From Roseomonas sp. GC11 (GTDB lineage: Bacteria > Pseudomonadota > Alphaproteobacteria > Acetobacterales > Acetobacteraceae), in contig NZ_JANFNY010000001.1 of NCBI RefSeq assembly GCF_024437745.1, forward strand, positions 1-64,000: a stretch of 64,000 bases of DNA. The letters run 5' to 3'. The translations under genes and the position numbers were made by a program. Shown piece by piece: positions 1-64,000 of the stretch; position 1 is the stretch's first letter; every line of letters starts with the position of its first letter. The notes under the pieces are model-generated. The model worked only from the letters and a program-made list of their open reading frames with translations, ran no database searches and was not told where the DNA came from.

Positions 1-212
1 GCCTCGGGCAGAGGCTGCGCGATTTCCCCTGGCGCCGCTGGATGGCCGTGCTCATCTGTGTGGCGGTGCTGCTGGTGGGGGTTCCGCTGGCGGTGGCCTT
101 TGTGGGGGATCTGGGGGCGCTGCTGCTGCTGGTGGGGGTGGGAGGCTTCGCCCTGGGGCGCGCCACCGCCCCACGCCCGGCACCGCCCGCCCCGCGCAAG
201 GGCCGGGCGTGA
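1..212 (+). CDS. Small membrane protein, 5' end outside the window
   Basis: The reading frame is open from the first bases (codons begin at position 3) and closes with TGA at 210-212, giving at least 69 residues. The visible part has a basic stretch (RDFPWRRW), a hydrophobic helix (MAVLICVAVLLVGVPLAVAF) and a second hydrophobic segment (LGALLLLVGVGGFALG), then an Ala/Pro/Arg tail. This looks like a small inner-membrane protein of two helices. I do not recognise the family. It is followed after 15 bases by another small membrane protein on the same strand, so the two probably form one transcript. Confidence 0.5.
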   Translation, partial: LGQRLRDFPWRRWMAVLICVAVLLVGVPLAVAFVGDLGALLLLVGVGGFALGRATAPRPAPPAPRKGRA

Positions 213-227
213 GAAAGGGGCGTGCCG

Positions 228-446
228 ATGGGCTTGCTGATGCTGTTCGTGCTGGGGCTGTTGATCGGCTTCCCGCTGATGATGGCGCTGGCCGCCATTT
301 CCTTCGGGCTGTGGCTGGCCTGGGCCATTCTCGGGCTGATCTGGGCGGTGTTTACCTTCCTGCTGCATGACGCCGCCCTGGCGCTGCTGCTCGTCGCCGT
401 GCTGTGGCTGGGCTACCGCATGGGGCGGAGCCGGCAGGCCGGTTAA
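228..446 (+). CDS. Small hydrophobic membrane protein (72 aa)
   Basis: Two long hydrophobic stretches (MGLLMLFVLGLLIGFPLMMAL and the region from AISFGLW to about residue 42) and a third near residues 48-62, ending in RMGRSRQAG, indicate a small multi-pass inner-membrane protein. I chose ATG 228 rather than GTG 222 because the purine-rich GAAAGGGG lies 7 bases upstream of the ATG. Family unknown. A hairpin region follows directly and separates it from the convergent mrp gene. Confidence 0.55.
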   Translation: MGLLMLFVLGLLIGFPLMMALAAISFGLWLAWAILGLIWAVFTFLLHDAALALLLVAVLWLGYRMGRSRQAG

Positions 447-448
447 GC

Positions 449-485
449 GTTCTTTTTTTAAAAAAAGAACCAAAAAAATTTTTTC
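449..485. repeat. Family C A/T palindrome, copy 1
   Basis: A perfect 22-base palindrome, GTTCTTTTTTT followed by AAAAAAAGAAC, is followed by CAAAAAAATTTTTTC. The same arrangement recurs at 14165, 41558 and 49853. It begins 2 bases after a stop codon and probably works as part of a bidirectional terminator. Confidence 0.7.
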
Positions 486-490
486 AGAAA

Positions 491-520
491 GCGTCCCGCC
501 TGTGGCCTGAGGCGGGACGC
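491..520. terminator. Bidirectional hairpin between convergent genes
   Basis: GCGTCCCGCCT and AGGCGGGACGC form an 11-bp perfect stem with an 8-base loop (GTGGCCTG). A/T-rich runs flank it on both sides (471-486 and 536-570), so it could end transcription from the left-hand membrane genes and from mrp on the other strand. Confidence 0.6.
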
Positions 521-570
521 CAAACTGACAGAAAGTCTTTTTGTTTCTTTTTCTTCAGAAAAAGAAAATT

Positions 571-1725
571 CTATTCCACAATAATCTTCGGCCCGCTCTG
601 CTTCTGCCCCAGCTTCTGGCGCAGGCGCGCGGCGATGGCGCGGTAGGCGGCGGCCTCATGGCTCTCCGGCCGGGCGGCGACGATGGGCGTGCCCGCATCG
701 GCCAGTTCGCGGATTTCCAGCTTCAGCGGCAATTCGCCCAGGAATTCCACGCCCATCCGCTCCGCCTCGGCGCGGGCGCCGCCATGGCCGAAGATATGGG
801 CCGTGTGGCCGCAATTCGGGCAGCAGTAATAGGACATGTTCTCCACCAGCCCGAGCACCGGCACGTTCACCTTCTCGAACATGCGGATGCCGCGGCGGGC
901 GTCGATCAGCGCCACATCCTGCGGGGTGGAGACGATGACGGCCCCGGCCAGCGGCACGCGCTGGCTGATGGTGAGCTGCGCGTCGCCGGTGCCGGGGGGC
1001 ATGTCCACCACCAGCACGTCCAGCGCGCCCCATTCCACCTGGCCCAGCATCTGCTCCAGCGCGCCCATCACCATCGGGCCGCGCCAGATCATCGGGGTCT
1101 CCTCCTCGACGAGGAAGCCGATGGACATGGCCTTCAGCCCCCAATGGGCGATGGGCTGGATGCGCCCCTCGCTGGCGCGGGGCTTCTCCCGCGTGCCGAG
1201 CATCTGGGGCAGGGAGGGGCCGTAGATATCGGCATCCAGCAGGCCGACGCGCAGCCCGCCGGCGGCCAGCGCCACGGCGAGGTTGACGGCGGTGGTGGAC
1301 TTGCCGACGCCTCCCTTGCCCGAGGCGATGGCGATGATGGCGCCGATCTCGGGCAGCAGCAGGCCGCCGCCCGGATTGCCGCCCTGGCCCGGGGCGGGGC
1401 GGGTGGCGCGGGCGGTGCCGCCGCCATGGGCGTGGCCATGCCCCTGGCCATCCCTGGCGGCGGGGGCCGGCATGTCGCGATGCGCCGTCAGCACGCAGGT
1501 GGCGGAGAGCACGCCCGGCACGGCGGCGGCGGCGCGCTCGGCGCTGGCGCGCAGCGGCTCCAGCGCGCGGGCGCGCTCACGCGGCACGGCGAGGGCGAAC
1601 TGCACCAGCCCGTCCCGCGCCGAAAGCCCTTGCAGCATCCCGGAGGAGACCACGTCCAGCCCCGTCTCCGGGTCCGTCACCCCGGCCAGGGCGGTGCGCA
1701 CGGCGGCCGCCAGAGTCTCTGACAT
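571..1725 (-). CDS. apbC: Mrp/ApbC (NBP35-like) Fe-S cluster carrier ATPase
   Basis: Cytosolic P-loop ATPase that binds and transfers [4Fe-4S] clusters to apoproteins. The 384-residue product has an N-terminal MIP18/DUF59 domain (about residues 1-90, with the DPETGLDVVSSGML stretch), a His/Gly-rich linker (GHGHAHGGG), the deviant Walker A SGKGGVGKSTT near residue 135, the DADIYGPS switch region and the CPNCG motif near residue 300 that coordinates the cluster at the dimer interface. I chose the ATG at 1725 because GGAGGGG lies about 10 bases upstream and the DUF59 domain begins there; the frame stays open further upstream only by composition. It is divergent from hflK. Confidence 0.95.
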   Translation of the reverse strand: MSETLAAAVRTALAGVTDPETGLDVVSSGMLQGLSARDGLVQFALAVPRERARALEPLRASAERAAAAVPGVLSATCVLTAHRDMPAPAARDGQGHGHAHGGGTARATRPAPGQGGNPGGGLLLPEIGAIIAIASGKGGVGKSTTAVNLAVALAAGGLRVGLLDADIYGPSLPQMLGTREKPRASEGRIQPIAHWGLKAMSIGFLVEEETPMIWRGPMVMGALEQMLGQVEWGALDVLVVDMPPGTGDAQLTISQRVPLAGAVIVSTPQDVALIDARRGIRMFEKVNVPVLGLVENMSYYCCPNCGHTAHIFGHGGARAEAERMGVEFLGELPLKLEIRELADAGTPIVAARPESHEAAAYRAIAARLRQKLGQKQSGPKIIVE

Positions 1726-1912
1726 CGCTTGAAAACCCCTCCAACGCGGACAATATCGGCCCCGCCCTCGCCGGGAATGATGCGGATGCATTGCGCCCGG
1801 CCCGGACAGGGCGACATATGGTCTGGCCCTGTCGCTCATGCACGTCCCGTGCGCAAGCGTCCGCAGAAACTGCCGGGGCCGGGAGCACAGGCAGAGGGGA
1901 GCGCGAGGCATA

Positions 1913-3190
1913 ATGCCCTGGAATTCGAGTGGCGGATCCGGCCCTGGAGGCAGCCCTTGGGGCAATCCACGCCCCGGCGGACCCTGGGGGCAGCCGCCCC
2001 AGGGCGGCGGCGGGGGCGGCCGTGGCAATGGGCGCGGGCCTGGTGGCGGCGGCCCTGGCGGTGGTGGCTCTGGCGGGCCGGACCTGGATGAGGTGATCCG
2101 CCAGGCGCAGGAGGCGCTGCGCCAGTTCCTGCCGGGCGGCGCGGGCGGCGGGCGCTGGCTGGCGCTGGGCGCGGCCGTGGTGCTGCTGGCCTGGGGCGCC
2201 AGCGGCTTCTACCGCGTGCAGCCGGATGAGCAGGGCGTGGTGATGCGCTTCGGCGCCTTCAGCCGGGTGACGCAGCCGGGCCTGAACTACCGCATCCCCT
2301 GGCCGGTGGAGAGCGTGACGACGCCGCGGGTGACGCGCATCAACCGCATCGACATCGGCTTCCGCGCGCCGAATGACAGCCCGCAGCTGCGCCCGACCCC
2401 GGCCGCCGATGTGCAGGCCGAGAGCCTGATGCTGACGGGCGATGAAAACATCATCGACATCCACTTCGCGGTGTTCTGGCGGATCCGCGATGCCGGGGCC
2501 TATCTGTTCAACACGCGCAACCCTGACCAGACGGTGAAGTCGGCGGCGGAGAGCGTGATGCGCGAGGTGGTGGGCCAGACGCCGATCCAGCCCGCCCTGA
2601 CCGAGGCGCGCGCCGATATCGAGACGCGGGTGCGCAGCGGGGTGCAGTTCATCCTCGACCAGTATGGTTCGGGCATCGAGCTGACGCAGGTGCAGCTGCT
2701 GAAGGTGGACCCGCCGGCGGAGGTGATCGACACCTTCCGCGACGTGCAGCGCGCCAATGCCGACCGTGAGCGCCAGCGCAACGAGGCCGAGGCCTACCGC
2801 AACGACATCATCCCGCGCGCCCGCGGCGAGGGGCAGCGCATGCTGCAGGAGGCCGAGGGCTACAAGGAAAGCCAGATCGCCCGGGCCCGCGGTGAGGCGG
2901 CGCGCTTCACCAGCGTGCTCTCCGCCTATCAGGTGGCGAAGGATGTGACGGTGCGCCGCATCTACATGGAGACGATGGAGGAGATCCTGCGCCGCAACCC
3001 GAAGCTGGTGGTGGATGACCGGCTGCAGGGCGTGGTGCCCTATCTGCCGCTCGATGGCGCGCCGCGCGCGCCGGTGCCGCCGCAGGCGCTGGCCCCCGCC
3101 GGGATTCCCTCTGGCATTCCCGCCGGGCCGCCCGCCGGGGCGCCGGGTGCCACGCCGATGGGCCGGCCCGGGCAGGGAGGCGGCCGATGA
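1913..3190 (+). CDS. hflK: FtsH protease modulator HflK
   Basis: Inner-membrane band-7/SPFH protein that with HflC forms the large HflKC assembly around the FtsH AAA protease. The 425-residue product starts with a Gly/Pro-rich cytoplasmic segment, followed by one membrane helix near residues 80-99 (ALGAAVVLLAWGASGF), then the SPFH domain (from VQPDEQGVVMRFG), a long charged helical region rich in Ala/Glu/Arg, and a Pro/Ala-rich tail. The start is MPWNSSGG at 1913, the usual HflK N-terminal form. Its TGA overlaps the hflC ATG (ATGA), so the two are translationally coupled. Confidence 0.95.
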   Translation: MPWNSSGGSGPGGSPWGNPRPGGPWGQPPQGGGGGGRGNGRGPGGGGPGGGGSGGPDLDEVIRQAQEALRQFLPGGAGGGRWLALGAAVVLLAWGASGFYRVQPDEQGVVMRFGAFSRVTQPGLNYRIPWPVESVTTPRVTRINRIDIGFRAPNDSPQLRPTPAADVQAESLMLTGDENIIDIHFAVFWRIRDAGAYLFNTRNPDQTVKSAAESVMREVVGQTPIQPALTEARADIETRVRSGVQFILDQYGSGIELTQVQLLKVDPPAEVIDTFRDVQRANADRERQRNEAEAYRNDIIPRARGEGQRMLQEAEGYKESQIARARGEAARFTSVLSAYQVAKDVTVRRIYMETMEEILRRNPKLVVDDRLQGVVPYLPLDGAPRAPVPPQALAPAGIPSGIPAGPPAGAPGATPMGRPGQGGGR

Positions 3191-4179
3191 AGCGCCTGAT
3201 CCTGGCGGGTGTCGCCGCCATCGCGCTGCTGGCCGCCACCAATGCGCCCTTCACCGTGCACCAGACGGAGCAGGTGCTGATCACCCAGTTCGGCCAGCCG
3301 GTGCGGGTGATCAACGAGCCGGGGCTGCATTTCAAGGTTCCCTTCATCCAGGCGGTCATCAGCTTCGACCGGCGGCTGCTCGATTTCGACGCGCCGGGCG
3401 AGGAGGTGATCCTGGGCGACCAGCGCCGGCTGATCGTGGACAGCTTCACGCGCTTCCGCGTCATCGACCCGCTGCTGTTCTTCCAGACGGCGGGCGCGCA
3501 GGAAGGCGGCATCCGGGGGCGGCTCTCCTCCATCGTCGTCTCGGCGATGCGGCGCGTGCTGGGCAATGAGCCGCTGCTGGCCGTGCTGTCCTCCGACCGC
3601 GCGCGGATCATGGGTGAGATCCGCCGGCAGGTGAATGAGGAGGCGCGGCGCTTCGGCGTGGGGGTGGAGGATGTGCGCATCCGCCGCGCCGACCTGCCGC
3701 CGGAGAACACGCAGGCCATCCTGGGCCGGATGCAGACGGAGCGTGAGCGCGTGGCGCGCGAGGCGCGCGCCGAGGGTGCCGAGGTGGCGGCGCGCATCCG
3801 CGCCGGGGCGGAGCGCGAGCGGACGGTGATCCTGGCCGAGAGCCAGGCCCAGGCCGATGCGCTGCGCGGCCAGGGCGAGCAGGAGGCGATCCGCCTCTTC
3901 GCCGAGGCGTTCCAGCGCGATCCGGATTTCTACAATTTCTACCGCGCCATGCAGGCCTATCGCGAGGCTTTCTCGGGCGGTGAGACGCGGCTGGTGCTGA
4001 CGCCGGATTCGGAATTCTTCCGCTATTTCCGGCAGAGCCAGCCGGGCCTGCCGCTGCCGGGGGTGACGCCCGCCCCGGCGGCGCCCCTGCCTGGGTCACA
4101 GCCGGGCGCTGCGGCCCCGGCGGCCGCGCCCACGGACCCGGCCGGTGCGGCACCCGCCCCGGCGCGCCCCACGGAATAA
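3187..4179 (+). CDS. hflC: FtsH protease modulator HflC
   Basis: Partner of HflK in the HflKC complex that limits FtsH access to membrane substrates. The 330-residue product has an N-terminal signal-anchor helix (about residues 3-20, LILAGVAAIALLAATNAPF), the SPFH domain (TEQVLITQFGQPVRVI onwards), a helical Ala/Glu/Arg-rich region (ERERVAREARAEGAEVA) and the conserved FYNFYRAMQAYREAF stretch. The last 50 or so residues are a Pro/Ala-rich extension. Its start codon overlaps the hflK stop. Confidence 0.95.
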   Translation: MKRLILAGVAAIALLAATNAPFTVHQTEQVLITQFGQPVRVINEPGLHFKVPFIQAVISFDRRLLDFDAPGEEVILGDQRRLIVDSFTRFRVIDPLLFFQTAGAQEGGIRGRLSSIVVSAMRRVLGNEPLLAVLSSDRARIMGEIRRQVNEEARRFGVGVEDVRIRRADLPPENTQAILGRMQTERERVAREARAEGAEVAARIRAGAERERTVILAESQAQADALRGQGEQEAIRLFAEAFQRDPDFYNFYRAMQAYREAFSGGETRLVLTPDSEFFRYFRQSQPGLPLPGVTPAPAAPLPGSQPGAAAPAAAPTDPAGAAPAPARPTE

Positions 4180-4191
4180 GGGGCGTCCGGT

Positions 4192-4383
4192 TTGAGCCTG
4201 ACGCAACTCCTGGCCGGGGTGGGGGTGGTGCTGGCGCTGGAGGGGCTGCTCTACGCGGTCTTTCCCGGCGCCATGCAGCGGGCGGTGGCGAATCTGGCGC
4301 TGCTGCCGCCGGAGCGGCTGCGCTGGACGGGGCTGGCGGCGGCGGTGGCCGGCGTGGCCCTGGCCACGCTGCTGGTGGGCTGA
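4192..4383 (+). CDS. DUF2065 (YjeT-like) small membrane protein
   Basis: A 63-residue protein with two hydrophobic helices (LLAGVGVVLALEGLLYAVF and LAAAVAGVALATLLVG) separated by PGAMQRAVANLALLPPERLRWTG, which fits the DUF2065/YjeT pattern. In Escherichia coli yjeT lies immediately after hflC, and the same order is kept here with a 12-base gap, which supports the call. The start is TTG at 4192, with GGGG 8 bases upstream. Function unknown; the context suggests a link with HflKC-FtsH. Confidence 0.75.
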   Translation: MSLTQLLAGVGVVLALEGLLYAVFPGAMQRAVANLALLPPERLRWTGLAAAVAGVALATLLVG

Positions 4384-4555
4384 GCCGCCCGCGCGCCCCT
4401 CTTTTCCCCGCCGCCGCGAGGCCGGGCGGGGAAAAGCGCGGCAGCGCAAGGGTGCGAGGCTTTTTGTAACAGCTTTTCCCTTATGCTGGGCCTTGCCTGC
4501 CCTTCCGGTCCCGGTGGCCCCGCCTTATGTCGGGATGACCGGGCCATCCGGCCCT

Positions 4556-4568
4556 GACAATGATTGTC
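4556..4568. promoter_or_regulatory. 13-bp palindrome in the degP leader
   Basis: GACAATGATTGTC is a perfect inverted repeat centred about 25 bases before the chosen degP start. It is AT-richer than its surroundings. It could be an operator half or mRNA structure near the ribosome site; I cannot assign a regulator. Confidence 0.3.
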
Positions 4569-4586
4569 GCAAGCGAGGTTTGCCCG

Positions 4587-6119
4587 ATGCGTCTCGCCAC
4601 CCTACTGCTGAGTGCCACGGTTGCCGCGGCGCCGCTCTCCACGCCCTTCGTGGCACTGGCCCAGCCGGCTCCGGCGGCGCCGGCGCAGGGCTCGGTGCAC
4701 ACCACGCCGGAGAGTTTCGCGCCGCTGGCCCGCCGGCTCCTGCCAGCCGTGGTCAATATCCAGACCAGCCAGACCATCCAGGCGCGGGGCAACCGCCCTG
4801 ACGCGCCGGAGATGCCCCAGGCCCCGCCGGGCAGCCCCTTCGAGGAGCTGTTCCGCGACTTCTTCGAGCGCAACCGGCCGCCGGGCAGCCGCCCGGGCCA
4901 GCCGCCGCGCCGGGCGCAGAGCCAGGGTTCCGGCTTCGTCATCGATTCCTCCGGCATCATCGTGACGAACAACCACGTCATCGATGGCGCGGACGAGATC
5001 AACGTCGTGCTGCAGGACAACACGACGCTGAAGGCCGAGCTGGTGGGCGCCGACAGCCGCACCGACCTCGCCGTGCTGCGCGTCAAGACCGACAAGCCGC
5101 TGCCCGCCGTGCCCTTCGGCGACTCGGACAGCGCCGAGGTGGGCGACTGGGTGCTGGCCATCGGCAATCCGCTGGGCTTTGGCGGTTCCGTCACCTCGGG
5201 CATCGTCTCGGCGCGCGGCCGCAACATCAATGCCGGCCCTTATGACGACTTCATCCAGACGGATGCCGCCATCAACCGCGGCAATTCCGGCGGCCCGCTG
5301 TTCAATGTGAAGGGCGAGGTGATCGGCATCAACACCGCCATCGTCTCCCCCTCCGGCGGCTCGATCGGCATCGGCTTCGCCATTCCGGCCAACCTGGCCA
5401 AGGGCGTGGTGGCGCAGCTGCGTGACAGCGGCAAGGTGCGGCGCGGCTGGCTGGGCGTGAACATCCAGCAGGTGACGGAGGAGATCGCCGAGAGCCTCGG
5501 CCTCCAGGGCGGCCCGCGCGGCGCGCTGGTGGCGCGGGCGCAGGAGGATGGCCCGGCCGCCAAGGGTGGCGTGCAGAATGGCGATGTCATCCTGCGCTTC
5601 AACAACCAGGATGTGCGGGAGATGCGCAACCTGCCGCGCATCGTGGCCGAGACGCCGGTGGGCACCAAGGCGCCTGTCACCGTCTGGCGCGGTGGCCGGG
5701 AGCAGAACCTGGATGTGACGGTGGCCGAGCTGCCGGCGGACCAGCAGGTGGCCAGCGCCAGCCCCGCCCCGCAGCAGGCCAAGCCGGGCAGCACGATCGA
5801 GCTTTCGGGCCTGGGCCTGAAGGTCGCGCCGATCTCGCCCGAGACGAAGGAGCGTTTCAGCCTGCGCGATGACGCGCGCGGCGTGGTGGTGACGGATGTC
5901 GCCCCGGGCAGCAGCGCGGCGGAGCGTGGCATCAGCGCCGGCGACCTGATCGTCGAGGTGCAGCAGAACCGCGTTGCCTCGCCGCAGGAGGTGCAGGAGC
6001 AGATCGCCCGCCTGCGCAAGCAGAACCGGCCGAGCGCGCTGATGCTGATCGAGAATGGCCAGGGCCAGCGCTTCGTCCCCCTGCGCCTGCAACCCGAGCG
6101 CAGCGGCAGCCCCGGCTGA
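4587..6119 (+). CDS. degP: Do/DegP-family periplasmic serine endoprotease
   Basis: Periplasmic chaperone-protease that degrades misfolded envelope proteins. The 510-residue product has a Sec signal peptide (MRLATLLLSATVAAAPLSTP, cleavage near FVALAQ), a trypsin-like domain with catalytic triad H130 (NNHVIDG), D160 (RTDLAVL) and S234 (RGNSGGP), and two PDZ domains (about 280-370 with RRGWLGVNIQ, and 405-500 with APGSSAAERGISAGDLI). The start at 4587 gives a clean signal peptide and has GAGG upstream; an in-frame ATG at 4560 is less likely. A terminator follows in the family B element. Confidence 0.95.
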   Translation: MRLATLLLSATVAAAPLSTPFVALAQPAPAAPAQGSVHTTPESFAPLARRLLPAVVNIQTSQTIQARGNRPDAPEMPQAPPGSPFEELFRDFFERNRPPGSRPGQPPRRAQSQGSGFVIDSSGIIVTNNHVIDGADEINVVLQDNTTLKAELVGADSRTDLAVLRVKTDKPLPAVPFGDSDSAEVGDWVLAIGNPLGFGGSVTSGIVSARGRNINAGPYDDFIQTDAAINRGNSGGPLFNVKGEVIGINTAIVSPSGGSIGIGFAIPANLAKGVVAQLRDSGKVRRGWLGVNIQQVTEEIAESLGLQGGPRGALVARAQEDGPAAKGGVQNGDVILRFNNQDVREMRNLPRIVAETPVGTKAPVTVWRGGREQNLDVTVAELPADQQVASASPAPQQAKPGSTIELSGLGLKVAPISPETKERFSLRDDARGVVVTDVAPGSSAAERGISAGDLIVEVQQNRVASPQEVQEQIARLRKQNRPSALMLIENGQGQRFVPLRLQPERSGSPG

Positions 6120-6270
6120 TTTTTCTTTCGGGCTGCCGCCGTCTGGCGGAGAGGCGGGGCGCTGCATGGGGCCGGGGTGGCTGTTGTGCGCGTGCCCGTC
6201 TCGCCCAAAACGGACAGAAAAAAGAAGGGGGTCCGGGGGAATTCATTCCCCCGGCCTTTTTTTCTGCCTG
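6119..6270 (+). repeat. Family B spacer element, copy 1
   Basis: It begins at the degP stop with TTTTTCTTTCGGGCTGCCGCC and runs through a GC-rich middle to AGAAAAAAGAAGGGGG, then the GGGGGAATTC-type hairpin and a T-tract. The start, the AAAAAAGAAGGGGG block and the hairpin recur in copy 2 (11843-12002), and the last two in inverted copy 3 (22086-22190). The GGCTGCCGCC start recurs at the window end. Confidence 0.7.
6233..6263 (+). terminator. Rho-independent terminator after degP
   Basis: CCGGGGGAAT pairs with ATTCCCCCGG to form a near-perfect stem of about 9-10 bp, followed by CC and a run of seven T. It lies 115 bases after the degP stop and also faces the 3' end of serB on the other strand. 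Confidence 0.8.
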
Positions 6271-6275
6271 TTGCC

Positions 6276-7169
6276 CTAGGAAACGAAGGCGCTGGCGCGG
6301 TAGCCCTGGGCGAAGAGGAGAGCCCTGAGGTTGTTATGATCCACCCGCACGCGGGCCGCAGCCGCGACGACCGGCTTGGCGTGGTAGGCCACGCCGAGGC
6401 CGGCGGCGCCGATCATGGCGAGGTCGTTGGCGCCATCGCCGACGGCGAGGGTGGCGGAGAGCGGCAGGCCCAGCTCCGCCGCCAGCTTTTTCAGGGTCGT
6501 CAGCTTGGCATCGCGGTCGAAGATGGGCTCCGCGACGCGGCCGGTGAGGGCGGTGCCATCATCCTCCAGCACATTGGCATGATGGCTGGTGAAGCCCACC
6601 CGCGCGGCGACGCGCCCGGTGAAGAAGGTGAACCCGCCCGAGGCCAGGGCGCAATGCGCGCCATGGGCCACCATGGTGCCCACCAGCTCGCGCGCGCCGG
6701 GCATAAGCTCCGTCTGCTTCCAGGTTTCTTCCAGCGCCGCGAGGCCGAGGCCCTGGAGCAGGGCGACGCGCTCGCGCAGGGCGGTGGCGAAATCCATCTC
6801 GCCGTTCATCGAGCGGCGGGTGATCTCGGCCACGCGGTCCTTCAGCCCGGCATAGGCGGCCAGCTCGTCCAGGGTTTCGCTGGTGACGATGGTGCTGTCC
6901 ATATCGGCCACCAGCAGGCGCTTGCGGCGGCCTTCGGCGGGCTGGGCGATGACGTCGACGGGCGCGCCGGCGCCGAGGGTGGCGCGCGCCGCGGCCTCGG
7001 CCTGTTCGGGCGCGAGGTTGCCGAAGGGCAGGTCCAGCGCCTCGGCCTCGGCGAGCCAGTCCGGCTGGCCGAGATGGGCGCCGAGGCCGGTGAGGGCCGC
7101 GCGGACCGTGGGAAGGAGCGCCGCGGGCAGTTGGCCGGCGGGCGCGATCAGGGTGAGCACATGCTGCAT
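6276..7169 (-). CDS. serB: Phosphoserine phosphatase SerB
   Basis: HAD-family phosphatase for the last step of L-serine synthesis. The 297-residue product has an ACT-like N-terminal region (about 1-75) and a HAD core with DMDST (nucleophile D89, acid/base D91), the GLAALEE cap region, the SGGFTFF motif II Ser and GDGANDLAMIGAAGLG motif IV. It begins at the ATG at 7169, only 26 bases from the divergent miaA start, so each promoter must overlap the other gene's 5' region. Confidence 0.95.
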   Translation of the reverse strand: MQHVLTLIAPAGQLPAALLPTVRAALTGLGAHLGQPDWLAEAEALDLPFGNLAPEQAEAAARATLGAGAPVDVIAQPAEGRRKRLLVADMDSTIVTSETLDELAAYAGLKDRVAEITRRSMNGEMDFATALRERVALLQGLGLAALEETWKQTELMPGARELVGTMVAHGAHCALASGGFTFFTGRVAARVGFTSHHANVLEDDGTALTGRVAEPIFDRDAKLTTLKKLAAELGLPLSATLAVGDGANDLAMIGAAGLGVAYHAKPVVAAAARVRVDHNNLRALLFAQGYRASAFVS

Positions 7170-7195
7170 GGGGGGCGGACCATGCCTGTCCGCGC

Positions 7196-8212
7196 ATGAC
7201 GGATCAACCTTTCGCCCTGCTGGTGGCGGGGCCGACGGCGAGCGGCAAATCCGCCCTGGCGCTGGGGCTGGCGGAGCGGCTGGGCGGCACGGTCATCAAT
7301 ACGGACAGCATGCAGGTCTATGCCGGGCTGGAGATCCTGACGGCGCAGCCGAGTGCTGCGGAGCAGGCCCAGGCGCCGCACCGCCTCTATGGCGAGCGCG
7401 ACCCGGCGGCGGCGGCGAGCGCCGCCTGGTGGCGGGGCCGGGCGCTGGCCGAGATGGCGGTGGCGCGGGCGGCGGGGCGGCTGCCTATCCTGTGCGGTGG
7501 CACGGGGATGTATTTCCGCGCCCTGGTCGCGGGCATCGCTGAGATTCCACCGATTCCGGAGGCGGCGCGGGCCGAGGCGCGCGGGCTGCTGGCGGGGGAG
7601 GGGCCGGCGGCGCTGCATGCCCGGCTGGCCGCGGTGGACCCGGAGACGGCGGCGCGGTTGCGCCCGAGCGACAGCCAGCGGCTGGCGCGCGCCTGGGAGG
7701 TGTGGCGCGGCACGGGGCGCGGGCTGGCGGCGTGGCAGGCGCAGGGGCAGGCGGCGGGGCAGGCAGGGGGGCAGGCGGAAGAGCACGGCCCCGCCCCCTG
7801 GCGTTTCGCCGCGCTGCTGCTGGACCCGCCGCGCGAGGCGCTGCGCGCCGCCATCCGCCGCCGCTGGGAGGTGATGATGCAGGCCGGGGCGGTGGAGGAG
7901 GTGCGGGCGCTGCTGGCGCGCGGGCTGGACCCGGCCCTGCCGGCGATGCGCGCGCATGGCGTGCCGGAGATCGCCGCCGCGCTGGCGGGGCGGATGACGC
8001 TGGCGGAGGCGGGGGAGCGGGCCTGCCTCGCCATCGGGCAATACACCAAGCGGCAGGCGACATGGTTCCGGCATCAGAAGATTTCCGATCCGAGCCATAT
8101 GCATACGATCCATGCGCGGGTGACGGGGCTAAAGCAATTTTCAGAAAGCGAAAGCGCGGAAATTTTCGCGTTTGTTTGTTCTCGCGTTGACGCGGGCGGA
8201 GGAGCGGCGTAG
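7196..8212 (+). CDS. miaA: tRNA dimethylallyltransferase MiaA
   Basis: Transfers the dimethylallyl group to N6 of A37 in tRNAs reading UNN codons. The 338-residue product has the P-loop GPTASGKS (residues 12-19), the DSMQVYAGLEILTA segment, CGGTGMYFRAL, and the C-terminal YTKRQATWFRHQ motif. A Gln/Gly/Ala-rich insert (QAQGQAAGQAGGQAEE) lies near residue 185 where family members are variable. The last 40 or so residues after WFRHQ are AT-richer and contain the predicted ilvB promoter. Confidence 0.95.
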   Translation: MTDQPFALLVAGPTASGKSALALGLAERLGGTVINTDSMQVYAGLEILTAQPSAAEQAQAPHRLYGERDPAAAASAAWWRGRALAEMAVARAAGRLPILCGGTGMYFRALVAGIAEIPPIPEAARAEARGLLAGEGPAALHARLAAVDPETAARLRPSDSQRLARAWEVWRGTGRGLAAWQAQGQAAGQAGGQAEEHGPAPWRFAALLLDPPREALRAAIRRRWEVMMQAGAVEEVRALLARGLDPALPAMRAHGVPEIAAALAGRMTLAEAGERACLAIGQYTKRQATWFRHQKISDPSHMHTIHARVTGLKQFSESESAEIFAFVCSRVDAGGGAA

Positions 8213-8214
8213 AG
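8186..8214 (+). promoter_or_regulatory. Predicted ilvB promoter inside the miaA 3' end
   Basis: GTTGAC, a 17-base spacer and GTAGAG resemble the alphaproteobacterial housekeeping pattern CTTGAC-N17-CTATAT. The predicted start, near 8221, would leave a leader of about 50 bases before ilvB. I see no leader peptide in that space. Confidence 0.4.
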
Positions 8215-8272
8215 GGGTGGCCCGGCCCGAAACCAGCCGGCAAGGCAAACCCGCAGGAAAGCCCGTCAGATC

Positions 8273-10069
8273 ATGTCCTCCGCCACCCTTCCCGCCGCAT
8301 CCGACACCCAGTCCCTGACGGGTGCCGAGATCGTCCTGCGCGCGCTGAAGGAGCAGGGCGTCGATGTGATCTTCGGCTATCCGGGCGGCGCCGTGCTGCC
8401 GATCTACGACGCCATTTTCCAGCAGAACGCCATCCGCCACATCCTGGTGCGGCATGAGCAGGCGGCGGTGCATGCGGCGGAGGGCTATGCCCGCTCCACC
8501 GGCAAGGTGGGCTGCGTGCTGGTGACCTCCGGCCCGGGCGCCACCAATGCGGTGACGGGGCTGGTGGATGCGCTGCTGGACAGCATCCCCCTCGTCTGCC
8601 TCACCGGGCAGGTGCCGACGCATCTGATCGGCAATGACGCCTTCCAGGAGGCGGACACCACCGGCATCACCCGCCCGGCGACCAAGCACAACTACCTGGT
8701 CAAGAACATCGACCGGCTGGCCGAGACGGTGCACGAGGCCTTCTATGTGGCGCGCTCCGGCCGCCCCGGCCCGGTGGTGATCGACCTGCCGAAGGATATC
8801 CTGATCGGCAAGGGCCCCTACAAGCCGGCGCCGGAGACCGAGCACCGCTCCTACCGCCCGCAGGTGGAGCCGGATGCGGCGCAGATCGCCAAGGCCGTGG
8901 CCCTGCTGAAGGGGGCGAAGCGCCCCATCGTCTATGCCGGTGGCGGCGTCATCAATGCCGGGCCGGAAGCCTCCGCGCTGCTGACGAAGTTCGTGCGGAT
9001 GACGGGCTTTCCCTGCACCAACACGCTGATGGGCCTCGGCGCCTACCCGGCGAGCGACCCGCAATTCCTCGGCATGCTGGGCATGCACGGCACCTACGAG
9101 GCGAATCTCGCCATGCACGGGTGCGACGTGATGTTCAACATCGGCGCCCGCTTCGATGACCGCGTGACCGGGCGGCTCAACGCCTTCGCGCCCAACTCGA
9201 AGAAGATCCACGCCGATATCGACCCCTCCTCGATCAACAAGAACGTCAAGGTCGAGGTGCCGGTGGTGGGCGATGCGGCGGCCGTGCTGCGCGCGCTGAT
9301 CGCCGCCTGGGAGGCCGATGCCGCGCCGCAGGATCGCCCGGCCCTGGCCGAGTGGTGGCGCCAGATCGACCAGTGGCGCGGGCGGGACTGCCTGCGCTAC
9401 GTCCAGGAAGGCCGCATCATCAAGCCGCAGCACGCGGTGAAGCGCCTCTTCGAGCTGACACGCGAGAGCGGCAAGGAGACCTTCATCACCACCGAGGTCG
9501 GCCAGCACCAGATGTGGGCGGCCCAGTATTTCGGCTTCGAGAAGCCGAACCGCTGGATGACCTCGGGCGGCCTCGGCACCATGGGCTATGGCCTGCCGGC
9601 GGCGATGGGCGTGCAGGTCGCCCACCCCGACGCGCTGGTGATCGACATCGCCGGCGAGGCCTCGATCCTGATGAACATCCAGGAGATGTCGACCCTCGCC
9701 CAGTACCGCCTGCCGGTGAAGGTGTTCATTCTCAACAACCAGTATATGGGCATGGTGCGCCAGTGGCAGGAGCTGCTGCATGGCGGCCGCTACTCGGAGA
9801 GCTATTCCTCCGCCCTGCCGGATTTCGTGAAGCTGGCGGAGAGCTTCCACGGCGTCGGCCTGCGCGCCGAGAGCAGCGACGACCTCGACCGCGTGATCCG
9901 CGAGATGATCGCCATCGACCGCCCGGTGATCGCCGATATCTGCGTGGACGAGAAGGAAAACGTCTTCCCCATGATCCCCTCGGGCGCCGCGCATAACGAG
10001 ATGCTGCTGGCCTCGAACCAGATCACCGGCGGCGCCGGGGTGACGGATGAGGGCACGGCGCTGGTCTGA
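8273..10069 (+). CDS. ilvB: Acetolactate synthase large (catalytic) subunit
   Basis: ThDP-dependent enzyme of valine, leucine and isoleucine synthesis that condenses pyruvate with pyruvate or 2-oxobutyrate. The 598-residue product has the N-terminal PYR domain (VDVIFGYPGGAVLPIYDA, LVRHEQAAVHAAEGYAR with the catalytic Glu), a central FAD/Rossmann-like domain (KRPIVYAGGGVINAG) and the C-terminal PP domain (TSGGLGTMGYGLPAAMG, the GEASILMNIQE cofactor site, NNQYMGMVRQWQE). The GEAS form in place of GDGS at the ThDP site is, as far as I recall, common in alphaproteobacterial IlvB. ilvN follows after 52 bases. Confidence 0.95.
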   Translation: MSSATLPAASDTQSLTGAEIVLRALKEQGVDVIFGYPGGAVLPIYDAIFQQNAIRHILVRHEQAAVHAAEGYARSTGKVGCVLVTSGPGATNAVTGLVDALLDSIPLVCLTGQVPTHLIGNDAFQEADTTGITRPATKHNYLVKNIDRLAETVHEAFYVARSGRPGPVVIDLPKDILIGKGPYKPAPETEHRSYRPQVEPDAAQIAKAVALLKGAKRPIVYAGGGVINAGPEASALLTKFVRMTGFPCTNTLMGLGAYPASDPQFLGMLGMHGTYEANLAMHGCDVMFNIGARFDDRVTGRLNAFAPNSKKIHADIDPSSINKNVKVEVPVVGDAAAVLRALIAAWEADAAPQDRPALAEWWRQIDQWRGRDCLRYVQEGRIIKPQHAVKRLFELTRESGKETFITTEVGQHQMWAAQYFGFEKPNRWMTSGGLGTMGYGLPAAMGVQVAHPDALVIDIAGEASILMNIQEMSTLAQYRLPVKVFILNNQYMGMVRQWQELLHGGRYSESYSSALPDFVKLAESFHGVGLRAESSDDLDRVIREMIAIDRPVIADICVDEKENVFPMIPSGAAHNEMLLASNQITGGAGVTDEGTALV

Positions 10070-10121
10070 GCGCCGCCTTTCCCCTTCGCTGTGTCACGCT
10101 GAAGAATTCGCAGGGACCCGC

Positions 10122-10646
10122 ATGTCCGATCCTTCCCATATGGCGCATCGCGCCGCGACCATCGCGGTGCTGGTGGAGAACGAGGCGGGCGTCCTGGCGC
10201 GCGTCATCGGCCTCTTTTCCGGCCGCGGCTACAACATCGACAGCCTGACCGTGGCGCCCGTCGATGCCGAGGGCCGGCTCTCGCGCATCACCATCGTCAC
10301 CTCCGGCACGGAGATGGTGATCGAGCAGATCAAGGCGCAGCTGGACCGTCTGGTGCCCGTCCACAAGGTGGCGGATCTGACGCTGGAGGGGCCGCACCTG
10401 ACGCGCGAGCTGGCGCTGATCAAGGTGGTCGGCACCGGTGAGGCGCGGATGGAGGCGCTGCGCCTCGCCGATGCCTTCCGCGCCCGCGTGGTGGACGCCA
10501 CCACGGAGAGCTTCGTCTTCGAGATGACGGGCAATGCGGACAAGCTCGATGCCTTCATCAACCTGATGCGCCCGCTGGGGCTGGCTGAGGTGTCGCGCAC
10601 CGGTGCCGTTGCCATCGCGCGCGGGACAGGCAGCATTTCCGTTTAA
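10122..10646 (+). CDS. ilvN: Acetolactate synthase small (regulatory) subunit
   Basis: Regulatory partner of IlvB that confers feedback control by valine. The 174-residue product has an N-terminal ACT domain (TIAVLVENEAGVLARVIGLFSGRGYNIDSL) and the C-terminal ALS_ss domain (RELALIKV, MTGNADKLDAFINLMRPLGL, EVSRTGAVAIARG). The start MSDPSHMAHRA at 10122 fits the family; an upstream extension would overlap ilvB. Between ilvN and ilvC lies a family A repeat, so ilvC may be expressed partly on its own. Confidence 0.95.
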   Translation: MSDPSHMAHRAATIAVLVENEAGVLARVIGLFSGRGYNIDSLTVAPVDAEGRLSRITIVTSGTEMVIEQIKAQLDRLVPVHKVADLTLEGPHLTRELALIKVVGTGEARMEALRLADAFRARVVDATTESFVFEMTGNADKLDAFINLMRPLGLAEVSRTGAVAIARGTGSISV

Positions 10647-11842
<1,196 letters not shown>

Positions 11843-11843
<1 letters not shown>

Positions 11844-12002
11844 TTTTTCAGGCTGCCGCCGTCGGGTTGGGAGGCGGGACGCTTCACTGGGCCGGAGTAC
11901 TGGCTGTGTGTGGCGACCGCGTTTCGGCCCTGACCGGCCACTGAAAGAAAAAAGAAGGGGGTGTGGGGGAATTCTTTCCCCCGCGCCTCTTTTTTGTTTG
12001 CT
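11843..12002 (+). repeat. Family B spacer element, copy 2
   Basis: It starts at the ilvC stop with ATTTTTCAGGCTGCCGCCG, continues with GAGGCGGGACGCTTCACTGG, then AGAAAAAAGAAGGGGG and the GGGGGAATTC hairpin. It is collinear with copy 1 after degP, including the position relative to the upstream stop codon. Confidence 0.7.
11963..11995 (+). terminator. Rho-independent terminator after ilvC
   Basis: GGGGGAA and TTTCCCCC form a stem around TTC, followed by CGCGCC and a T-rich run (TCTTTTTT). It is the equivalent of the degP terminator in the family B element. Confidence 0.7.
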
Positions 12003-12058
12003 GCAACCGCCTCGCGGCGTCTCCGTTGCAACACCGCCCCGAAGGGAGAGAATGCGCG

Positions 12059-13126
12059 ATGCGGCTGTTCACCTGCGAGGTGTGCGGGCAGACCCTGTAT
12101 TTCGAGAATACGCGCTGCGAGCGCTGTGGTTCCGCGCTTGGCTATCTGCCGTGGCCGAACCGCCTTTCCGCCCTGGAGGCGGAGGGGGGGGCCTGGCGCG
12201 CGCGGGCCGAGCCGGGGCGGCTTTTCCGGTTCTGCGCCAATGCCGCGCATGGGGCCTGCAACTGGCTGGTGCCGCTGGAGAGCGGGGAGGAATTCTGCCT
12301 CGCCTGCCGGCACAACCGCACCATCCCGGACCTGTCCTGCGCCGGGCGGCTGGAGGGCTGGCGGAAGATCCAGGCGGCGGAGCGGCGGGCCGTCTATGGC
12401 TTCCTGCGCCTCGGCCTGCCGCTGCGGAACCGGGACGAGGCGCCGGAGACGGGCCTGGCCTTCGACGTGCTGGCCGACCCGCCGGCCTGGGATGCGCCGC
12501 GCGTGATCACGGGGCATGACAATGGCCTGATCACCCTGGCCCTGGCCGAGGCGGATGATGCCGAGCGCACCCGCCGCCGCACCGCCATGGGCGAGCCCTA
12601 CCGCACGCTGCTCGGCCATTTCCGCCATGAATCCGGGCATTACTTCTGGGACCGCCTGGTGCGCGATGGCGGGCGGCTGGCGGAGTGCCGCGCCGTTTTC
12701 GGCGATGACGGCCAGGATTACGGCACTGCCCTGCAACGCCATTATGCCGAGGGCCCGCCGGCCGACTGGCAGGAGCATTTCGTCAGCGCCTATGCCACCG
12801 CCCATCCCTGGGAGGATTTCGCCGAGACCTGGGCGCATTACCTGCACATCGTGGACACGCTGGAAATGGCGCGGGCCTTCGGCCTGGGCATCGCGCCGCG
12901 GGTGGACCCGGGGGGGGAGCTGGCGGCGGAGGTGGATGTCGACCCCTATCGCGCCACGCGGATCGCGCCGCTGATGGAGGCCTGGGTGCCGCTGACGGCG
13001 GCGGTGAACAGCCTCAACCGCTGCATGGGCACGCCGGACCTCTATCCCTTCGTGCTGTCCCCGGTGGTGGTGCGGAAGCTGGCCTTCATCCAGGCGCTGG
13101 TGCATGGCCAGCGCTGGGGTGATTGA
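12059..13126 (+). CDS. Zinc-ribbon metallopeptidase (Peptidase_Mx / DUF2248-like)
   Basis: The 355-residue product begins with a zinc ribbon (C6-x2-C9 and C20-x2-C23: FTCEVCGQ and TRCERCGS), has a second cysteine group (CANAAHGACNW, CLACRHNRTIPDLS), and then a zincin-like HESGH motif (H190-E191-x2-H194) in FRHESGHYFWDRLV. Downstream ETWAHYLHIVDTLEMA supplies a likely third metal ligand. This matches the putative zinc-binding metallopeptidase family found widely in alpha- and betaproteobacteria. Substrate unknown. Cytosolic, as no signal peptide is seen. The start has GAAGGGAG upstream. Confidence 0.8.
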   Translation: MRLFTCEVCGQTLYFENTRCERCGSALGYLPWPNRLSALEAEGGAWRARAEPGRLFRFCANAAHGACNWLVPLESGEEFCLACRHNRTIPDLSCAGRLEGWRKIQAAERRAVYGFLRLGLPLRNRDEAPETGLAFDVLADPPAWDAPRVITGHDNGLITLALAEADDAERTRRRTAMGEPYRTLLGHFRHESGHYFWDRLVRDGGRLAECRAVFGDDGQDYGTALQRHYAEGPPADWQEHFVSAYATAHPWEDFAETWAHYLHIVDTLEMARAFGLGIAPRVDPGGELAAEVDVDPYRATRIAPLMEAWVPLTAAVNSLNRCMGTPDLYPFVLSPVVVRKLAFIQALVHGQRWGD

Positions 13127-13160
13127 CCGCCGCCGCGCGCCGCCGCAGGCTGGCGGGGCC

Positions 13161-14087
13161 ATGACCAAGCTCGCACCCGAAAGCTGCTATCCCCGCGATT
13201 TCGTCGGCTACGGCGCCACGCCGCCGGACCCGAAATGGCCCAATGGGGCGCGCGTCGCGCTCTCCTTCGTCCTCAATTATGAGGAAGGGGGTGAGAACAC
13301 GGTGCTGAACGGCGATGCCGGCAGCGAGATTTATCTCAATGAGACGCCGGGCGGGGTTCCGGTGCTCGGGATGCGCGATATCGGCAAGGAGAGCCAGTTC
13401 GATTATGGCGCGCGGGCGGGTGTGTGGCGGGTGCTGCGGATGTTCGCCCGCCATCACATGAAATTGACCGTCTATGCCGTTGGCCGCGCGCTGGAGCTGA
13501 ACCCCGCGGTGGGCCGGGCCTTTGTCGAGGCGGGGCATGAGGTGGCCAGCCATGGCTGGCGCTGGATCAACTACCAGCATGTCGATGAGGAGACGGAGCG
13601 CCGCCACATCGCCGATTGCGTCGAGACGATCGACCGCATCACCGGCCGCCCGCCGGTGGGCTGGTATACGGGGCGCATCAGCGAGCAGACGCGGCGCCTG
13701 GTGGCCGAGCAGGGCGGCTTTCTCTACGACAGCGATGCTTATGATGACGACCTGCCCTATTACGTGACAGTGGCCGGCAAGCCGCTGCTGATCCTGCCCT
13801 ATACGCTGGACAACAATGACATGAAGTTCGCCGTGCCGCCCGGCTTCACGGCGAATGACGGCTTCACGCAGCATTTGACGGATGCGCTCGATTTCCTGCG
13901 CGAGGAGGGCCGGACGGCCCCGAAGATGATGAGTGTTGGCCTGCATTGCCGGCTGGTGGGCCGTCCGGGCCGCGCGGCGGCGCTGGCGCGCTTCCTGGAG
14001 CATGTGGCGGCCTGCCCCGATGTCTGGGTGGCGACGCGGGAGGAGATCGCGCGGCACTGGCTTTCCGTGCATCCGCCGGCGGCCTGA
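13161..14087 (+). CDS. puuE: PuuE-type allantoinase / polysaccharide deacetylase-family protein
   Basis: A NodB-fold protein of 308 residues, the usual size of PuuE, the cofactor-light allantoinase that opens allantoin to allantoate. Diagnostic stretches are YPRDFVGYGATPPDPKWPNG, SFVLNYEEGGENTVLNGD, ASHGWRWINYQ, GWYTGRISEQTRRLV, YDSDAYDDDLPYY and MMSVGLHCRLVGRPGR. The ATG at 13161 gives the family N-terminus; an in-frame ATG at 13104 would overlap the metallopeptidase gene. No uricase or OHCU decarboxylase gene is next to it, so the purine role rests on similarity alone. Confidence 0.85.
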   Translation: MTKLAPESCYPRDFVGYGATPPDPKWPNGARVALSFVLNYEEGGENTVLNGDAGSEIYLNETPGGVPVLGMRDIGKESQFDYGARAGVWRVLRMFARHHMKLTVYAVGRALELNPAVGRAFVEAGHEVASHGWRWINYQHVDEETERRHIADCVETIDRITGRPPVGWYTGRISEQTRRLVAEQGGFLYDSDAYDDDLPYYVTVAGKPLLILPYTLDNNDMKFAVPPGFTANDGFTQHLTDALDFLREEGRTAPKMMSVGLHCRLVGRPGRAAALARFLEHVAACPDVWVATREEIARHWLSVHPPAA

Positions 14088-14130
14088 TTCTTATTTTCCC
14101 GAATAAAAAACACTTCCCCCCGTTATCGCA

Positions 14131-14198
14131 TCCCGCCCGCCCGGCCGGGCGGGGTGCGGGGCTGAAAAGTTTTTTGGTTCTTTTTTTCAAAAAAGAAC
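14131..14198. terminator. GC palindrome plus A/T palindrome after puuE
   Basis: CCCGCCCGGCCGGGCGGG-like dyad near 14135-14153 is followed by the A/T palindrome at 14165-14198. The pair probably ends transcription from puuE. The rest of the spacer up to the chemoreceptor gene is AT-rich and likely holds its promoter. Confidence 0.45.
14165..14198. repeat. Family C A/T palindrome, copy 2
   Basis: AAAAGTTTTTTG followed by GTTCTTTTTTT-CAAAAAAGAAC. Nearly identical to the copy at 49853-49888, in the same orientation. Confidence 0.7.
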
Positions 14199-14322
14199 GC
14201 GTTGTTTTTCAACTCCTCTGCATCGCCCGTTGGCCGGAACTGCGGTAACCGGCTGCGTCTCTCGCGCTTAACTTTGCCTTCATCAGTCTTGCTGCATAGC
14301 GGCATCCTGTTGTGGAGGCAAA

Positions 14323-16635
14323 ATGACCCTGTTGGCCAATCTCAGCGTCGGGCGGAAGCTCGCGCTTGCCGCCATCCTGCCGCTGCTGCTGCTGGGTGGC
14401 ATGATTGCCGTCGTCTGGAATGCGCTCGGCCAGATCGAGGAGAATTTCGCGCAGGAGGTGACGGCGGATCAGGTGAGCAGCCGCCTGATCCATATCGAGG
14501 TCGTGGTGAACGAAGCCCGCGTGCATCTGCGGGACGTCATCAACGCCGACATGCCGCGGGATCTTGACAGGGCGGAGGGGCTCGGTGCGCAAGCGATGGC
14601 AAAGGCCGAAAACCTTGCCCGCGAGGCGCTGCGCGATGCCACCAGCCCTGCCGTTCAGGCAGCGCTGCGCGATGGTCTGGAGCGCTTCCGGGAATATGGC
14701 GAGGTGCGGCAGCGCGTGATCGCCGAGCGGCGGCAGCTGCTGGCGACACGGGACCGCTTCTTCGCCACCGGCCGGGAGTATGAGCGCCGCTTCGAACTGG
14801 CGGCGGGCGAGATGGAATTCGCGCCCGCCTCGCCCGAGCGCGACGAGCGGCGCCAGCGCCTGCTGGCCCTGAACCGCGCCGCCACGGATATCCGCATCGC
14901 CCTGCTGGAGGAGTTGAGCATGGCGGATGAGGCGCGCAGGCGGCGTGTCATCAGCGCCGCGCAGCAGATGCGCGTCTATCTGCGGCCCCTGGCCAACCTG
15001 CCGCCCAACCCGGTCGATCTGCGCCCGCTGACGGCGCAGGCGGAGCAGATGGCGGTCCTGGCGGAGGGGGTTCTGGCCTCGCTGGACGCGATTGAGATGC
15101 TGCGCCGCACCGGCGTGGTGCCCAACCGCGAAAGGATGGAGGCCGCCCTGGAGGCCGCCGCCTCGGCGATGGAGATCGAGGAGCAAACCACCGTCGCGCG
15201 CCTGAATGCCAGCCTGGAGATGGCGCGCATGGCCATGCCGCTGGTCAGCGCGGTGATGGCGGCGCTGCTGATCGGCCTCGGCCTGATGAATGCCCGCGCC
15301 ATCGGCCGGCCGCTGAACGCGCTCTCCGCCATGGTCGCCGCCCTGGCGCGCGGCGAGGTGACGGAGAAGATCGCCGGCGAGGGCCGCAGGGACGAGATCG
15401 GCATCATCGCCGGGGCGCTGCGCAGCCTGCAGGCCACCGTCACCCGCGCCTTCGCCCAGGGGCAGATGCTGGAGCAGGTGCCGCTCGGCGTCATGGTGTG
15501 CGAGCCGGGTGGGGCGCTGCGCATCACCTACGCCAACGCCACCAGCAAGGCGGAGCTGGCGCGGATGGAGAAGGCGCTGGCCTGCAAGGTGGCCGAGCTG
15601 GAGGGGCAGAGCATCGACGTGCTCAACGACCCGCGCAACCCGCAGCCGCTGCGCGCCCTGCTCGCCGACCCCGCGCGCCTGCCCTATGCCGGGCAGATCC
15701 GGCTGGGGGAGGAGGTGCTCTCGCTCCGCGCCACCGCCATCCGCGATGCGCGCGGGCAGTATCTCGGCCCGATGCTGAGCTGGTCCGTCGTCACCGCCCA
15801 GGCACGCCTCGCCGAGAGCTTCGAGGCGGAGGTGGGCGCGGTGGTGGCCGCCGTGGCGCGCTCCGCCACCGAGTTGCAGGAGTCCGCGCGCGGCATGAGC
15901 GGCAGCGCCCGCCGCTCGGGCGAGGAGGCCACGGCCGTGGCCAGCGCCAGCGAGCAGGCCGGCAGCAGCGTGCAGGCCGTGGCCGCCAGCGCCGAGGAGC
16001 TGGCCGCCAGCGTGGCCGAGGTGACGCGGCAGGTGCAGAGCGGCGCCACCGTGGCGCGCGACGCGGCGGAGGAGACACGCCGCGCCGATGCCACCATCCG
16101 CAGCCTCTCCGAGGCCGCCGAGCGCATCGGCGAGGTGGTGGAGCTGATCAGCAACATCGCCGGGCAGACCAACCTGCTCGCCCTCAACGCCACCATCGAG
16201 GCGGCGCGGGCGGGGGAGGCGGGGAAGGGCTTCGCCGTCGTCGCCAGCGAGGTGAAGAACCTCGCCAGCCAGACGGCCAAGGCGACGGAGGAGATTTCCA
16301 GCCAGATCCAGTCCATCCAGGGCAGCACCGCCCAGGCGGTGGCGGCGCTGCGCGGCATCGGCGCCACGGTGGAGCGGATGAACCAGGTGACCGCCACCAT
16401 CGCCGCCGCGGTGGAGGAGCAATCCGCCGCCACGCAGGAGATCGCCCGCAGCGCCGCCCAGGTCTCGGACGGCACGCAGGCCGTCAGCCGCCGCATCGGC
16501 GATGTCAGCGCCGCCGCCTCGGAGACGGGGCAGGCCGCGGCCTCGGTGCTGGAGGCCGCGGGCGGGCTCTCGGGCCAGGCGGCGGCCCTGCGCAGCAAGG
16601 CGGATGAATTCCTTCGCTCCGTGCGCGCGGCGTGA
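14323..16635 (+). CDS. Methyl-accepting chemotaxis protein
   Basis: Transmembrane chemoreceptor of 770 residues. It has a first membrane helix (about residues 10-30, [20 protein letters not shown]), a helical periplasmic sensory domain to about residue 300, a second helix ([19 protein letters not shown], about 304-325), a HAMP domain ([21 protein letters not shown]), a PAS-like segment (about 385-490, [19 protein letters not shown]) and the signalling domain with the hairpin tip [22 protein letters not shown]. No CheB/CheR-binding pentapeptide is visible at the C-terminus (SVRAA). No other chemotaxis gene is in the window. The start has GTGGAGG upstream. Confidence 0.95.
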
Positions 16636-16690
16636 GGGCGGGGCCTGGGCGGGACAGGTGGAGCAAAAACGGGCGGGGGCCGAGAAACCG

Positions 16691-16719
16691 CTTGCCCCCG
16701 TCCCGCGCCCTGCCTATCG
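16691..16719 (+). promoter_or_regulatory. Predicted leuA leader promoter
   Basis: CTTGCC, a spacer of exactly 17 bases and CTATCG match the alphaproteobacterial housekeeping consensus. The predicted start is 16726-16728, at or within 2 bases of the leader-peptide ATG, so the transcript would be leaderless. Confidence 0.55.
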
Positions 16720-16727
16720 TCGCGAGC

Positions 16728-16835
16728 ATGAACGCCACCGCGCGCCTTTCCGTGCTGATGAACGGCCCCGCCGCCGTCACCGCGCGCGCGCTTTCCGGCC
16801 TCCTTCTCCTTCGACTTAGCCGCCCCTGGGCGTGA
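16728..16835 (+). CDS. leuL: leuA leader peptide (35 aa, leucine-rich)
   Basis: A short frame upstream of leuA encodes a peptide with eight leucines in 35 residues, five of them clustered (GLLLLRLSRPWA at the C-terminus). The cluster is coded CTC CTT CTC CTT CGA CTT; CTT and CTC are minor leucine codons in this CTG-dominated genome, which suits control codons. No ribosome-binding site is evident, but the predicted promoter puts the transcription start at the ATG. Leaderless leader peptides are known for the trp attenuator of Sinorhizobium. Role in leucine-sensitive attenuation is inferred. Confidence 0.6.
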   Translation: MNATARLSVLMNGPAAVTARALSGLLLLRLSRPWA

Positions 16836-16890
16836 CGCCCGGCTGACCTGCCGGCATCGCTCAGGGGATAGACCCCGGGGGGCACCCCCC
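16821..16890 (+). promoter_or_regulatory. Candidate leuA attenuator structures
   Basis: Overlapping, mutually exclusive pairings follow the leucine codons: GGGCG-TGA-CGCCC (16828-16840, spanning the leader stop codon), CCCCTG (16823-16828) with CAGGGG (16862-16867), GGGG with CCCC (16864-16876), and GGGGGG with CCCCCC (16877-16890). The last hairpin has no following T-tract, so a classical intrinsic terminator is not shown. Switching between structures by ribosome position is inferred. Confidence 0.4.
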
Positions 16891-16948
16891 TCAGGCGCCA
16901 CGCGCGCCTCTCGCGGCACGGCATAAGTCAGAACGAAGGAACGCCCCC

Positions 16949-18535
<1,587 letters not shown>

Positions 18536-18540
18536 GGCAA

Positions 18541-18726
18541 AGGCCAGGGGGCAAAGGCCAGGGGGCAAAGCCAGGGGCAAAGCCAGGGGGCGCTGCCCCC
18601 TGGACCCCCGCCGGGGTGGCACGGCCACCCCGGACCCCGCGGTCAGTTGGCGCCCCCTGAAGGCGGGGTCTGGGGGGACCCTGTCCCTCCAGCGGAGGGG
18701 TTTGGGGAGGCAGCGCCTCCCCAAGG
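18541..18726. repeat. Family A GC palindrome cluster, copy 2, with short direct repeats
   Basis: It opens with four imperfect direct copies of AGCCAGGGGGCAA (13-14 bases). Then come CCAGGGGGCGCTGCCCCCTGG-type dyad, GGGGTGGCACGGCCACCCCGGACCCCGC, GGGGGGACCCTGTCCC and GGGGAGGCAGCGCCTCCCC. It lies between convergent leuA and rocD, and ends directly at the rocD stop. Confidence 0.75.
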
Positions 18727-19956
<1,230 letters not shown>

Positions 19957-19969
19957 GGCAAGCCTCCTG

Positions 19970-20908
19970 TCAGGCGGCGCGTCGTGCGCGGTGGGGCGGG
20001 GGGAAAAGCTCCGTCATCAGGGCGACGGTCAGGTGGGCGCTGCACGCATCCCGGTCGAGCGCCGGGTTCAGCTCCACGATGTCGAGCGCGGCGAGGCAGC
20101 CGCTCTCCCGCACCAAAGCGAGGGCGGTGGCGGCCTCGGCCAGGCTCATCCCGGCGGGGACGGGGGTGCCGACGCCGGGGGCCAGCTCCGGGTCCAGCGC
20201 ATCCACGTCGAAGCTGAGGTGGAGCAGCCCGCCCTCCGCCGCCACATGGGCGAGGAAGGGCAGCAGCGCCGCCGCCACCCCGCCGGCGCGCAGCACCGGC
20301 ATGGCGGTGAGCCCGGCGCCGCGCGCCGCGAGCAGTTCCGCCTCCGCATCGTCGAGGTCGCGCGCGCCGAGGATCTGCACGCGGCGCGGATCGACCGGCG
20401 GCGGCGCGGCGGCGCCCCAGACGGGGCCGAGGCCCGGTTCGCCGCAGAGCGCGGCCAGGGTCATGCCGTGCACATTGCCGCTGGGCGAGGTGGCGGGGGT
20501 GTTGAAATCCCCATGCGCGTCGATCCACAGCACGAAGAGCGGCCGCCCCAGCGCCGCCGCGTGGCGCGCGCTGGCCGCCACCGAGCCGAGCGGCAGGCTG
20601 TGGTCGCCGCCGAGCAGCACGGGCAGGCCGCCCTCGGCCAGGATGCCCTCCGCCCGCGCCTGCACCGCGCGCGCCCAGGCGGCGATCTCGTCCAGGTGGT
20701 GCGCGGGCTGGTGCGCCGGCTGGATGTGGGAAAAGCCGGGCAGCGGGGCGGGGCGGGGCAGGTCCCCGCCATCCCGCGCGCCGGGGCCGAGCGCCCGCAG
20801 CAGCCCCGCATGGCGCAACGCCGCGGGCCCCGCGGCGGCGCCGCGACGGCTGGCCCCCAGGTCCATCGCCGCGCCGAACATCACCGGGAACCGGCCCGAA
20901 CGCTCCAT
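19970..20908 (-). CDS. rocF: Arginase
   Basis: Manganese enzyme that splits arginine to ornithine and urea. The 312-residue product has the binuclear-metal motifs [19 protein letters not shown] and SFDVDALDP, with [12 protein letters not shown] and the C-terminal [12 protein letters not shown]. The start at 20908 ([13 protein letters not shown]) follows a strong GGAGGTGG site 5 bases upstream. It sits between an Lrp-type regulator gene and rocD, all on the minus strand. Confidence 0.93.
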
Positions 20909-21045
20909 TGCCACCTCCATGCCACCCGTGCGCCAGGACGGGGGAGGCGGAACTATGCCGGGGCGGAATGCGCGAAAACGAGTGGGAGAAGAGCGCGATC
21001 TGTGCCTCAGGCCGCGCGGATTGCGCGGTCTTATTGCGCAGATCG

Positions 21046-21477
21046 TCAGCCCTTGCGCCGGGCCAGCAGCAGGTTGCTCTCGCTGTTCGCCACGCCCTCG
21101 ATATGCCGGATCTCGCGCAGCGTGGCGTCGAAAGCCTCCAGGCTCGCCACCTCGATCTCCAGCACCAGATCCCACCGGCCATTGGTGGCGTGGATCGCCG
21201 CCACCTGCGGCAGGCCCTGCAATTTGCGCGTCACCCGCTCCGTCGCATTGCCCTCGATCTCCACCAGGGTGATGGCGCGGATGGGCGCCAGCTCCGCCTC
21301 CCGCCGCAGCACCACGGTGAAGCCCTGGATCACCCCGCGCTCCACCAGCCGCTCGATCCGCGCCTTCACCGTGGCGCGCGACAGGTCCAGCGCAGCGGCC
21401 AGGCTGGTCAGCGGCTGCCGGGCATCGGCGCGCAGCAGCGCCAGCAGGGCGCGGTCCGTCTCGTCCAGCACCGTCAT
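21046..21477 (-). CDS. Lrp/AsnC-family transcriptional regulator
   Basis: A 143-residue feast/famine regulator with an N-terminal winged helix-turn-helix (LDETDRALLALLRADARQPLTSLAAAL, LSRATVKARIERL) and the C-terminal RAM/ACT ligand-binding domain (IRAITLVEIEGNATERV, AIHATNGRWDLVLEIEV). It lies 137 bases upstream of rocF on the same strand, so it probably regulates the arginase pathway in response to an amino acid. Its ATG overlaps the stop of the preceding TetR gene (ATGA), which is unusual. Confidence 0.88.
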   Translation of the reverse strand: MTVLDETDRALLALLRADARQPLTSLAAALDLSRATVKARIERLVERGVIQGFTVVLRREAELAPIRAITLVEIEGNATERVTRKLQGLPQVAAIHATNGRWDLVLEIEVASLEAFDATLREIRHIEGVANSESNLLLARRKG

Positions 21478-22067
21478 GCGGCGTGGCCGTGCAGGATCAG
21501 GTCGGTATGGATGCGCACGATCTCCCCCCGCGTCAGCCGCCCCTCCGGCCTGTACCAGGTGCAGGCGCCGGTCAGCATGGCCAGGATGGCATAGGCGGCG
21601 ATCTGTGCATCCCCCGGACGCAGCACCCCGGCCGCCATGCCCGCCTCCAGGATGTCGGTCAGCAGCATCTCATAGCGGCGGCGCAGCGCCAGGATGGCGC
21701 GCAGATTCTCCCCCTCCAGCGCGCGCAGCTCGAAATTGGCGATGAAGACCTCGGGCTTCTTTTCCAGGTGGTACAGCAGGTGATGGGCGATGAAGGCGCG
21801 CAGCCGGCTGAGCGGGTCCGGGGCAGCCGCCGAGAGGGCGGCGGCGGTGGAGGAGAGCAGGGCCTCCATGTGGTCATGGATCAACCCATGCAGCAGCGCC
21901 TGCTTCGTCGGGAAATGATTGTAGAGCGAGGCCGGTTGCAGCCCCACCTCGGCGGCCAGCTGCCGCAGGCTCATCGCCTCGTAGCCATGCCGGTGGATCA
22001 GCGCCAGCCCCGCCGCGCGGATCAGCGCCGCGGTGCGGCGGCCATCAGAGCCGGGGATGCGCGCCAT
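21474..22067 (-). CDS. TetR-family regulator, probable repressor of the liu operon
   Basis: A 197-residue TetR-type protein. The N-terminal helix-turn-helix is typical (AALIRAAGLALIHRHGYEAMSLRQLA, VGLQPASLYNHFPTKQALL); the C-terminal domain is helical and ligand-binding (LRAFIAHHLLYHLEKKPEVFIANFELRAL). It is divergent from ivd/liuA, and a 9-4-9 inverted repeat overlaps the liu -10 box, so it is likely the local repressor relieved by an acyl-CoA. I chose the ATG at 22067 since the TetR fold begins there and a GGGGAG site precedes it. It overlaps the Lrp gene downstream. Confidence 0.85.
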   Translation of the reverse strand: MARIPGSDGRRTAALIRAAGLALIHRHGYEAMSLRQLAAEVGLQPASLYNHFPTKQALLHGLIHDHMEALLSSTAAALSAAAPDPLSRLRAFIAHHLLYHLEKKPEVFIANFELRALEGENLRAILALRRRYEMLLTDILEAGMAAGVLRPGDAQIAAYAILAMLTGACTWYRPEGRLTRGEIVRIHTDLILHGHAA

Positions 22068-22085
22068 GGGGAGACCTCGGGGGAA

Positions 22086-22190
22086 AAACCAGGAACAGTG
22101 AAGGCAGGGGGAAGGAATTCCCCCTGACCCCCTTCTTTTTTCTGCCAGTGGGTTTTCTGTCAGGGAGTAACGACCCACTCCCTAGGCACA
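22086..22190 (-). repeat. Family B spacer element, copy 3 (inverted)
   Basis: Read on the minus strand it has AGAAAAAAGAAGGGGGTCAGGGGG and the AATTCC hairpin (CAGGGGG...CCCCCTG, 22105-22126), matching copies 1 and 2. Here it lies in the divergent spacer, in the TetR leader, and not behind a stop codon. Confidence 0.65.
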
Positions 22191-22195
22191 AGGCG

Positions 22196-22224
22196 CTTGC
22201 CTGTCCATCAGAAACGAACGTATG
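22196..22224 (+). promoter_or_regulatory. Predicted liu operon promoter
   Basis: CTTGCC, a spacer of 17 bases and CGTATG. The -10 box lies inside the TetR-type inverted repeat. The predicted start near 22231 leaves a leader of about 39 bases before the ivd ATG. Confidence 0.5.
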
Positions 22225-22232
22225 TTCGTTTC
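22211..22232. promoter_or_regulatory. TetR-type operator (9-4-9 inverted repeat)
   Basis: GAAACGAAC, four bases (GTAT), then GTTCGTTTC: a perfect inverted repeat. The core ACGAACGnnnGTTCGT resembles operators of TetR-type repressors of acyl-CoA metabolism. It covers the predicted -10 box and lies 144 bases from the divergent tetR start. Confidence 0.7.
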
Positions 22233-22269
22233 CAGGGCCGGGGACACGGCCCGCAGGAGGAACACGCCG

Positions 22270-23427
22270 ATGCAGGAGCTGGATTTCGGCCTGGGCGAGG
22301 CCGTGGCGGCGCTGCGCGACCAGATCCGCGCCTTCGCCGCCCGCGAGATCGCCCCGCGCGCCGCCGCCATCGATGCCGCCAACGACTTCCCCGCCGATCT
22401 CTGGCGCAAATTCGGGGAACTCGGCCTGCTCGGCATCACCGTGGAGGAGGGGCAGGGCGGCGCCGGGCTGGGCTATCTCGAACACGTCATCGCCATGGAG
22501 GAAATCAGCCGCGCCTCCGCCGCGGTCGGGCTGTCCTACGGCGCCCACTCCAATCTCTGCGTCAACCAGATCCGCCGCCACGGCAATGCCGCGCAGCGCG
22601 CGCGCTACCTGCCGAAGCTGATCAGCGGCGAGCATGTCGGCGCCCTCGCCATGTCCGAGCCGGAAGCCGGCTCCGATGTCGTCAGCATGCGCCTGCGCGC
22701 CGAGCGCCAGGAGGACCATTACCGGCTGAACGGCGGCAAGATGTGGATCACCAACGGGCCGGATGCCGATGTGCTGGTGGTCTATGCCCGCACCGACCCC
22801 ACCCCCGGCCCGCGCGGCATCAGCGCCTTCCTGGTGGAGAAGGGGTTCCCGGGCTTCTCCGTCGGGCGGAAGCTGGACAAGCTCGGCATGCGCGGCTCCA
22901 ACACCGGCGAGCTGGTCTTCCAGGATTGCCGCGTGCCGCTGGAAAACCGCCTGGGCGAGGAGGGCCAGGGCGTCAGCATCCTGATGAGCGGGCTGGACTA
23001 CGAGCGCGCCGTGCTGGCGGGCGGGCCGCTCGGCATCATGCGCGCCTGTCTCGACGTGGTGCTGCCCTATGTGCATCAGCGCCGGCAATTCGGCCGCCCC
23101 ATCGGCGAGTTCCAGCTGATGCAGGGCAAGCTGGCCGACATGTACACGCAGATGAACGCGGCCCGCGCCTATGTCTACACCGTCGCCCGCGCCTGCGACC
23201 ATGGCCAGGTGACGCGCAAGGACTCGGCCGGCGCCATCCTCTACGCCGCCGAGCGCGCCACGGCCCTGGCGCTGGAGGCCATCCAGTGCCTCGGCGGCAA
23301 TGGCTACATCAACGACTATGCCACCGGCCGCCTGCTGCGCGATGCCAAGCTCTACGAGATCGGCGCCGGCACCAGCGAAATCCGCCGCATGCTGATCGGC
23401 CGCGAACTCTTCGCCGAGACGGAGTGA
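22270..23427 (+). CDS. liuA: Isovaleryl-CoA dehydrogenase
   Basis: FAD flavoenzyme that oxidises isovaleryl-CoA to 3-methylcrotonyl-CoA in leucine catabolism. The 385-residue product has the acyl-CoA dehydrogenase N-terminal, middle ([30 protein letters not shown]) and C-terminal domains. The catalytic Glu is in [17 protein letters not shown], the position characteristic of isovaleryl-CoA dehydrogenases, and [13 protein letters not shown] is also typical. The start at 22270 has AGGAGG 9 bases upstream; the in-frame ATG at 22222 lies in the operator. First gene of liuABCD. Confidence 0.93.
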
Positions 23428-23437
23428 GGAAGGCGCC

Positions 23438-25045
<1,608 letters not shown>

Positions 25046-25052
25046 GGCCGTG

Positions 25053-25844
25053 ATGAACGCCCTGATCGAAACCCGTGATGCCCACGGCATCGTCACGCTG
25101 CGGCTGAACCGGCCGGAGCGCCACAATGCCTTCGACGATGCGCTGATCGCCGAGCTGACGGCGGCGCTGGACCGCCTCGCCGGCGATGACGCGGTGCGTG
25201 TGGTGGTGCTGGCCAGCAGCGGCGCCAGTTTCTCCGCCGGCGCCGATCTGGACTGGATGCGCCGCGCCGCCACCCAGACGGAGGCGGAGAACGAGGCCGG
25301 CGCCGCCGCCATGGCGGCCATGCTGCACCGGCTGGACCGCCTGCCGAAGCCGAGCATCGCCCTGGTGCAGGGCGCGGCCTATGGCGGCGGCATCGGCCTC
25401 GTCGCCTGCTGCGATATCGCGCTGGGCAGCGAGCATGCGCGCTTCTGCCTCAGCGAGGTGAAGCTGGGGCTGACGCCCGCCACCATCAGCCCCTATGTCA
25501 TCGCCGCCATCGGCGCCCGGCAGATGCGGCGCTATGCGCTGACCGCCGAGGTCTTCGGCGCCGCGCGGGCGCAGGAGATCGGCCTGCTGCACGCGGTGGT
25601 GTCGGAGGCGGAGCTGGAGGCCGCCGGGGCGGAGATGGCCAGGACCCTGCTGCGCAACGCGCCGGGCGCCGTGGCGGCGGCGAAGGAGCTGGTCTTCCTC
25701 GCCGAGGCGCGGGGGGTGGATGCGGCCTATTCCGCCGAGACGGCGCGGCGCATCGCCGCCCGCCGCGCCTCGGCCGAGGGGCAGGAGGGCATCGCCGCCT
25801 TCCTGGCCCGCCGCGCCCCCGACTGGACCCGGGGGGAAGGCTGA
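25053..25844 (+). CDS. liuC: Methylglutaconyl-CoA hydratase (enoyl-CoA hydratase family)
   Basis: Crotonase-fold enzyme of 263 residues that hydrates 3-methylglutaconyl-CoA to HMG-CoA. Features are LNRPERHNAFDDALIAELTAAL, the oxyanion-hole stretches SSGASFSAGADLDWMRR and QGAAYGGGIGLVACCDIALG, and SEVKLGLTPATISPYVIAAIG, which is the pattern of LiuC/AUH. Its assignment rests mainly on position between liuB and liuD. I prefer ATG 25053 over GTG 25050 because GAGG ends 5 bases upstream. Its stop overlaps the liuD start (TGATG). Confidence 0.88.
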   Translation: MNALIETRDAHGIVTLRLNRPERHNAFDDALIAELTAALDRLAGDDAVRVVVLASSGASFSAGADLDWMRRAATQTEAENEAGAAAMAAMLHRLDRLPKPSIALVQGAAYGGGIGLVACCDIALGSEHARFCLSEVKLGLTPATISPYVIAAIGARQMRRYALTAEVFGAARAQEIGLLHAVVSEAELEAAGAEMARTLLRNAPGAVAAAKELVFLAEARGVDAAYSAETARRIAARRASAEGQEGIAAFLARRAPDWTRGEG

Positions 25845-27784
25845 TGCCGCGCAAGATCCTTGTCGCCAACAGGGGAGAAATCGCCTGCCGCATCATCGCC
25901 ACGGCGCGGCGCCTCGGTTTTCTGTCGGTGGCCGTCTATTCGGAGGCGGATGCGGGGGCGCGGCATGTGCGGCTGGCGGATGAGGCGCTGCCGATCGGCC
26001 CCGCCGCCGCGGCGCAGAGCTATCTCAGCATCCCGGCGCTGATCGCGGCGGCGCGGCGCAGCGGGGCCTGGGCGGTGCATCCGGGCTATGGCTTCCTCTC
26101 GGAGAATGCCGCTTTCGCGCGGGCCTGCGCGGAGGCCGGGCTGGTCTTCATCGGCCCGCCGCCGGAGGCGATCGCCGCCATGGGCGACAAGGCGCGGGCC
26201 AAGGCGCTGATGCAGGCGGCCGGGGTGCCGCTGGTGCCCGGCTATCACGGGGAGGCACAGGCGCCGGAGGTGCTGGCGGCCGAGGCGGCGCGCATCGGCT
26301 GGCCGGTGTTGATCAAGGCCAGCGCGGGCGGCGGCGGCAAGGGGATGAAGGTGGCCGCCGATGCCGCCGCCTTCCCCGCCGCGCTGGAAAGCGCGCAGCG
26401 CGAGGCGCAGGCGGCCTTCGGCGATTCCCGTGTGCTGCTCGAGAAATATCTGCAGCAACCGCGCCATATCGAGGTGCAGGTCTTCGCCGATACGCATGGC
26501 CATGTCCTGCATCTCTTCGAGCGGGATTGCTCGTTGCAGCGCCGCCACCAGAAAGTGGTGGAGGAGGCGCCGGCCCCGGGCCTCGACCCGGCCCGCCGCG
26601 CGGCGATGGGCGAGGCCGCCGTGGCGGCGGCGCGGGCGGTGGGCTATGTCGGCGCCGGCACGGTGGAGTTCATCGCCGAGGGCGACGGGTTCTTCTTCAT
26701 GGAGATGAACACGCGGCTCCAGGTGGAGCACCCCGTCACCGAGGCCATCACCGGGCTGGATCTCGTCGAATGGCAGATCCGCGTCGCTGATGGCGAGGCG
26801 CTGCCGCTGCGGCAGGAGGCGGTGCTGTTGCGCGGCCACGCCATCGAAATGCGGCTTTATGCCGAGGACCCGGCGCGCGATTTCCTGCCGGCCACCGGCC
26901 GCCTCGGCCTGCTGCGCCTGCCGCGGGGCGAGGGGGTGCGGGTGGATAGCGGCGTCGAGGAGGGCGATGCCGTCACGCCCTATTACGACCCGATGCTGGC
27001 GAAGATCATCGCCTGGGGCGAGGATCGCGCGGTGGCGCTGGCGCGGCTGCGCGCGGCGCTGGCGGGCTGTGCGGTGGGCGGGGTGCGGAGCAATCTCGAC
27101 CTGCTGCGCGGCATCGCGGCGCATCCCGGTTTCGCGGCGGCGGAGCTGGATACGGGCTTCATCGCGCGCCATCCCGCGTTGCTGGAGGCCCCGCCGCCCG
27201 CGCCGCCGGAGGCCTGGGCGGCGGCGGCGCTGGCGCTGTGGCAGCGCGATGCGCCGGGTGGGGCCGCGCCCTGGCTGGCCCTGCCGGGCTGGCGGCTGAA
27301 TGGCCCGGCGGCCGCGGCGCCGCTGGCCCTGGCCGAGGGGGCGGAGATCCGCCGCCTGGCGGTGGCGCCGCTGCCCGGTTGTGGGCTGCGGGTGGAGGGC
27401 ATGGCGGTGGTGCCGGACGGGCCGGATGCGGTGCGGCTGGATGGCCACCGGCAGGGCTGGGCGGTGCGCTGGCAGGGCGATGCGCTGTGGCTCTGGCTGG
27501 GCGGGCGGGTGCATGGCTTCCGCGTGCCGGACCTGCTGGCGCCCGCCGCCGGCGAGGCCGCCGGCGAGGGCAGCCTGCGCGCCCCCATCCCCGGCCGGGT
27601 GATCCGCGTGCTGGTGGAGGCGGGGCAGGCGGTGGCGCGCGGTGCCCCGTTGCTGGTGCTGGAAGCGATGAAAACCGAACTGACGCTCCCCGCCCCGCGT
27701 GCCGGTGTGGTGGAGAGCCTGCGCGTCTCCCCCGGCCTGATGGTCGAGGAAGGCGCTGTCCTGGTCACGCTTCGCCCTGACTGA
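25844..27784 (+). CDS. liuD: Methylcrotonoyl-CoA carboxylase alpha (biotin) subunit
   Basis: ATP-dependent biotin carboxylase plus biotin carrier, 646 residues. Order: biotin carboxylase N domain (KILVANRGEIACRIIATARRLG), ATP-grasp (KASAGGGGKGMKVA, HIEVQVFADTHGHVLHLFERDCS, EMNTRLQVEHPVTE), BC C domain (GHAIEMRLYAEDP), a variable BT-like linker, and a C-terminal carrier domain with biotinyl-lysine motif EAMKTEL (more often EAMKME). It pairs with LiuB. The last gene of the operon; HMG-CoA lyase (liuE) is not present here. Confidence 0.93.
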   Translation: MPRKILVANRGEIACRIIATARRLGFLSVAVYSEADAGARHVRLADEALPIGPAAAAQSYLSIPALIAAARRSGAWAVHPGYGFLSENAAFARACAEAGLVFIGPPPEAIAAMGDKARAKALMQAAGVPLVPGYHGEAQAPEVLAAEAARIGWPVLIKASAGGGGKGMKVAADAAAFPAALESAQREAQAAFGDSRVLLEKYLQQPRHIEVQVFADTHGHVLHLFERDCSLQRRHQKVVEEAPAPGLDPARRAAMGEAAVAAARAVGYVGAGTVEFIAEGDGFFFMEMNTRLQVEHPVTEAITGLDLVEWQIRVADGEALPLRQEAVLLRGHAIEMRLYAEDPARDFLPATGRLGLLRLPRGEGVRVDSGVEEGDAVTPYYDPMLAKIIAWGEDRAVALARLRAALAGCAVGGVRSNLDLLRGIAAHPGFAAAELDTGFIARHPALLEAPPPAPPEAWAAAALALWQRDAPGGAAPWLALPGWRLNGPAAAAPLALAEGAEIRRLAVAPLPGCGLRVEGMAVVPDGPDAVRLDGHRQGWAVRWQGDALWLWLGGRVHGFRVPDLLAPAAGEAAGEGSLRAPIPGRVIRVLVEAGQAVARGAPLLVLEAMKTELTLPAPRAGVVESLRVSPGLMVEEGAVLVTLRPD

Positions 27785-27785
27785 T

Positions 27786-27846
27786 GGCGGGGTCCGGGGG
27801 GACCCTGTCCCCCCGGCGGGGTTTCAGGGGCGGAGCCCCTGATCCC
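27786..27846. repeat. Family A GC palindrome cluster, copy 3
   Basis: GGCGGGGTCCGGGGGGACCC-TGTCCCCCCGGCGGGG followed by CAGGGGCGGAGCCCCTG. It begins 2 bases after the liuD stop and overlaps the last codons of the convergent ferredoxin oxidoreductase gene. Confidence 0.75.
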
Positions 27847-30800
27847 ACTCTTTCAGCAGGCTTGCCCGCCGCTGCATCGCCTGTTCGACATGGCGTTCCC
27901 GCACCGCCCCATAGCCCCGGATGAGCCCCGGCAGCGCCGCGATCCGCACGGCGAGGGCGTGGTTTTCCGCCGTCATCTCGCAAAAGATTTTTTCTAGCGT
28001 GGCGATATGCCCGGCGAGAAGCGCGCGATCCTGCTTCCGTTCGGCGGTGTGCCCGAAGGGGTCGCACCAGCGCCCGCGCAGCCCTTTGGCGCGGGCCAGC
28101 AGGCGGAAGAGCGGCAGCACCCAGGCCCCGAAGGCGCGCTTCTTCGCGCCCAGCAAAGGCGGGGCGAGGTGAAAGACGATGCGCGGTGCTTCCTCATATT
28201 GTCCTTTCACCTGCTCCAGGAAATCCGTCCGGGTGTAGAGGCGGGCGACCTCGTATTCATCCTTCACCGCCATCAGGGTGTAGAGATGGCGGGCCACCGC
28301 CTCGGCGAAGCCGTGCTGGCCGGGGGCGCGGCTGGCCTCGGCGGCGCGGGCCCGCGCGACGAGAGCGGCGTAGCGGCCAGCGAGGCCGGTATCCTGGTAT
28401 TCCGTCAGTTCCGCCACGCGCCTGGCCACGATGTCTTCCAGTGTCTGGCTCAGTTTTTCGCGCGGGGTGGCGAGGGCCTGCACGGCCTCGAGGTCGAGCG
28501 CGGCCTTGCGCCCCCAGGCGAAGGCGGCCTTGTTCATCGGCACGGCGGCATCGTTGATCTCGATGGCGCGCAGCAGCGTGGCGGGGGAGACGGGCAGCCA
28601 GCCGCGCTGGCAGGCATAGCCCATGATGAAGAGATTGGCCGCCAGGGAGTCCCCGAAGAGCGCCGTGGCCAGCCGCGTGGCCGGGAGGAATTCCACCTGC
28701 GCCGTGGCGGCGAGGCGGGTGCGCAGTTCCCCGGCGGGCAGGGCGGGGGCGGCGGTGGCATCGCCGGCGCGGGACTGGCGGGCGAAGCCGCGCACCGTCT
28801 CGCTGGTGGGGGCGATGTCGGCATTCACCACGGCGCGGGTGGTGCCGGGGCGCAGCCGGGCGACGGAATCCGGCAGGCCGGCCACCACCATGTCGCAGGC
28901 CAGGAGAAGATCGGCCTCGCCCTCGGCGATGCGGGCGGCGTGCAGCTCCTCCTGGCGCCGGGCGATGCGGATATGGGACCAGACGGGGCCGCCCTTCTGC
29001 GCCAGCCCGGCCATGTCGAGGGCGGTGACGCCCTTGCCCTCCAGCGCCGCGGCGGTGCCGAGCAGGGCGCCGATGGTCACCACGCCGGTGCCGCCGATGC
29101 CGGCGACGAGGATGCCATAGGGCGCCTCCAGCGCCGGCTGCGGCGGTTCCGGCAGGCCGGCGGGGAAGGGGAGGCTGCCGGCGAGGGCGCGGGCGGCGCG
29201 GGGGCGGCCGCCTTCCAGCGTGACGAAGCTGGGGCAGAAGCCATCGCGGCAGGAGAGATCCTTGTTGCAGGTGGATTGGTCGATGGCGCGCTTGGTGCCG
29301 AATTCGGTTTCCACCGGCACGACGGAGAGGCAGTTGGATTCCCTGCTGCAATCGCCGCAGCCTTCGCAGACGCGGTCATGGATGACGACGCGCCGGCCCG
29401 GGTCCGGCATCAGGCCGCGCTTGCGGCGGCGGCGCTTCTCGGTGGCGCAGACCTGATCGAAGATGAGCGCGGTGACGCCCTGGATTTTCTTCAGTTCCTG
29501 CTGGACGGCGTCGAGATCGGCGCGGGGGTGGAGGGTGGCGCCGGCGGGCCAGCGCGTGCCGGCGTGGCGCGCCGGGTCCTCGGCCAGGATGGCGATGCGG
29601 CGCACGCCCTCCGCCTGGAGCTGCGCGACGATCTGCGGGATGGTGAAGCCGCCTTCCGCCTTCTGCCCGCCGGTCATGGCGACGGCATCATTGAAAAGAA
29701 TCTTGTAGGTGATGGAAAGCTTCGCCGCGACGGCCTGCCGCACCGCCAGCACGCCCGAATGGGTATAGGTCCCATCGCCGAGATTGACGAAGATATGCGG
29801 CATCTCGGTGAAGGGGGCCATGCCGGCCCAGGCCACGCCCTCGCCGCCCATCTGGCTGAAGGTGCGGGTCTGCTCCGGGTTCAGCCAGAGGGCCATGTAG
29901 TGGCAGCCGATGCCGGCGAGGGCGTGGCTGCCCTCCGGCACGCGGGTGGAGCGGCTGTGCGGGCAGCCGCTGCAGTAATGCGGCGGGCGCAGGGCCAGCG
30001 GCGTGGCCGCGCCGCCATTCTGTTCGAGCGCGGCGGCACGGGCGGCGACCTCCGCATCCGGGGCGATGCGGGCGAGGCGGCGGGCGATGACGCGGGCGAT
30101 CAGCGCCGGGGACAATTCCCCGGCGGCGGGAAGCTGCCAGTCATGGACAGGAAGATCCCATTCGCCCTGGTCGGCGTATTTGCCGATGACGCGGGGGCGG
30201 ACATCCTCCCGCCAGTTGTAGAGCTGTTCCTTCAGCTGGTATTCGATGAGCTGGCGCTTTTCCTCGACGACGAGGATTTCCTCCAGCCCCTCGGCGAAGT
30301 GGCGCGTGCCCTCGGCATCCAGCGGCCAGGGCATGCCGACCTTGAAGAGGCGCAGGCCGAGGGCGGCGGCCCGGGCGTCGTCGATGCCGAGCATGGCGAG
30401 GGCCTGGCACACATCGAGCCAGGACTTGCCGGTGCTGGCGATGCCGAAGCGGGCGCGCGGGCTGTCCAGCACCACGCGGTTCAGCCCGTTCAGCCGGGCA
30501 TAGGCCATGGCGGCATAGGGCTTGAAGCGCTGCAGGCGGTATTCCTGCGCCATCGGCGTATCGGGCCAGCGGATGTTCAGCCCGTCCGGCGGCAAGGCGA
30601 TGTCGGCCGGGATATGGGGCGCGATGGCGAAGGGGTCGAGGTTCAGCGCGGCCGAGCTTTCCACCGTGTCGGACACCGCCTTCAGCGCCACCCAGCTGCC
30701 GGTGAAGCGCGACATGGCCCAGCCATGCAGGCCGAATTCGATGATCTCCTGCACCGTGGCCGGGTTCAGCACGGGGATCATGCTGGCGGCGAAGATGTGG

Positions 30801-31279
30801 TCGCTCTGGTGCGGCAGGGTGGAGGATTTGGCGCCGTGGTCATCCCCCACCACGGCCAGCACACCGCCGAAGGGGGCGGTGCCGGCGGCATTGGCGTGCT
30901 TGAAGACATCCACGCTGCGGTCGGCGCCCGGCCCCTTGCCATACCACAGGGCGAAGACGCCCTGGTGGCGCGCGCCGGGGAAGAGCCCGACCTGCTGCGT
31001 GCCCCAGACGGCGGTGGCCGCCAGATCCTCGTTCAGCCCGGGCAGGAAGCGGATGGTGGCGGCGTCGAGTTCGGGGCGGAGCTTCCACAGCGCCTGGTCC
31101 AGCCCGCCGAGCGGCGAGCCGCGGTAGCCGGAGACGAAGCCCGCCGTGTTCAGCCCCGCCGCGGCATCGCGCTGGCGTTGCAGCAGCGGCAGGCGGGCCA
31201 GCGCCTGCAGCCCGGAGAGGTAATGCCGGGCCGTGGTGTTGCCCGGGCGCGTGGCGGGACCGATGGCGGCATCAAGCAT
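27824..31279 (-). CDS. Indolepyruvate ferredoxin oxidoreductase-family protein (fused)
   Basis: A 1151-residue single-chain 2-oxoacid:acceptor oxidoreductase. N-terminal part: pyruvate-ferredoxin oxidoreductase-type domain (FVSGYRGSPLGGLDQALW, GDDHGAKSSTLPHQSD). Middle: ThDP domain (CSGCPHSRSTRVPEGSHALAGIGCHYMA, NLGDGTYTHSGVLAVR) and a cysteine-rich stretch (CEGCGDCSRESNCLS, CNKDLSCRDGFCPSF) likely binding Fe-S clusters. C-terminal: gamma domain (GIGGTGVVTIGALLG). It probably decarboxylates aryl- or branched-chain 2-oxoacids to acyl-CoA. Start at 31279 has GGGAGGT upstream. The final residues (DQGLRP) are coded in the family A repeat. Confidence 0.88.
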   Translation of the reverse strand: MLDAAIGPATRPGNTTARHYLSGLQALARLPLLQRQRDAAAGLNTAGFVSGYRGSPLGGLDQALWKLRPELDAATIRFLPGLNEDLAATAVWGTQQVGLFPGARHQGVFALWYGKGPGADRSVDVFKHANAAGTAPFGGVLAVVGDDHGAKSSTLPHQSDHIFAASMIPVLNPATVQEIIEFGLHGWAMSRFTGSWVALKAVSDTVESSAALNLDPFAIAPHIPADIALPPDGLNIRWPDTPMAQEYRLQRFKPYAAMAYARLNGLNRVVLDSPRARFGIASTGKSWLDVCQALAMLGIDDARAAALGLRLFKVGMPWPLDAEGTRHFAEGLEEILVVEEKRQLIEYQLKEQLYNWREDVRPRVIGKYADQGEWDLPVHDWQLPAAGELSPALIARVIARRLARIAPDAEVAARAAALEQNGGAATPLALRPPHYCSGCPHSRSTRVPEGSHALAGIGCHYMALWLNPEQTRTFSQMGGEGVAWAGMAPFTEMPHIFVNLGDGTYTHSGVLAVRQAVAAKLSITYKILFNDAVAMTGGQKAEGGFTIPQIVAQLQAEGVRRIAILAEDPARHAGTRWPAGATLHPRADLDAVQQELKKIQGVTALIFDQVCATEKRRRRKRGLMPDPGRRVVIHDRVCEGCGDCSRESNCLSVVPVETEFGTKRAIDQSTCNKDLSCRDGFCPSFVTLEGGRPRAARALAGSLPFPAGLPEPPQPALEAPYGILVAGIGGTGVVTIGALLGTAAALEGKGVTALDMAGLAQKGGPVWSHIRIARRQEELHAARIAEGEADLLLACDMVVAGLPDSVARLRPGTTRAVVNADIAPTSETVRGFARQSRAGDATAAPALPAGELRTRLAATAQVEFLPATRLATALFGDSLAANLFIMGYACQRGWLPVSPATLLRAIEINDAAVPMNKAAFAWGRKAALDLEAVQALATPREKLSQTLEDIVARRVAELTEYQDTGLAGRYAALVARARAAEASRAPGQHGFAEAVARHLYTLMAVKDEYEVARLYTRTDFLEQVKGQYEEAPRIVFHLAPPLLGAKKRAFGAWVLPLFRLLARAKGLRGRWCDPFGHTAERKQDRALLAGHIATLEKIFCEMTAENHALAVRIAALPGLIRGYGAVRERHVEQAMQRRASLLKEWDQGLRP

Positions 31280-31579
31280 TGGGTGCGGACCTCCCTGCCA
31301 GCCACGCCGTTCGGCATGGCCGGGCGGAGGGGGCGCCGCGCAGGGGGCGCGGACGCTCCCTTCCTCCCTGTTCTCGTTGGCGGAAAGCCTAGGGCAGGCG
31401 GCGGCGAAGCATCTTCCGAAGCAGCGCAGCATCGGTGCCTCATCCGGCAGGATTTTTTGCCGGATCGCTGTGCGATACACGAAACTTCTTCAGATCGCGC
31501 GGTTGCCAGAAGGCCCCCGCCAGGGCCATGGTGCGGCCTCCGGGAGAACAACGCCGGTCCCTGACAGAAGGAACCGCCC
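31280..31579. other. Divergent spacer, 300 bp, no gene
   Basis: No convincing short gene lies here. The left half is GC-rich leader of the oxidoreductase gene; the right half is AT-richer and should carry the promoter of the solute-binding protein. ATCCGGC and GCCGGAT (31442-31465) form a 7-bp hairpin around a T-rich loop. No clear -35/-10 pair at standard spacing was found. Confidence 0.4.
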
Positions 31580-33178
31580 ATGCTGCGCCGCAATTTCCTG
31601 CAGGGCCTGGGGACCGCAAGCCTCGGTGCCTCCCTGGGTACCGTCGCCGCGCCCGCCCTGGTGCGTGCCGCCGGCGCCACCACGCTGCGCTTCATCCCGC
31701 AGCTCGACCTCGCCTATCTCGACCCCGTCTATTCCACCGCCTATGTCAGCCGGAACCACGGCTATCTCGTCTTTGACACGCTGTATGGCGTGGACACCGA
31801 TTTCAACGTGCATCCGCAGATGGTGGCGGGGCATGTGGTGGAGGAGGAAGGGCGGCTCTGGACGCTGACGCTGCGCGAGGGCCTGCTCTGGCATGACGGG
31901 GAGAAGGTGCTGGCGCGCGACTGCGTGGCCTCCATCCGCCGCTATGCCCGGCGCGACCCCTTCGGCGAGGCGCTGATGGCCGCGACCGACGAGCTCTCCG
32001 CCCCGGATGACCGCAGCATCCGCTTCCGGCTGAAGCGGCCCTTCCCGCTGCTGCCCATGGCGCTGGGCAAGCCGGGCTCGCCCATGCCGGCCATGATGCC
32101 GGCGCGGCTGGCGGAGACCGACCCGTTCAAGCAGATCCCGGAGGTCATCGGCTCCGGCCCCTTCCGCTATGTGGCGGAGGAGCGGGTTCCCGGCGCGCGC
32201 AATGTCTATGCGCGGTTCGAGCGCTACCAGCCGCGCGGGGAGGGGGTGGCGAACTGGACCTCCGGCCCGAAGCAGGTGCATTTCGACCGCGTGGTGTGGA
32301 CCACCCAGCCCGATGCCGCCACGGCGGCCAATGCCCTGCTGGCCAATGAGCAGGACTGGATGGAATACGCCTATCACGACATGCTGCCGCTGCTGAAGCG
32401 CAACCGGCAGGTGCGTGTCTCGGTGCCCGACCCGACGGGGATGGTGACGATGCTGCGCGTCAACCACCTCCAGCCGCCTTTCGACAACCCGGCGATCCGC
32501 CGCGCGCTGTTCGGCGCGGTGGACCAGCGCGCCTTCATGGAGGCGATCACCGGGGCCGACCCTGGCATGTACCGCACGCCGCTGGGCTATTTCGCCCCCG
32601 GCACGCCGATGGCCAGCAGCGAGGGGCTGGGCTTCCTGGAAGGCGAGCGGAATTACGAGAACGTGAAGCGCGACCTCGCCGCCGCCGGCTACAAGGGGGA
32701 GAAGGTTGTCCTCCTGGTGCCGGCGGACTCGGTGGGTCTGAAGGCACAGGGCGAGGTGGCGGCCGATATGCTGCGCCGTGCCGGCATGAATGTGGACTAC
32801 CTCGCCACCGACTGGGGCACGCTGCTCGCCCGCCGCAACCGCAAGGACCCGCCGGAACAGGGCGGGTGGAACGCCTTCGTCAGCTCCTGGGCCGGGACGG
32901 ACTGGCTGAACCCGGCGGTGCATCTGGCGCTGCGCGGCAATGGCACGGCCTATCCGGGCTGGTCCGTCAGCCCGCGCACGGAAGCCTTGCGGCAATCCTG
33001 GTTCGCGGCGCCCGATCTCGCGGCGCAGCAGGCCATCTGCCGGGAGATCCAGAAGATCAGCCTGGAAGAGGTGCCTTATTATCCGCTGGGAAACTACATC
33101 CAGCCGACCGCGTACCGCACGAGCCTGACGGGCATGCTCGGCGGCTTCGCCACCTTCTGGAATATCCGGCCCGCCTGA
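31580..33178 (+). CDS. ABC transporter solute-binding protein, family 5 (peptide/opine type)
   Basis: Periplasmic binding protein of 532 residues. The N-terminus has a twin-arginine-like signal (MLRRNFLQGLGTASLGASLG, cleavage after VRAA), then the SBP_bac_5 fold: LDPVYSTAYVSRNHGYLVFDTLYG, WTLTLREGLLWHDGEKV, PEVIGSGPFRYV and NPAIRRALFGAVDQRAFM. Family members bind di- and oligopeptides, opines or nickel; the ligand here cannot be told. No permease or ATPase gene is adjacent, so it is an orphan component in this window. An AGAAGGAA site precedes the ATG. Confidence 0.9.
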   Translation: MLRRNFLQGLGTASLGASLGTVAAPALVRAAGATTLRFIPQLDLAYLDPVYSTAYVSRNHGYLVFDTLYGVDTDFNVHPQMVAGHVVEEEGRLWTLTLREGLLWHDGEKVLARDCVASIRRYARRDPFGEALMAATDELSAPDDRSIRFRLKRPFPLLPMALGKPGSPMPAMMPARLAETDPFKQIPEVIGSGPFRYVAEERVPGARNVYARFERYQPRGEGVANWTSGPKQVHFDRVVWTTQPDAATAANALLANEQDWMEYAYHDMLPLLKRNRQVRVSVPDPTGMVTMLRVNHLQPPFDNPAIRRALFGAVDQRAFMEAITGADPGMYRTPLGYFAPGTPMASSEGLGFLEGERNYENVKRDLAAAGYKGEKVVLLVPADSVGLKAQGEVAADMLRRAGMNVDYLATDWGTLLARRNRKDPPEQGGWNAFVSSWAGTDWLNPAVHLALRGNGTAYPGWSVSPRTEALRQSWFAAPDLAAQQAICREIQKISLEEVPYYPLGNYIQPTAYRTSLTGMLGGFATFWNIRPA

Positions 33179-33181
33179 AGA

Positions 33182-33372
33182 GGGCAGGGGGCTCCGCCCC
33201 CTGAACCCCCGCCGGGGGGACAGGGTCCCCCCGGACCCCGCCATCAGAAAGCGCCAACGGATCGCGGGGTCCGGGGTGGCCGTGCCACCCCGGCGGAGGG
33301 GTCTGGGGAGGCGGAGCCTCCCCAGAGAACAAAAAAACCCTGTCTGGGGAGGCGGAGCCTCCCCAGGAAAGG
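33182..33372. repeat. Family A GC palindrome cluster, copy 4
   Basis: Contains GGGGGCTCCGCCCCC, GGGGGGACAGGGTCCCCCC, GGGGTGGCCGTGCCACCCC and two direct copies of TCTGGGGAGGCGGAGCCTCCCCAG separated by AGAACAAAAAAACCCTG. It fills the space between convergent solute-binding protein and lipoprotein genes. Confidence 0.75.
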
Positions 33373-33373
33373 C

Positions 33374-33613
33374 TCAGCGCCAGGCGGGGCGGCCGAGATT
33401 GACCTGGTTGGGGCTGGTGACGGCGCCGCCGAGGGCGCCGGCGGCACCGCCGATCAGGGCGCCCGCGCCGGCATTGCCGGAGAGGGAGCCGATGGCCGCG
33501 CCGGCGCCCGCGCCGAGCAGGCCGCCGGAGGCCGCACGGTCGCCCGTGGAATAGCCGCAGGCGCTGAGGCCAAGGCTGGCCAGGGCCAGGAGGGCAAGGG
33601 TGGTCTTACGCAT
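33374..33613 (-). CDS. Small glycine-zipper lipoprotein
   Basis: 79 residues with a lipoprotein signal (RKTTLALLALASLGLSACGY; lipobox LSAC, lipidated Cys at position 19) followed by a glycine-zipper segment (GGLLGAGAGAAIGSLSGNAG, then GALIGGAAGALGGAV). Such proteins sit in the outer membrane, and glycine zippers promote membrane association or oligomerisation. Specific role unknown. It ends directly at a family A repeat and is divergent from mreB. Confidence 0.8.
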   Translation of the reverse strand: MRKTTLALLALASLGLSACGYSTGDRAASGGLLGAGAGAAIGSLSGNAGAGALIGGAAGALGGAVTSPNQVNLGRPAWR

Positions 33614-33780
33614 GGGTGCGTTCCTCGGAGTTCACGCTCGGATGCGCCTGTAACGCAGCAGGCCCGCGAAGGTTGCGCCCCGGCGCGCGGATTGCCGCTT
33701 GAGCCTTGGCGCCTGGGACGGTAAGCCACGGCGCCCTTCGCCCCAGGCGCGGAAAGACGCGGGGCACCCTGGCTGATTGA

Positions 33781-34842
<1,062 letters not shown>

Positions 34843-34882
34843 GCACGCCGCCCGGGGGTGAGCCCGGGCGCCAGGAGGCTGC

Positions 34883-35746
34883 GTGATCCGTCTCAGCATC
34901 CCCTTGCGTCAGGCGCTGTCGCGCCTGACGATGCCTGTGCTGATTGCCGCCGCCTTCGGCACGATGCTGCTGGGCAAGGCGGACACCGTCCTGGTCGAGC
35001 GCAGCCGCATGGCCCTGGCCGATGCGCTGGCGCCGATCTACGGCGTGCTGTCCGAGCCGGTGGCGGCGCTGCGCGAGGCCGTGCAGGATCTGCGCTACCT
35101 CGCCGCCATGCGCGAGGAGAATGCGCGCCTGCGCGAGGAGAATGAGCGGCTGCACCGCTGGCAGGCCGCCGCCCTGGCGCTGGAGGCCGAGAACGGCCTG
35201 CTGCGCCGGCAGCTGCGCTACATGCCCGAGGCCCCGGCCAGCTTCCACACCGCCAAGGTGGTGGCCGATGCCGGCGGCACCTATGCCCGCGCCGTGCTGC
35301 TCTCCCTCCAGCCCGGCATCGCGCTCCGCAAGGGGCAGGTGGCGCTGGATGAGCGCGGCCTCGCCGGGCGGGTGACGGAGGTGGGCAACCGCTCCGCCCG
35401 CGTGCTGCTGGTGACGGACATGAACAGCCGCATCCCGGTGGTGCTGGAGGGCAGCCGCTCCCGCGCCATCCTGGCCGGCACCAATGGCGAGCGCCCGCGC
35501 CTGCAGCACTGGCCCGAGGGCACGCCGCCGCAGGATGGCGAGCGCGTGGTGACCAGCGCCGAGGCCGGGGTCTTCCCCGCCGGGCTGCCGGTGGGGGTCG
35601 TCCGCTGGTCGGAGGGCGGCGCGCCGGAGGTCGAGCTCTTCGCGCGGCTGGACAAGCTGGACCTGCTGCGGATCTTTGATTTCGGCCTCTCCGGCATCCT
35701 GCCGCCCGAGGCGGTGGCGCGGCCGGAGCCGCGCCCGCGGCGCTGA
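34883..35746 (+). CDS. mreC: Rod shape-determining protein MreC
   Basis: Bitopic periplasmic protein linking MreB to PBP2. The 287-residue product has one membrane helix (LTMPVLIAAAFGTMLLG), a coiled coil (about residues 55-110, REENARLREENERLHRW) and the beta-barrel domain (AKVVADAGGTYARAVLLSLQPG, VGNRSARVLLVTDMNSRIPV). The start is GTG, with AGGAGG 4 bases upstream, which is closer than usual. Begins 40 bases after mreB. Confidence 0.93.
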   Translation: MIRLSIPLRQALSRLTMPVLIAAAFGTMLLGKADTVLVERSRMALADALAPIYGVLSEPVAALREAVQDLRYLAAMREENARLREENERLHRWQAAALALEAENGLLRRQLRYMPEAPASFHTAKVVADAGGTYARAVLLSLQPGIALRKGQVALDERGLAGRVTEVGNRSARVLLVTDMNSRIPVVLEGSRSRAILAGTNGERPRLQHWPEGTPPQDGERVVTSAEAGVFPAGLPVGVVRWSEGGAPEVELFARLDKLDLLRIFDFGLSGILPPEAVARPEPRPRR

Positions 35747-35776
35747 GCGCCGCCACGCCGGGAAAGGGCTACCGCG

Positions 35777-36313
35777 ATGGCGAAGGGGCGGCCGCAGCCC
35801 GCCATGGGCCTGCTGCGCCGGCTGGACGCGCTGGCCCGGGCCGCCTTCCCGGCGGTCAGCACGGCGCTGCTGATGATCCTGACCTCGACGCCGGTCGGGC
35901 TGCCCTCCGCCCTGCCGGCGGTGGCGCTGGGCTGTGTCTTCTTCTGGTCGGTCTTCCGCCCCGCCGCCATGTCGCCGCCTGTCTGCTTCGGCATAGGGCT
36001 GTTGCAGGATCTGCTGGGCTTCGCCCCGCTCGGCACCGGTATCCTGAGCCTGCTGCTGGTGCATGGCCTGGTGCTGCGCTTCCGGCGCTTCCTGGCGCGG
36101 CAGTCCTTCCTGGTGGTATGGCTGGTCTTCGCCGGCTTCGCCGCCGGCACGGCGGCGCTGGGCTTCGTGCTGCAGACGGTGCTGAACCTCCGCCTGCCGC
36201 CCTTCGCCCCGGCGCTGGTGCAGTTCGCGCTCAGCGCCGGCTTCTACCCCGCGATCGCCGCGCTGCTGACGCGGCTCCACCGGGCGATGCGCCGGGCCGA
36301 GGATCTGGCCTAA
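35777..36313 (+). CDS. mreD: Rod shape-determining protein MreD
   Basis: A 178-residue polytopic membrane protein with about five hydrophobic segments (FPAVSTALLMILTSTPVGL, ALPAVALGCVFFWSVF, CFGIGLLQDLLGFAPLGTG, FLVVWLVFAGFAAGTAALGF, FALSAGFYPAIAALLTRL). The FGIGLLQDLLGFAPLGTG loop is characteristic of MreD. Position between mreC and mrdA confirms it. Confidence 0.92.
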   Translation: MAKGRPQPAMGLLRRLDALARAAFPAVSTALLMILTSTPVGLPSALPAVALGCVFFWSVFRPAAMSPPVCFGIGLLQDLLGFAPLGTGILSLLLVHGLVLRFRRFLARQSFLVVWLVFAGFAAGTAALGFVLQTVLNLRLPPFAPALVQFALSAGFYPAIAALLTRLHRAMRRAEDLA

Positions 36314-36376
36314 AAGGGGCTTCGCGGGCGGCCACCCGAGGCGGGGGCCGGCCGGCATGACAAGCGGGAGCGGAGA

Positions 36377-38419
36377 TTGAGCAAGCGCGAGGAAGAGCGC
36401 CGCCGCAGCGTGTTCACCCGCCGCGCCCTGTTGCTGGGCGCGGGGCAGCTCGGGCTGTTCGGTTTCCTGTCCTACCGGCTGCAGAAGCTGACGGTGCAGG
36501 AGGGCGAGCGCTACGCCACCATGGCGGAGGAGAACCGTGTCTCCACCCGCCTGCTCGCCCCGCCGCGCGGCCGGGTGATGGACCGCGATGGCCGCGTCAT
36601 CGCCGCCAACGACCTCAACTGGCGCGTGCTGCTGACCGCCGAGCAGACCCAGGACGTGGCGGCCACGCTGGAGACGCTCTCCCGCATCATCCCGCTCTCC
36701 GAGAGCGAGCGCGGCCGCATCGAGCGCGACATCCGCCGCCGCCGCCGCTTCGTCCCCGTCGTGGTGCGCGAATTCCTCTCCTGGGAGGAGATGGCGAAGA
36801 TCGAGGTGAACGCGCCGGACCTGCCGGGCATCAGCGTCGATGTCGGCACCACGCGCTTCTACCCCTATACCGAGCACCTGGCGCATGTGGTGGGCTATGT
36901 CGCCCCGCCGGCGGAAAGCGACATCGATGGCGACCCGCTGCTGGCCCTGCCCGGCATCCGCGTCGGCCGCTCCGGCATCGAGAAGCACCATGACCGCCTG
37001 CTGCGCGGCCGCGCCGGCACGGTGCAGATGGAGGTCAACGCCGTCGGCCGCGTCATCCGCGAGCTGGACCGGCGCGAGGGCACGCGCGGCCAGGATGTGC
37101 AGATCTCGATCGATGCCGAGCTGCAGAAGGCCGTGCGCGCGCGGATCGAGGAGGGCACCAGCGTCGTCGTCATGGACGCGCGCAATGGCGAGGTGCTGGC
37201 CATGGCCAGCCAGCCCAGCTTCGACCCCAACCTGTTCAGCTCCGGCATCTCCGCCACCCAGTGGCGGGAATGGACGCGCAACCGCTCCACCCCGCTGATC
37301 AACAAGACGACCAACGGCCTCTACGCCCCCGGCTCCACCTTCAAGATGGTGGTCGGGCTGGCGGCGCTGGAGGCCAAGGTGGTGACGCCGGGCGAGCGCA
37401 TCTTCTGCCCCGGCCATTACGACCTGGGCGACAGCCGCTTCCATTGCTGGCTGCGCAGCGGCCACGGCAATCTCGACCTGCGCGGCGGGCTGAAGAACTC
37501 CTGCGACGTCTATTTCTATGAGGTGGCCAAGCGCGTCGGCATCGACCGCATCGCCGCCATGGCGCGGCGCCTGGGCCTCGGCGTCGATCTGGAGATCGAG
37601 CTGCCGGGCACCAAGGCCGGCTTCGTGCCGACGCGCGAATGGCGCCAGGCCCAGGGCAAGCCCTGGAACCTGGGCGACACGGTGGTGCATGGCATCGGCC
37701 AGGGTTTTTATCAGCTGACCCCGCTCTCGCTGGCCACCATGACGGCGCGGCTGGCCACCGGGCGCGCCGTGCAGCCGCACCTCACCCATGCCATCAGCGG
37801 CCGCACGGTGCGCGGCGTGCGGGCGGAGGACTGGCCGAGCCTCGGCATCCCCGAGCGCGACCTGCGCCTGGTGCGCGAGGGCATGTGGGCCGTGGTGAAC
37901 GAGGAGGGCGGCACCGCCAAGATCGCCAGGCTTCCCCCCGGCTATGGCGTGCTGGCGGGCAAGACCGGCTCCACCCAGGTGCGCCGCGTGACGCGCGAGC
38001 AGCGCGAGCGCGGCTATCGGGCGGAGAACCAGCCGCGCGAATGGCGCCCGCATGCGCTCTTCGTCGCCTTCGCCCCCTATGACAACCCGCAATACGCCAT
38101 CTCCGTGGTGGTGGAGCACGGCACCAGCGGCGGCGCCGCCGCCGCGCCGCTGGCGCGGGACGTGATGGTGGATGTGATGAACCGCCTGCGCCCGCAGCCG
38201 GCCACCCCGGTGGCGCAGCCGCCCGGCACCCCCGGGGCGCCCGGCCGCACCACCGAGGCGGCGCCGGCCGGCCCGCAGTTGGCCGAGGCCCCGCCCGCGG
38301 CCCGGCCCGCCGCCCCCCGCGCCGATGCCGCCCGCGTCGAGCCTTCGCGTTCTGATCCCTCCCGTTCTGATCCCTCCCGTTCTGATTCCTCCCGGCCCGA
38401 TGCGCCGCCCCGCCGCTGA
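36377..38419 (+). CDS. mrdA: Penicillin-binding protein 2 (MrdA)
   Basis: Peptidoglycan transpeptidase of the elongasome, 680 residues. It has a cytoplasmic tail, one membrane anchor (about residues 15-33, ALLLGAGQLGLFGFLSYRLQ), the PBP dimerisation domain (RLLAPPRGRVMDRDGRVIAAND) and the transpeptidase domain with S320-x2-K323 (PGSTFKM), KNSCDVYFYE (SxN region) and KTGSTQV. The start is TTG, preceded by GGGAGCGGAG. The C-terminal 80 or so residues are a low-complexity Pro/Ala tail ending in a three-fold PSRSD repeat, longer than typical PBP2. Confidence 0.95.
   Translation: MSKREEERRRSVFTRRALLLGAGQLGLFGFLSYRLQKLTVQEGERYATMAEENRVSTRLLAPPRGRVMDRDGRVIAANDLNWRVLLTAEQTQDVAATLETLSRIIPLSESERGRIERDIRRRRRFVPVVVREFLSWEEMAKIEVNAPDLPGISVDVGTTRFYPYTEHLAHVVGYVAPPAESDIDGDPLLALPGIRVGRSGIEKHHDRLLRGRAGTVQMEVNAVGRVIRELDRREGTRGQDVQISIDAELQKAVRARIEEGTSVVVMDARNGEVLAMASQPSFDPNLFSSGISATQWREWTRNRSTPLINKTTNGLYAPGSTFKMVVGLAALEAKVVTPGERIFCPGHYDLGDSRFHCWLRSGHGNLDLRGGLKNSCDVYFYEVAKRVGIDRIAAMARRLGLGVDLEIELPGTKAGFVPTREWRQAQGKPWNLGDTVVHGIGQGFYQLTPLSLATMTARLATGRAVQPHLTHAISGRTVRGVRAEDWPSLGIPERDLRLVREGMWAVVNEEGGTAKIARLPPGYGVLAGKTGSTQVRRVTREQRERGYRAENQPREWRPHALFVAFAPYDNPQYAISVVVEHGTSGGAAAAPLARDVMVDVMNRLRPQPATPVAQPPGTPGAPGRTTEAAPAGPQLAEAPPAARPAAPRADAARVEPSRSDPSRSDPSRSDSSRPDAPPRR
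38351..38395 (+). repeat. 15-bp tandem repeat in the mrdA 3' end
   Basis: Three in-frame copies of TCTGATCCCTCCCGT (the third with two changes) encode SDPSR units in the periplasmic tail of PBP2. Copy number may vary by slippage without a frameshift. Confidence 0.8.
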
Positions 38420-38500
38420 GGCCGGCTCGCCAGGGCGGCGGCGTGGCCCGCCCCTCCTTGTCCCGCCTCTCCCTGTTCCGAACCCTGTGGTGAACCACCC

Positions 38501-39649
38501 ATGATGGTCTTCGAGCGCCGCCTGCTGACCCGCGACCGCGGGGCCGGCGTGCTGGAAAAGCTGTGGCTGATCCCCTGGACCTTCGTCCTGCTGCTCTGCG
38601 CCATCGCGGCGGCGGGCTATGTGGCGCTCTACTCCGCCGGCGGCGGGGCGCCCGAGCCCTATGCCAGCCGCCACGCCCTGCGCTTCGGCTTCTGCGTGGT
38701 GATGATGCTCTCCATCGCCATGATCGATGTGCGGGTGATCGCGCGGCTCTCCTGGGTGGGCTGGCTCTTCGGCCTCGGCCTGCTGGTGCTGGTGGCGGTG
38801 CATGGCCAGGTGGGCAAGGGCGCGCAGCGCTGGGTGGAGCTCGGCCCCATCCAGCTCCAGCCCTCCGAGCTGATGAAGATCATGCTGGTCCTGGCGCTCG
38901 CCCACTGGTTCCACCGGGCGAGCTGGGAGCGCGTGGGCAACCCGCTCTTCCTCATCCCGCCGGTGATCGCGACCCTGGTGCCGGTGGGGCTGATCCTGAA
39001 GCAGCCCAACCTCGGCACCGGCATGATCACGCTGATGATCGGCGGCGCGGTGTTCTGGGCGGCCGGGGTGCGGTGGTGGAAATTCGCCATCCTGATCGGC
39101 GCCGCCATGGGCATCGCCCCCATCGCCTATGAGCACCTGCACGACTACCAGCGCGCCCGCATCCAGACCTTCCTCGACCCGGAGAGCGACCCGCTGGGCG
39201 CCGGCTACAACATCATCCAGTCGAAGATCGCGCTGGGCTCGGGCGGGCTCTGGGGCAAGGGCTTCCTCCAGGGCACGCAGGGCCACCTGAACTTCCTGCC
39301 GGAGAAGCAGACGGACTTCATCTTCACCATGATCTCGGAGGAATTCGGCCTGGTCGGCGCGCTGACGGTGCTGGCCCTGCTGGCGCTGGTGGTGGCCTTC
39401 GCCCTGCTCGTCGCGCTGCGCTGCCGGCACCAGTTCGGGCGGCTGGTGGCGGTCGGGCTCGGGGTCAATTTTTTTCTGTATATCTTCGTCAACATCGCCA
39501 TGGTGACGGGCAGCATCCCCGTGGGCGGCGTGCCGCTGCCGCTCATCAGCCATGGTGGCTCGGCCATGCTGACCACCATGGTCGGCTTCGGCCTGCTGCT
39601 CTCCGTCTGGGTTCACAGAAATGCAGAATTTGGCGCAGCCCGTGAATGA
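38501..39649 (+). CDS. rodA: Rod shape-determining protein RodA
   Basis: SEDS-family lipid II polymerase of 382 residues that works with PBP2. About ten membrane helices are apparent. SEDS motifs: QRWVELGPIQLQPSELMKI, KQPNLGTGMITLMIG, GYNIIQSKIALGSGGLWGKGF, LPEKQTDFIFTMISEEFGLVG and VGGVPLPLISHGGSAML. Either of two consecutive ATG codons could start it. The last gene of the rod-shape operon; tRNA genes follow. Confidence 0.95.
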   Translation: MMVFERRLLTRDRGAGVLEKLWLIPWTFVLLLCAIAAAGYVALYSAGGGAPEPYASRHALRFGFCVVMMLSIAMIDVRVIARLSWVGWLFGLGLLVLVAVHGQVGKGAQRWVELGPIQLQPSELMKIMLVLALAHWFHRASWERVGNPLFLIPPVIATLVPVGLILKQPNLGTGMITLMIGGAVFWAAGVRWWKFAILIGAAMGIAPIAYEHLHDYQRARIQTFLDPESDPLGAGYNIIQSKIALGSGGLWGKGFLQGTQGHLNFLPEKQTDFIFTMISEEFGLVGALTVLALLALVVAFALLVALRCRHQFGRLVAVGLGVNFFLYIFVNIAMVTGSIPVGGVPLPLISHGGSAMLTTMVGFGLLLSVWVHRNAEFGAARE

Positions 39650-39655
39650 AAGGGG

Positions 39656-39682
39656 TTGCGCTCCGCGCTGGATCCGCTAAAA
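39656..39682 (+). promoter_or_regulatory. Predicted tRNA-Lys promoter
   Basis: TTGCGC, a 15-base spacer and CTAAAA lie 45 bases before the first tRNA, just after the rodA stop. The spacing is shorter than ideal. Both tRNA genes may be read from it, as the 48-base gap between them shows no separate promoter. Confidence 0.35.
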
Positions 39683-39726
39683 GCCGCCCCCACGGAAGAC
39701 GAGGCAAACGCCGCTTCTTCCCGGTG

Positions 39727-39802
<76 letters not shown>

Positions 39803-39850
39803 ACCCACCTTTTTGTGGGATGTTCTGAGGCAAAAGCCTCATCCCGGTCC

Positions 39851-39926
<76 letters not shown>

Positions 39927-39986
39927 CCGGACCTCTTTCCCAGTTTTTCCAAGACATGACGGCGCGGGGTTGAGGCCAGGGGCCTC

Positions 39987-40295
39987 CTACTCCGCCAGGG
40001 CCAGAGCCACGCGCGCATCCCAGCATGCGGCGCTGCGCAGCGCATCGATGCGCGCCTGCCCGAGCGAGAAATAAAGCCGCTCCGCCTCCCCATCACATTC
40101 CAGCGTATAGGGCCGGGCCCGCCCGACATGCAGGCGGATGCGGATGGGATATCCGCTCAGGCAGAGGGTGAGGTCTGACAGCTTCGGGATCCAGACCGGA
40201 AGCGATGCCGGCGCGGGATCGGGAAAGGTGCCGCCACGGGGGGGGGCATGATGCGTCACCCGCCCAGATGAGCAGGCAAAGCCCCCCCGCCGCAA
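39987..40295 (-). CDS. Hypothetical protein (up to 102 aa)
   Basis: No family recognised. The C-terminal two thirds (LSDLTLCLSGYPIRIRLHVG, YTLECDGEAERLYFSLGQAR) look like a small beta-rich domain with coding-like composition, whereas the first 35 residues are Arg/Pro-rich and may not be translated. No later ATG exists in this frame; an internal GTG could be the start. It lies 57 bases after the ferritin-like gene on the same strand. Confidence 0.4.
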   Translation of the reverse strand: MRRGGFACSSGRVTHHAPPRGGTFPDPAPASLPVWIPKLSDLTLCLSGYPIRIRLHVGRARPYTLECDGEAERLYFSLGQARIDALRSAACWDARVALALAE

Positions 40296-40352
40296 GGCGC
40301 GTTTGCGTGATGCCTGCCCGTGCCCGTTTCCGTGCTGGCCGGGGCAGGGGCC

Positions 40353-40802
40353 TCAGGCGGCTTTGGCGGTCTGGTCCATCCAGGCGTGGTGGCGACGCTC
40401 ATCCTGCAGGGCCTGCTCGAAGAGGCGCCGGGCCTCGGCTGGCACGGTGCTGTGCTGGCAGGCCCGCTCATAGGCGGTGATGGTGTCTTCCTCGTTGGAG
40501 CGCATGGCCATCAGGGTGGCGCTATCCCCCAGCAGGCTGGCGAGGGCGACCTTGCCGGTGGTGAGGAGCTTCTTGGCGTCGCCTTCCAGGGGCGCTTCGG
40601 TGCCCAGGCTGTCGGCGATGCGGGTCAGTTCCTGCACGTGCCGGTCATGGTCGCTCCTGAAGGCGGCGATCTGCTGCTTGAAGGCCGGGTTGTCGAGGCG
40701 GGCGATGGCCTGCTCATAGGCGGCGATGGCGTCATGCTCCAGCAGGAGCAGGTTGCGGACCAGCCGGGGGAAGGTGGTTTCGGTGCCAACGGTGGTGACC
40801 AT
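40353..40802 (-). CDS. Ferritin-like four-helix protein (DUF2383/PA2169-like)
   Basis: 149 residues of almost wholly helical character with evenly spaced acidic and histidine residues: LVRNLLLLEHDAIAAYEQAIARL, DHDRHVQELTRIADSLG, MRSNEEDTITAYERACQH and LQDERRHHAWMDQTAKAA. The ExxH-type and E..DERRHH pattern fits ferritin-like di-metal proteins of the DUF2383 group, often linked to stress. The start at 40802 has GAGGAAACAG upstream. Function not known. Confidence 0.75.
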   Translation of the reverse strand: MVTTVGTETTFPRLVRNLLLLEHDAIAAYEQAIARLDNPAFKQQIAAFRSDHDRHVQELTRIADSLGTEAPLEGDAKKLLTTGKVALASLLGDSATLMAMRSNEEDTITAYERACQHSTVPAEARRLFEQALQDERRHHAWMDQTAKAA

Positions 40803-40912
40803 GCTCTGTTTCCTCTCGGATGGATGGGCGCCGTGGGGGCGCGTGCCGAGACAGAACCGGGCCATGTCCCCGGCGTTCCCGAGGCTGTCCGAAGAGGGCT
40901 TGAAGACGGAAG

Positions 40913-41006
40913 GCGGGGTCCGGGGTGGCCCTGCCACCCCGGCCGGAGGGTCTGGGAGGGCAGCGCCCTCCCAGTTTTCTATCAGTTAGGGTCCGGGGGG
41001 CAGCGC
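40913..41006. repeat. Family A GC palindrome cluster, copy 5
   Basis: GGCGGGGTCCGGGGTGGCCC-TGCCACCCCGG, then TGGGAGGGCAGCGCCCTCCCA and a second shorter GGGGGGCAGCGCCCTCCC. It lies upstream of the ferritin-like gene. Confidence 0.75.
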
Positions 41007-41092
41007 CCTCCCGGTTCTTCTTTCTCTCGCAACGAGAAGAAGGCCAGGAGCCCCCCGGCCAGAAAGAGCCGGGCGGCGCCCGGGGGCCGCCC

Positions 41093-41296
41093 TCAGGCGG
41101 GGCGGCGCAAGGGTGGCAGGCGGCTTTCGATCACCGCGGCATGCACACGGCGCTGCATCTCGGGCAGGCCAGGGAAAGTCTGGCCCTCCGCCGCGCTGGC
41201 GGCGGGGTCCGTCGCATGGAAACGCCACGCTCCATCCTGGGCGATGGCAATTCCGACAAGGCGGCCGTCAATCTCGACGGGCCGGGATCTGATCAT
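41093..41296 (-). CDS. Small conserved-looking hypothetical protein (67 aa)
   Basis: MIRSRPVEIDGRLVGIAIAQ, GAWRFHATDPAASAAEGQTF and PGLPEMQRRVHAAVIES suggest a compact beta-hairpin plus helix domain: a two-strand motif with a GRLVGIA turn and WRF. Codon use is like that of its neighbours. No domain name can be given and no strong RBS is visible, so this remains tentative. Confidence 0.5.
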   Translation of the reverse strand: MIRSRPVEIDGRLVGIAIAQDGAWRFHATDPAASAAEGQTFPGLPEMQRRVHAAVIESRLPPLRRPA

Positions 41297-41652
41297 GACA
41301 CAATCCTGGGGCGGGCCGGCGGCCCTGCCACGGGGGAGGGAAAAGGAAGCAGCCAGCCGGGCGCCGCCACAGGGGCCGGCGTCCGGGGCGGCTCAAATGC
41401 CCGCCCGGCCGGGCCGATGCAACAGCGAAAGCCCCTCCGGGCCTTGCAGAACGGGAATGTGTTGCATGCCGTGGCGCGGGAAGAATTCCGGGCGCCGCTT
41501 CACTTTTGGTTGAGGGGCGTGAGGTAGGGGGAGGGTGAAGAATTTATGAAAAGAAATGTTCTTTTTTGGAAAAAAGAACCAAAAAACTTTTTCCATTTTG
41601 CCGCTCGCTGGAGAGCCAGGGCGCAATACGAAATTAAAAAATCCTGGGGGAA
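41297..41652. other. Spacer of 356 bp with no convincing gene
   Basis: The left part is GC-rich and without coding signal. The right part (41530-41652) is unusually A/T-rich and contains family C copy 3 and AAAATTAATT-like stretches. It lies after the DUF1513 gene, so it probably carries that operon's terminator. Confidence 0.4.
41558..41592. repeat. Family C A/T palindrome, copy 3
   Basis: GTTCTTTTTTG-GAAAAAAGAAC followed by CAAAAAACTTTTT. Orientation is that of copy 1 (palindrome first, then the A/T tract). Confidence 0.7.
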
Positions 41653-42738
41653 TTATAATCTCAACAAATGATTGTCCCAGGCGCGCCGGGGTCCCGGCAC
41701 GCTGCGCAGCAGCGTGCCATCATGGGCCGCCTCGACCAGCGCGCCCTGCCCGCTGGCCAGCAGGAAGCGCCCCGGCACCGCCGCGGGCGCCAGGCCACAG
41801 ACATCCTCCAGCCGCGCCATGCCCAGCGCCCGGCCCTCCGCCAGATCCCAGAACAGCGCCACACCCCCGCGCGGGCTGGTCGCGGCCAGCACGCGCCCCG
41901 CCGCATCGGTGGCGACGCTGCCGATATAGTTGCGGCAGGCGGCGCGCATCGGCTCCGGCAGATCCAGCGGGCGCAGCGGGCCGGCGCCCTGCTGCACCGC
42001 CAGCAGCGGCACAGGCGCGCGCTCATCGCCCTCATACTGCATGGCCACGGCGGTGCCGCCCGGCACCGGCGCCAGATGCCGGATGGACAGGCGTGACCAT
42101 TCCGGCGCGAAGCGCGCCACCGACAGGCGCCGCCCGTCGCGCGGGTCGAGATGGACCAGGGAAGGGTCCATATGCTCCGGGTCCAGATTGGCGCGCGGCG
42201 CATCCGGGTGGGTCAGGATGCCGCCATTCGCCACCACCAGCGCCGTGCCGTCCGGGGAGAGGCGCAGCTCATGCGGGTCGCGCCCGCCCGTCGCGAATTC
42301 CGCCACCCGGCGGAAATCCCCGGCGGCGTCATAGACGCCGAGCAGCCCCGCCCCGTCCTCGATGCGGGTTTCGCTGGCATAGAGCAGTCGGCCATCGGGC
42401 GAGAACAGGCCATGGCCATTGAAATGGCGGCCCTCTGGCGGGGCGAAGCTGTGCGTCACCGTGCCGCGCGCCAGATCGGCGGCCAGGGCCTCCCAGCCCG
42501 GGCGGCGGCCAAAGACCACCACCCAGGGGCGGGTGGGATGCGCGGCGAAGCCATGGGCGCGCGCCTCCAGCCCGAGGTCGAGCACCACGCGCCCCGTCGC
42601 CGGGGAGAGGGCGCCGGCATGATCCTGGCCCAACGCCGCCTCCCGCCAGGCGCCGAGCAGCAGCCCCTCCTCCTCCGCCCGCGCCGCGAGGGGCCGGCTG
42701 GCGAGCAGCGTGGCCAGGAGGAGTTCGCGCCGCCGCAC
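41653..42738 (-). CDS. DUF1513 protein (periplasmic beta-propeller) of the imelysin cluster
   Basis: 361 residues with a signal peptide (RRRELLLATLLASRPLAARA) and repeated beta-propeller-like segments (HFNGHGLFSPDGRLLYASE, RDPHELRLSPDGTALVVANGG, NYIGSVATDAAGRVLAATSP). DUF1513 genes commonly close imelysin/di-heme clusters linked to iron uptake. The start is taken as GTG 42738, 4 bases after the preceding stop; the frame is open far upstream but overlaps the imelysin gene and is not coding there. Confidence 0.85.
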   Translation of the reverse strand: MRRRELLLATLLASRPLAARAEEEGLLLGAWREAALGQDHAGALSPATGRVVLDLGLEARAHGFAAHPTRPWVVVFGRRPGWEALAADLARGTVTHSFAPPEGRHFNGHGLFSPDGRLLYASETRIEDGAGLLGVYDAAGDFRRVAEFATGGRDPHELRLSPDGTALVVANGGILTHPDAPRANLDPEHMDPSLVHLDPRDGRRLSVARFAPEWSRLSIRHLAPVPGGTAVAMQYEGDERAPVPLLAVQQGAGPLRPLDLPEPMRAACRNYIGSVATDAAGRVLAATSPRGGVALFWDLAEGRALGMARLEDVCGLAPAAVPGRFLLASGQGALVEAAHDGTLLRSVPGPRRAWDNHLLRL

Positions 42739-42742
42739 CGGG

Positions 42743-43882
42743 TCAGTCCCCGTCCAGGGCGTTGAAGCCGAGGGGGATATCCAGCGCCGGCGACATGCGC
42801 TGGGCGAGCAGCGCCTTGAGCGCCGCGGCCTCGCGCTGCACGGCCTGGATGGGTTCGCGCCGGGCGGGGTCGGAGAGGGCGGCCTCCAGCGGCAGGGGCA
42901 GCGCCGCCGCGCTGGCCGCCAGCTGGGCGAAGGCGCGGCCGAGCAGGCCGGCCAGCGCCTCCTCCCCGCCCGCCCGCAGCGCGGGGGCGAAGGCGGTGTC
43001 GAAGAGCGCGCGGGCGGTGGCGAGGTTGGCCTGGATCGCCGGGCCGGAGAGGCTGCTGCGCCAGCATTCCAGCCCCTGCGGCCGGGCGGCTGCGGCGGAA
43101 CCGCCGAGGGCGCGGCCCAGCTTGCGGTCCGCCACCGCCTCGATGGCGGCATACAGAAACTTGAAGAGTTCCAGCGTCGCCTCGCGCGGGGTGGCGTAGG
43201 GGGCGCGCGGCTCGGCCAGGGCGGCGGCGAAGGGGTGCTCCCCGCCCGTCCAGCCGGCCAGGATGGCGCGGGCGAGTTCCGCCAGATTGGCGCCGATGGC
43301 GCGCAGCAGGGCGAGGCGATAGGCGGCCTCGGCATCACCGGCGCGCAGCCGCGCCACCGCCTCATCCCCGTAAAGCAGGCGCTCGGCGGCGGGCAGGCCC
43401 TGGGTGGTGACCTGCCCCAGGCTGTTGGGGCGCGCCTCCAGCGCCGCCGGGTCGCGCGCGGCAATGGCGGTGGCGAGGTCGCGCCCGATGGCATTGCGCG
43501 GGTCGGGCCAGAACTGGATGCGCTCATGCCGGCTGAACAGCGCCACCGGCCCGGCACGCAGCGGCTGGATGGCCTGCCAGGCGAGCATCGCGGCACGGAA
43601 GGCGGCGCGCGCGGCGGCCAGGGCGGCCTCCTCCCGCGCGGTGCGGGACAGCTCGTCCAGCCGCGCCGCCAGGGCCAGGGTGGCCTCGGTGAAGCGGGAC
43701 TGGGCGGGGAGCAGCACCGCCTCGACCGCCGTGCGATTGAGGGCGCGGCAGGCGGCATCATCCGGCACGGCGCGGGCGGGGCCGGCCCGCAGCAGCAGGG
43801 GGAGGCCCAAGGGGAGGCCCAAGGGGAGGCCCAAGGGGAGGCTGAGCGTGGCGCGGCCGACGGCGCGGCGGGACAGCGGCAT
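42743..43882 (-). CDS. Imelysin-family (peptidase M75-like) protein, second of the cluster
   Basis: 379 residues with a signal peptide containing a GLPLGLPLGLPL repeat and cleavage near ARA, followed by the all-helical imelysin domain: LLPAQSRFTEATLALAARLD, AMLAWQAIQPLRAGPVALFS, IQFWPDPRNAIGRDL, GLPAAERLLYGDEA. The GxHxxE motif of the first imelysin is replaced here by LPAAERLLYG (A in place of H), so it is a divergent family member. It overlaps the di-heme gene upstream (TGATG) and precedes DUF1513. Confidence 0.88.
   Translation of the reverse strand: MPLSRRAVGRATLSLPLGLPLGLPLGLPLLLRAGPARAVPDDAACRALNRTAVEAVLLPAQSRFTEATLALAARLDELSRTAREEAALAAARAAFRAAMLAWQAIQPLRAGPVALFSRHERIQFWPDPRNAIGRDLATAIAARDPAALEARPNSLGQVTTQGLPAAERLLYGDEAVARLRAGDAEAAYRLALLRAIGANLAELARAILAGWTGGEHPFAAALAEPRAPYATPREATLELFKFLYAAIEAVADRKLGRALGGSAAAARPQGLECWRSSLSGPAIQANLATARALFDTAFAPALRAGGEEALAGLLGRAFAQLAASAAALPLPLEAALSDPARREPIQAVQREAAALKALLAQRMSPALDIPLGFNALDGD
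43799..43842 (-). repeat. 12-bp tandem repeat in the imelysin signal peptide
   Basis: Three exact copies and a partial fourth of GGGGAGGCCCAA (plus strand), each coding four residues (LGLP) of the hydrophobic core of the signal peptide. Confidence 0.85.
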
Positions 43883-45258
43883 CAGAGTGAATCCAGGAAG
43901 GCCAGCAGGGCCGCGCGGTCGGCGGCGGGGAGGGCCCGCACCCGCTCGCGGGCGGGGAGGGCCTCGCCACCATGCCACAGGATGGCCTCCAGCACAGAGC
44001 GGGCCCGGCCATCATGCAGCAGCCCCGGCGGGCCGGACACCGCCGCCACCCGCCCCAGGCCCCAGAGCGGCGGTGTGCGCCAGTCCCGCCCGCCGGCCTC
44101 GCCTTCCGGGCGGTGGTCGGCCAGGGCCTCGCCCATGTCGTGCAGCAGCAGGTCGGTATAGGGAGCGATGGCGCGGCCATCGGGCAGCGGCAGGCGCGGG
44201 CGGTGGCAGGCGCCGCAGCCGAGGCTGGCGAACAGCTTCTCCCCCCGCGCCACCTCCCGCCCGACCCCTGGCGCCACCCCTGGCCCTGGCGCCGGCGGGC
44301 GCGGCGGCACGGCCAGATGGCGGGTGAACAGGGTGAGCAGGGCGAAGAGGCGCGGTTCCACCTCGCTCTCCTCCGCCGAGGCCGGGCCGTGGGGGGTGAG
44401 GCCGTGGGGGGCGGCGCGGCATTCCGGCTGGGCCGCGGTGCAATCGCCCCAGGGGGCGGGGCGCAGCGGGGTGGAGAGGCCGAGATCGGCCGAGAAGGCG
44501 GCGGCGTTCTGGTCGGCCAGGGTGGCCTCGCCGGCCTTCCAGCCGAAGCGGCCGGGCAGGACGCGCCCTTCCGCCTGGCTCCAGACACGGTTGAGGCGGC
44601 CACGGATGCCATCGCCATCGCGGTCCGTGGGGTCGGCGAGGGCGAGGAGGGCGGCCTCGGGCACCTGTTCCAGCAGGCCGAGGCCGATCAGCGCGGGGGC
44701 CATGCGCAGGGAGAGCCTGCGCCCCGGCGCGGCGGGGCCTTCCAGCCGGGGTTCCGGCCGGCGCAGCGGGATGCGGGTGCCATCCGCGAGGGTTTTTTCT
44801 TCCGTGTGCCAGCGCAGTCGGACGCGCCCTTCCCCGCGCAGCCCGGCCGTGGCGAGGGGCTGGAGCTGCGTGCCGAGAGACGGATCCGGGATGGTGCTGG
44901 CGCGGTGGGTCTCCAGCAGCGCCTGTTGTTCCGGTGTGGCGGGCGGCACGGAGAGGCGGAGGATGAGGGCGGCGGGCGGTTCCTCTCCCTCCGGCCGGGG
45001 GCCGCGCCCGGCGCGGGGATGGCAGCTCTGGCAGGAGCGGGCGTTATAGAGCGGCCCCAGCCCGTCGGCGTGGCGGGTGGAACTGGGCGCCTCCACCCAG
45101 AGGCGGCGGAAGACGCTTTCCCCGAGGCGGAATTCCAGCCCGAGCGGTGCGTCCGGCTGGCGGAAGGCGTCGCGCGGTGCCTGCGCCGCCGCTGGCAGGG
45201 CGAGGCAGGCCAGCAGCAGCCCCCATACGGAAGGCGGGGTCCGGGGTGGCCCTGCCAC
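43882..45258 (-). CDS. Di-heme oxidoreductase (putative peroxidase) of the imelysin cluster
   Basis: About 458 residues with two heme c motifs, CQSCH near residue 65 and CGACH in the C-terminal third, the DUF1111-type di-heme fold (WVEAPSSTRHADGLGPLYNARSCQSCHPRAG, ADPTDRDGDGIRGRLNRVW, FGWKAGEATLADQNAAAFSADLG) and PYTDLLLHDMGEALAD. A signal-like segment LLLACLALPAAAQA lies near the N-terminus. No ATG exists there in frame; the nearest start is GTG 45258, inside a family A repeat. It is translationally coupled to the downstream imelysin gene. Confidence 0.82.
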   Translation of the reverse strand: MAGPPRTPPSVWGLLLACLALPAAAQAPRDAFRQPDAPLGLEFRLGESVFRRLWVEAPSSTRHADGLGPLYNARSCQSCHPRAGRGPRPEGEEPPAALILRLSVPPATPEQQALLETHRASTIPDPSLGTQLQPLATAGLRGEGRVRLRWHTEEKTLADGTRIPLRRPEPRLEGPAAPGRRLSLRMAPALIGLGLLEQVPEAALLALADPTDRDGDGIRGRLNRVWSQAEGRVLPGRFGWKAGEATLADQNAAAFSADLGLSTPLRPAPWGDCTAAQPECRAAPHGLTPHGPASAEESEVEPRLFALLTLFTRHLAVPPRPPAPGPGVAPGVGREVARGEKLFASLGCGACHRPRLPLPDGRAIAPYTDLLLHDMGEALADHRPEGEAGGRDWRTPPLWGLGRVAAVSGPPGLLHDGRARSVLEAILWHGGEALPARERVRALPAADRAALLAFLDSL

Positions 45259-45413
45259 CCCGGCGGAGGGGTCTGGGGAGGGCGGAGCCCTCCCCAGAGT
45301 GATAGGGTCGTTTGGGGAGGGTGGAGCCCTCCCCAGAGTGATGGGTTCGTCTGGGGAGGACGGAGCCCTCCCCAGAGTGATGGAGTCGTCTGGGGAGGCG
45401 GAGCCTCCCCGGA

Positions 45414-45416
<3 letters not shown>
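45232..45416. repeat. Family A GC palindrome cluster, copy 6
   Basis: GGCGGGGTCCGGGGTGGCCC-TGCCACCCCGGCGGAGG leads into an array of GGGGAGG-GCGGAG-CCCTCCCC modules. It bridges the 3' end of the first imelysin gene (stop at 45414-45416) and the 5' end of the di-heme gene. Confidence 0.8.
45272..45415. repeat. 39-bp tandem repeat array within family A copy 6
   Basis: Units begin with TCTGGGGAG or TTTGGGGAG at 45272, 45311, 45350 and 45389, exactly 39 bases apart: three complete units and a partial fourth. Each holds a GGAGGG...CCCTCC hairpin and CAGAGTGATnGnnTCG. As 39 is a multiple of 3, the minus strand stays open and would encode SPDDSITLGRAPS-like units. Confidence 0.85.
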
Positions 45417-46703
<1,287 letters not shown>

Positions 46704-46737
46704 GGCGTGTCTCCGGTCTTTAGGTGCGGCGGGGGTA

Positions 46738-46760
46738 TTGCAAGCCACTCTCATTTGCAA
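46738..46760. promoter_or_regulatory. Fur-box-like site 1 (imelysin promoter)
   Basis: TTGCAA, 11 bases, TTTGCAA in a dyad; on the minus strand the core reads GCAAATGAGAGTGGCTTGC, close to the alphaproteobacterial Fur pattern GCAAATGAGAnTnATTnGC. It also covers a minus-strand CTTGCA-N17-ATACCC that could be the imelysin promoter. Confidence 0.6.
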
Positions 46761-46776
46761 GATAGCTGCGCAGGGC

Positions 46777-46806
46777 ATTGACCCGTTACAGCCCGTCACA
46801 TAGAAG
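46777..46806 (+). promoter_or_regulatory. Predicted promoter of the siderophore receptor gene
   Basis: ATTGAC, 17 bases, ATAGAA. The predicted start near 46812 falls inside Fur-box-like site 2. Confidence 0.45.
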
Positions 46807-46808
46807 CT

Positions 46809-46828
46809 GCGAAGCATTCTCATTCTCA
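46809..46828. promoter_or_regulatory. Fur-box-like site 2 (receptor start region)
   Basis: On the minus strand GAGAATGAGAATGCTTCGC contains two overlapping GAGAAT units in the classical Fur arrangement. It ends 9 bases before the receptor ATG, where bound Fur would block both polymerase and ribosome access. Confidence 0.55.
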
Positions 46829-46837
46829 GGAAGCAGC

Positions 46838-49057
46838 ATGAACAGGCAGAGCGGAAAGCAGGCAGCCGGGCAGGCCGCGTGGGTGGCGGGTCTGGCGCTT
46901 GGCCTGCCGGGCGCGGCCCTGGCGCAGGGCGCGGCCACTCCGGCGGCGAATGACGCGGTTTCCCTTCCCTCCGTGGACGTGCAGGGCGCGGCGCCGGCGA
47001 ACACGCTCCAGCGCGAGGTGCCGATCGGCCGCCTGCCGGGCACGGTGCAGGACACGCCGCAGCTCATCAACGTCGTCCCGCGCGAGGTGATGGAGCAGCA
47101 GAACGTCACCACGCTGGACCAGGCGCTGCGCAACGTGCCGGGCATCACCTCGTCGATCGGCGAGGGCAATGGCGGCGTCAATGGCGACCAGTTCCGCATC
47201 CGCGGCTTCGCCGCGCAGAACGACATCTACATCGACGGTCTGCGCGACTTCGGCGCCTATACGCGCGATGCCTTCACCTATGAGGATGTCTCGGTCATCA
47301 AGGGCCCGTCCGGCTTCGCGCTGGGCACGGGCGCGGTGGGCGGCGGCATCGCCGTGGGCACGCGGGTGCCGCACCTGGGCAACAGCTACTCGGCCACGGC
47401 GACGGGCGGCATGGGCCCCTATGCGCGCGGCACGATCGACCTGAACCAGCAGATCGGCGAGACCAGCGCGCTGCGGCTCAACATCATGGGCCAGTCGAGC
47501 AGCGTGGTGGACCGCGACAATGTGGACAGCCGCCGCTTCGGCATCGCGCCCTCGCTCGGCCTCGGCCTCGGCACCGACACGACGCTGATTCTGCATTACC
47601 AGCACTACCAGTACAACAACACGACCGATGCGGGCATTCCGGTGATCACCAAGCCGGGCACCACGATCGGCCGCCCGGCCACCGAGTATGGCCTGCCGCG
47701 CTCCACCTGGTACGGCACGGACAGCGACCGCGACAAGGTGACGGTGGATACCTTCACCGCCAACCTGACGCACAAGGCCAATGACTGGCTGACGCTGCAG
47801 AACGATACGCGCCTCAGCTTCATCGAGCGCGACTTCGCCTATTCCATCGCGTCCTGCCCCAGCACCACCGCCAATCCCTGCCTGACCAACTTCTTCGCCG
47901 GCCGTCCGGCGCTGGTTGCGCTCAGCGGCGCGGGCAACCCCTACCACCAGGACACCTGGGCGCTGCAGAACGTGGCCTCGGCCACCGCGCGCTTCACGCT
48001 GGGCGGGCTGAAGAACGAGCTGATCGCGGGCATCGACCTCTCGCACGAGAACGTCCAGCGCACCGGCTACAACTACGCCAACACCCGCGCCACCGCCTCG
48101 ATCTATGGCGGCGATGGCGACCTGTGGATGGACCGTGGCAGCGTCAACAACACGCGCGAGACCACGATCAACACCTATGCCGCCTTCCTCAACGAGCGGC
48201 TGTGGCTGACGCCGGAACTCTCCATCCTCGCCGGCGCGCGCATCAGCCGCTACGAGGTCGAGTATGACGCGCTGACGCTGAGCACCAATGCGCGCACCAG
48301 CCTGAGCCCGGAGAGCACGCGGGTCGATCCGCGCGCCTCGATCATCTGGCAGCCGCGTCCGAACCAGACTTTCTACGCCACCTACTCGACCTCGACGACG
48401 CCGCCCGGCTCGCTCTACACGACGCAGCCCAGCACGGCCTCGGCGACCACGGCCAATCTCGACCCGGAGCGCAACACGCTATATGAGATCGGCGCCAAGG
48501 TTGGCCTGTTCGGCGACCGGCTCGGCCTCTATGGCGCGCTGTACCGCATCGACAAGTCGAACGCGACGGAGACGGACGCCACCACCGGCACCGTCACCCA
48601 GACCGCGGACGAGCAGCGGAACCAGGGCTTCGAGGTTGGCCTGACCGGCCAGATCCTGGCGAACTGGACGATCAACGCCAGCTATACGGCGATGGACAGC
48701 GAGACCCGCAAGTCCACCACCGCCGCCAATGTCGGCAAGCGCGTCCAGTATGTGCCGGAACAGGCGGCCTCGATGTGGACGACCTATGACATCAACAAGG
48801 GCGAGCCGCTGAACCTCTCGCTCGGCGGTGGCGTGACGTGGCGCAGCCAGGTCTACCTGAATGCCGCCAACACCGCCGAGGCGCCGTCCAACCTTTCCTT
48901 CGACGCCATGGTCTCGCACCGCATCAACGACCATCTGCGCGTGCAGGTGAATGGCTACAACCTCGGCAACGCGCTGAACTATGACGCGCTGTTCGGCTCC
49001 CGCGTGGTGCCGGCCGCCGGGCGCACCGTGCTGTTCACCCTGGCCGCCGACTTCTGA
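46838..49057 (+). CDS. TonB-dependent siderophore receptor (Fiu/PiuA-like)
   Basis: Outer-membrane receptor of 739 residues. It has a signal peptide (about 1-29, GLALGLPGAALA), a plug domain (PQLINVVPREVMEQQNVTTL, RNVPGITSSIGEGNGG, FRIRGFAAQNDIYIDGLRD, YEDVSVIKGPSG) and a 22-strand barrel with final Phe (FTLAADF). Its pairing with piuC and the plug sequence suggest a catecholate-type receptor such as Fiu or PiuA. AGGAAG lies upstream of the ATG. Iron regulation by Fur is inferred from the sites upstream. Confidence 0.92.
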   Translation: MNRQSGKQAAGQAAWVAGLALGLPGAALAQGAATPAANDAVSLPSVDVQGAAPANTLQREVPIGRLPGTVQDTPQLINVVPREVMEQQNVTTLDQALRNVPGITSSIGEGNGGVNGDQFRIRGFAAQNDIYIDGLRDFGAYTRDAFTYEDVSVIKGPSGFALGTGAVGGGIAVGTRVPHLGNSYSATATGGMGPYARGTIDLNQQIGETSALRLNIMGQSSSVVDRDNVDSRRFGIAPSLGLGLGTDTTLILHYQHYQYNNTTDAGIPVITKPGTTIGRPATEYGLPRSTWYGTDSDRDKVTVDTFTANLTHKANDWLTLQNDTRLSFIERDFAYSIASCPSTTANPCLTNFFAGRPALVALSGAGNPYHQDTWALQNVASATARFTLGGLKNELIAGIDLSHENVQRTGYNYANTRATASIYGGDGDLWMDRGSVNNTRETTINTYAAFLNERLWLTPELSILAGARISRYEVEYDALTLSTNARTSLSPESTRVDPRASIIWQPRPNQTFYATYSTSTTPPGSLYTTQPSTASATTANLDPERNTLYEIGAKVGLFGDRLGLYGALYRIDKSNATETDATTGTVTQTADEQRNQGFEVGLTGQILANWTINASYTAMDSETRKSTTAANVGKRVQYVPEQAASMWTTYDINKGEPLNLSLGGGVTWRSQVYLNAANTAEAPSNLSFDAMVSHRINDHLRVQVNGYNLGNALNYDALFGSRVVPAAGRTVLFTLAADF

Positions 49058-49140
49058 GCCCGGCACAGGCCGGATGCTGACCGGGGGGAGGCCGCGCGCG
49101 GCCTCCCCTTTCCTGTTTTCTCCTCCCGAGCGAGCCCGCC

Positions 49141-49824
49141 ATGCTGGTGCACCTCCCCCAGGTTCTGACGCCCGATGAAGTCCTCCATTGCCGCCGCGTG
49201 CTGGAGGCCGCCGAATGGGTGGATGGCCGCGTCACCGCTGGCGAGCAGGCGCAGCAGGCCAAGCGCAATCTCCAGGTGCCCGAGGGCTCGCCCCAGGCGC
49301 GGGAGCTGGGCGAGCTGGTGCTGCGCGCGCTCGGGCGCAACCCGCTCTTCACCAGCGCGGCGCTGCCGCTGCGGGTCTATCCGCCCATGTTCAACCGCTA
49401 TGACGTGGGCATGACCTTCCAGGCGCATGTGGACAGCGCGCTGCGTTTCGTCCCCGGCACGGGGGTGCGGCTGCGGACGGATGTGTCCTCCACCCTCTTC
49501 CTCAGCGCGCCGGAGGAGTATGAGGGCGGTGAGCTGGTGATCGAGGACACCTATGGCACGCAGCGGGTGAAGCTGCCGGCCGGCGATATGGTGCTCTACC
49601 CCGCCACCAGCCTGCACCGGGTGGAGCCGGTGACGCGCGGCAGCCGCTGGGCCTCGTTCTTCTGGACGCAGTCCCTGGTGAAGGAGGACAGCCAGCGCCG
49701 CCTGCTGCATGAGATGGACAAGTCCATCATGCAGCTCCGTGCCGCGCTGCCGGACGACCATCCGGGTGTCCTGGGCGTCACCGCCGCCTACCACAACCTG
49801 CTGCGCCAGTGGGTCGAGATGTAA
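49141..49824 (+). CDS. piuC: Fe(II)/2-oxoglutarate dioxygenase PiuC (PKHD-type hydroxylase)
   Basis: 227-residue cytosolic hydroxylase of the YbiX/PiuC family. The iron ligands are in [11 protein letters not shown] (HxD) and [15 protein letters not shown] (distal His, and Arg for 2-oxoglutarate). [18 protein letters not shown] and [11 protein letters not shown] are family signatures. As with E. coli fiu-ybiX, it directly follows a siderophore receptor, 83 bases apart. The substrate is unknown. Confidence 0.93.
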
Positions 49825-49852
49825 CGCCCGGACCCTTCGAGCCCCTTTCCAG

Positions 49853-49888
49853 AAAAAAGTTTTTTGGTTCTTTTTTTCAAAAAAGAAC
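49853..49888. repeat. Family C A/T palindrome, copy 4
   Basis: AAAAAAGTTTTTTG followed by GTTCTTTTTTT-CAAAAAAGAAC, placed between convergent piuC and the FlgC-like gene, where it can act as terminator in both directions. Confidence 0.7.
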
Positions 49889-49902
49889 AAAGACCCTGAC
49901 GC

Positions 49903-50256
49903 TTACTGCCCGAGGCTGCGCAGCAGGCGCTGCCCCATGATGTCCACCGCGTTCAGCACGGACATATTGGCCTCATAGGCCCGCTGCGCCTGGACCAGGG
50001 CGATCTGGTGATAGGCGACATCGAAATCCGGCGGGCCGCTGCTTTCGTGCTGCGGCTCGGCGGTGGAGGGGCGCTGTGGCGCGTCCCCGTAATCATCCGG
50101 CGGCGGGCCGGTGACCACCTTCACCTGGGTGCTGGTGCTCTCCCGGACCACCGCGCTGGCGGTATCGGTGAGCAATTCCTCCGCCTGTCGCAGGCCGGAG
50201 AGGGCGTCTTGCGTGGCGGCCGTCAGGCCGCCGGGTTGGATCGCTGTGAGAGACAT
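49903..50256 (-). CDS. Orphan flagellar basal-body rod-like protein (FlgC C-terminal domain)
   Basis: 117 residues. The N-terminal half (IQPGGLTAATQDALSGLRQA, LLTDTASAVVRES) resembles the rod-protein N-terminal helix, the middle is Pro-rich, and the C-terminus (FDVAYHQIALVQAQRAYEAN followed by MSVLNAVDIMGQRLLRSLG) is the flagellar rod C-terminal helix seen in FlgC and FlgG. No other flagellar gene is nearby. It could be a small rod-derived secreted protein or a remnant. A hairpin sits 2 bases before the ATG. Confidence 0.75.
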   Translation of the reverse strand: MSLTAIQPGGLTAATQDALSGLRQAEELLTDTASAVVRESTSTQVKVVTGPPPDDYGDAPQRPSTAEPQHESSGPPDFDVAYHQIALVQAQRAYEANMSVLNAVDIMGQRLLRSLGQ

Positions 50257-50258
50257 GT

Positions 50259-50273
50259 TCCCATTTAATGGGA
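50259..50273 (-). promoter_or_regulatory. Palindrome next to the FlgC-like start codon
   Basis: TCCCATT-T-AATGGGA is a 15-base inverted repeat ending 2 bases from the ATG. On the mRNA it would form a 6-7 bp hairpin holding the only Shine-Dalgarno-like bases (GGGA). Confidence 0.45.
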
Positions 50274-50388
50274 CATTTCTTTACGCCCGGTGAAGGACGT
50301 GCCGCCGCCCCTCGACAAGCCGCCCCCCCGGACGCAGGCTCTGCCCCGCCTGCCCCTGGCCCCCCGCCATGGGCCCCGGAGACACCCC

Positions 50389-51813
50389 GTGCAGAACAGC
50401 GAACAGATCTGGCAATTGGTCGAAGCCCATCAGGAGGACCTGATCGGCCTGTCCGACCGCGTCTGGGAGATGCCCGAACTGGCCTATGCCGAGCGCCGCT
50501 CCTGCGCCGAGCACAAGGCGATGCTGGAGGCCAAGGGCTTCCGCATCACCGAGAATCTGGCCGGCATCCCCACCGCCGTGATGGGCGAGGCGGGGGAGGG
50601 CGGCCCGGTCATCGCCATCCTCGGCGAATATGACGCCCTGCCGGGCCTGTCGCAGGAAGCCGGCGTGGCCGAGCACCGCCCCCTGCCGGGCGATGGCGCG
50701 GGCCATGGCTGCGGCCACAACCTGCTCGGCGCCGGCGCGCTGCTCGCCGCCACGGCGGTGAAGGACTGGCTGGCCGCCAATGGCATCGCGGGCCGCGTCC
50801 GCTATTATGGCTGCCCGGCCGAGGAGGGCGGCGCCGCCAAGGCCTTCATGGTGCGCGAAGGCTGCTTCGAGGATGTGGACATCGCCATCTCCTGGCACCC
50901 GGCGCCCTGGGCGGCGGTGAACGAGGCGCGCTCGCTGGCCAATACGCGCATCGACTTCACCTTCACCGGTCGCTCCAGCCACGCCGCCGCCGCGCCGCAT
51001 CTCGGCCGTTCCGCGCTGGATGCCGTCGAGCTGATGAATGTCGGCGTCAACTACATGCGCGAGCATATGCCGAGCGATGCGCGCATCCACTATGCCTATC
51101 TCGATGCCGGCGGCATCGCGCCCAATGTCGTGCAGGGCAAGGCCACGGTGCGCTACCTCATCCGTTCCAACGACCTGCCGGGGCTGCAGGCGCTGGTGGC
51201 GCGCGTGCGCAAGATCGCCGATGGCGCCGCGCTGATGACGGAAACCAGCGTCACCACCAAGGTGGTCTCCGCCGTCTCCAACCTGCTCGGCAACCTGCCG
51301 CTGGAGAAGGCGATGCAGGCCAATCTCGACCGCCTCGGCCCGCCGCCCTTCGACGAGGCCGACCGCGCCTTCGCCGCCGAGATCCAGAAGACCCTGAGCG
51401 ATGAGGACATCGCCAGCGCCTTCAAGCGCGTCGGCATGCCGCTGCGCCGCGGCGTGCCGCTGGCGGACCAGATCGTGCCGCTGGAGGCCAAGGGCGTGGC
51501 CATGATCGGCTCCACCGATGTGGGCGATGTCTCCTGGGCGGTGCCCACGGTGCAGGCGCGCGGCGCCACCTATGCCATCGGCACGCCGGGGCATTCCTGG
51601 CAGCTCACGGCCCAGGGCCAGTCGCCCCTGGCGCATAAGGGCATGGTGCATGTGGCGAAGGTCATGGCCGGCGTCGCCGTCGATGCGCTGCGCGACCCGG
51701 GGCTGATCGCGGCGGCCAAGGCGGATCATAAGGGGCGCACGGATGAGCACCCCTATGTCTGCCCGCTGCCGCCAGACCTGATGCCGCCGATCAGGATGGC
51801 GGAGACGGCCTGA
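50389..51813 (+). CDS. M20-family amidohydrolase, AbgB-like
   Basis: 474-residue di-zinc hydrolase close in size to AbgB, the p-aminobenzoyl-glutamate hydrolase subunit B (about 480). Metal-site motifs: LGEYDALPGLSQ, HGCGHNLLGAGALLAA, YGCPAEEGGAAKAFM and the C-terminal GTPGHSWQ. The dimerisation domain carries FTGRSSHAAAAPHLGRSALDAVELM. No AbgA or AbgT gene is adjacent, so the substrate is unproven. The GTG start at 50389 follows GGAG by 7 bases; the open frame upstream is Pro/Arg-rich and unlikely to be coding. Confidence 0.85.
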   Translation: MQNSEQIWQLVEAHQEDLIGLSDRVWEMPELAYAERRSCAEHKAMLEAKGFRITENLAGIPTAVMGEAGEGGPVIAILGEYDALPGLSQEAGVAEHRPLPGDGAGHGCGHNLLGAGALLAATAVKDWLAANGIAGRVRYYGCPAEEGGAAKAFMVREGCFEDVDIAISWHPAPWAAVNEARSLANTRIDFTFTGRSSHAAAAPHLGRSALDAVELMNVGVNYMREHMPSDARIHYAYLDAGGIAPNVVQGKATVRYLIRSNDLPGLQALVARVRKIADGAALMTETSVTTKVVSAVSNLLGNLPLEKAMQANLDRLGPPPFDEADRAFAAEIQKTLSDEDIASAFKRVGMPLRRGVPLADQIVPLEAKGVAMIGSTDVGDVSWAVPTVQARGATYAIGTPGHSWQLTAQGQSPLAHKGMVHVAKVMAGVAVDALRDPGLIAAAKADHKGRTDEHPYVCPLPPDLMPPIRMAETA

Positions 51814-51905
51814 GGGGGCTTTGCCCCCTTAACCCCCAGCAGGGGACAGGGTCCCCTGCACCCGCCATCAGGGGGGGTAGTTGAGAGGGGCGAAGCCCCT
51901 CTCAA
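51813..51905. repeat. Family A GC palindrome cluster, copy 7
   Basis: GGGGGCTTTGCCCCC, CAGGGGACAGGGTCCCCTG and TTGAGAGGGGCGAAGCCCCTCTCAA, each a strong hairpin. It starts at the last base of the AbgB-like stop codon and separates it from the convergent GST gene. Confidence 0.75.
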
Positions 51906-51921
51906 GGGCAGGGCGCGCGGC

Positions 51922-52590
51922 TCAGCGGGCGTAGGCGTAGGGCCCGCCGCGCTCCAGCGCCCGGCGATAGGCGGGGCGGGACTGGATGCGCTCCAGCCAC
52001 GCCGCCAGGCGGGGGCAGGCCGCGAGGCCGAAGCGGCTGGCGGCGGCCTCCACCGGGAAGCTCATCTGGATATCGGCGGCGGAGAAGCTGTCGCCGGCGA
52101 ACCAGCCCTGTTCCAGCGCGGCCTCCATCAGGGCCAGGTTGTCGCTCACCTGCGGGCCGAGGAAGCCCTTCTCCACCCCGCGCGAGATGGCCCGGCCCAG
52201 CGGGCGCAGCAGGATGGGCAGTTGCGCCGGCAGGCGGCGCAGGATCAGCGTCATCACCAGCGGCGGCATCGCCGAGCCCTCGGCGAAATGCAGCCAGTAG
52301 CGGTAGCGCAGATGCGCCTCGCTCCCCGCCGCCGGGCGCAGGCGGCCGCCATCATGGCGGTCCAGGATGTATTCGAGGATGGCCCCCGTCTCCGCCACCG
52401 TGTGCGGCCCCTCGGTCAGCACCGGGGCGCGGCCCAGCGGGTGCACCGCGCGCAGCTCCGGCGGGGCGCGCATCGTCTTCGGGTCGCGCTGGTAGAGCTT
52501 CAGCGCATAGGGCACCTCCAGCTCCTCCAGCAGCCACAGCACGCGCTGGGAGCGGGAGTTGTTGAGGTGGTGGATCGTCAGCTCGCTCAC
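51922..52590 (-). CDS. Glutathione S-transferase family protein
   Basis: 222 residues with the thioredoxin-like N-terminal domain (SELTIHHLNNSRSQRVLWLL, RAVHPLGRAPVLTEGPHTVAETGAILEYI) and the helical C-terminal domain (AGDSFSAADIQMSFPVEAAA, PAYRRALERGGPY). NSRSQR marks a serine-type active site. The start is GTG 52590, overlapping the stop of the DUF1491 gene (GTGA). Role probably in detoxification; substrate unknown. Confidence 0.9.
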   Translation of the reverse strand: MSELTIHHLNNSRSQRVLWLLEELEVPYALKLYQRDPKTMRAPPELRAVHPLGRAPVLTEGPHTVAETGAILEYILDRHDGGRLRPAAGSEAHLRYRYWLHFAEGSAMPPLVMTLILRRLPAQLPILLRPLGRAISRGVEKGFLGPQVSDNLALMEAALEQGWFAGDSFSAADIQMSFPVEAAASRFGLAACPRLAAWLERIQSRPAYRRALERGGPYAYAR

Positions 52591-52919
52591 AGGATCTTCG
52601 CCTCGAAGGGGGGGAGGAGGTCGGGCGCCTCGAATTCCAGCACCCAGAGATCGGGGTCGCGCTTCACCTGCCGCTCCACATAGGCCTCGGCCTGGGCTTC
52701 GGGCACCGGGTCCTTGCCGGTGCCGCGGACCCAGGCGGGGCGGCCCTCGCCATCGCGCGCCTGGCTCAGCACCATGCAGCCCGCCCGCCCGCGCAGCACG
52801 CAGAGGATGCCGCCCGAATCCGGGTCCCCCTTGCGCAGCACCATGCCAGGGCGGCCCGCTATGTCGGCCAGCCGCAGCGCCATCTGGGCCCAGAGCCCGG
52901 CCTTCACTTTCGCTTCCAT
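52587..52919 (-). CDS. DUF1491 family protein
   Basis: 110 residues: VKAGLWAQMALRLADIAGRP, VLRKGDPDSGGILCVLRGRAG, and VERQVKRDPDLWVLEFEAPD. The pattern fits DUF1491, a family I know mainly from alphaproteobacteria and of unknown function. It is probably cytosolic. Coupled by overlap to the GST gene downstream. Confidence 0.8.
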   Translation of the reverse strand: MEAKVKAGLWAQMALRLADIAGRPGMVLRKGDPDSGGILCVLRGRAGCMVLSQARDGEGRPAWVRGTGKDPVPEAQAEAYVERQVKRDPDLWVLEFEAPDLLPPFEAKIL

Positions 52920-53052
52920 GCCCGACAAGGTGACGCAGCCCGCGCCGCTTGCAAGGGGCTTGCAGAACCCCCCTTGCCCGGCGGCGCGCGGCGCGGCATC
53001 CACCCGCCAGGACACCCCGGGGAAAGCCGCCCCGGGCAGGACGGGGGATGGT

Positions 53053-53259
53053 ATGGCGGAACAGGTTCGGATGAGCGAGGGCCAGCGGGCCTATGAGGCG
53101 AAGCGCGCGGCCAAGGCCGGCGTCAGCCTGGAGAAGTGGCTGAGCATGAAGGCCCAGGAGCGCGACGCCCTGGCCAGCAAGGCCGCCCAGGCCGCCGCCG
53201 CCCCGAAGAAGCCGGGCTTCTTCGCCCGCCTCCTCGAAAAGGCCCAGAAGCCCATCTGA
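53053..53259 (+). CDS. Small hypothetical protein (68 aa)
   Basis: A highly charged helical protein: MSEGQRAYEAKRAAKAGVSL, EKWLSMKAQERDALASKAAQ and an Ala-rich hinge before PKKPGFFARLLEKAQKPI, which looks like an amphipathic C-terminal helix. GGGGG lies upstream of the ATG. Divergent from DUF1491. Function unknown. Confidence 0.6.
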   Translation: MAEQVRMSEGQRAYEAKRAAKAGVSLEKWLSMKAQERDALASKAAQAAAAPKKPGFFARLLEKAQKPI

Positions 53260-53302
53260 TTTTTCCCGGGCTGCCGCGCGGCCCGGTGGGACTCCCATGT
53301 GG

Positions 53303-53373
53303 GTTTCCAAAGGCCTCAGGCCTTTGGTCGGGAGAGTTTGAGAGGGGCGAAGCCCCTCTCAAGAGTCCCCCGT
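53303..53373. repeat. Family A GC palindrome cluster, copy 8
   Basis: CCAAAGGCCT-CA-GGCCTTTGG and TTGAGAGGGGCGAAGCCCCTCTCAA. Both modules recur, in the reverse order, in copy 10 at 56086-56240. It is preceded by a short GGGCTGCCGCGCGGCCC dyad. Confidence 0.75.
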
Positions 53374-53378
53374 GCGTT

Positions 53379-53930
53379 TCAAATCCCCTCCCCGCCGCCG
53401 GGGCGCCGGAAGCCCATGCGGGTGAGGGTGTCATCCCGCCGCCCCCAATGGTGCCAGAGCGCGGCGCCCGCATGCAGCGCCACCAGCAGGCCGAGCGCGA
53501 GCGCCAGCCTGGTGTGCAGGGTGGAGAGCAGCGGGGCCAGGGCGGCATTCTTCCCCACCGGGCTGGGGATGGGCAGCAGCCCGAAGGCCGCCAGCGGAAA
53601 GCCCCAGGCATTGGTCGCCATCAGCCCCACCAGCGGCAGGGCCAGCAGCAGCGCGTAGAGCGCGGCATGGGTGGCGAAGGCCAGGCGGGCCATGGCCGGC
53701 GGCAGCGGCGGGGTGATGGGCGGCGGCGGATTCCGCCAGCGCCAGAGCAGCCGCAGCAGGGTCAGCGTGAAAAGACTGATCCCAAAACTTTCATGCAGGT
53801 TATAAAGACGGAGCTTGAAGGCTTCGTCCTCCGGCGCGGCCCAGGCGAGCCACAGGCCGATCAGGCCGACCATCAGCAGGGCCAGGGCGGTGCCCCAGTG
53901 CAGCAGCCGGGCCGTGAGGGTGTAGCGCAT
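53379..53930 (-). CDS. Cytochrome b561 family membrane protein
   Basis: 183 residues, four membrane helices with the histidines expected to bind two b hemes: RLLHWGTALALLMVGLIGLW, YNLHESFGISLFTLTLLRLL, ATHAALYALLLALPLVGLMA and LHTRLALALGLLVALHAGAALWHH. It probably carries electrons at the inner membrane. The start MRYTLTARLLHWG at 53930 has GAGGAAA upstream. Its start is only 14 bases from that of the divergent next gene. Confidence 0.9.
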   Translation of the reverse strand: MRYTLTARLLHWGTALALLMVGLIGLWLAWAAPEDEAFKLRLYNLHESFGISLFTLTLLRLLWRWRNPPPPITPPLPPAMARLAFATHAALYALLLALPLVGLMATNAWGFPLAAFGLLPIPSPVGKNAALAPLLSTLHTRLALALGLLVALHAGAALWHHWGRRDDTLTRMGFRRPGGGEGI

Positions 53931-53944
53931 GGGGGTTTCCTCCG

Positions 53945-54934
53945 ATGGCCGATGATACACCGTTGATCGCCGCCCATGCGGATTGGAGCATGGACCCGCG
54001 CAAGCGCTGGGTCAGCATCGCGCGGCGGCGTGGGGGCGAATGGCGGGCCGAGGCGCCGCGCCCGGTGGGTGACCCCGCCGCCCTGGTGGCCGCCCTGCTG
54101 GCCGAGGGCGTGCCGGTGGTGCTGGGGCTGGACCTGCCGCTGGGCCTGCCGCGCGGCCATGCCGCCACCCGGCGCGAGGCGGATTTCCCTGCCTTCCTGC
54201 GCGGCCTGACGGGCAGCCCGGATTTCTTCCTGGTCAGCCCCACCCTGGCGACGGTGGGGCCGGAGCGCCCCTTCTACCCCGCGCGCGGCCTGCGCGGCAT
54301 GACGCGCGCCGCCCATGCCGCGGCGCTGGGGCTGGCGGGGCCGGCGGCGCTGAACCGCTGGTGTGACCTCGCCACCCCTGAGCGCCCGGCCGGTGCCCCG
54401 CTGTTCTGGACGCTGGGCGCCAACCAGACGGGCAAGGCGGCGATCTCCGCCTGGCGGGACTGGCTGGCGCCGGCGCTGTCGGTGGGGGCGCCGCTGCGGC
54501 TCTGGCCGTTCCAGGGCGGGCTGCATGCGCTGCTCGCGCCGGGGCGGGCGGTGCTGGCGGAGGTCTACCCGGCCGAGGCGCTGCGCCATCTCGGCCTGCG
54601 CCTGTCGGGCAGCAAGCGCGTGCCGGAGGTGCGCCGCGCCGCCGCGCCGGAACTGCGCGCGGCGCTGGCCCGGCTGCGGGTGCGGGCCGGCGCGCCGCTG
54701 CGCCGGGCGATCGAGGAGGGCTTCGGGGCCGATGCCCCTGGTGAGGACCGTTTCGACAGCCTGCTGGGCCTGCTCTGCGTCGTGGCGGTGCTGGATGGCG
54801 CGCGGCCGGATTTCGTGCCGGATGATCCGTGGGTCCGCCGCTGGGAAGGCTGGGTGCTGGGGCAGACGGCGTTGCCGGAAGGCTGGGGGGATAAGATCCC
54901 CCCAGACCCCGCTTTCAGTTTGGAACTTCACTGA
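53945..54934 (+). CDS. DUF429-like predicted nuclease-fold protein
   Basis: 329 residues without signal or membrane segments. The N-terminal LIAAHADWSMDPRKRWVSIA, VVLGLDLPLGLPRGHA and VLAEVYPAEALRHLGL, and the late FDSLLGLLCVVAVLDG, follow the order seen in DUF429 (predicted RNase H-like fold) proteins. Similarity is recalled by pattern and not certain. The last dozen residues (DKIPPDPAFSLELH) are coded by a family A repeat, so the original C-terminus may have been altered. Confidence 0.6.
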   Translation: MADDTPLIAAHADWSMDPRKRWVSIARRRGGEWRAEAPRPVGDPAALVAALLAEGVPVVLGLDLPLGLPRGHAATRREADFPAFLRGLTGSPDFFLVSPTLATVGPERPFYPARGLRGMTRAAHAAALGLAGPAALNRWCDLATPERPAGAPLFWTLGANQTGKAAISAWRDWLAPALSVGAPLRLWPFQGGLHALLAPGRAVLAEVYPAEALRHLGLRLSGSKRVPEVRRAAAPELRAALARLRVRAGAPLRRAIEEGFGADAPGEDRFDSLLGLLCVVAVLDGARPDFVPDDPWVRRWEGWVLGQTALPEGWGDKIPPDPAFSLELH

Positions 54935-55044
54935 TGGCGGGGTCCGGGGGGACCCTGTCCCCCCGGCCGGAGGGTCTGGGAGGGCGGAGCCCTCCCAGTT
55001 TTCTTTCCGTTTGGGTCTGGGAGGGCGGACCCTCCCAGGGAGGC
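54893..55044. repeat. Family A GC palindrome cluster, copy 9
   Basis: CCCCCCAGACCCCGC, GGCGGGGTCCGGGGGGACCC-TGTCCCCCCGG, then GGGAGGGCGGAGCCCTCCC and a second shorter GGGAGGGCGGACCCTCCC. It overlaps the last codons of the DUF429-like gene and ends at the stop of the convergent reductase gene. Confidence 0.75.
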
Positions 55045-55046
55045 GG

Positions 55047-56027
55047 TCACGCCGGCGTATACAGCCCCGCCGCCGTGGCAGCCTGGGTGGCGAGGGCCAC
55101 GGAGAGGTCGAGCGTCGGCGTTTCCACCCCGGCCATGCGGGCCAGTTCCAGCGGCACGCGGAACAGGGCGTCGATTTCCATCGGCCGCCCCAGCTCCAGG
55201 TCCTGAAGAATGGAAGGCTTGTGCGCCAGCCTGGCCGAGGCGGTGAGGCGCTTCTCCAGGTCGAATTCGAAGCCCTGGCCGAGGGCGTCGGCGATGGCCA
55301 TGGATTCCTGCATGGCCCGCTTGATGGCCGCGCGCACCGCCGGGTCCGCCAGCGTGCCGCCGATGCCCTGGCGCGAGAGGATGGTGAAGGGCCCTTGGGC
55401 GAGGTTGCCCATCAGCTTCATCCAGATCTCGCGGCGGATGGCCGGGGTGACCTCGCCGGAGATGCCGCCCCGGTTCAGCACATCGGCGATGGCCTGGGCG
55501 CGGGGGGAGGCGCTGCCATCCACCTCGCCCAGGATGACGCGGTTGTTCGCGTGCTCGACCTTGATCACCCCCGGCTCGGTGACGGTGCAGGCGGCATAGA
55601 CCACGCCGCCCAGGGTGCGCTCCACGCCGATGGCCTGGCGGATGGCATCCCCCGGGTCCACGGCGGGCAGGCGGCGGCCATCCAGCGGCCCGCCATGGCG
55701 GTCGAAATACCACCAGGGGATGCCGTTCATCACGAAGGCCACCACCGTCCGCGGCCCGAGCAGCGGGGCGATAGCCTCCGCCACCTGGGGCAGGGCGGGG
55801 GCCTTGACGGTGACGATGACGGCATCCTGCGGCCCGAGCTCGGCCGCGGTGCCGGCGGCGACGTGGGCGGTGTGGGTGCCATCCGGCGCCACGGTGGTCA
55901 GGCCCTTCTCGCGGATGGCGGCGAGCTGGGCGCCGCGGGCGACGACACTGGTCTCCGCCCCGCCCATGGCCAGCCGCACCGCCACATGGCCGCCGATCGC
56001 CCCGGCGCCGAACACGCAGATCTTCAT
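55047..56027 (-). CDS. panE: 2-dehydropantoate 2-reductase family protein
   Basis: NADPH-dependent reductase of 326 residues. It has the N-terminal Rossmann motif (KICVFGAGAIGGHVAVRLAM), VIVTVKAPALPQVAEAIAPL, VVAFVMNGIPWWYF and the C-terminal ApbA/PanE helical domain with the conserved EIWMKLMGNLAQGPFTILSR and KPSILQDLELGRPMEIDAL. PanE makes pantoate for coenzyme A; paralogues act on other 2-oxoacids, so the exact substrate is open. It lies between two family A repeats. Confidence 0.85.
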   Translation of the reverse strand: MKICVFGAGAIGGHVAVRLAMGGAETSVVARGAQLAAIREKGLTTVAPDGTHTAHVAAGTAAELGPQDAVIVTVKAPALPQVAEAIAPLLGPRTVVAFVMNGIPWWYFDRHGGPLDGRRLPAVDPGDAIRQAIGVERTLGGVVYAACTVTEPGVIKVEHANNRVILGEVDGSASPRAQAIADVLNRGGISGEVTPAIRREIWMKLMGNLAQGPFTILSRQGIGGTLADPAVRAAIKRAMQESMAIADALGQGFEFDLEKRLTASARLAHKPSILQDLELGRPMEIDALFRVPLELARMAGVETPTLDLSVALATQAATAAGLYTPA

Positions 56028-56085
56028 GGGATTTCTTTCAGTTTCTGGATGCCTCAGAGACCGTTTGAAAACCGATCGCCCGCTC

Positions 56086-56240
56086 TTGAGAGGGGCTTTG
56101 CCCCTCTCAAACTCTCCCCACCAAAGGCCTGAGGCCTTTGGAAACCCATTTGTCTGAATTTTAAACGGATGGCGGGTGCAGGGGACCCTGTCCCCTGCTG
56201 GGGGAGTTTGAGGGGGCAAAGCCCCCTCAAGGCCATAAGC
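56086..56240. repeat. Family A GC palindrome cluster, copy 10
   Basis: Order: TTGAGAGGGGC-TTTG-CCCCTCTCAA, CCAAAGGCCT-GA-GGCCTTTGG, GCAGGGGACC-CTG-TCCCCTGC and TTGAGGGGGC-AAAG-CCCCCTCAA. Four hairpins in 155 bases, all related to modules elsewhere. Confidence 0.78.
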
Positions 56241-56263
56241 GGCAAGGGTTTTCAAACAGACAG

Positions 56264-57463
56264 TCAGGCGGCCTGGCTCAGCAGGTCGAGCGCGATGCGG
56301 GAGAGAGCCTCGACCCCGGCCGGGATGCAGCCCTCATCCGGCTGGTAATCGGCATTGTGCAGGCGGTCGCTGCGGCCCGGCGCGGCGCTGCCGATGCCGA
56401 GCTGGAAGGCGGGGACGCGCTCGGCGAAGGCGGAGAAATCCTCCGAGCCCATGCTGGGCTGGCCTTCCACCAGCGCCTCCGCCCCGAACTGGGCGGCCAG
56501 CGAGCGCAGCGCGGGGTCCAGCACGCGGTCGCTGTTCACGAGCGGCGGCACCATGCGGCGGTATTCGAAGGTGGCGGAGACGCGCATCCCCGTCTCGATG
56601 CCCTGGATCAGGCGGCGGAGCGCGGCCTCGGCCGTGTCACGCGCCTCGGGGTGCAGGGTGCGGACGGTGCCCTTCAGGTGCACGCGCTCGGGGATGATGT
56701 TGTAGGTGGTGCCGCCGACCGACTGGCCGATGGTGACGACGGCCGGGTGCAGCGGCTTGACCTCGCGCGAGACGATGGTCTGCGCCTGGGTGACGAAATG
56801 CGCCGCCGCCACGATGGGGTCCACCGCCGCATAGGGGTGGGCGGCGTGGCCGGAGCGGCCGCGCAGCGTCAGGTCGAAGAGGTCGGAGGCGGCGAGGCAG
56901 GCGCCGCGCACGAAGCCGAAGCGGCCGACAGGCGTCTCCGGATGGTTGTGGAAGCCCAGCGCGAGGTCGATGCCCTCGGCCGCGCCCTCGGCGATCATGG
57001 CGGCGGCGCCCTGGAGGGTTTCCTCCGCCGGCTGGAAGACGAGGAGGATGCGCCCGGCCAGGCGCGGCGCCAGCTCCTTCAGGATGGCGGCGGTGCCGAG
57101 CAGGGTGACGGTGTGGATGTCATGGCCGCAGGCATGCATCTTCCCCGGCACGGTGGAGGCGTAGGGCAGGCCCGTCTCTTCCTGGATGGGCAGGGCGTCC
57201 ATGTCGGCGCGGATGGCCAGCGTCGGGCCGGGGCGGCCGCCCTCGATCACGCCCAGCACGCCGGTGCGGCCCACGCCGGTGCGGTGGGGGATGCCGAGGC
57301 GGGTGAGCTCGGCGGCGACGAGGCCGGCGGTGCGGACCTCCTCGAAGGCGAGCTCTGGATTCGCATGGATGTCGCGGCGCAGGGCGATGAGCTGCGGGGC
57401 GAGGCTGGCGGCGGCCTGGCGGAGCGGGCCGGCGGGGTCATTGAACAGAAATTCACTCGTCAT
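56264..57463 (-). CDS. M20-family amidohydrolase (hippurate/amino-acid acylase type)
   Basis: 399-residue di-zinc hydrolase with RRDIHANPELAFEEVRTAGL, IRADMDALPIQEETGLPYAS, MHACGHDIHTVTLLG, FQPAEETLQGAAAMIAEG and the dimerisation segment GRSGHAAHPYAAVDPIVAA, all typical of IAA-amino-acid, hippurate and N-acyl-amino-acid hydrolases. Substrate not determinable. It ends near family A copy 10 and is divergent from tctB. Confidence 0.9.
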   Translation of the reverse strand: MTSEFLFNDPAGPLRQAAASLAPQLIALRRDIHANPELAFEEVRTAGLVAAELTRLGIPHRTGVGRTGVLGVIEGGRPGPTLAIRADMDALPIQEETGLPYASTVPGKMHACGHDIHTVTLLGTAAILKELAPRLAGRILLVFQPAEETLQGAAAMIAEGAAEGIDLALGFHNHPETPVGRFGFVRGACLAASDLFDLTLRGRSGHAAHPYAAVDPIVAAAHFVTQAQTIVSREVKPLHPAVVTIGQSVGGTTYNIIPERVHLKGTVRTLHPEARDTAEAALRRLIQGIETGMRVSATFEYRRMVPPLVNSDRVLDPALRSLAAQFGAEALVEGQPSMGSEDFSAFAERVPAFQLGIGSAAPGRSDRLHNADYQPDEGCIPAGVEALSRIALDLLSQAA

Positions 57464-57843
57464 GGCGTTGGGGATCCCGATCGCGTTGTGAACGGCGCAT
57501 GAAGAGTTTTTTTATTGCGCCGCACAAAAATGAACTTTTGGTAAGTAAATGATGCTGCCTTGCCGGCGGCCATTCCCGTGCCATAGGTTGCCTCGCATTC
57601 CGCTGAAGGGGGAGGGGTGGAAAGTGGAAACACGCTGCAGATGGCCTGGCCTTAGGACCGGCTGCCCGCATGGCGTGGCCACGGCGGTTCCATCCTGACA
57701 CAGGGGGGCCCTGGCAGTTGCTGGGTGGGGCCCTGGGCAACGGCTGATCGCTGGATCGGTGGCCGCGGTGCAAGCCGCGGCTTTCGTTGTCGGAAGTAGA
57801 GGGGCGCGTGCCTGCCGCACGCGGGGTTCAAGAAGGGATCGGC
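57464..57843. other. Divergent spacer of 380 bp, no gene
   Basis: The first 90 bases are AT-rich (TTTTTTTATTGC, GAACTTTTGGTAAGTAAATG) and should hold divergent promoters; the rest is GC-rich leader of tctB. No short frame has convincing coding features. A TctC gene, usually found near tctBA, is not here. Confidence 0.5.
57559..57587 (+). promoter_or_regulatory. Predicted tctB promoter
   Basis: CTTGCC, 17 bases, CATAGG, an acceptable match to the alphaproteobacterial consensus. The leader to tctB would be about 250 bases, long for this window. Confidence 0.3.
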
Positions 57844-58437
57844 ATGAGGATCAACGCAAAAGACCTCGCCTCAGGCCTGCTGCTGGTGTTGTTCGCAGCG
57901 GTCGGGTTGTGGCTGAACATGGAGCACACGCTGGGCTCGGCGCGCCGCATGGGGCCGGGCTACATGCCGATGCTGGTGTTCTGGCTGGAGCTGGGCCTGG
58001 GGGGGATCGTGCTCGCGGCCTCCTTCTTCGGCGGGCTGGACCCGCTGGAGAAGTGGACGAAGCTGGACTTCACCACGCTGCTGGTCGGATCGGGCGCCAC
58101 GCTGGTGGCCTATCCGCTGCTGGCGGCCATGCCGGCCCTTTCGGCCAACTGGTACGCGCTCGGCATCGCCATGGCGATCGGCTTCGCCGTGCTGGCGGTC
58201 AGCCCGGGCTGGCGGAAACTGGCCCTGGTGCTGCTGGGGATGGTGCTGTTCGGCATCCTGCTGGAGCAGGGTGGCCTGTTCGTCGCCATCACCGCCATGG
58301 TCATCGTCGCCGCCCTGGCGGATCCCGATCATCGTCCGCTCGGCGTCGCCGGCTGCGTGGTGTTCCTGCTGGCGCTGTGCTGGTGGGTGTTCATCCACGA
58401 GCTCGACATCCGCGTGAACGTGCTGCCGACCTTCTGA
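57844..58437 (+). CDS. tctB: Tripartite tricarboxylate transporter, small membrane subunit TctB
   Basis: 197 residues with four or five hydrophobic helices (LLLVLFAAVGLWLNMEHTLG, GYMPMLVFWLELGLGGIVL, ALGIAMAIGFAVLAVSPG, LVLLGMVLFGILLEQGGLF). RRMGPGYMPMLVFW is the TctB signature. Works with TctA and a periplasmic TctC-type protein to import carboxylates with a cation gradient. The ATG follows AAGGGATCGGC. Confidence 0.92.
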   Translation: MRINAKDLASGLLLVLFAAVGLWLNMEHTLGSARRMGPGYMPMLVFWLELGLGGIVLAASFFGGLDPLEKWTKLDFTTLLVGSGATLVAYPLLAAMPALSANWYALGIAMAIGFAVLAVSPGWRKLALVLLGMVLFGILLEQGGLFVAITAMVIVAALADPDHRPLGVAGCVVFLLALCWWVFIHELDIRVNVLPTF

Positions 58438-58452
58438 GGGCGCGGAGACACC

Positions 58453-59955
58453 ATGGACCTGCTTTTGAGCAATCTGGCGCATGGCTTCGGCGTTGCGCTC
58501 AGCTTCGACAACCTGCTCTTCGCGCTGCTCGGCGCGCTGATCGGCACGGCCATCGGCGTGCTGCCGGGCATCGGCCCGGTGGCGACGATCTCGCTGCTGC
58601 TGCCGATCACCTTCGGCCAGCCGGCCACCACCGCCATCATCATGCTCGCCGGCATCTACTACGGCGCGCAGTATGGCGGCTCGACCACCGCCATCCTGCT
58701 GAACCTGCCCGGTGAGGTCTCCTCCGTGGTGACCACGCTGGAGGGCTACAAGATGGCGCGCAATGGCCGCGCCGGCGCGGCGCTGGCCATCTCGGCGCTC
58801 GGCTCCTTCTTCGCCGGCTCGGCCGCCACCATCCTGGTCGCCGCCTCCGGCCCGCTGCTGACGGAGGTCGCCCTTTCCTTCGGCCCGGCGGACTACTTCT
58901 CGCTGATGCTGCTCGGCCTCATCATCTCGGCCGTGCTGGCGCAGGGCTCGGTGCTGAAGTCGGTGGCGATGGTGGTGCTGGGTGTCGCGCTCGGCCTCGT
59001 CGGCACGGATGTGCAGACCGGCCAGCAGCGCTTCACCTTCGGCATCCCCGACCTGTCGGACGGGCTGAACTTCGCCGCCATCGCCATGGGCGTCTTCGGC
59101 ATCGGCGAGATCATCCTGAACCTCGAGAACCCCGAGGTCCGCAGCGTCCTCTCCACCAAGGTCGGCAGCCTGTTCCTGACCAAGGAAGAGTGGAAGCGCG
59201 CGACGCCGGCGGTGCTGCGCGGCACGGTGATCGGCTCCGTCCTCGGCATCCTGCCGGGCGGCGGCGCGGCGCTGGCCTCCTTCGGCTCCTACATGATGGA
59301 GCGCAAGATCTCGAAGGGCCGGCATGAGTTCGGCAATGGCGCCATCGAGGGTGTCGCCGGTCCCGAGGCCGCCAACAACGCGGCGGCGCAGACCAGCTTC
59401 ATCCCGCTGCTGACGCTCGGCATCCCCTCCAACGCCGTCATGGCGCTGATGGTGGGCGCGCTGATCATCCAGGGCATCCAGCCCGGCCCCCGCATGGTGG
59501 AGGCCCAGCCGGACCTGTTCTGGGGCCTGATCTGCTCCATGTGGATCGGCAACGTCATGCTGCTCGTCATCAACCTGCCGCTGATCGGCATGTGGGTGAA
59601 GCTGCTGCAGGTGCCCTACAAGTACATGTACCCGGCGATCCTCACCTTCTGCGCGATCGGCGTGTACTCCATCAACAACAGCGTCTTCGACGTCTACCAG
59701 ACGGTGTTCTTCTCCGTCCTCGGCTACGTCTTCGCCAAGCTGAAGATGGAGCCGGCGCCGCTGCTGGTGGGCTTCGTGCTCGGGCCCATGATGGAGGAGC
59801 ATCTGCGCCGCGCCATGCTGCTCTCGCGCGGCGACCCGACGGTCTTCGTCGAGCGGCCGATCTCCGCCGTGCTGCTCGCGGTGGCCGCCCTGGCGCTGGG
59901 CCTGATGCTGCTGCCCGGCATGCGCAAGAAGAAGGAAGCGGCGATGGCGGGCTGA
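58453..59955 (+). CDS. tctA: Tripartite tricarboxylate transporter, large membrane subunit TctA
   Basis: 500-residue permease with 10-12 membrane helices. TctA-family signatures: ALLGALIGTAIGVLPGIGPV, YYGAQYGGSTTAILLNLPGE, ISALGSFFAGSAATILV, GIPDLSDGLNFAAIAMGVFG, ILPGGGAALASFGSYMMERK and LGIPSNAVMALMVGALII. Lies 15 bases after tctB. No tctC in the window; its ligand-binding partner must be encoded elsewhere. A terminator follows. Confidence 0.95.
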   Translation: MDLLLSNLAHGFGVALSFDNLLFALLGALIGTAIGVLPGIGPVATISLLLPITFGQPATTAIIMLAGIYYGAQYGGSTTAILLNLPGEVSSVVTTLEGYKMARNGRAGAALAISALGSFFAGSAATILVAASGPLLTEVALSFGPADYFSLMLLGLIISAVLAQGSVLKSVAMVVLGVALGLVGTDVQTGQQRFTFGIPDLSDGLNFAAIAMGVFGIGEIILNLENPEVRSVLSTKVGSLFLTKEEWKRATPAVLRGTVIGSVLGILPGGGAALASFGSYMMERKISKGRHEFGNGAIEGVAGPEAANNAAAQTSFIPLLTLGIPSNAVMALMVGALIIQGIQPGPRMVEAQPDLFWGLICSMWIGNVMLLVINLPLIGMWVKLLQVPYKYMYPAILTFCAIGVYSINNSVFDVYQTVFFSVLGYVFAKLKMEPAPLLVGFVLGPMMEEHLRRAMLLSRGDPTVFVERPISAVLLAVAALALGLMLLPGMRKKKEAAMAG

Positions 59956-60038
59956 GCCCGCCCCACCGCCCACCCCCGCTTCCCGCCGGCGGCCCCGCCA
60001 ATGGGGCTTTCGGCGGGGCTTCCGGCGGGGCTTTCGCG

Positions 60039-60077
60039 AAGCCGCCCCGGCCTTCCGGCCCGGGCGGCTTTTCTTTT
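60039..60077 (+). terminator. Rho-independent terminator after tctA
   Basis: AAGCCGCCC pairs with GGGCGGCTT across an 11-14 base inner dyad (CGGCC...GGCCC), followed by TTCTTTTA. Preceded by three direct GGCGGGGCTT repeats (60013-60034). Confidence 0.75.
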
Positions 60078-60118
60078 ACCCGCCTTCGCCTATCCTCCCG
60101 CCGCAAAGAGCGTCAGTC

Positions 60119-61564
60119 ATGGAGTGGTCGATGGGCGAGAGGGATCAGCGGCGGATTGTTCCCGTCATTCTGTGCGGGGGCACTGGCAGCCGGCTGTGGC
60201 CGCTCTCGCGGGAGGGCTTCCCGAAGCAGTTCTGGCCCCTGCTGTCGCGCCAGACGATGCTGCAGGATACGGCGTCGCGGGCCCAGGGGCCGGGCTTCGC
60301 GCCCCCGCTGGTCATCAGCAACCAGGCGCACCGCTTCCTGGTGGCCGAGCAGCTGCGGGCGATGCAGGGGCCGGAGCCGCGCATCGTGCTGGAGCCGGTG
60401 GCGCGCAACAGCGCCCCCGCCATCGCCGCCGCCGCCCTGCTGGCGCATGAGAGCGACCCGCAGGACGTGCTGTGGCTGATGGCCGCCGATGCCGCCATCA
60501 GCGATACCGAGGCGCTGCACGCCGCGCTGGAGCAGGCGGCGGCGGCGGCGCGGGCGGGGCATATCGTCGCCTTCGGCATGCAGCCCACCGCGCCCGAGAC
60601 GGGCTATGGCTATATCGAGACCGGCGCGCCGCTGGCGGGGGTGCCGGGCGTCTCCGCCATTGCCCGCTTCGTCGAGAAGCCGGATGCCGCGCGCGCGGCG
60701 GAATTCCTGGCCGGCGGCCGCCATCTGTGGAATTCCGGCATGTTCGTGGCCACCGCCGCCACGCTGCTGGGCGAGCTGGAGCGCCTCGCGCCGGAACTGC
60801 TGGAGGCCGTCCGCGCCGCCGTGCAGGGGGCGACGCGCGACCTCGACTTCATCCGCCTCGACCCCGCCGCCTTCGCCCGCGCGCCGGACATCTCCATCGA
60901 CTACGCGGTGATGGAGAAGACGGACCGCGCCGCGGTGGTGCCGGCCTCGCTCGGCTGGTCCGATGTCGGCTCCTGGGCCGCGCTGTGGGAGGTCTCGCCC
61001 AAGGATGCCCGGGGCAATGTGACGCAGGGGCCGGTGGCGCTGCAGGGCGCCCGCAACTGCTATGTCCGCAGCGAGGGCATCCTGGCCGGCGTCGTCGGCC
61101 TGGAGGATGCCGTCCTGGTGGTGACGGATGATGCCGTGCTGGCCATGCACCGCGACTGCGCGCAGGATGTGAAGAAGCTGCTGGAGCAGCTCAAGGCGCA
61201 GCGCCGCCCCGAGGCCACCGAGCACCGGCGCATGTACCGCCCCTGGGGCCATTATGAGGGCCTGATCAAGGGCGACCGCTTCCAGGTGAAGAAGATCCTG
61301 GTCAAGCCCGGCCACAAGCTCTCGCTCCAGAAGCATCACCACCGGGCCGAGCATTGGGTGGTGGTGGCCGGCACGGCGATCGTCGAGCGCGATGCCGAGC
61401 GGATCATGCTGCGGGAGAATGAATCCATTTATCTGCCGCTCGGCTGCGTCCACCGCCTGGAGAATCCGGGCATGATCCCGCTCACGCTGATCGAGGTGCA
61501 GTCCGGTTCCTACCTGGGCGAGGACGACATCGTCCGCTTCGAGGACACTTATGGCAGGGCCTGA
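60119..61564 (+). CDS. manC: Mannose-1-phosphate guanylyltransferase / mannose-6-phosphate isomerase
   Basis: Bifunctional type II enzyme of 481 residues for GDP-mannose supply to polysaccharides. Nucleotidyltransferase domain: PVILCGGTGSRLWPLSREGF, PKQFWPL, ETGYGYIETG, FVEKPDAARA and GWSDVGSWAALWEV. C-terminal cupin isomerase domain: GDRFQVKKILVKPGHKLSLQ, HHHRAEHWVVVAGTA and ENESIYLPLGCVHRLENPG. The start may be ATG 60119 or, four codons later, ATG 60131. No exopolysaccharide genes are adjacent. Confidence 0.93.
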   Translation: MEWSMGERDQRRIVPVILCGGTGSRLWPLSREGFPKQFWPLLSRQTMLQDTASRAQGPGFAPPLVISNQAHRFLVAEQLRAMQGPEPRIVLEPVARNSAPAIAAAALLAHESDPQDVLWLMAADAAISDTEALHAALEQAAAAARAGHIVAFGMQPTAPETGYGYIETGAPLAGVPGVSAIARFVEKPDAARAAEFLAGGRHLWNSGMFVATAATLLGELERLAPELLEAVRAAVQGATRDLDFIRLDPAAFARAPDISIDYAVMEKTDRAAVVPASLGWSDVGSWAALWEVSPKDARGNVTQGPVALQGARNCYVRSEGILAGVVGLEDAVLVVTDDAVLAMHRDCAQDVKKLLEQLKAQRRPEATEHRRMYRPWGHYEGLIKGDRFQVKKILVKPGHKLSLQKHHHRAEHWVVVAGTAIVERDAERIMLRENESIYLPLGCVHRLENPGMIPLTLIEVQSGSYLGEDDIVRFEDTYGRA

Positions 61565-61572
61565 CTGACGAA

Positions 61573-61669
61573 AGGCGGGGGCTGAAGGCAGGGGGCGGAA
61601 GGCGAGGTCGGGGGGGGGGATCCTATCCCCCCGGCGGGGTTGCCAGGGGGGCGGAGCCCCTGGCCCTGT
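61573..61669. repeat. Family A GC palindrome cluster, copy 11
   Basis: GGGGGGATCCTATCCCCCC and CCAGGGGGGCGGAGCCCCTGG, with CGGCGGGG between. It overlaps the last codons of gluQ on the minus strand. Confidence 0.7.
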
Positions 61670-62495
61670 CCCGCACCTCGCGCGCGCTGATCCCGGCCTC
61701 CCGCAGCGCCGCCAGGGTCGGCGCCCCATCCCGCTTGGACAGTCTTTTCCCATCCGTCCCCAGCAGCAGCCCGTGGTGGCAGTAGCGTGGCGCCCGCCAC
61801 CCCAGCAGCGCCTGCAACAGCCGGTGCAGCTCCGCCGCCGGCGCCAGATCCTCCGCCCGCGTCACCAGCGTCACCCCCTGCACCGCGTCGTCATGGGTGA
61901 CGCAGAGATGATAGGAGGCCGGGGTATCCTTGCGCGCCAGCACCACATCGCCGAACTGCGCCGGGTCGCAGCGGCGGCGCGTGCCGTGCTCGATGCGGGA
62001 GAGCCAGCGCGGCGCGTGGGCCAGGGCCGCCGCCATGTCGAGCCGCAGCGCATAGGGCTGGCCGCTGGCGATGCGCGCCTCCCGCTCCCGCGCCGGGAGC
62101 CGCCGGCAGGTGCCGGGATAGAGCAGCCCGTCCGGCCCGTGCGGGGCATGGCCGATGGCCGCCACCTCGCGCGCGATGTCGGCGCGGGTGCAGAAACAGG
62201 GGTAGAGCAGCCCCATCCCTGCCAGCCGGTCCAGCACGGCGCGGTATTCGGCCATATGCTCCGACTGGCGGCGCACCGGCCCGTCCCAGTCCAGCCCCAG
62301 CCAGGCGAGGTCCTCCAGGATGCCCGCGGTGTATTCGGGGCGGCAGCGCAGCGGGTCGATATCCTCGATGCGCAGCAGGAAGCGCCCGCCCGCGCGCCGC
62401 GCCGCCTCCCAGGCCAGGAGGGCGCTGTGGGCATGGCCCAGATGGAGGCGCCCGGTCGGGCTGGGGGCGAAGCGCGTCACAGGTGTTGCGGCCAT
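61623..62495 (-). CDS. gluQ: Glutamyl-Q tRNA(Asp) synthetase
   Basis: Attaches glutamate to queuosine in the tRNA-Asp anticodon. The 290-residue product is the truncated GluRS catalytic core: RFAPSPTGRLHLGHAHSAL (HIGH motif), RIEDIDPLRC, EYRAVLDRLAGMGLLYPCFC, zinc-site cysteines (CFC and YPGTC), FGDVVLARKDTPASYHLCV, and the KMSKS-equivalent KRLSKRDG. The tail (RARGSAPLATPPGG) is coded by a family A repeat. Divergent from the esterase gene, 50 bases apart. Confidence 0.93.
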   Translation of the reverse strand: MAATPVTRFAPSPTGRLHLGHAHSALLAWEAARRAGGRFLLRIEDIDPLRCRPEYTAGILEDLAWLGLDWDGPVRRQSEHMAEYRAVLDRLAGMGLLYPCFCTRADIAREVAAIGHAPHGPDGLLYPGTCRRLPAREREARIASGQPYALRLDMAAALAHAPRWLSRIEHGTRRRCDPAQFGDVVLARKDTPASYHLCVTHDDAVQGVTLVTRAEDLAPAAELHRLLQALLGWRAPRYCHHGLLLGTDGKRLSKRDGAPTLAALREAGISAREVRDRARGSAPLATPPGG

Positions 62496-62545
62496 CGGCT
62501 TTCGCGCGTAGCGGAGGGAGCGGCATCACAGCAAGGGGGAGCCGC

Positions 62546-63214
62546 ATGGCCGCGTTGGATGGACCGCGTTGGGGCCCGCAATCCGGGGGCGCGCCGAAGC
62601 TCATCGTCTTCCTGCTGCACGGCTATGGCGCGGATGGGAACGACCTGATCGACCTCGCCCCGCATTGGGGGCGGGCGCTGCCGGAGGCCCTGTTCATCGC
62701 CCCGCACGCGCCGCATCCCTGCGAGGCCGGGCCTTATGGCCGGCAGTGGTTCAGCCTGGCCGACCGCCGCCCGGCGCCGATGCTGGCCGGGGCGCAATCC
62801 GCCCGCCCGCTGCTGGATGCGCTGATCGCCCGCGAATGCGCCGCCGCCGGCCTGCCGGAAAGCGCGGTGATGCTGATGGGCTTCAGCCAGGGCGCCATGA
62901 TGGCCCTCTTCACCGGGTTGCGCCGCCGCACCGCCCCGGCCGGCCTCCTGGCCTATTCCGGCCGGCTGATCGGCGAGGAGCTGCTGGCCACCGAGATGGC
63001 GCACCGCCCGGAGGTGCTGCTGGTGCATGGCGAGGCGGATGAGGTGGTGCCGGTGCAGGCCAGCCACACCGCCGAGGCCGCGCTCCAGGCCCAGGGCGTG
63101 CCGGTGGAGTCGCTGTGGTGCCCGCGCCTGGGCCATGGCATCGACGATGCCGGGCTGACCGCCGGGGCGTTGTTTTTGCAGCGCAACGCGGCGCGGATCG
63201 GCGCGGGGGCGTGA
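62546..63214 (+). CDS. Carboxylesterase / phospholipase family alpha/beta hydrolase
   Basis: 222-residue alpha/beta hydrolase of the acyl-protein thioesterase-like group. Catalytic triad: Ser in LMGFSQGAMM, Asp in VHGEADEVVPV and His in RLGHGIDDAG; the oxyanion region is LLHGYGADGNDLI. No signal peptide, so cytosolic. The ATG at 62546 has AAGGGGGAG upstream. Natural substrate unknown. Confidence 0.9.
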   Translation: MAALDGPRWGPQSGGAPKLIVFLLHGYGADGNDLIDLAPHWGRALPEALFIAPHAPHPCEAGPYGRQWFSLADRRPAPMLAGAQSARPLLDALIARECAAAGLPESAVMLMGFSQGAMMALFTGLRRRTAPAGLLAYSGRLIGEELLATEMAHRPEVLLVHGEADEVVPVQASHTAEAALQAQGVPVESLWCPRLGHGIDDAGLTAGALFLQRNAARIGAGA

Positions 63215-63365
63215 CAGAGCCGTGAAACCCGTGTGGCCGGTTCTTGCACCGGCCGCGCGGGGCTGGCATGAATCGGGCCGCACACCGGCGGCGCCACGAT
63301 ATCTGGGGCCCGCCCGCCCGGTCCGGCCCCAGCGGTTGAGGCGCGCAGCTTGAAAGGAGCGGCGC

Positions 63366-63956
63366 TTGCCTGACGGGATGTCTGCGGGAAGCCAGGGCGG
63401 CGGCGCTGCCGGGCACTTCCCGGCCTTGGTGCTGAACGCGGATTTCCGTCCGCTGTCCTATTTTCCGCTGTCGCTGTGGTCCTGGCAGGATGCGGTGAAG
63501 GCGGTGTATCTCGACCGTGTCTCCGTGCTTTCGGAATACGACATGGCGGTGCGCTCACCTCGCCATACCATCCGCCTGCCGAGCGTGATCGCGCTGCGCG
63601 ACTACATCCCCGCGGCGCGGCGCCCGGCCTTCACGCGCTTCAACGTTTTCCTGCGTGACAGCTTCGCCTGCGTCTATTGCGGCGATGAGCGCCCCACCCA
63701 CGAGCTGACCTTCGACCATGTCATCCCGCGCAGCCGCGGCGGGCGGACCAGCTGGGAGAATGTCGTCACCGCCTGCGGGCCCTGCAACCTGCGCAAGGGG
63801 TCGAAGCTGCCGGCGGAAATCCGCATGTTCCCGCGCTGCACGCCCCGGCAGCCGACAAGCTGGGAATTGCAGGAGAACGGCAGGATGTTCCCGCCAAACT
63901 ATCTGCATGAAAGCTGGCGGGATTATCTCTACTGGGACTCCGAACTAGAAGGCTGA
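63366..63956 (+). CDS. HNH endonuclease family protein
   Basis: 196 residues with an N-terminal domain (FPALVLNADFRPLSYFPLSL, WQDAVKAVYLDRVSVLSEYD) and a zinc-binding HNH domain: CVYCGDERPTHELTFDHVIP, SRGGRTSWENVVTACGPCNL and RKGSK. It matches the widespread chromosomal HNH family of alphaproteobacteria. The start is TTG 63366, with AAAGGAG 6 bases upstream; the next ATG (63378) is too far from that site. No restriction or mobile-element context. Confidence 0.9.
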   Translation: MPDGMSAGSQGGGAAGHFPALVLNADFRPLSYFPLSLWSWQDAVKAVYLDRVSVLSEYDMAVRSPRHTIRLPSVIALRDYIPAARRPAFTRFNVFLRDSFACVYCGDERPTHELTFDHVIPRSRGGRTSWENVVTACGPCNLRKGSKLPAEIRMFPRCTPRQPTSWELQENGRMFPPNYLHESWRDYLYWDSELEG

Positions 63957-64000
63957 TTTTTCTTTCAGGCTGCCGCTTTTCTTTCAGGCTGCCGCCGTCT
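63957..64000 (+). repeat. Family B spacer element, copy 4 (cut by the window end)
   Basis: Starts directly after the HNH stop with TTTTTCTTTCAGGCTGCCG, then a second TTTTCTTTCAGGCTGCCGCCGTCT. The start matches copies 1 and 2 and sits at the same place relative to a stop codon; here the first 20 or so bases are duplicated. Confidence 0.65.

Follow-up and report, generated by a model that had tools for sequence, protein, structure and literature searches.

A leucine codon-rich leader in front of leuA in Roseomonas and other Alphaproteobacteria, with a predicted role in translation initiation

The leuA locus and its leader

The window, i.e. the whole stretch of 64,000 nucleotides analysed here, carries a leuA gene preceded by a short reading frame rich in leucine codons and, 5′ of both, by a methyl-accepting-chemotaxis-like gene that ends at 16635 (Table 1). 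The encoded LeuA is 94% identical to that of P. cervicalis, the source genome belonging to the Roseomonas/Pseudoroseomonas group, and the genome has one close LeuA. Elsewhere in the window two tandem tRNA genes with identical scores were found (39727-39799 and 39851-39923).

The original prediction described a frame of 35 codons with eight Leu codons, five of them clustered as CTC or CTT, which are rare against CTG, and this description holds: seven of the eight are CTC or CTT, five lie inside the run CTC CTT CTC CTT CGA CTT (16800-16817), and leuA itself uses 44 CTG, 2 CTC and 0 CTT codons. The promoter given there as CTTGCC-N17-CTATCG is the same site as the TTGCCC-N17-TATCGT listed in Table 1, read one base out of register. 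Since only 7 nt separate the −10 element from the leader ATG, transcription is predicted to start at or next to 16728. In 71% of 78 Roseomonas-group loci the distance from the end of the best −35/−10 pair (within 60 nt) to a leader ATG is 5-9 nt, against 8% in shuffled DNA, and a spacing that fits leaderless mRNA was also seen in most other Acetobacteraceae loci, whilst in loci outside the Acetobacteraceae the same promoter-pair test gave no evident spacing of this kind. Given a promoter spacing that fits and is kept throughout the Acetobacteraceae, the leader transcript is expected to be leaderless.

Table 1. Features of the leuA leader region in the window.
Feature	Position	Strand	Evidence
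−35 element TTGCCC	16692..16697	+	sequence; CTTG at equal distance kept in relatives
−10 element TATCGT, N17 after −35, 7 nt before leader ATG	16715..16720	+	sequence, relatives
Leader ORF, 35 codons plus TGA at 16833-16835, peptide MNATARLSVLMNGPAAVTARALSGLLLLRLSRPWA*	16728..16835	+	sequence, relatives
Leu-codon run CTC CTT CTC CTT CGA CTT A, candidate sensor and 5′ side of putative SD-hiding stem, includes invariant CGACTT	16800..16818	+	pairing, folding, alignment
Stop-codon helix, 5′ strand CCCCTGGGCG	16823..16832	+	covariation
Stop-codon helix, 3′ strand CGCTCAGGGG	16858..16867	+	covariation
Downstream G/C hairpins (CAGGGG..CCCC and GGGGGGCACCCCCC), without T-tract, differing between clades	16862..16890	+	sequence, consensus folds
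Base stem, 3′ strand CGGCATAAGTCAGAACGAAGGAACG, leuA Shine-Dalgarno GAAGGA at 16935-16940	16919..16943	+	pairing, folding
leuA, 2-isopropylmalate synthase, 528 codons	16949..18535	+	ORF and LeuA similarity

Distribution and conserved structure of the leader

The leader frame lies 5′ of leuA in all Roseomonas-group loci that were fetched by LeuA similarity and have enough upstream DNA (L033 and L079, where the locus sequence ends at the gene, were left out of this count), and the comparison of leuA upstream regions proposed for related Acetobacteraceae thereby bore out the Leu-rich frame in all usable relatives and far beyond that family. A covariance model of the leader's 3′ part (R1) found a match in 354 of 395 genomes from the order, a single one in nearly every case, and, under strict filters, in 60 of 385 genomes sampled from the whole class, in many alphaproteobacterial families. 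Among the class-wide matches whose sequence was read, 28 of 29 have the core and all 28 lie directly 5′ of leuA; a further set gave the same result. The 65 genomes matched by a second model (R2) in a phylum-wide draw all belong to the window's own class, with no R2 match in that draw outside the Alphaproteobacteria. The element precedes both types of LeuA, the window-like one and a distant actinobacterial-like one (27-29% identity; L125, L126 and L129). Searches of Rfam 15 returned no leucine leader over the region, at the gathering threshold or at E values up to 10, and on the loci the sole match was an unrelated terC in L125. Four Acetobacteraceae genomes (G143, G182, G239 and G377) have two element matches each, possibly marking an additional leuA or another gene under such control, and small-genome Acetobacteraceae (genera g2 and g3 and several g13 genomes) are mostly without an R1 match.

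The stop-codon helix is formed by CCCCTGGGCG and CGCTCAGGGG, which enclose the stop codon of the leader frame, and among Roseomonas-group leaders the aligned nucleotides CTTCGACTTANNCGCCCCTGGGCG...CGCTCAGGGG are nearly invariant. Across 84 diverse sequences 97.6% of cells are paired and 7 of the 10 pairs show changes on both sides, values to be read with the fact that for L119-L217 complementarity was used to find the 3′ end of each sequence, a procedure that biases this test towards pairing. All five measures beat all 500 shuffles and drop sharply when the partner strand is slid, and a motif-anchored alignment restricted to Roseomonas (A1) separately shows T-A to C-G and G-U to A-U or G-C replacements. 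The end of the peptide, RL(S/T)RPWA in relatives with the variants RPWV, RPRA and RP*, changes in step with the helix: RPRA occurs with CCCGGGG, and in L061 and L066 the Trp codon of RPWA has become a stop (TGG to TGA), the peptide ending RLTRP* and an A-U pair replacing G-U. Both the Trp-to-Arg and the Trp-to-stop change fit the partner strand, and the helix variant CCCTTAGGCG/CGCCTAAGGG accompanies a TAG stop. The RP* form of L061 and L066 is the usual one in other families, most of which, beyond the Roseomonas group, end the peptide in LRLxRP* with the TGA inside the helix, RPWA being the variant. The inner hairpin over the stop codon is thus strongly supported by covariation.

A further conserved segment is CGACTT(A), at 16809-16818 in the window and at the homologous positions elsewhere, which is invariant at synonymous sites, the rare Arg codon CGA included. 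No break in it was seen among the loci retrieved through LeuA similarity; in later loci it served as the anchor, so that the way these were picked contributes to its constancy there. Base pairing between CGACTT and the start region of leuA was considered as the cause of this invariance and rejected for loci beyond the Roseomonas group.

Co-evolution and predicted pairing of Leu run and leuA Shine-Dalgarno

In the minimum-energy fold of the window leader, which lies 2.65 SD below dinucleotide shuffles (z = −2.65), the Leu run CCUUCUCCUUCGACUUA pairs with UAAGUCAGAACGAAGGAAC in the leuA start region. When the start region of each species was shuffled for comparison, the duplex of Leu run and Shine-Dalgarno (SD) came out weak case by case (6% at p<0.05) because short GC-rich regions form strong chance duplexes, and this score was replaced by a swapped-partner test, in which native and swapped Leu run/SD strands are compared with row and column effects removed. 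Native partners pair 2.1 kcal/mol better than swapped ones (z = −10.5, 155 loci; z = −7.7 outside the Acetobacteraceae), against −1.6 and +0.6 for a control segment of the leader frame; leuA starts of L119-L217 were assigned partly by SD strength, which affects native and swapped pairs alike. When segments were scanned along the leader, co-evolution with the SD region peaked at the Leu run (z = −9.3), fell on both sides and was about 0 in distant segments. Near-perfect pairs of unrelated sequence occur in L213 (GCCUCACC/GGUGAGGC), L203 (UUCUCUCGCU/AGCGAGAGAA), L193 (AACUGCCUU/AAGGCAGUU), L215 (CUUCUACGA/UCGUAGAAG) and L133 (CUUCGGCUGC/GCAGCCGAAG). Consensus folds computed separately for each clade show a stem that closes over the stop-codon helix in most clades, its exact strand shifting; in several clades (Neoroseomonas, part of Roseomonas) pairing between Leu run and SD is weak, and the closing stem is built from other segments of the leader frame. 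A small hairpin within the last 25 nt before the leuA ATG holds the SD in one clade (L017-L026), its stem covarying (AGGG/CCCU, GAGG/CCUC, AGGGG/CCCCU), and may be a second layer of SD sequestration.

The effect of a ribosome on this pairing was modelled by folding. In the window a mask on the Leu codons lowered the cost of opening the SD from 10.7 to 6.1 kcal/mol, whilst a ribosome placed at the stop codon left it at 10.7 kcal/mol. Over 160 loci the Leu-run mask lowered the median opening cost from 6.4 to 3.9 kcal/mol and a control mask had almost no effect (Wilcoxon p = 1.7e-10), the median effect being modest and its direction opposite in 8% of loci.

These data suggest that the leader is a leucine-sensing switch of leuA that acts on translation initiation, i.e. 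a translational attenuator, a reading based on sequence comparison and modelling to which we assign a probability of roughly 0.7; that ribosomes stall on the leader, that leucine is the signal and that control is exerted on translation are what we infer from them. Ribosomes would load straight onto the leader frame of a transcript whose start, judging from the promoter spacing, lies at or next to the leader ATG. With leucyl-tRNA plentiful they would pass the Leu codons and leave the leader, whereupon the Leu run together with CTTCGACTTA would pair with the leuA SD region in a stem closing over the stop-codon helix and keep leuA translation low. With leucyl-tRNA scarce a ribosome would halt on the Leu codons and cover the 5′ strand of the stem, so that the SD would be free and leuA translated. 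A ribosome covers about 12 nt past its A-site codon; if the first CTT of CTTCGACTT occupied the A site, the ribosome's edge would come to lie near the 5′ end of the stop-codon helix, which could therefore stay formed.

Control codons, a stop-codon helix and competing downstream hairpins are also the parts of a classical attenuator, and the leader ribosome might instead set whether the stop-codon helix forms or a hairpin further downstream, which would terminate transcription either intrinsically without a T-tract or via Rho on the untranslated stretch before leuA. Hairpins of the CAGG..CCTG (3:4) type in Belnapia and Neoroseomonas and T-runs after the helix in a few loci (L119, L136 and L183) speak for such transcription attenuation, but a 3:4 terminator hairpin conserved in general was rejected, being confined to some clades, and the window has no T-tract after its downstream hairpins and hence no intrinsic terminator of GC hairpin plus T-tract before leuA. 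At least 5 T in the 8 nt after the helix were found in 21% of loci against 12% in shuffled sequence, a slight enrichment near chance, and transcription attenuation would leave the co-evolution of Leu run and SD region unexplained; we regard it as rather unlikely. Conservation of the stop-codon helix and of the Leu run/SD pairing, set against downstream hairpins that differ from clade to clade, suggests that translation initiation is the step controlled. Of the leucine-sensed attenuation by a leaderless peptide originally proposed, the Leu-rich leader and, within the Acetobacteraceae, the leaderless-type promoter spacing are thus conserved, whereas classical termination by competing hairpins found no support: the helix spanning the stop codon is real and covaries, and the G/C hairpins downstream are present but differ between clades. 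The suspicion that the missing T-tract hints at a non-classical mechanism proved well founded, since T-tracts are near chance and the stop-codon helix and the Leu run/SD pairing are conserved instead.

An RNA conserved to this degree could also be bound by a regulatory protein, with the Leu frame adding little or nothing to sensing. CGACTT and CCCC..GGGG are indeed conserved far beyond the needs of sensing, the invariance of CGACTT is left unexplained by pairing outside the Roseomonas group, and mutants of the Streptomyces coelicolor leader are inconsistent with classical attenuation (PMC1262725). Protein binding of this sort would not account for the Leu codons, frame and stop position being kept across the class, stop-codon changes that fit the helix included, or for the Leu-run frame lying near the SD-pairing strand throughout, and we consider it improbable. 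Still less credible, in our judgement very improbable, is a leader whose product is a small protein with an independent function. Its C-terminal RLxRP(WA) is kept across relatives, and the Sinorhizobium meliloti trp leader peptide has a role in trans (PMC7298713), but the N-terminal two thirds of the peptide differ between families, its length varies between 14 and over 40 residues, and its end shifts with the RNA helix (RPWA, RPRA, RP*). The translational switch predicted above remains our preferred reading.

Relation to known leaders

In classical attenuators (trp, his, ilv) control codons of a leader peptide serve as sensor and the stop codon lies inside or near an RNA helix. The window element shares with these and with the gammaproteobacterial Leu leader (Rfam Leu_leader) the use of leader-peptide Leu codons for sensing and a stop codon in or near a helix, but differs in giving no Rfam match even at E 10, in having no U-tract terminator and in its predicted SD sequestration. 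Translational attenuators of the ermC/cat type, where stalling of a ribosome within a leader ORF exposes a hidden SD, share the step that folding predicts for the window, but sense a drug through nascent-chain arrest and not the supply of an amino acid.

The original prediction drew a parallel with the Sinorhizobium trp leader, of which the leaderless-type spacing holds. In S. meliloti trpL/rnTrpL a leaderless leader peptide is combined with transcription attenuation that yields an sRNA, and the peptide has a role in trans (PMC7298713, PMC10117765). What is shared is an alphaproteobacterial leader peptide from a leaderless transcript (predicted in our case), whereas Trp codons, the sRNA-producing transcription attenuation and the trans-acting peptide are different and no stem between control codons and SD has been described there. 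The actinobacterial LEU element has a Leu uORF before leuA, a stem between Leu run and leuA SD, and a pseudoknot or hairpin inside it (Seliverstov et al. 2005, PMC1262725). Binding of a regulatory protein was suggested for it by these authors, and the S. coelicolor leuA leader has a similar architecture, so that its mutants, mentioned above, weigh somewhat against our reading as well, although those results were set against classical attenuation and not against the SD-hiding model (PMC1262725). In S. lividans the leuA leader peptide leuL1 is leaderless and without a typical Rho-independent terminator (PMC8079986).

The short uORF with its Leu run before leuA, the base stem between Leu codons and leuA SD (seen here by sequence and folding) and the inner structure are shared with the LEU element, as are, with S. 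lividans, the leaderless transcription predicted here and the lack of a typical terminator. We found the base stem in the three actinobacterial loci examined, from Nocardia (weakest), Nonomuraea and Microbacterium, whilst R1 gave no credible match in four actinobacterial leuA loci (L085-L088). The two differ in having no detectable sequence match, in the CGACTTA and CCCC..GGGG helix that make up the core of the window element, in its occurrence before both LeuA types and in phylum; moreover, the inside of the base stem is a pseudoknot or hairpin in the LEU element and a hairpin over the stop codon here. By analogy, the window element appears to work like the LEU element, which is the nearest to it in design, and not the Sinorhizobium trp attenuator. 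LEU-like leaders also precede actinobacterial-type leuA genes on S. meliloti pSymB (L218 940-1150; run CTTCTTCTTCTC, SD region GAAGAGAAGC) and in a Rhizobium locus (L220 1050-1190; CGACTTAGCCGCGG with CCGTTGC/GCAACGG), and both look intermediate, possibly linking to the actinobacterial element. It is a doubtful but conceivable extension that the leucine-sensing, terminator-free leaders of Alphaproteobacteria and Actinobacteria belong to a single ancient class, whose sensing codons double as the anti-Shine-Dalgarno strand, and that the alphaproteobacterial form adds to it an invariant CGACUU signal recognised by some factor or through a tertiary contact.

In the open literature searched, which leaves subscription papers aside, no description of the alphaproteobacterial form was found; Vitreschak and colleagues reportedly predicted attenuators of branched-chain operons in alphaproteobacteria in 2004, which may cover part of the present finding. 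If the proposed reading is true, much of a bacterial class would have a key biosynthetic gene under a terminator-free leader that is absent from Rfam 15 and from the open literature covered here, and leucine would be sensed by the very codons that mask the ribosome-binding site. A leader peptide that is conserved and predicted to be leaderless would be added for the Alphaproteobacteria, and the actinobacterial LEU element would gain a counterpart in another phylum whose strong covariation makes the mechanism testable by compensatory mutations.
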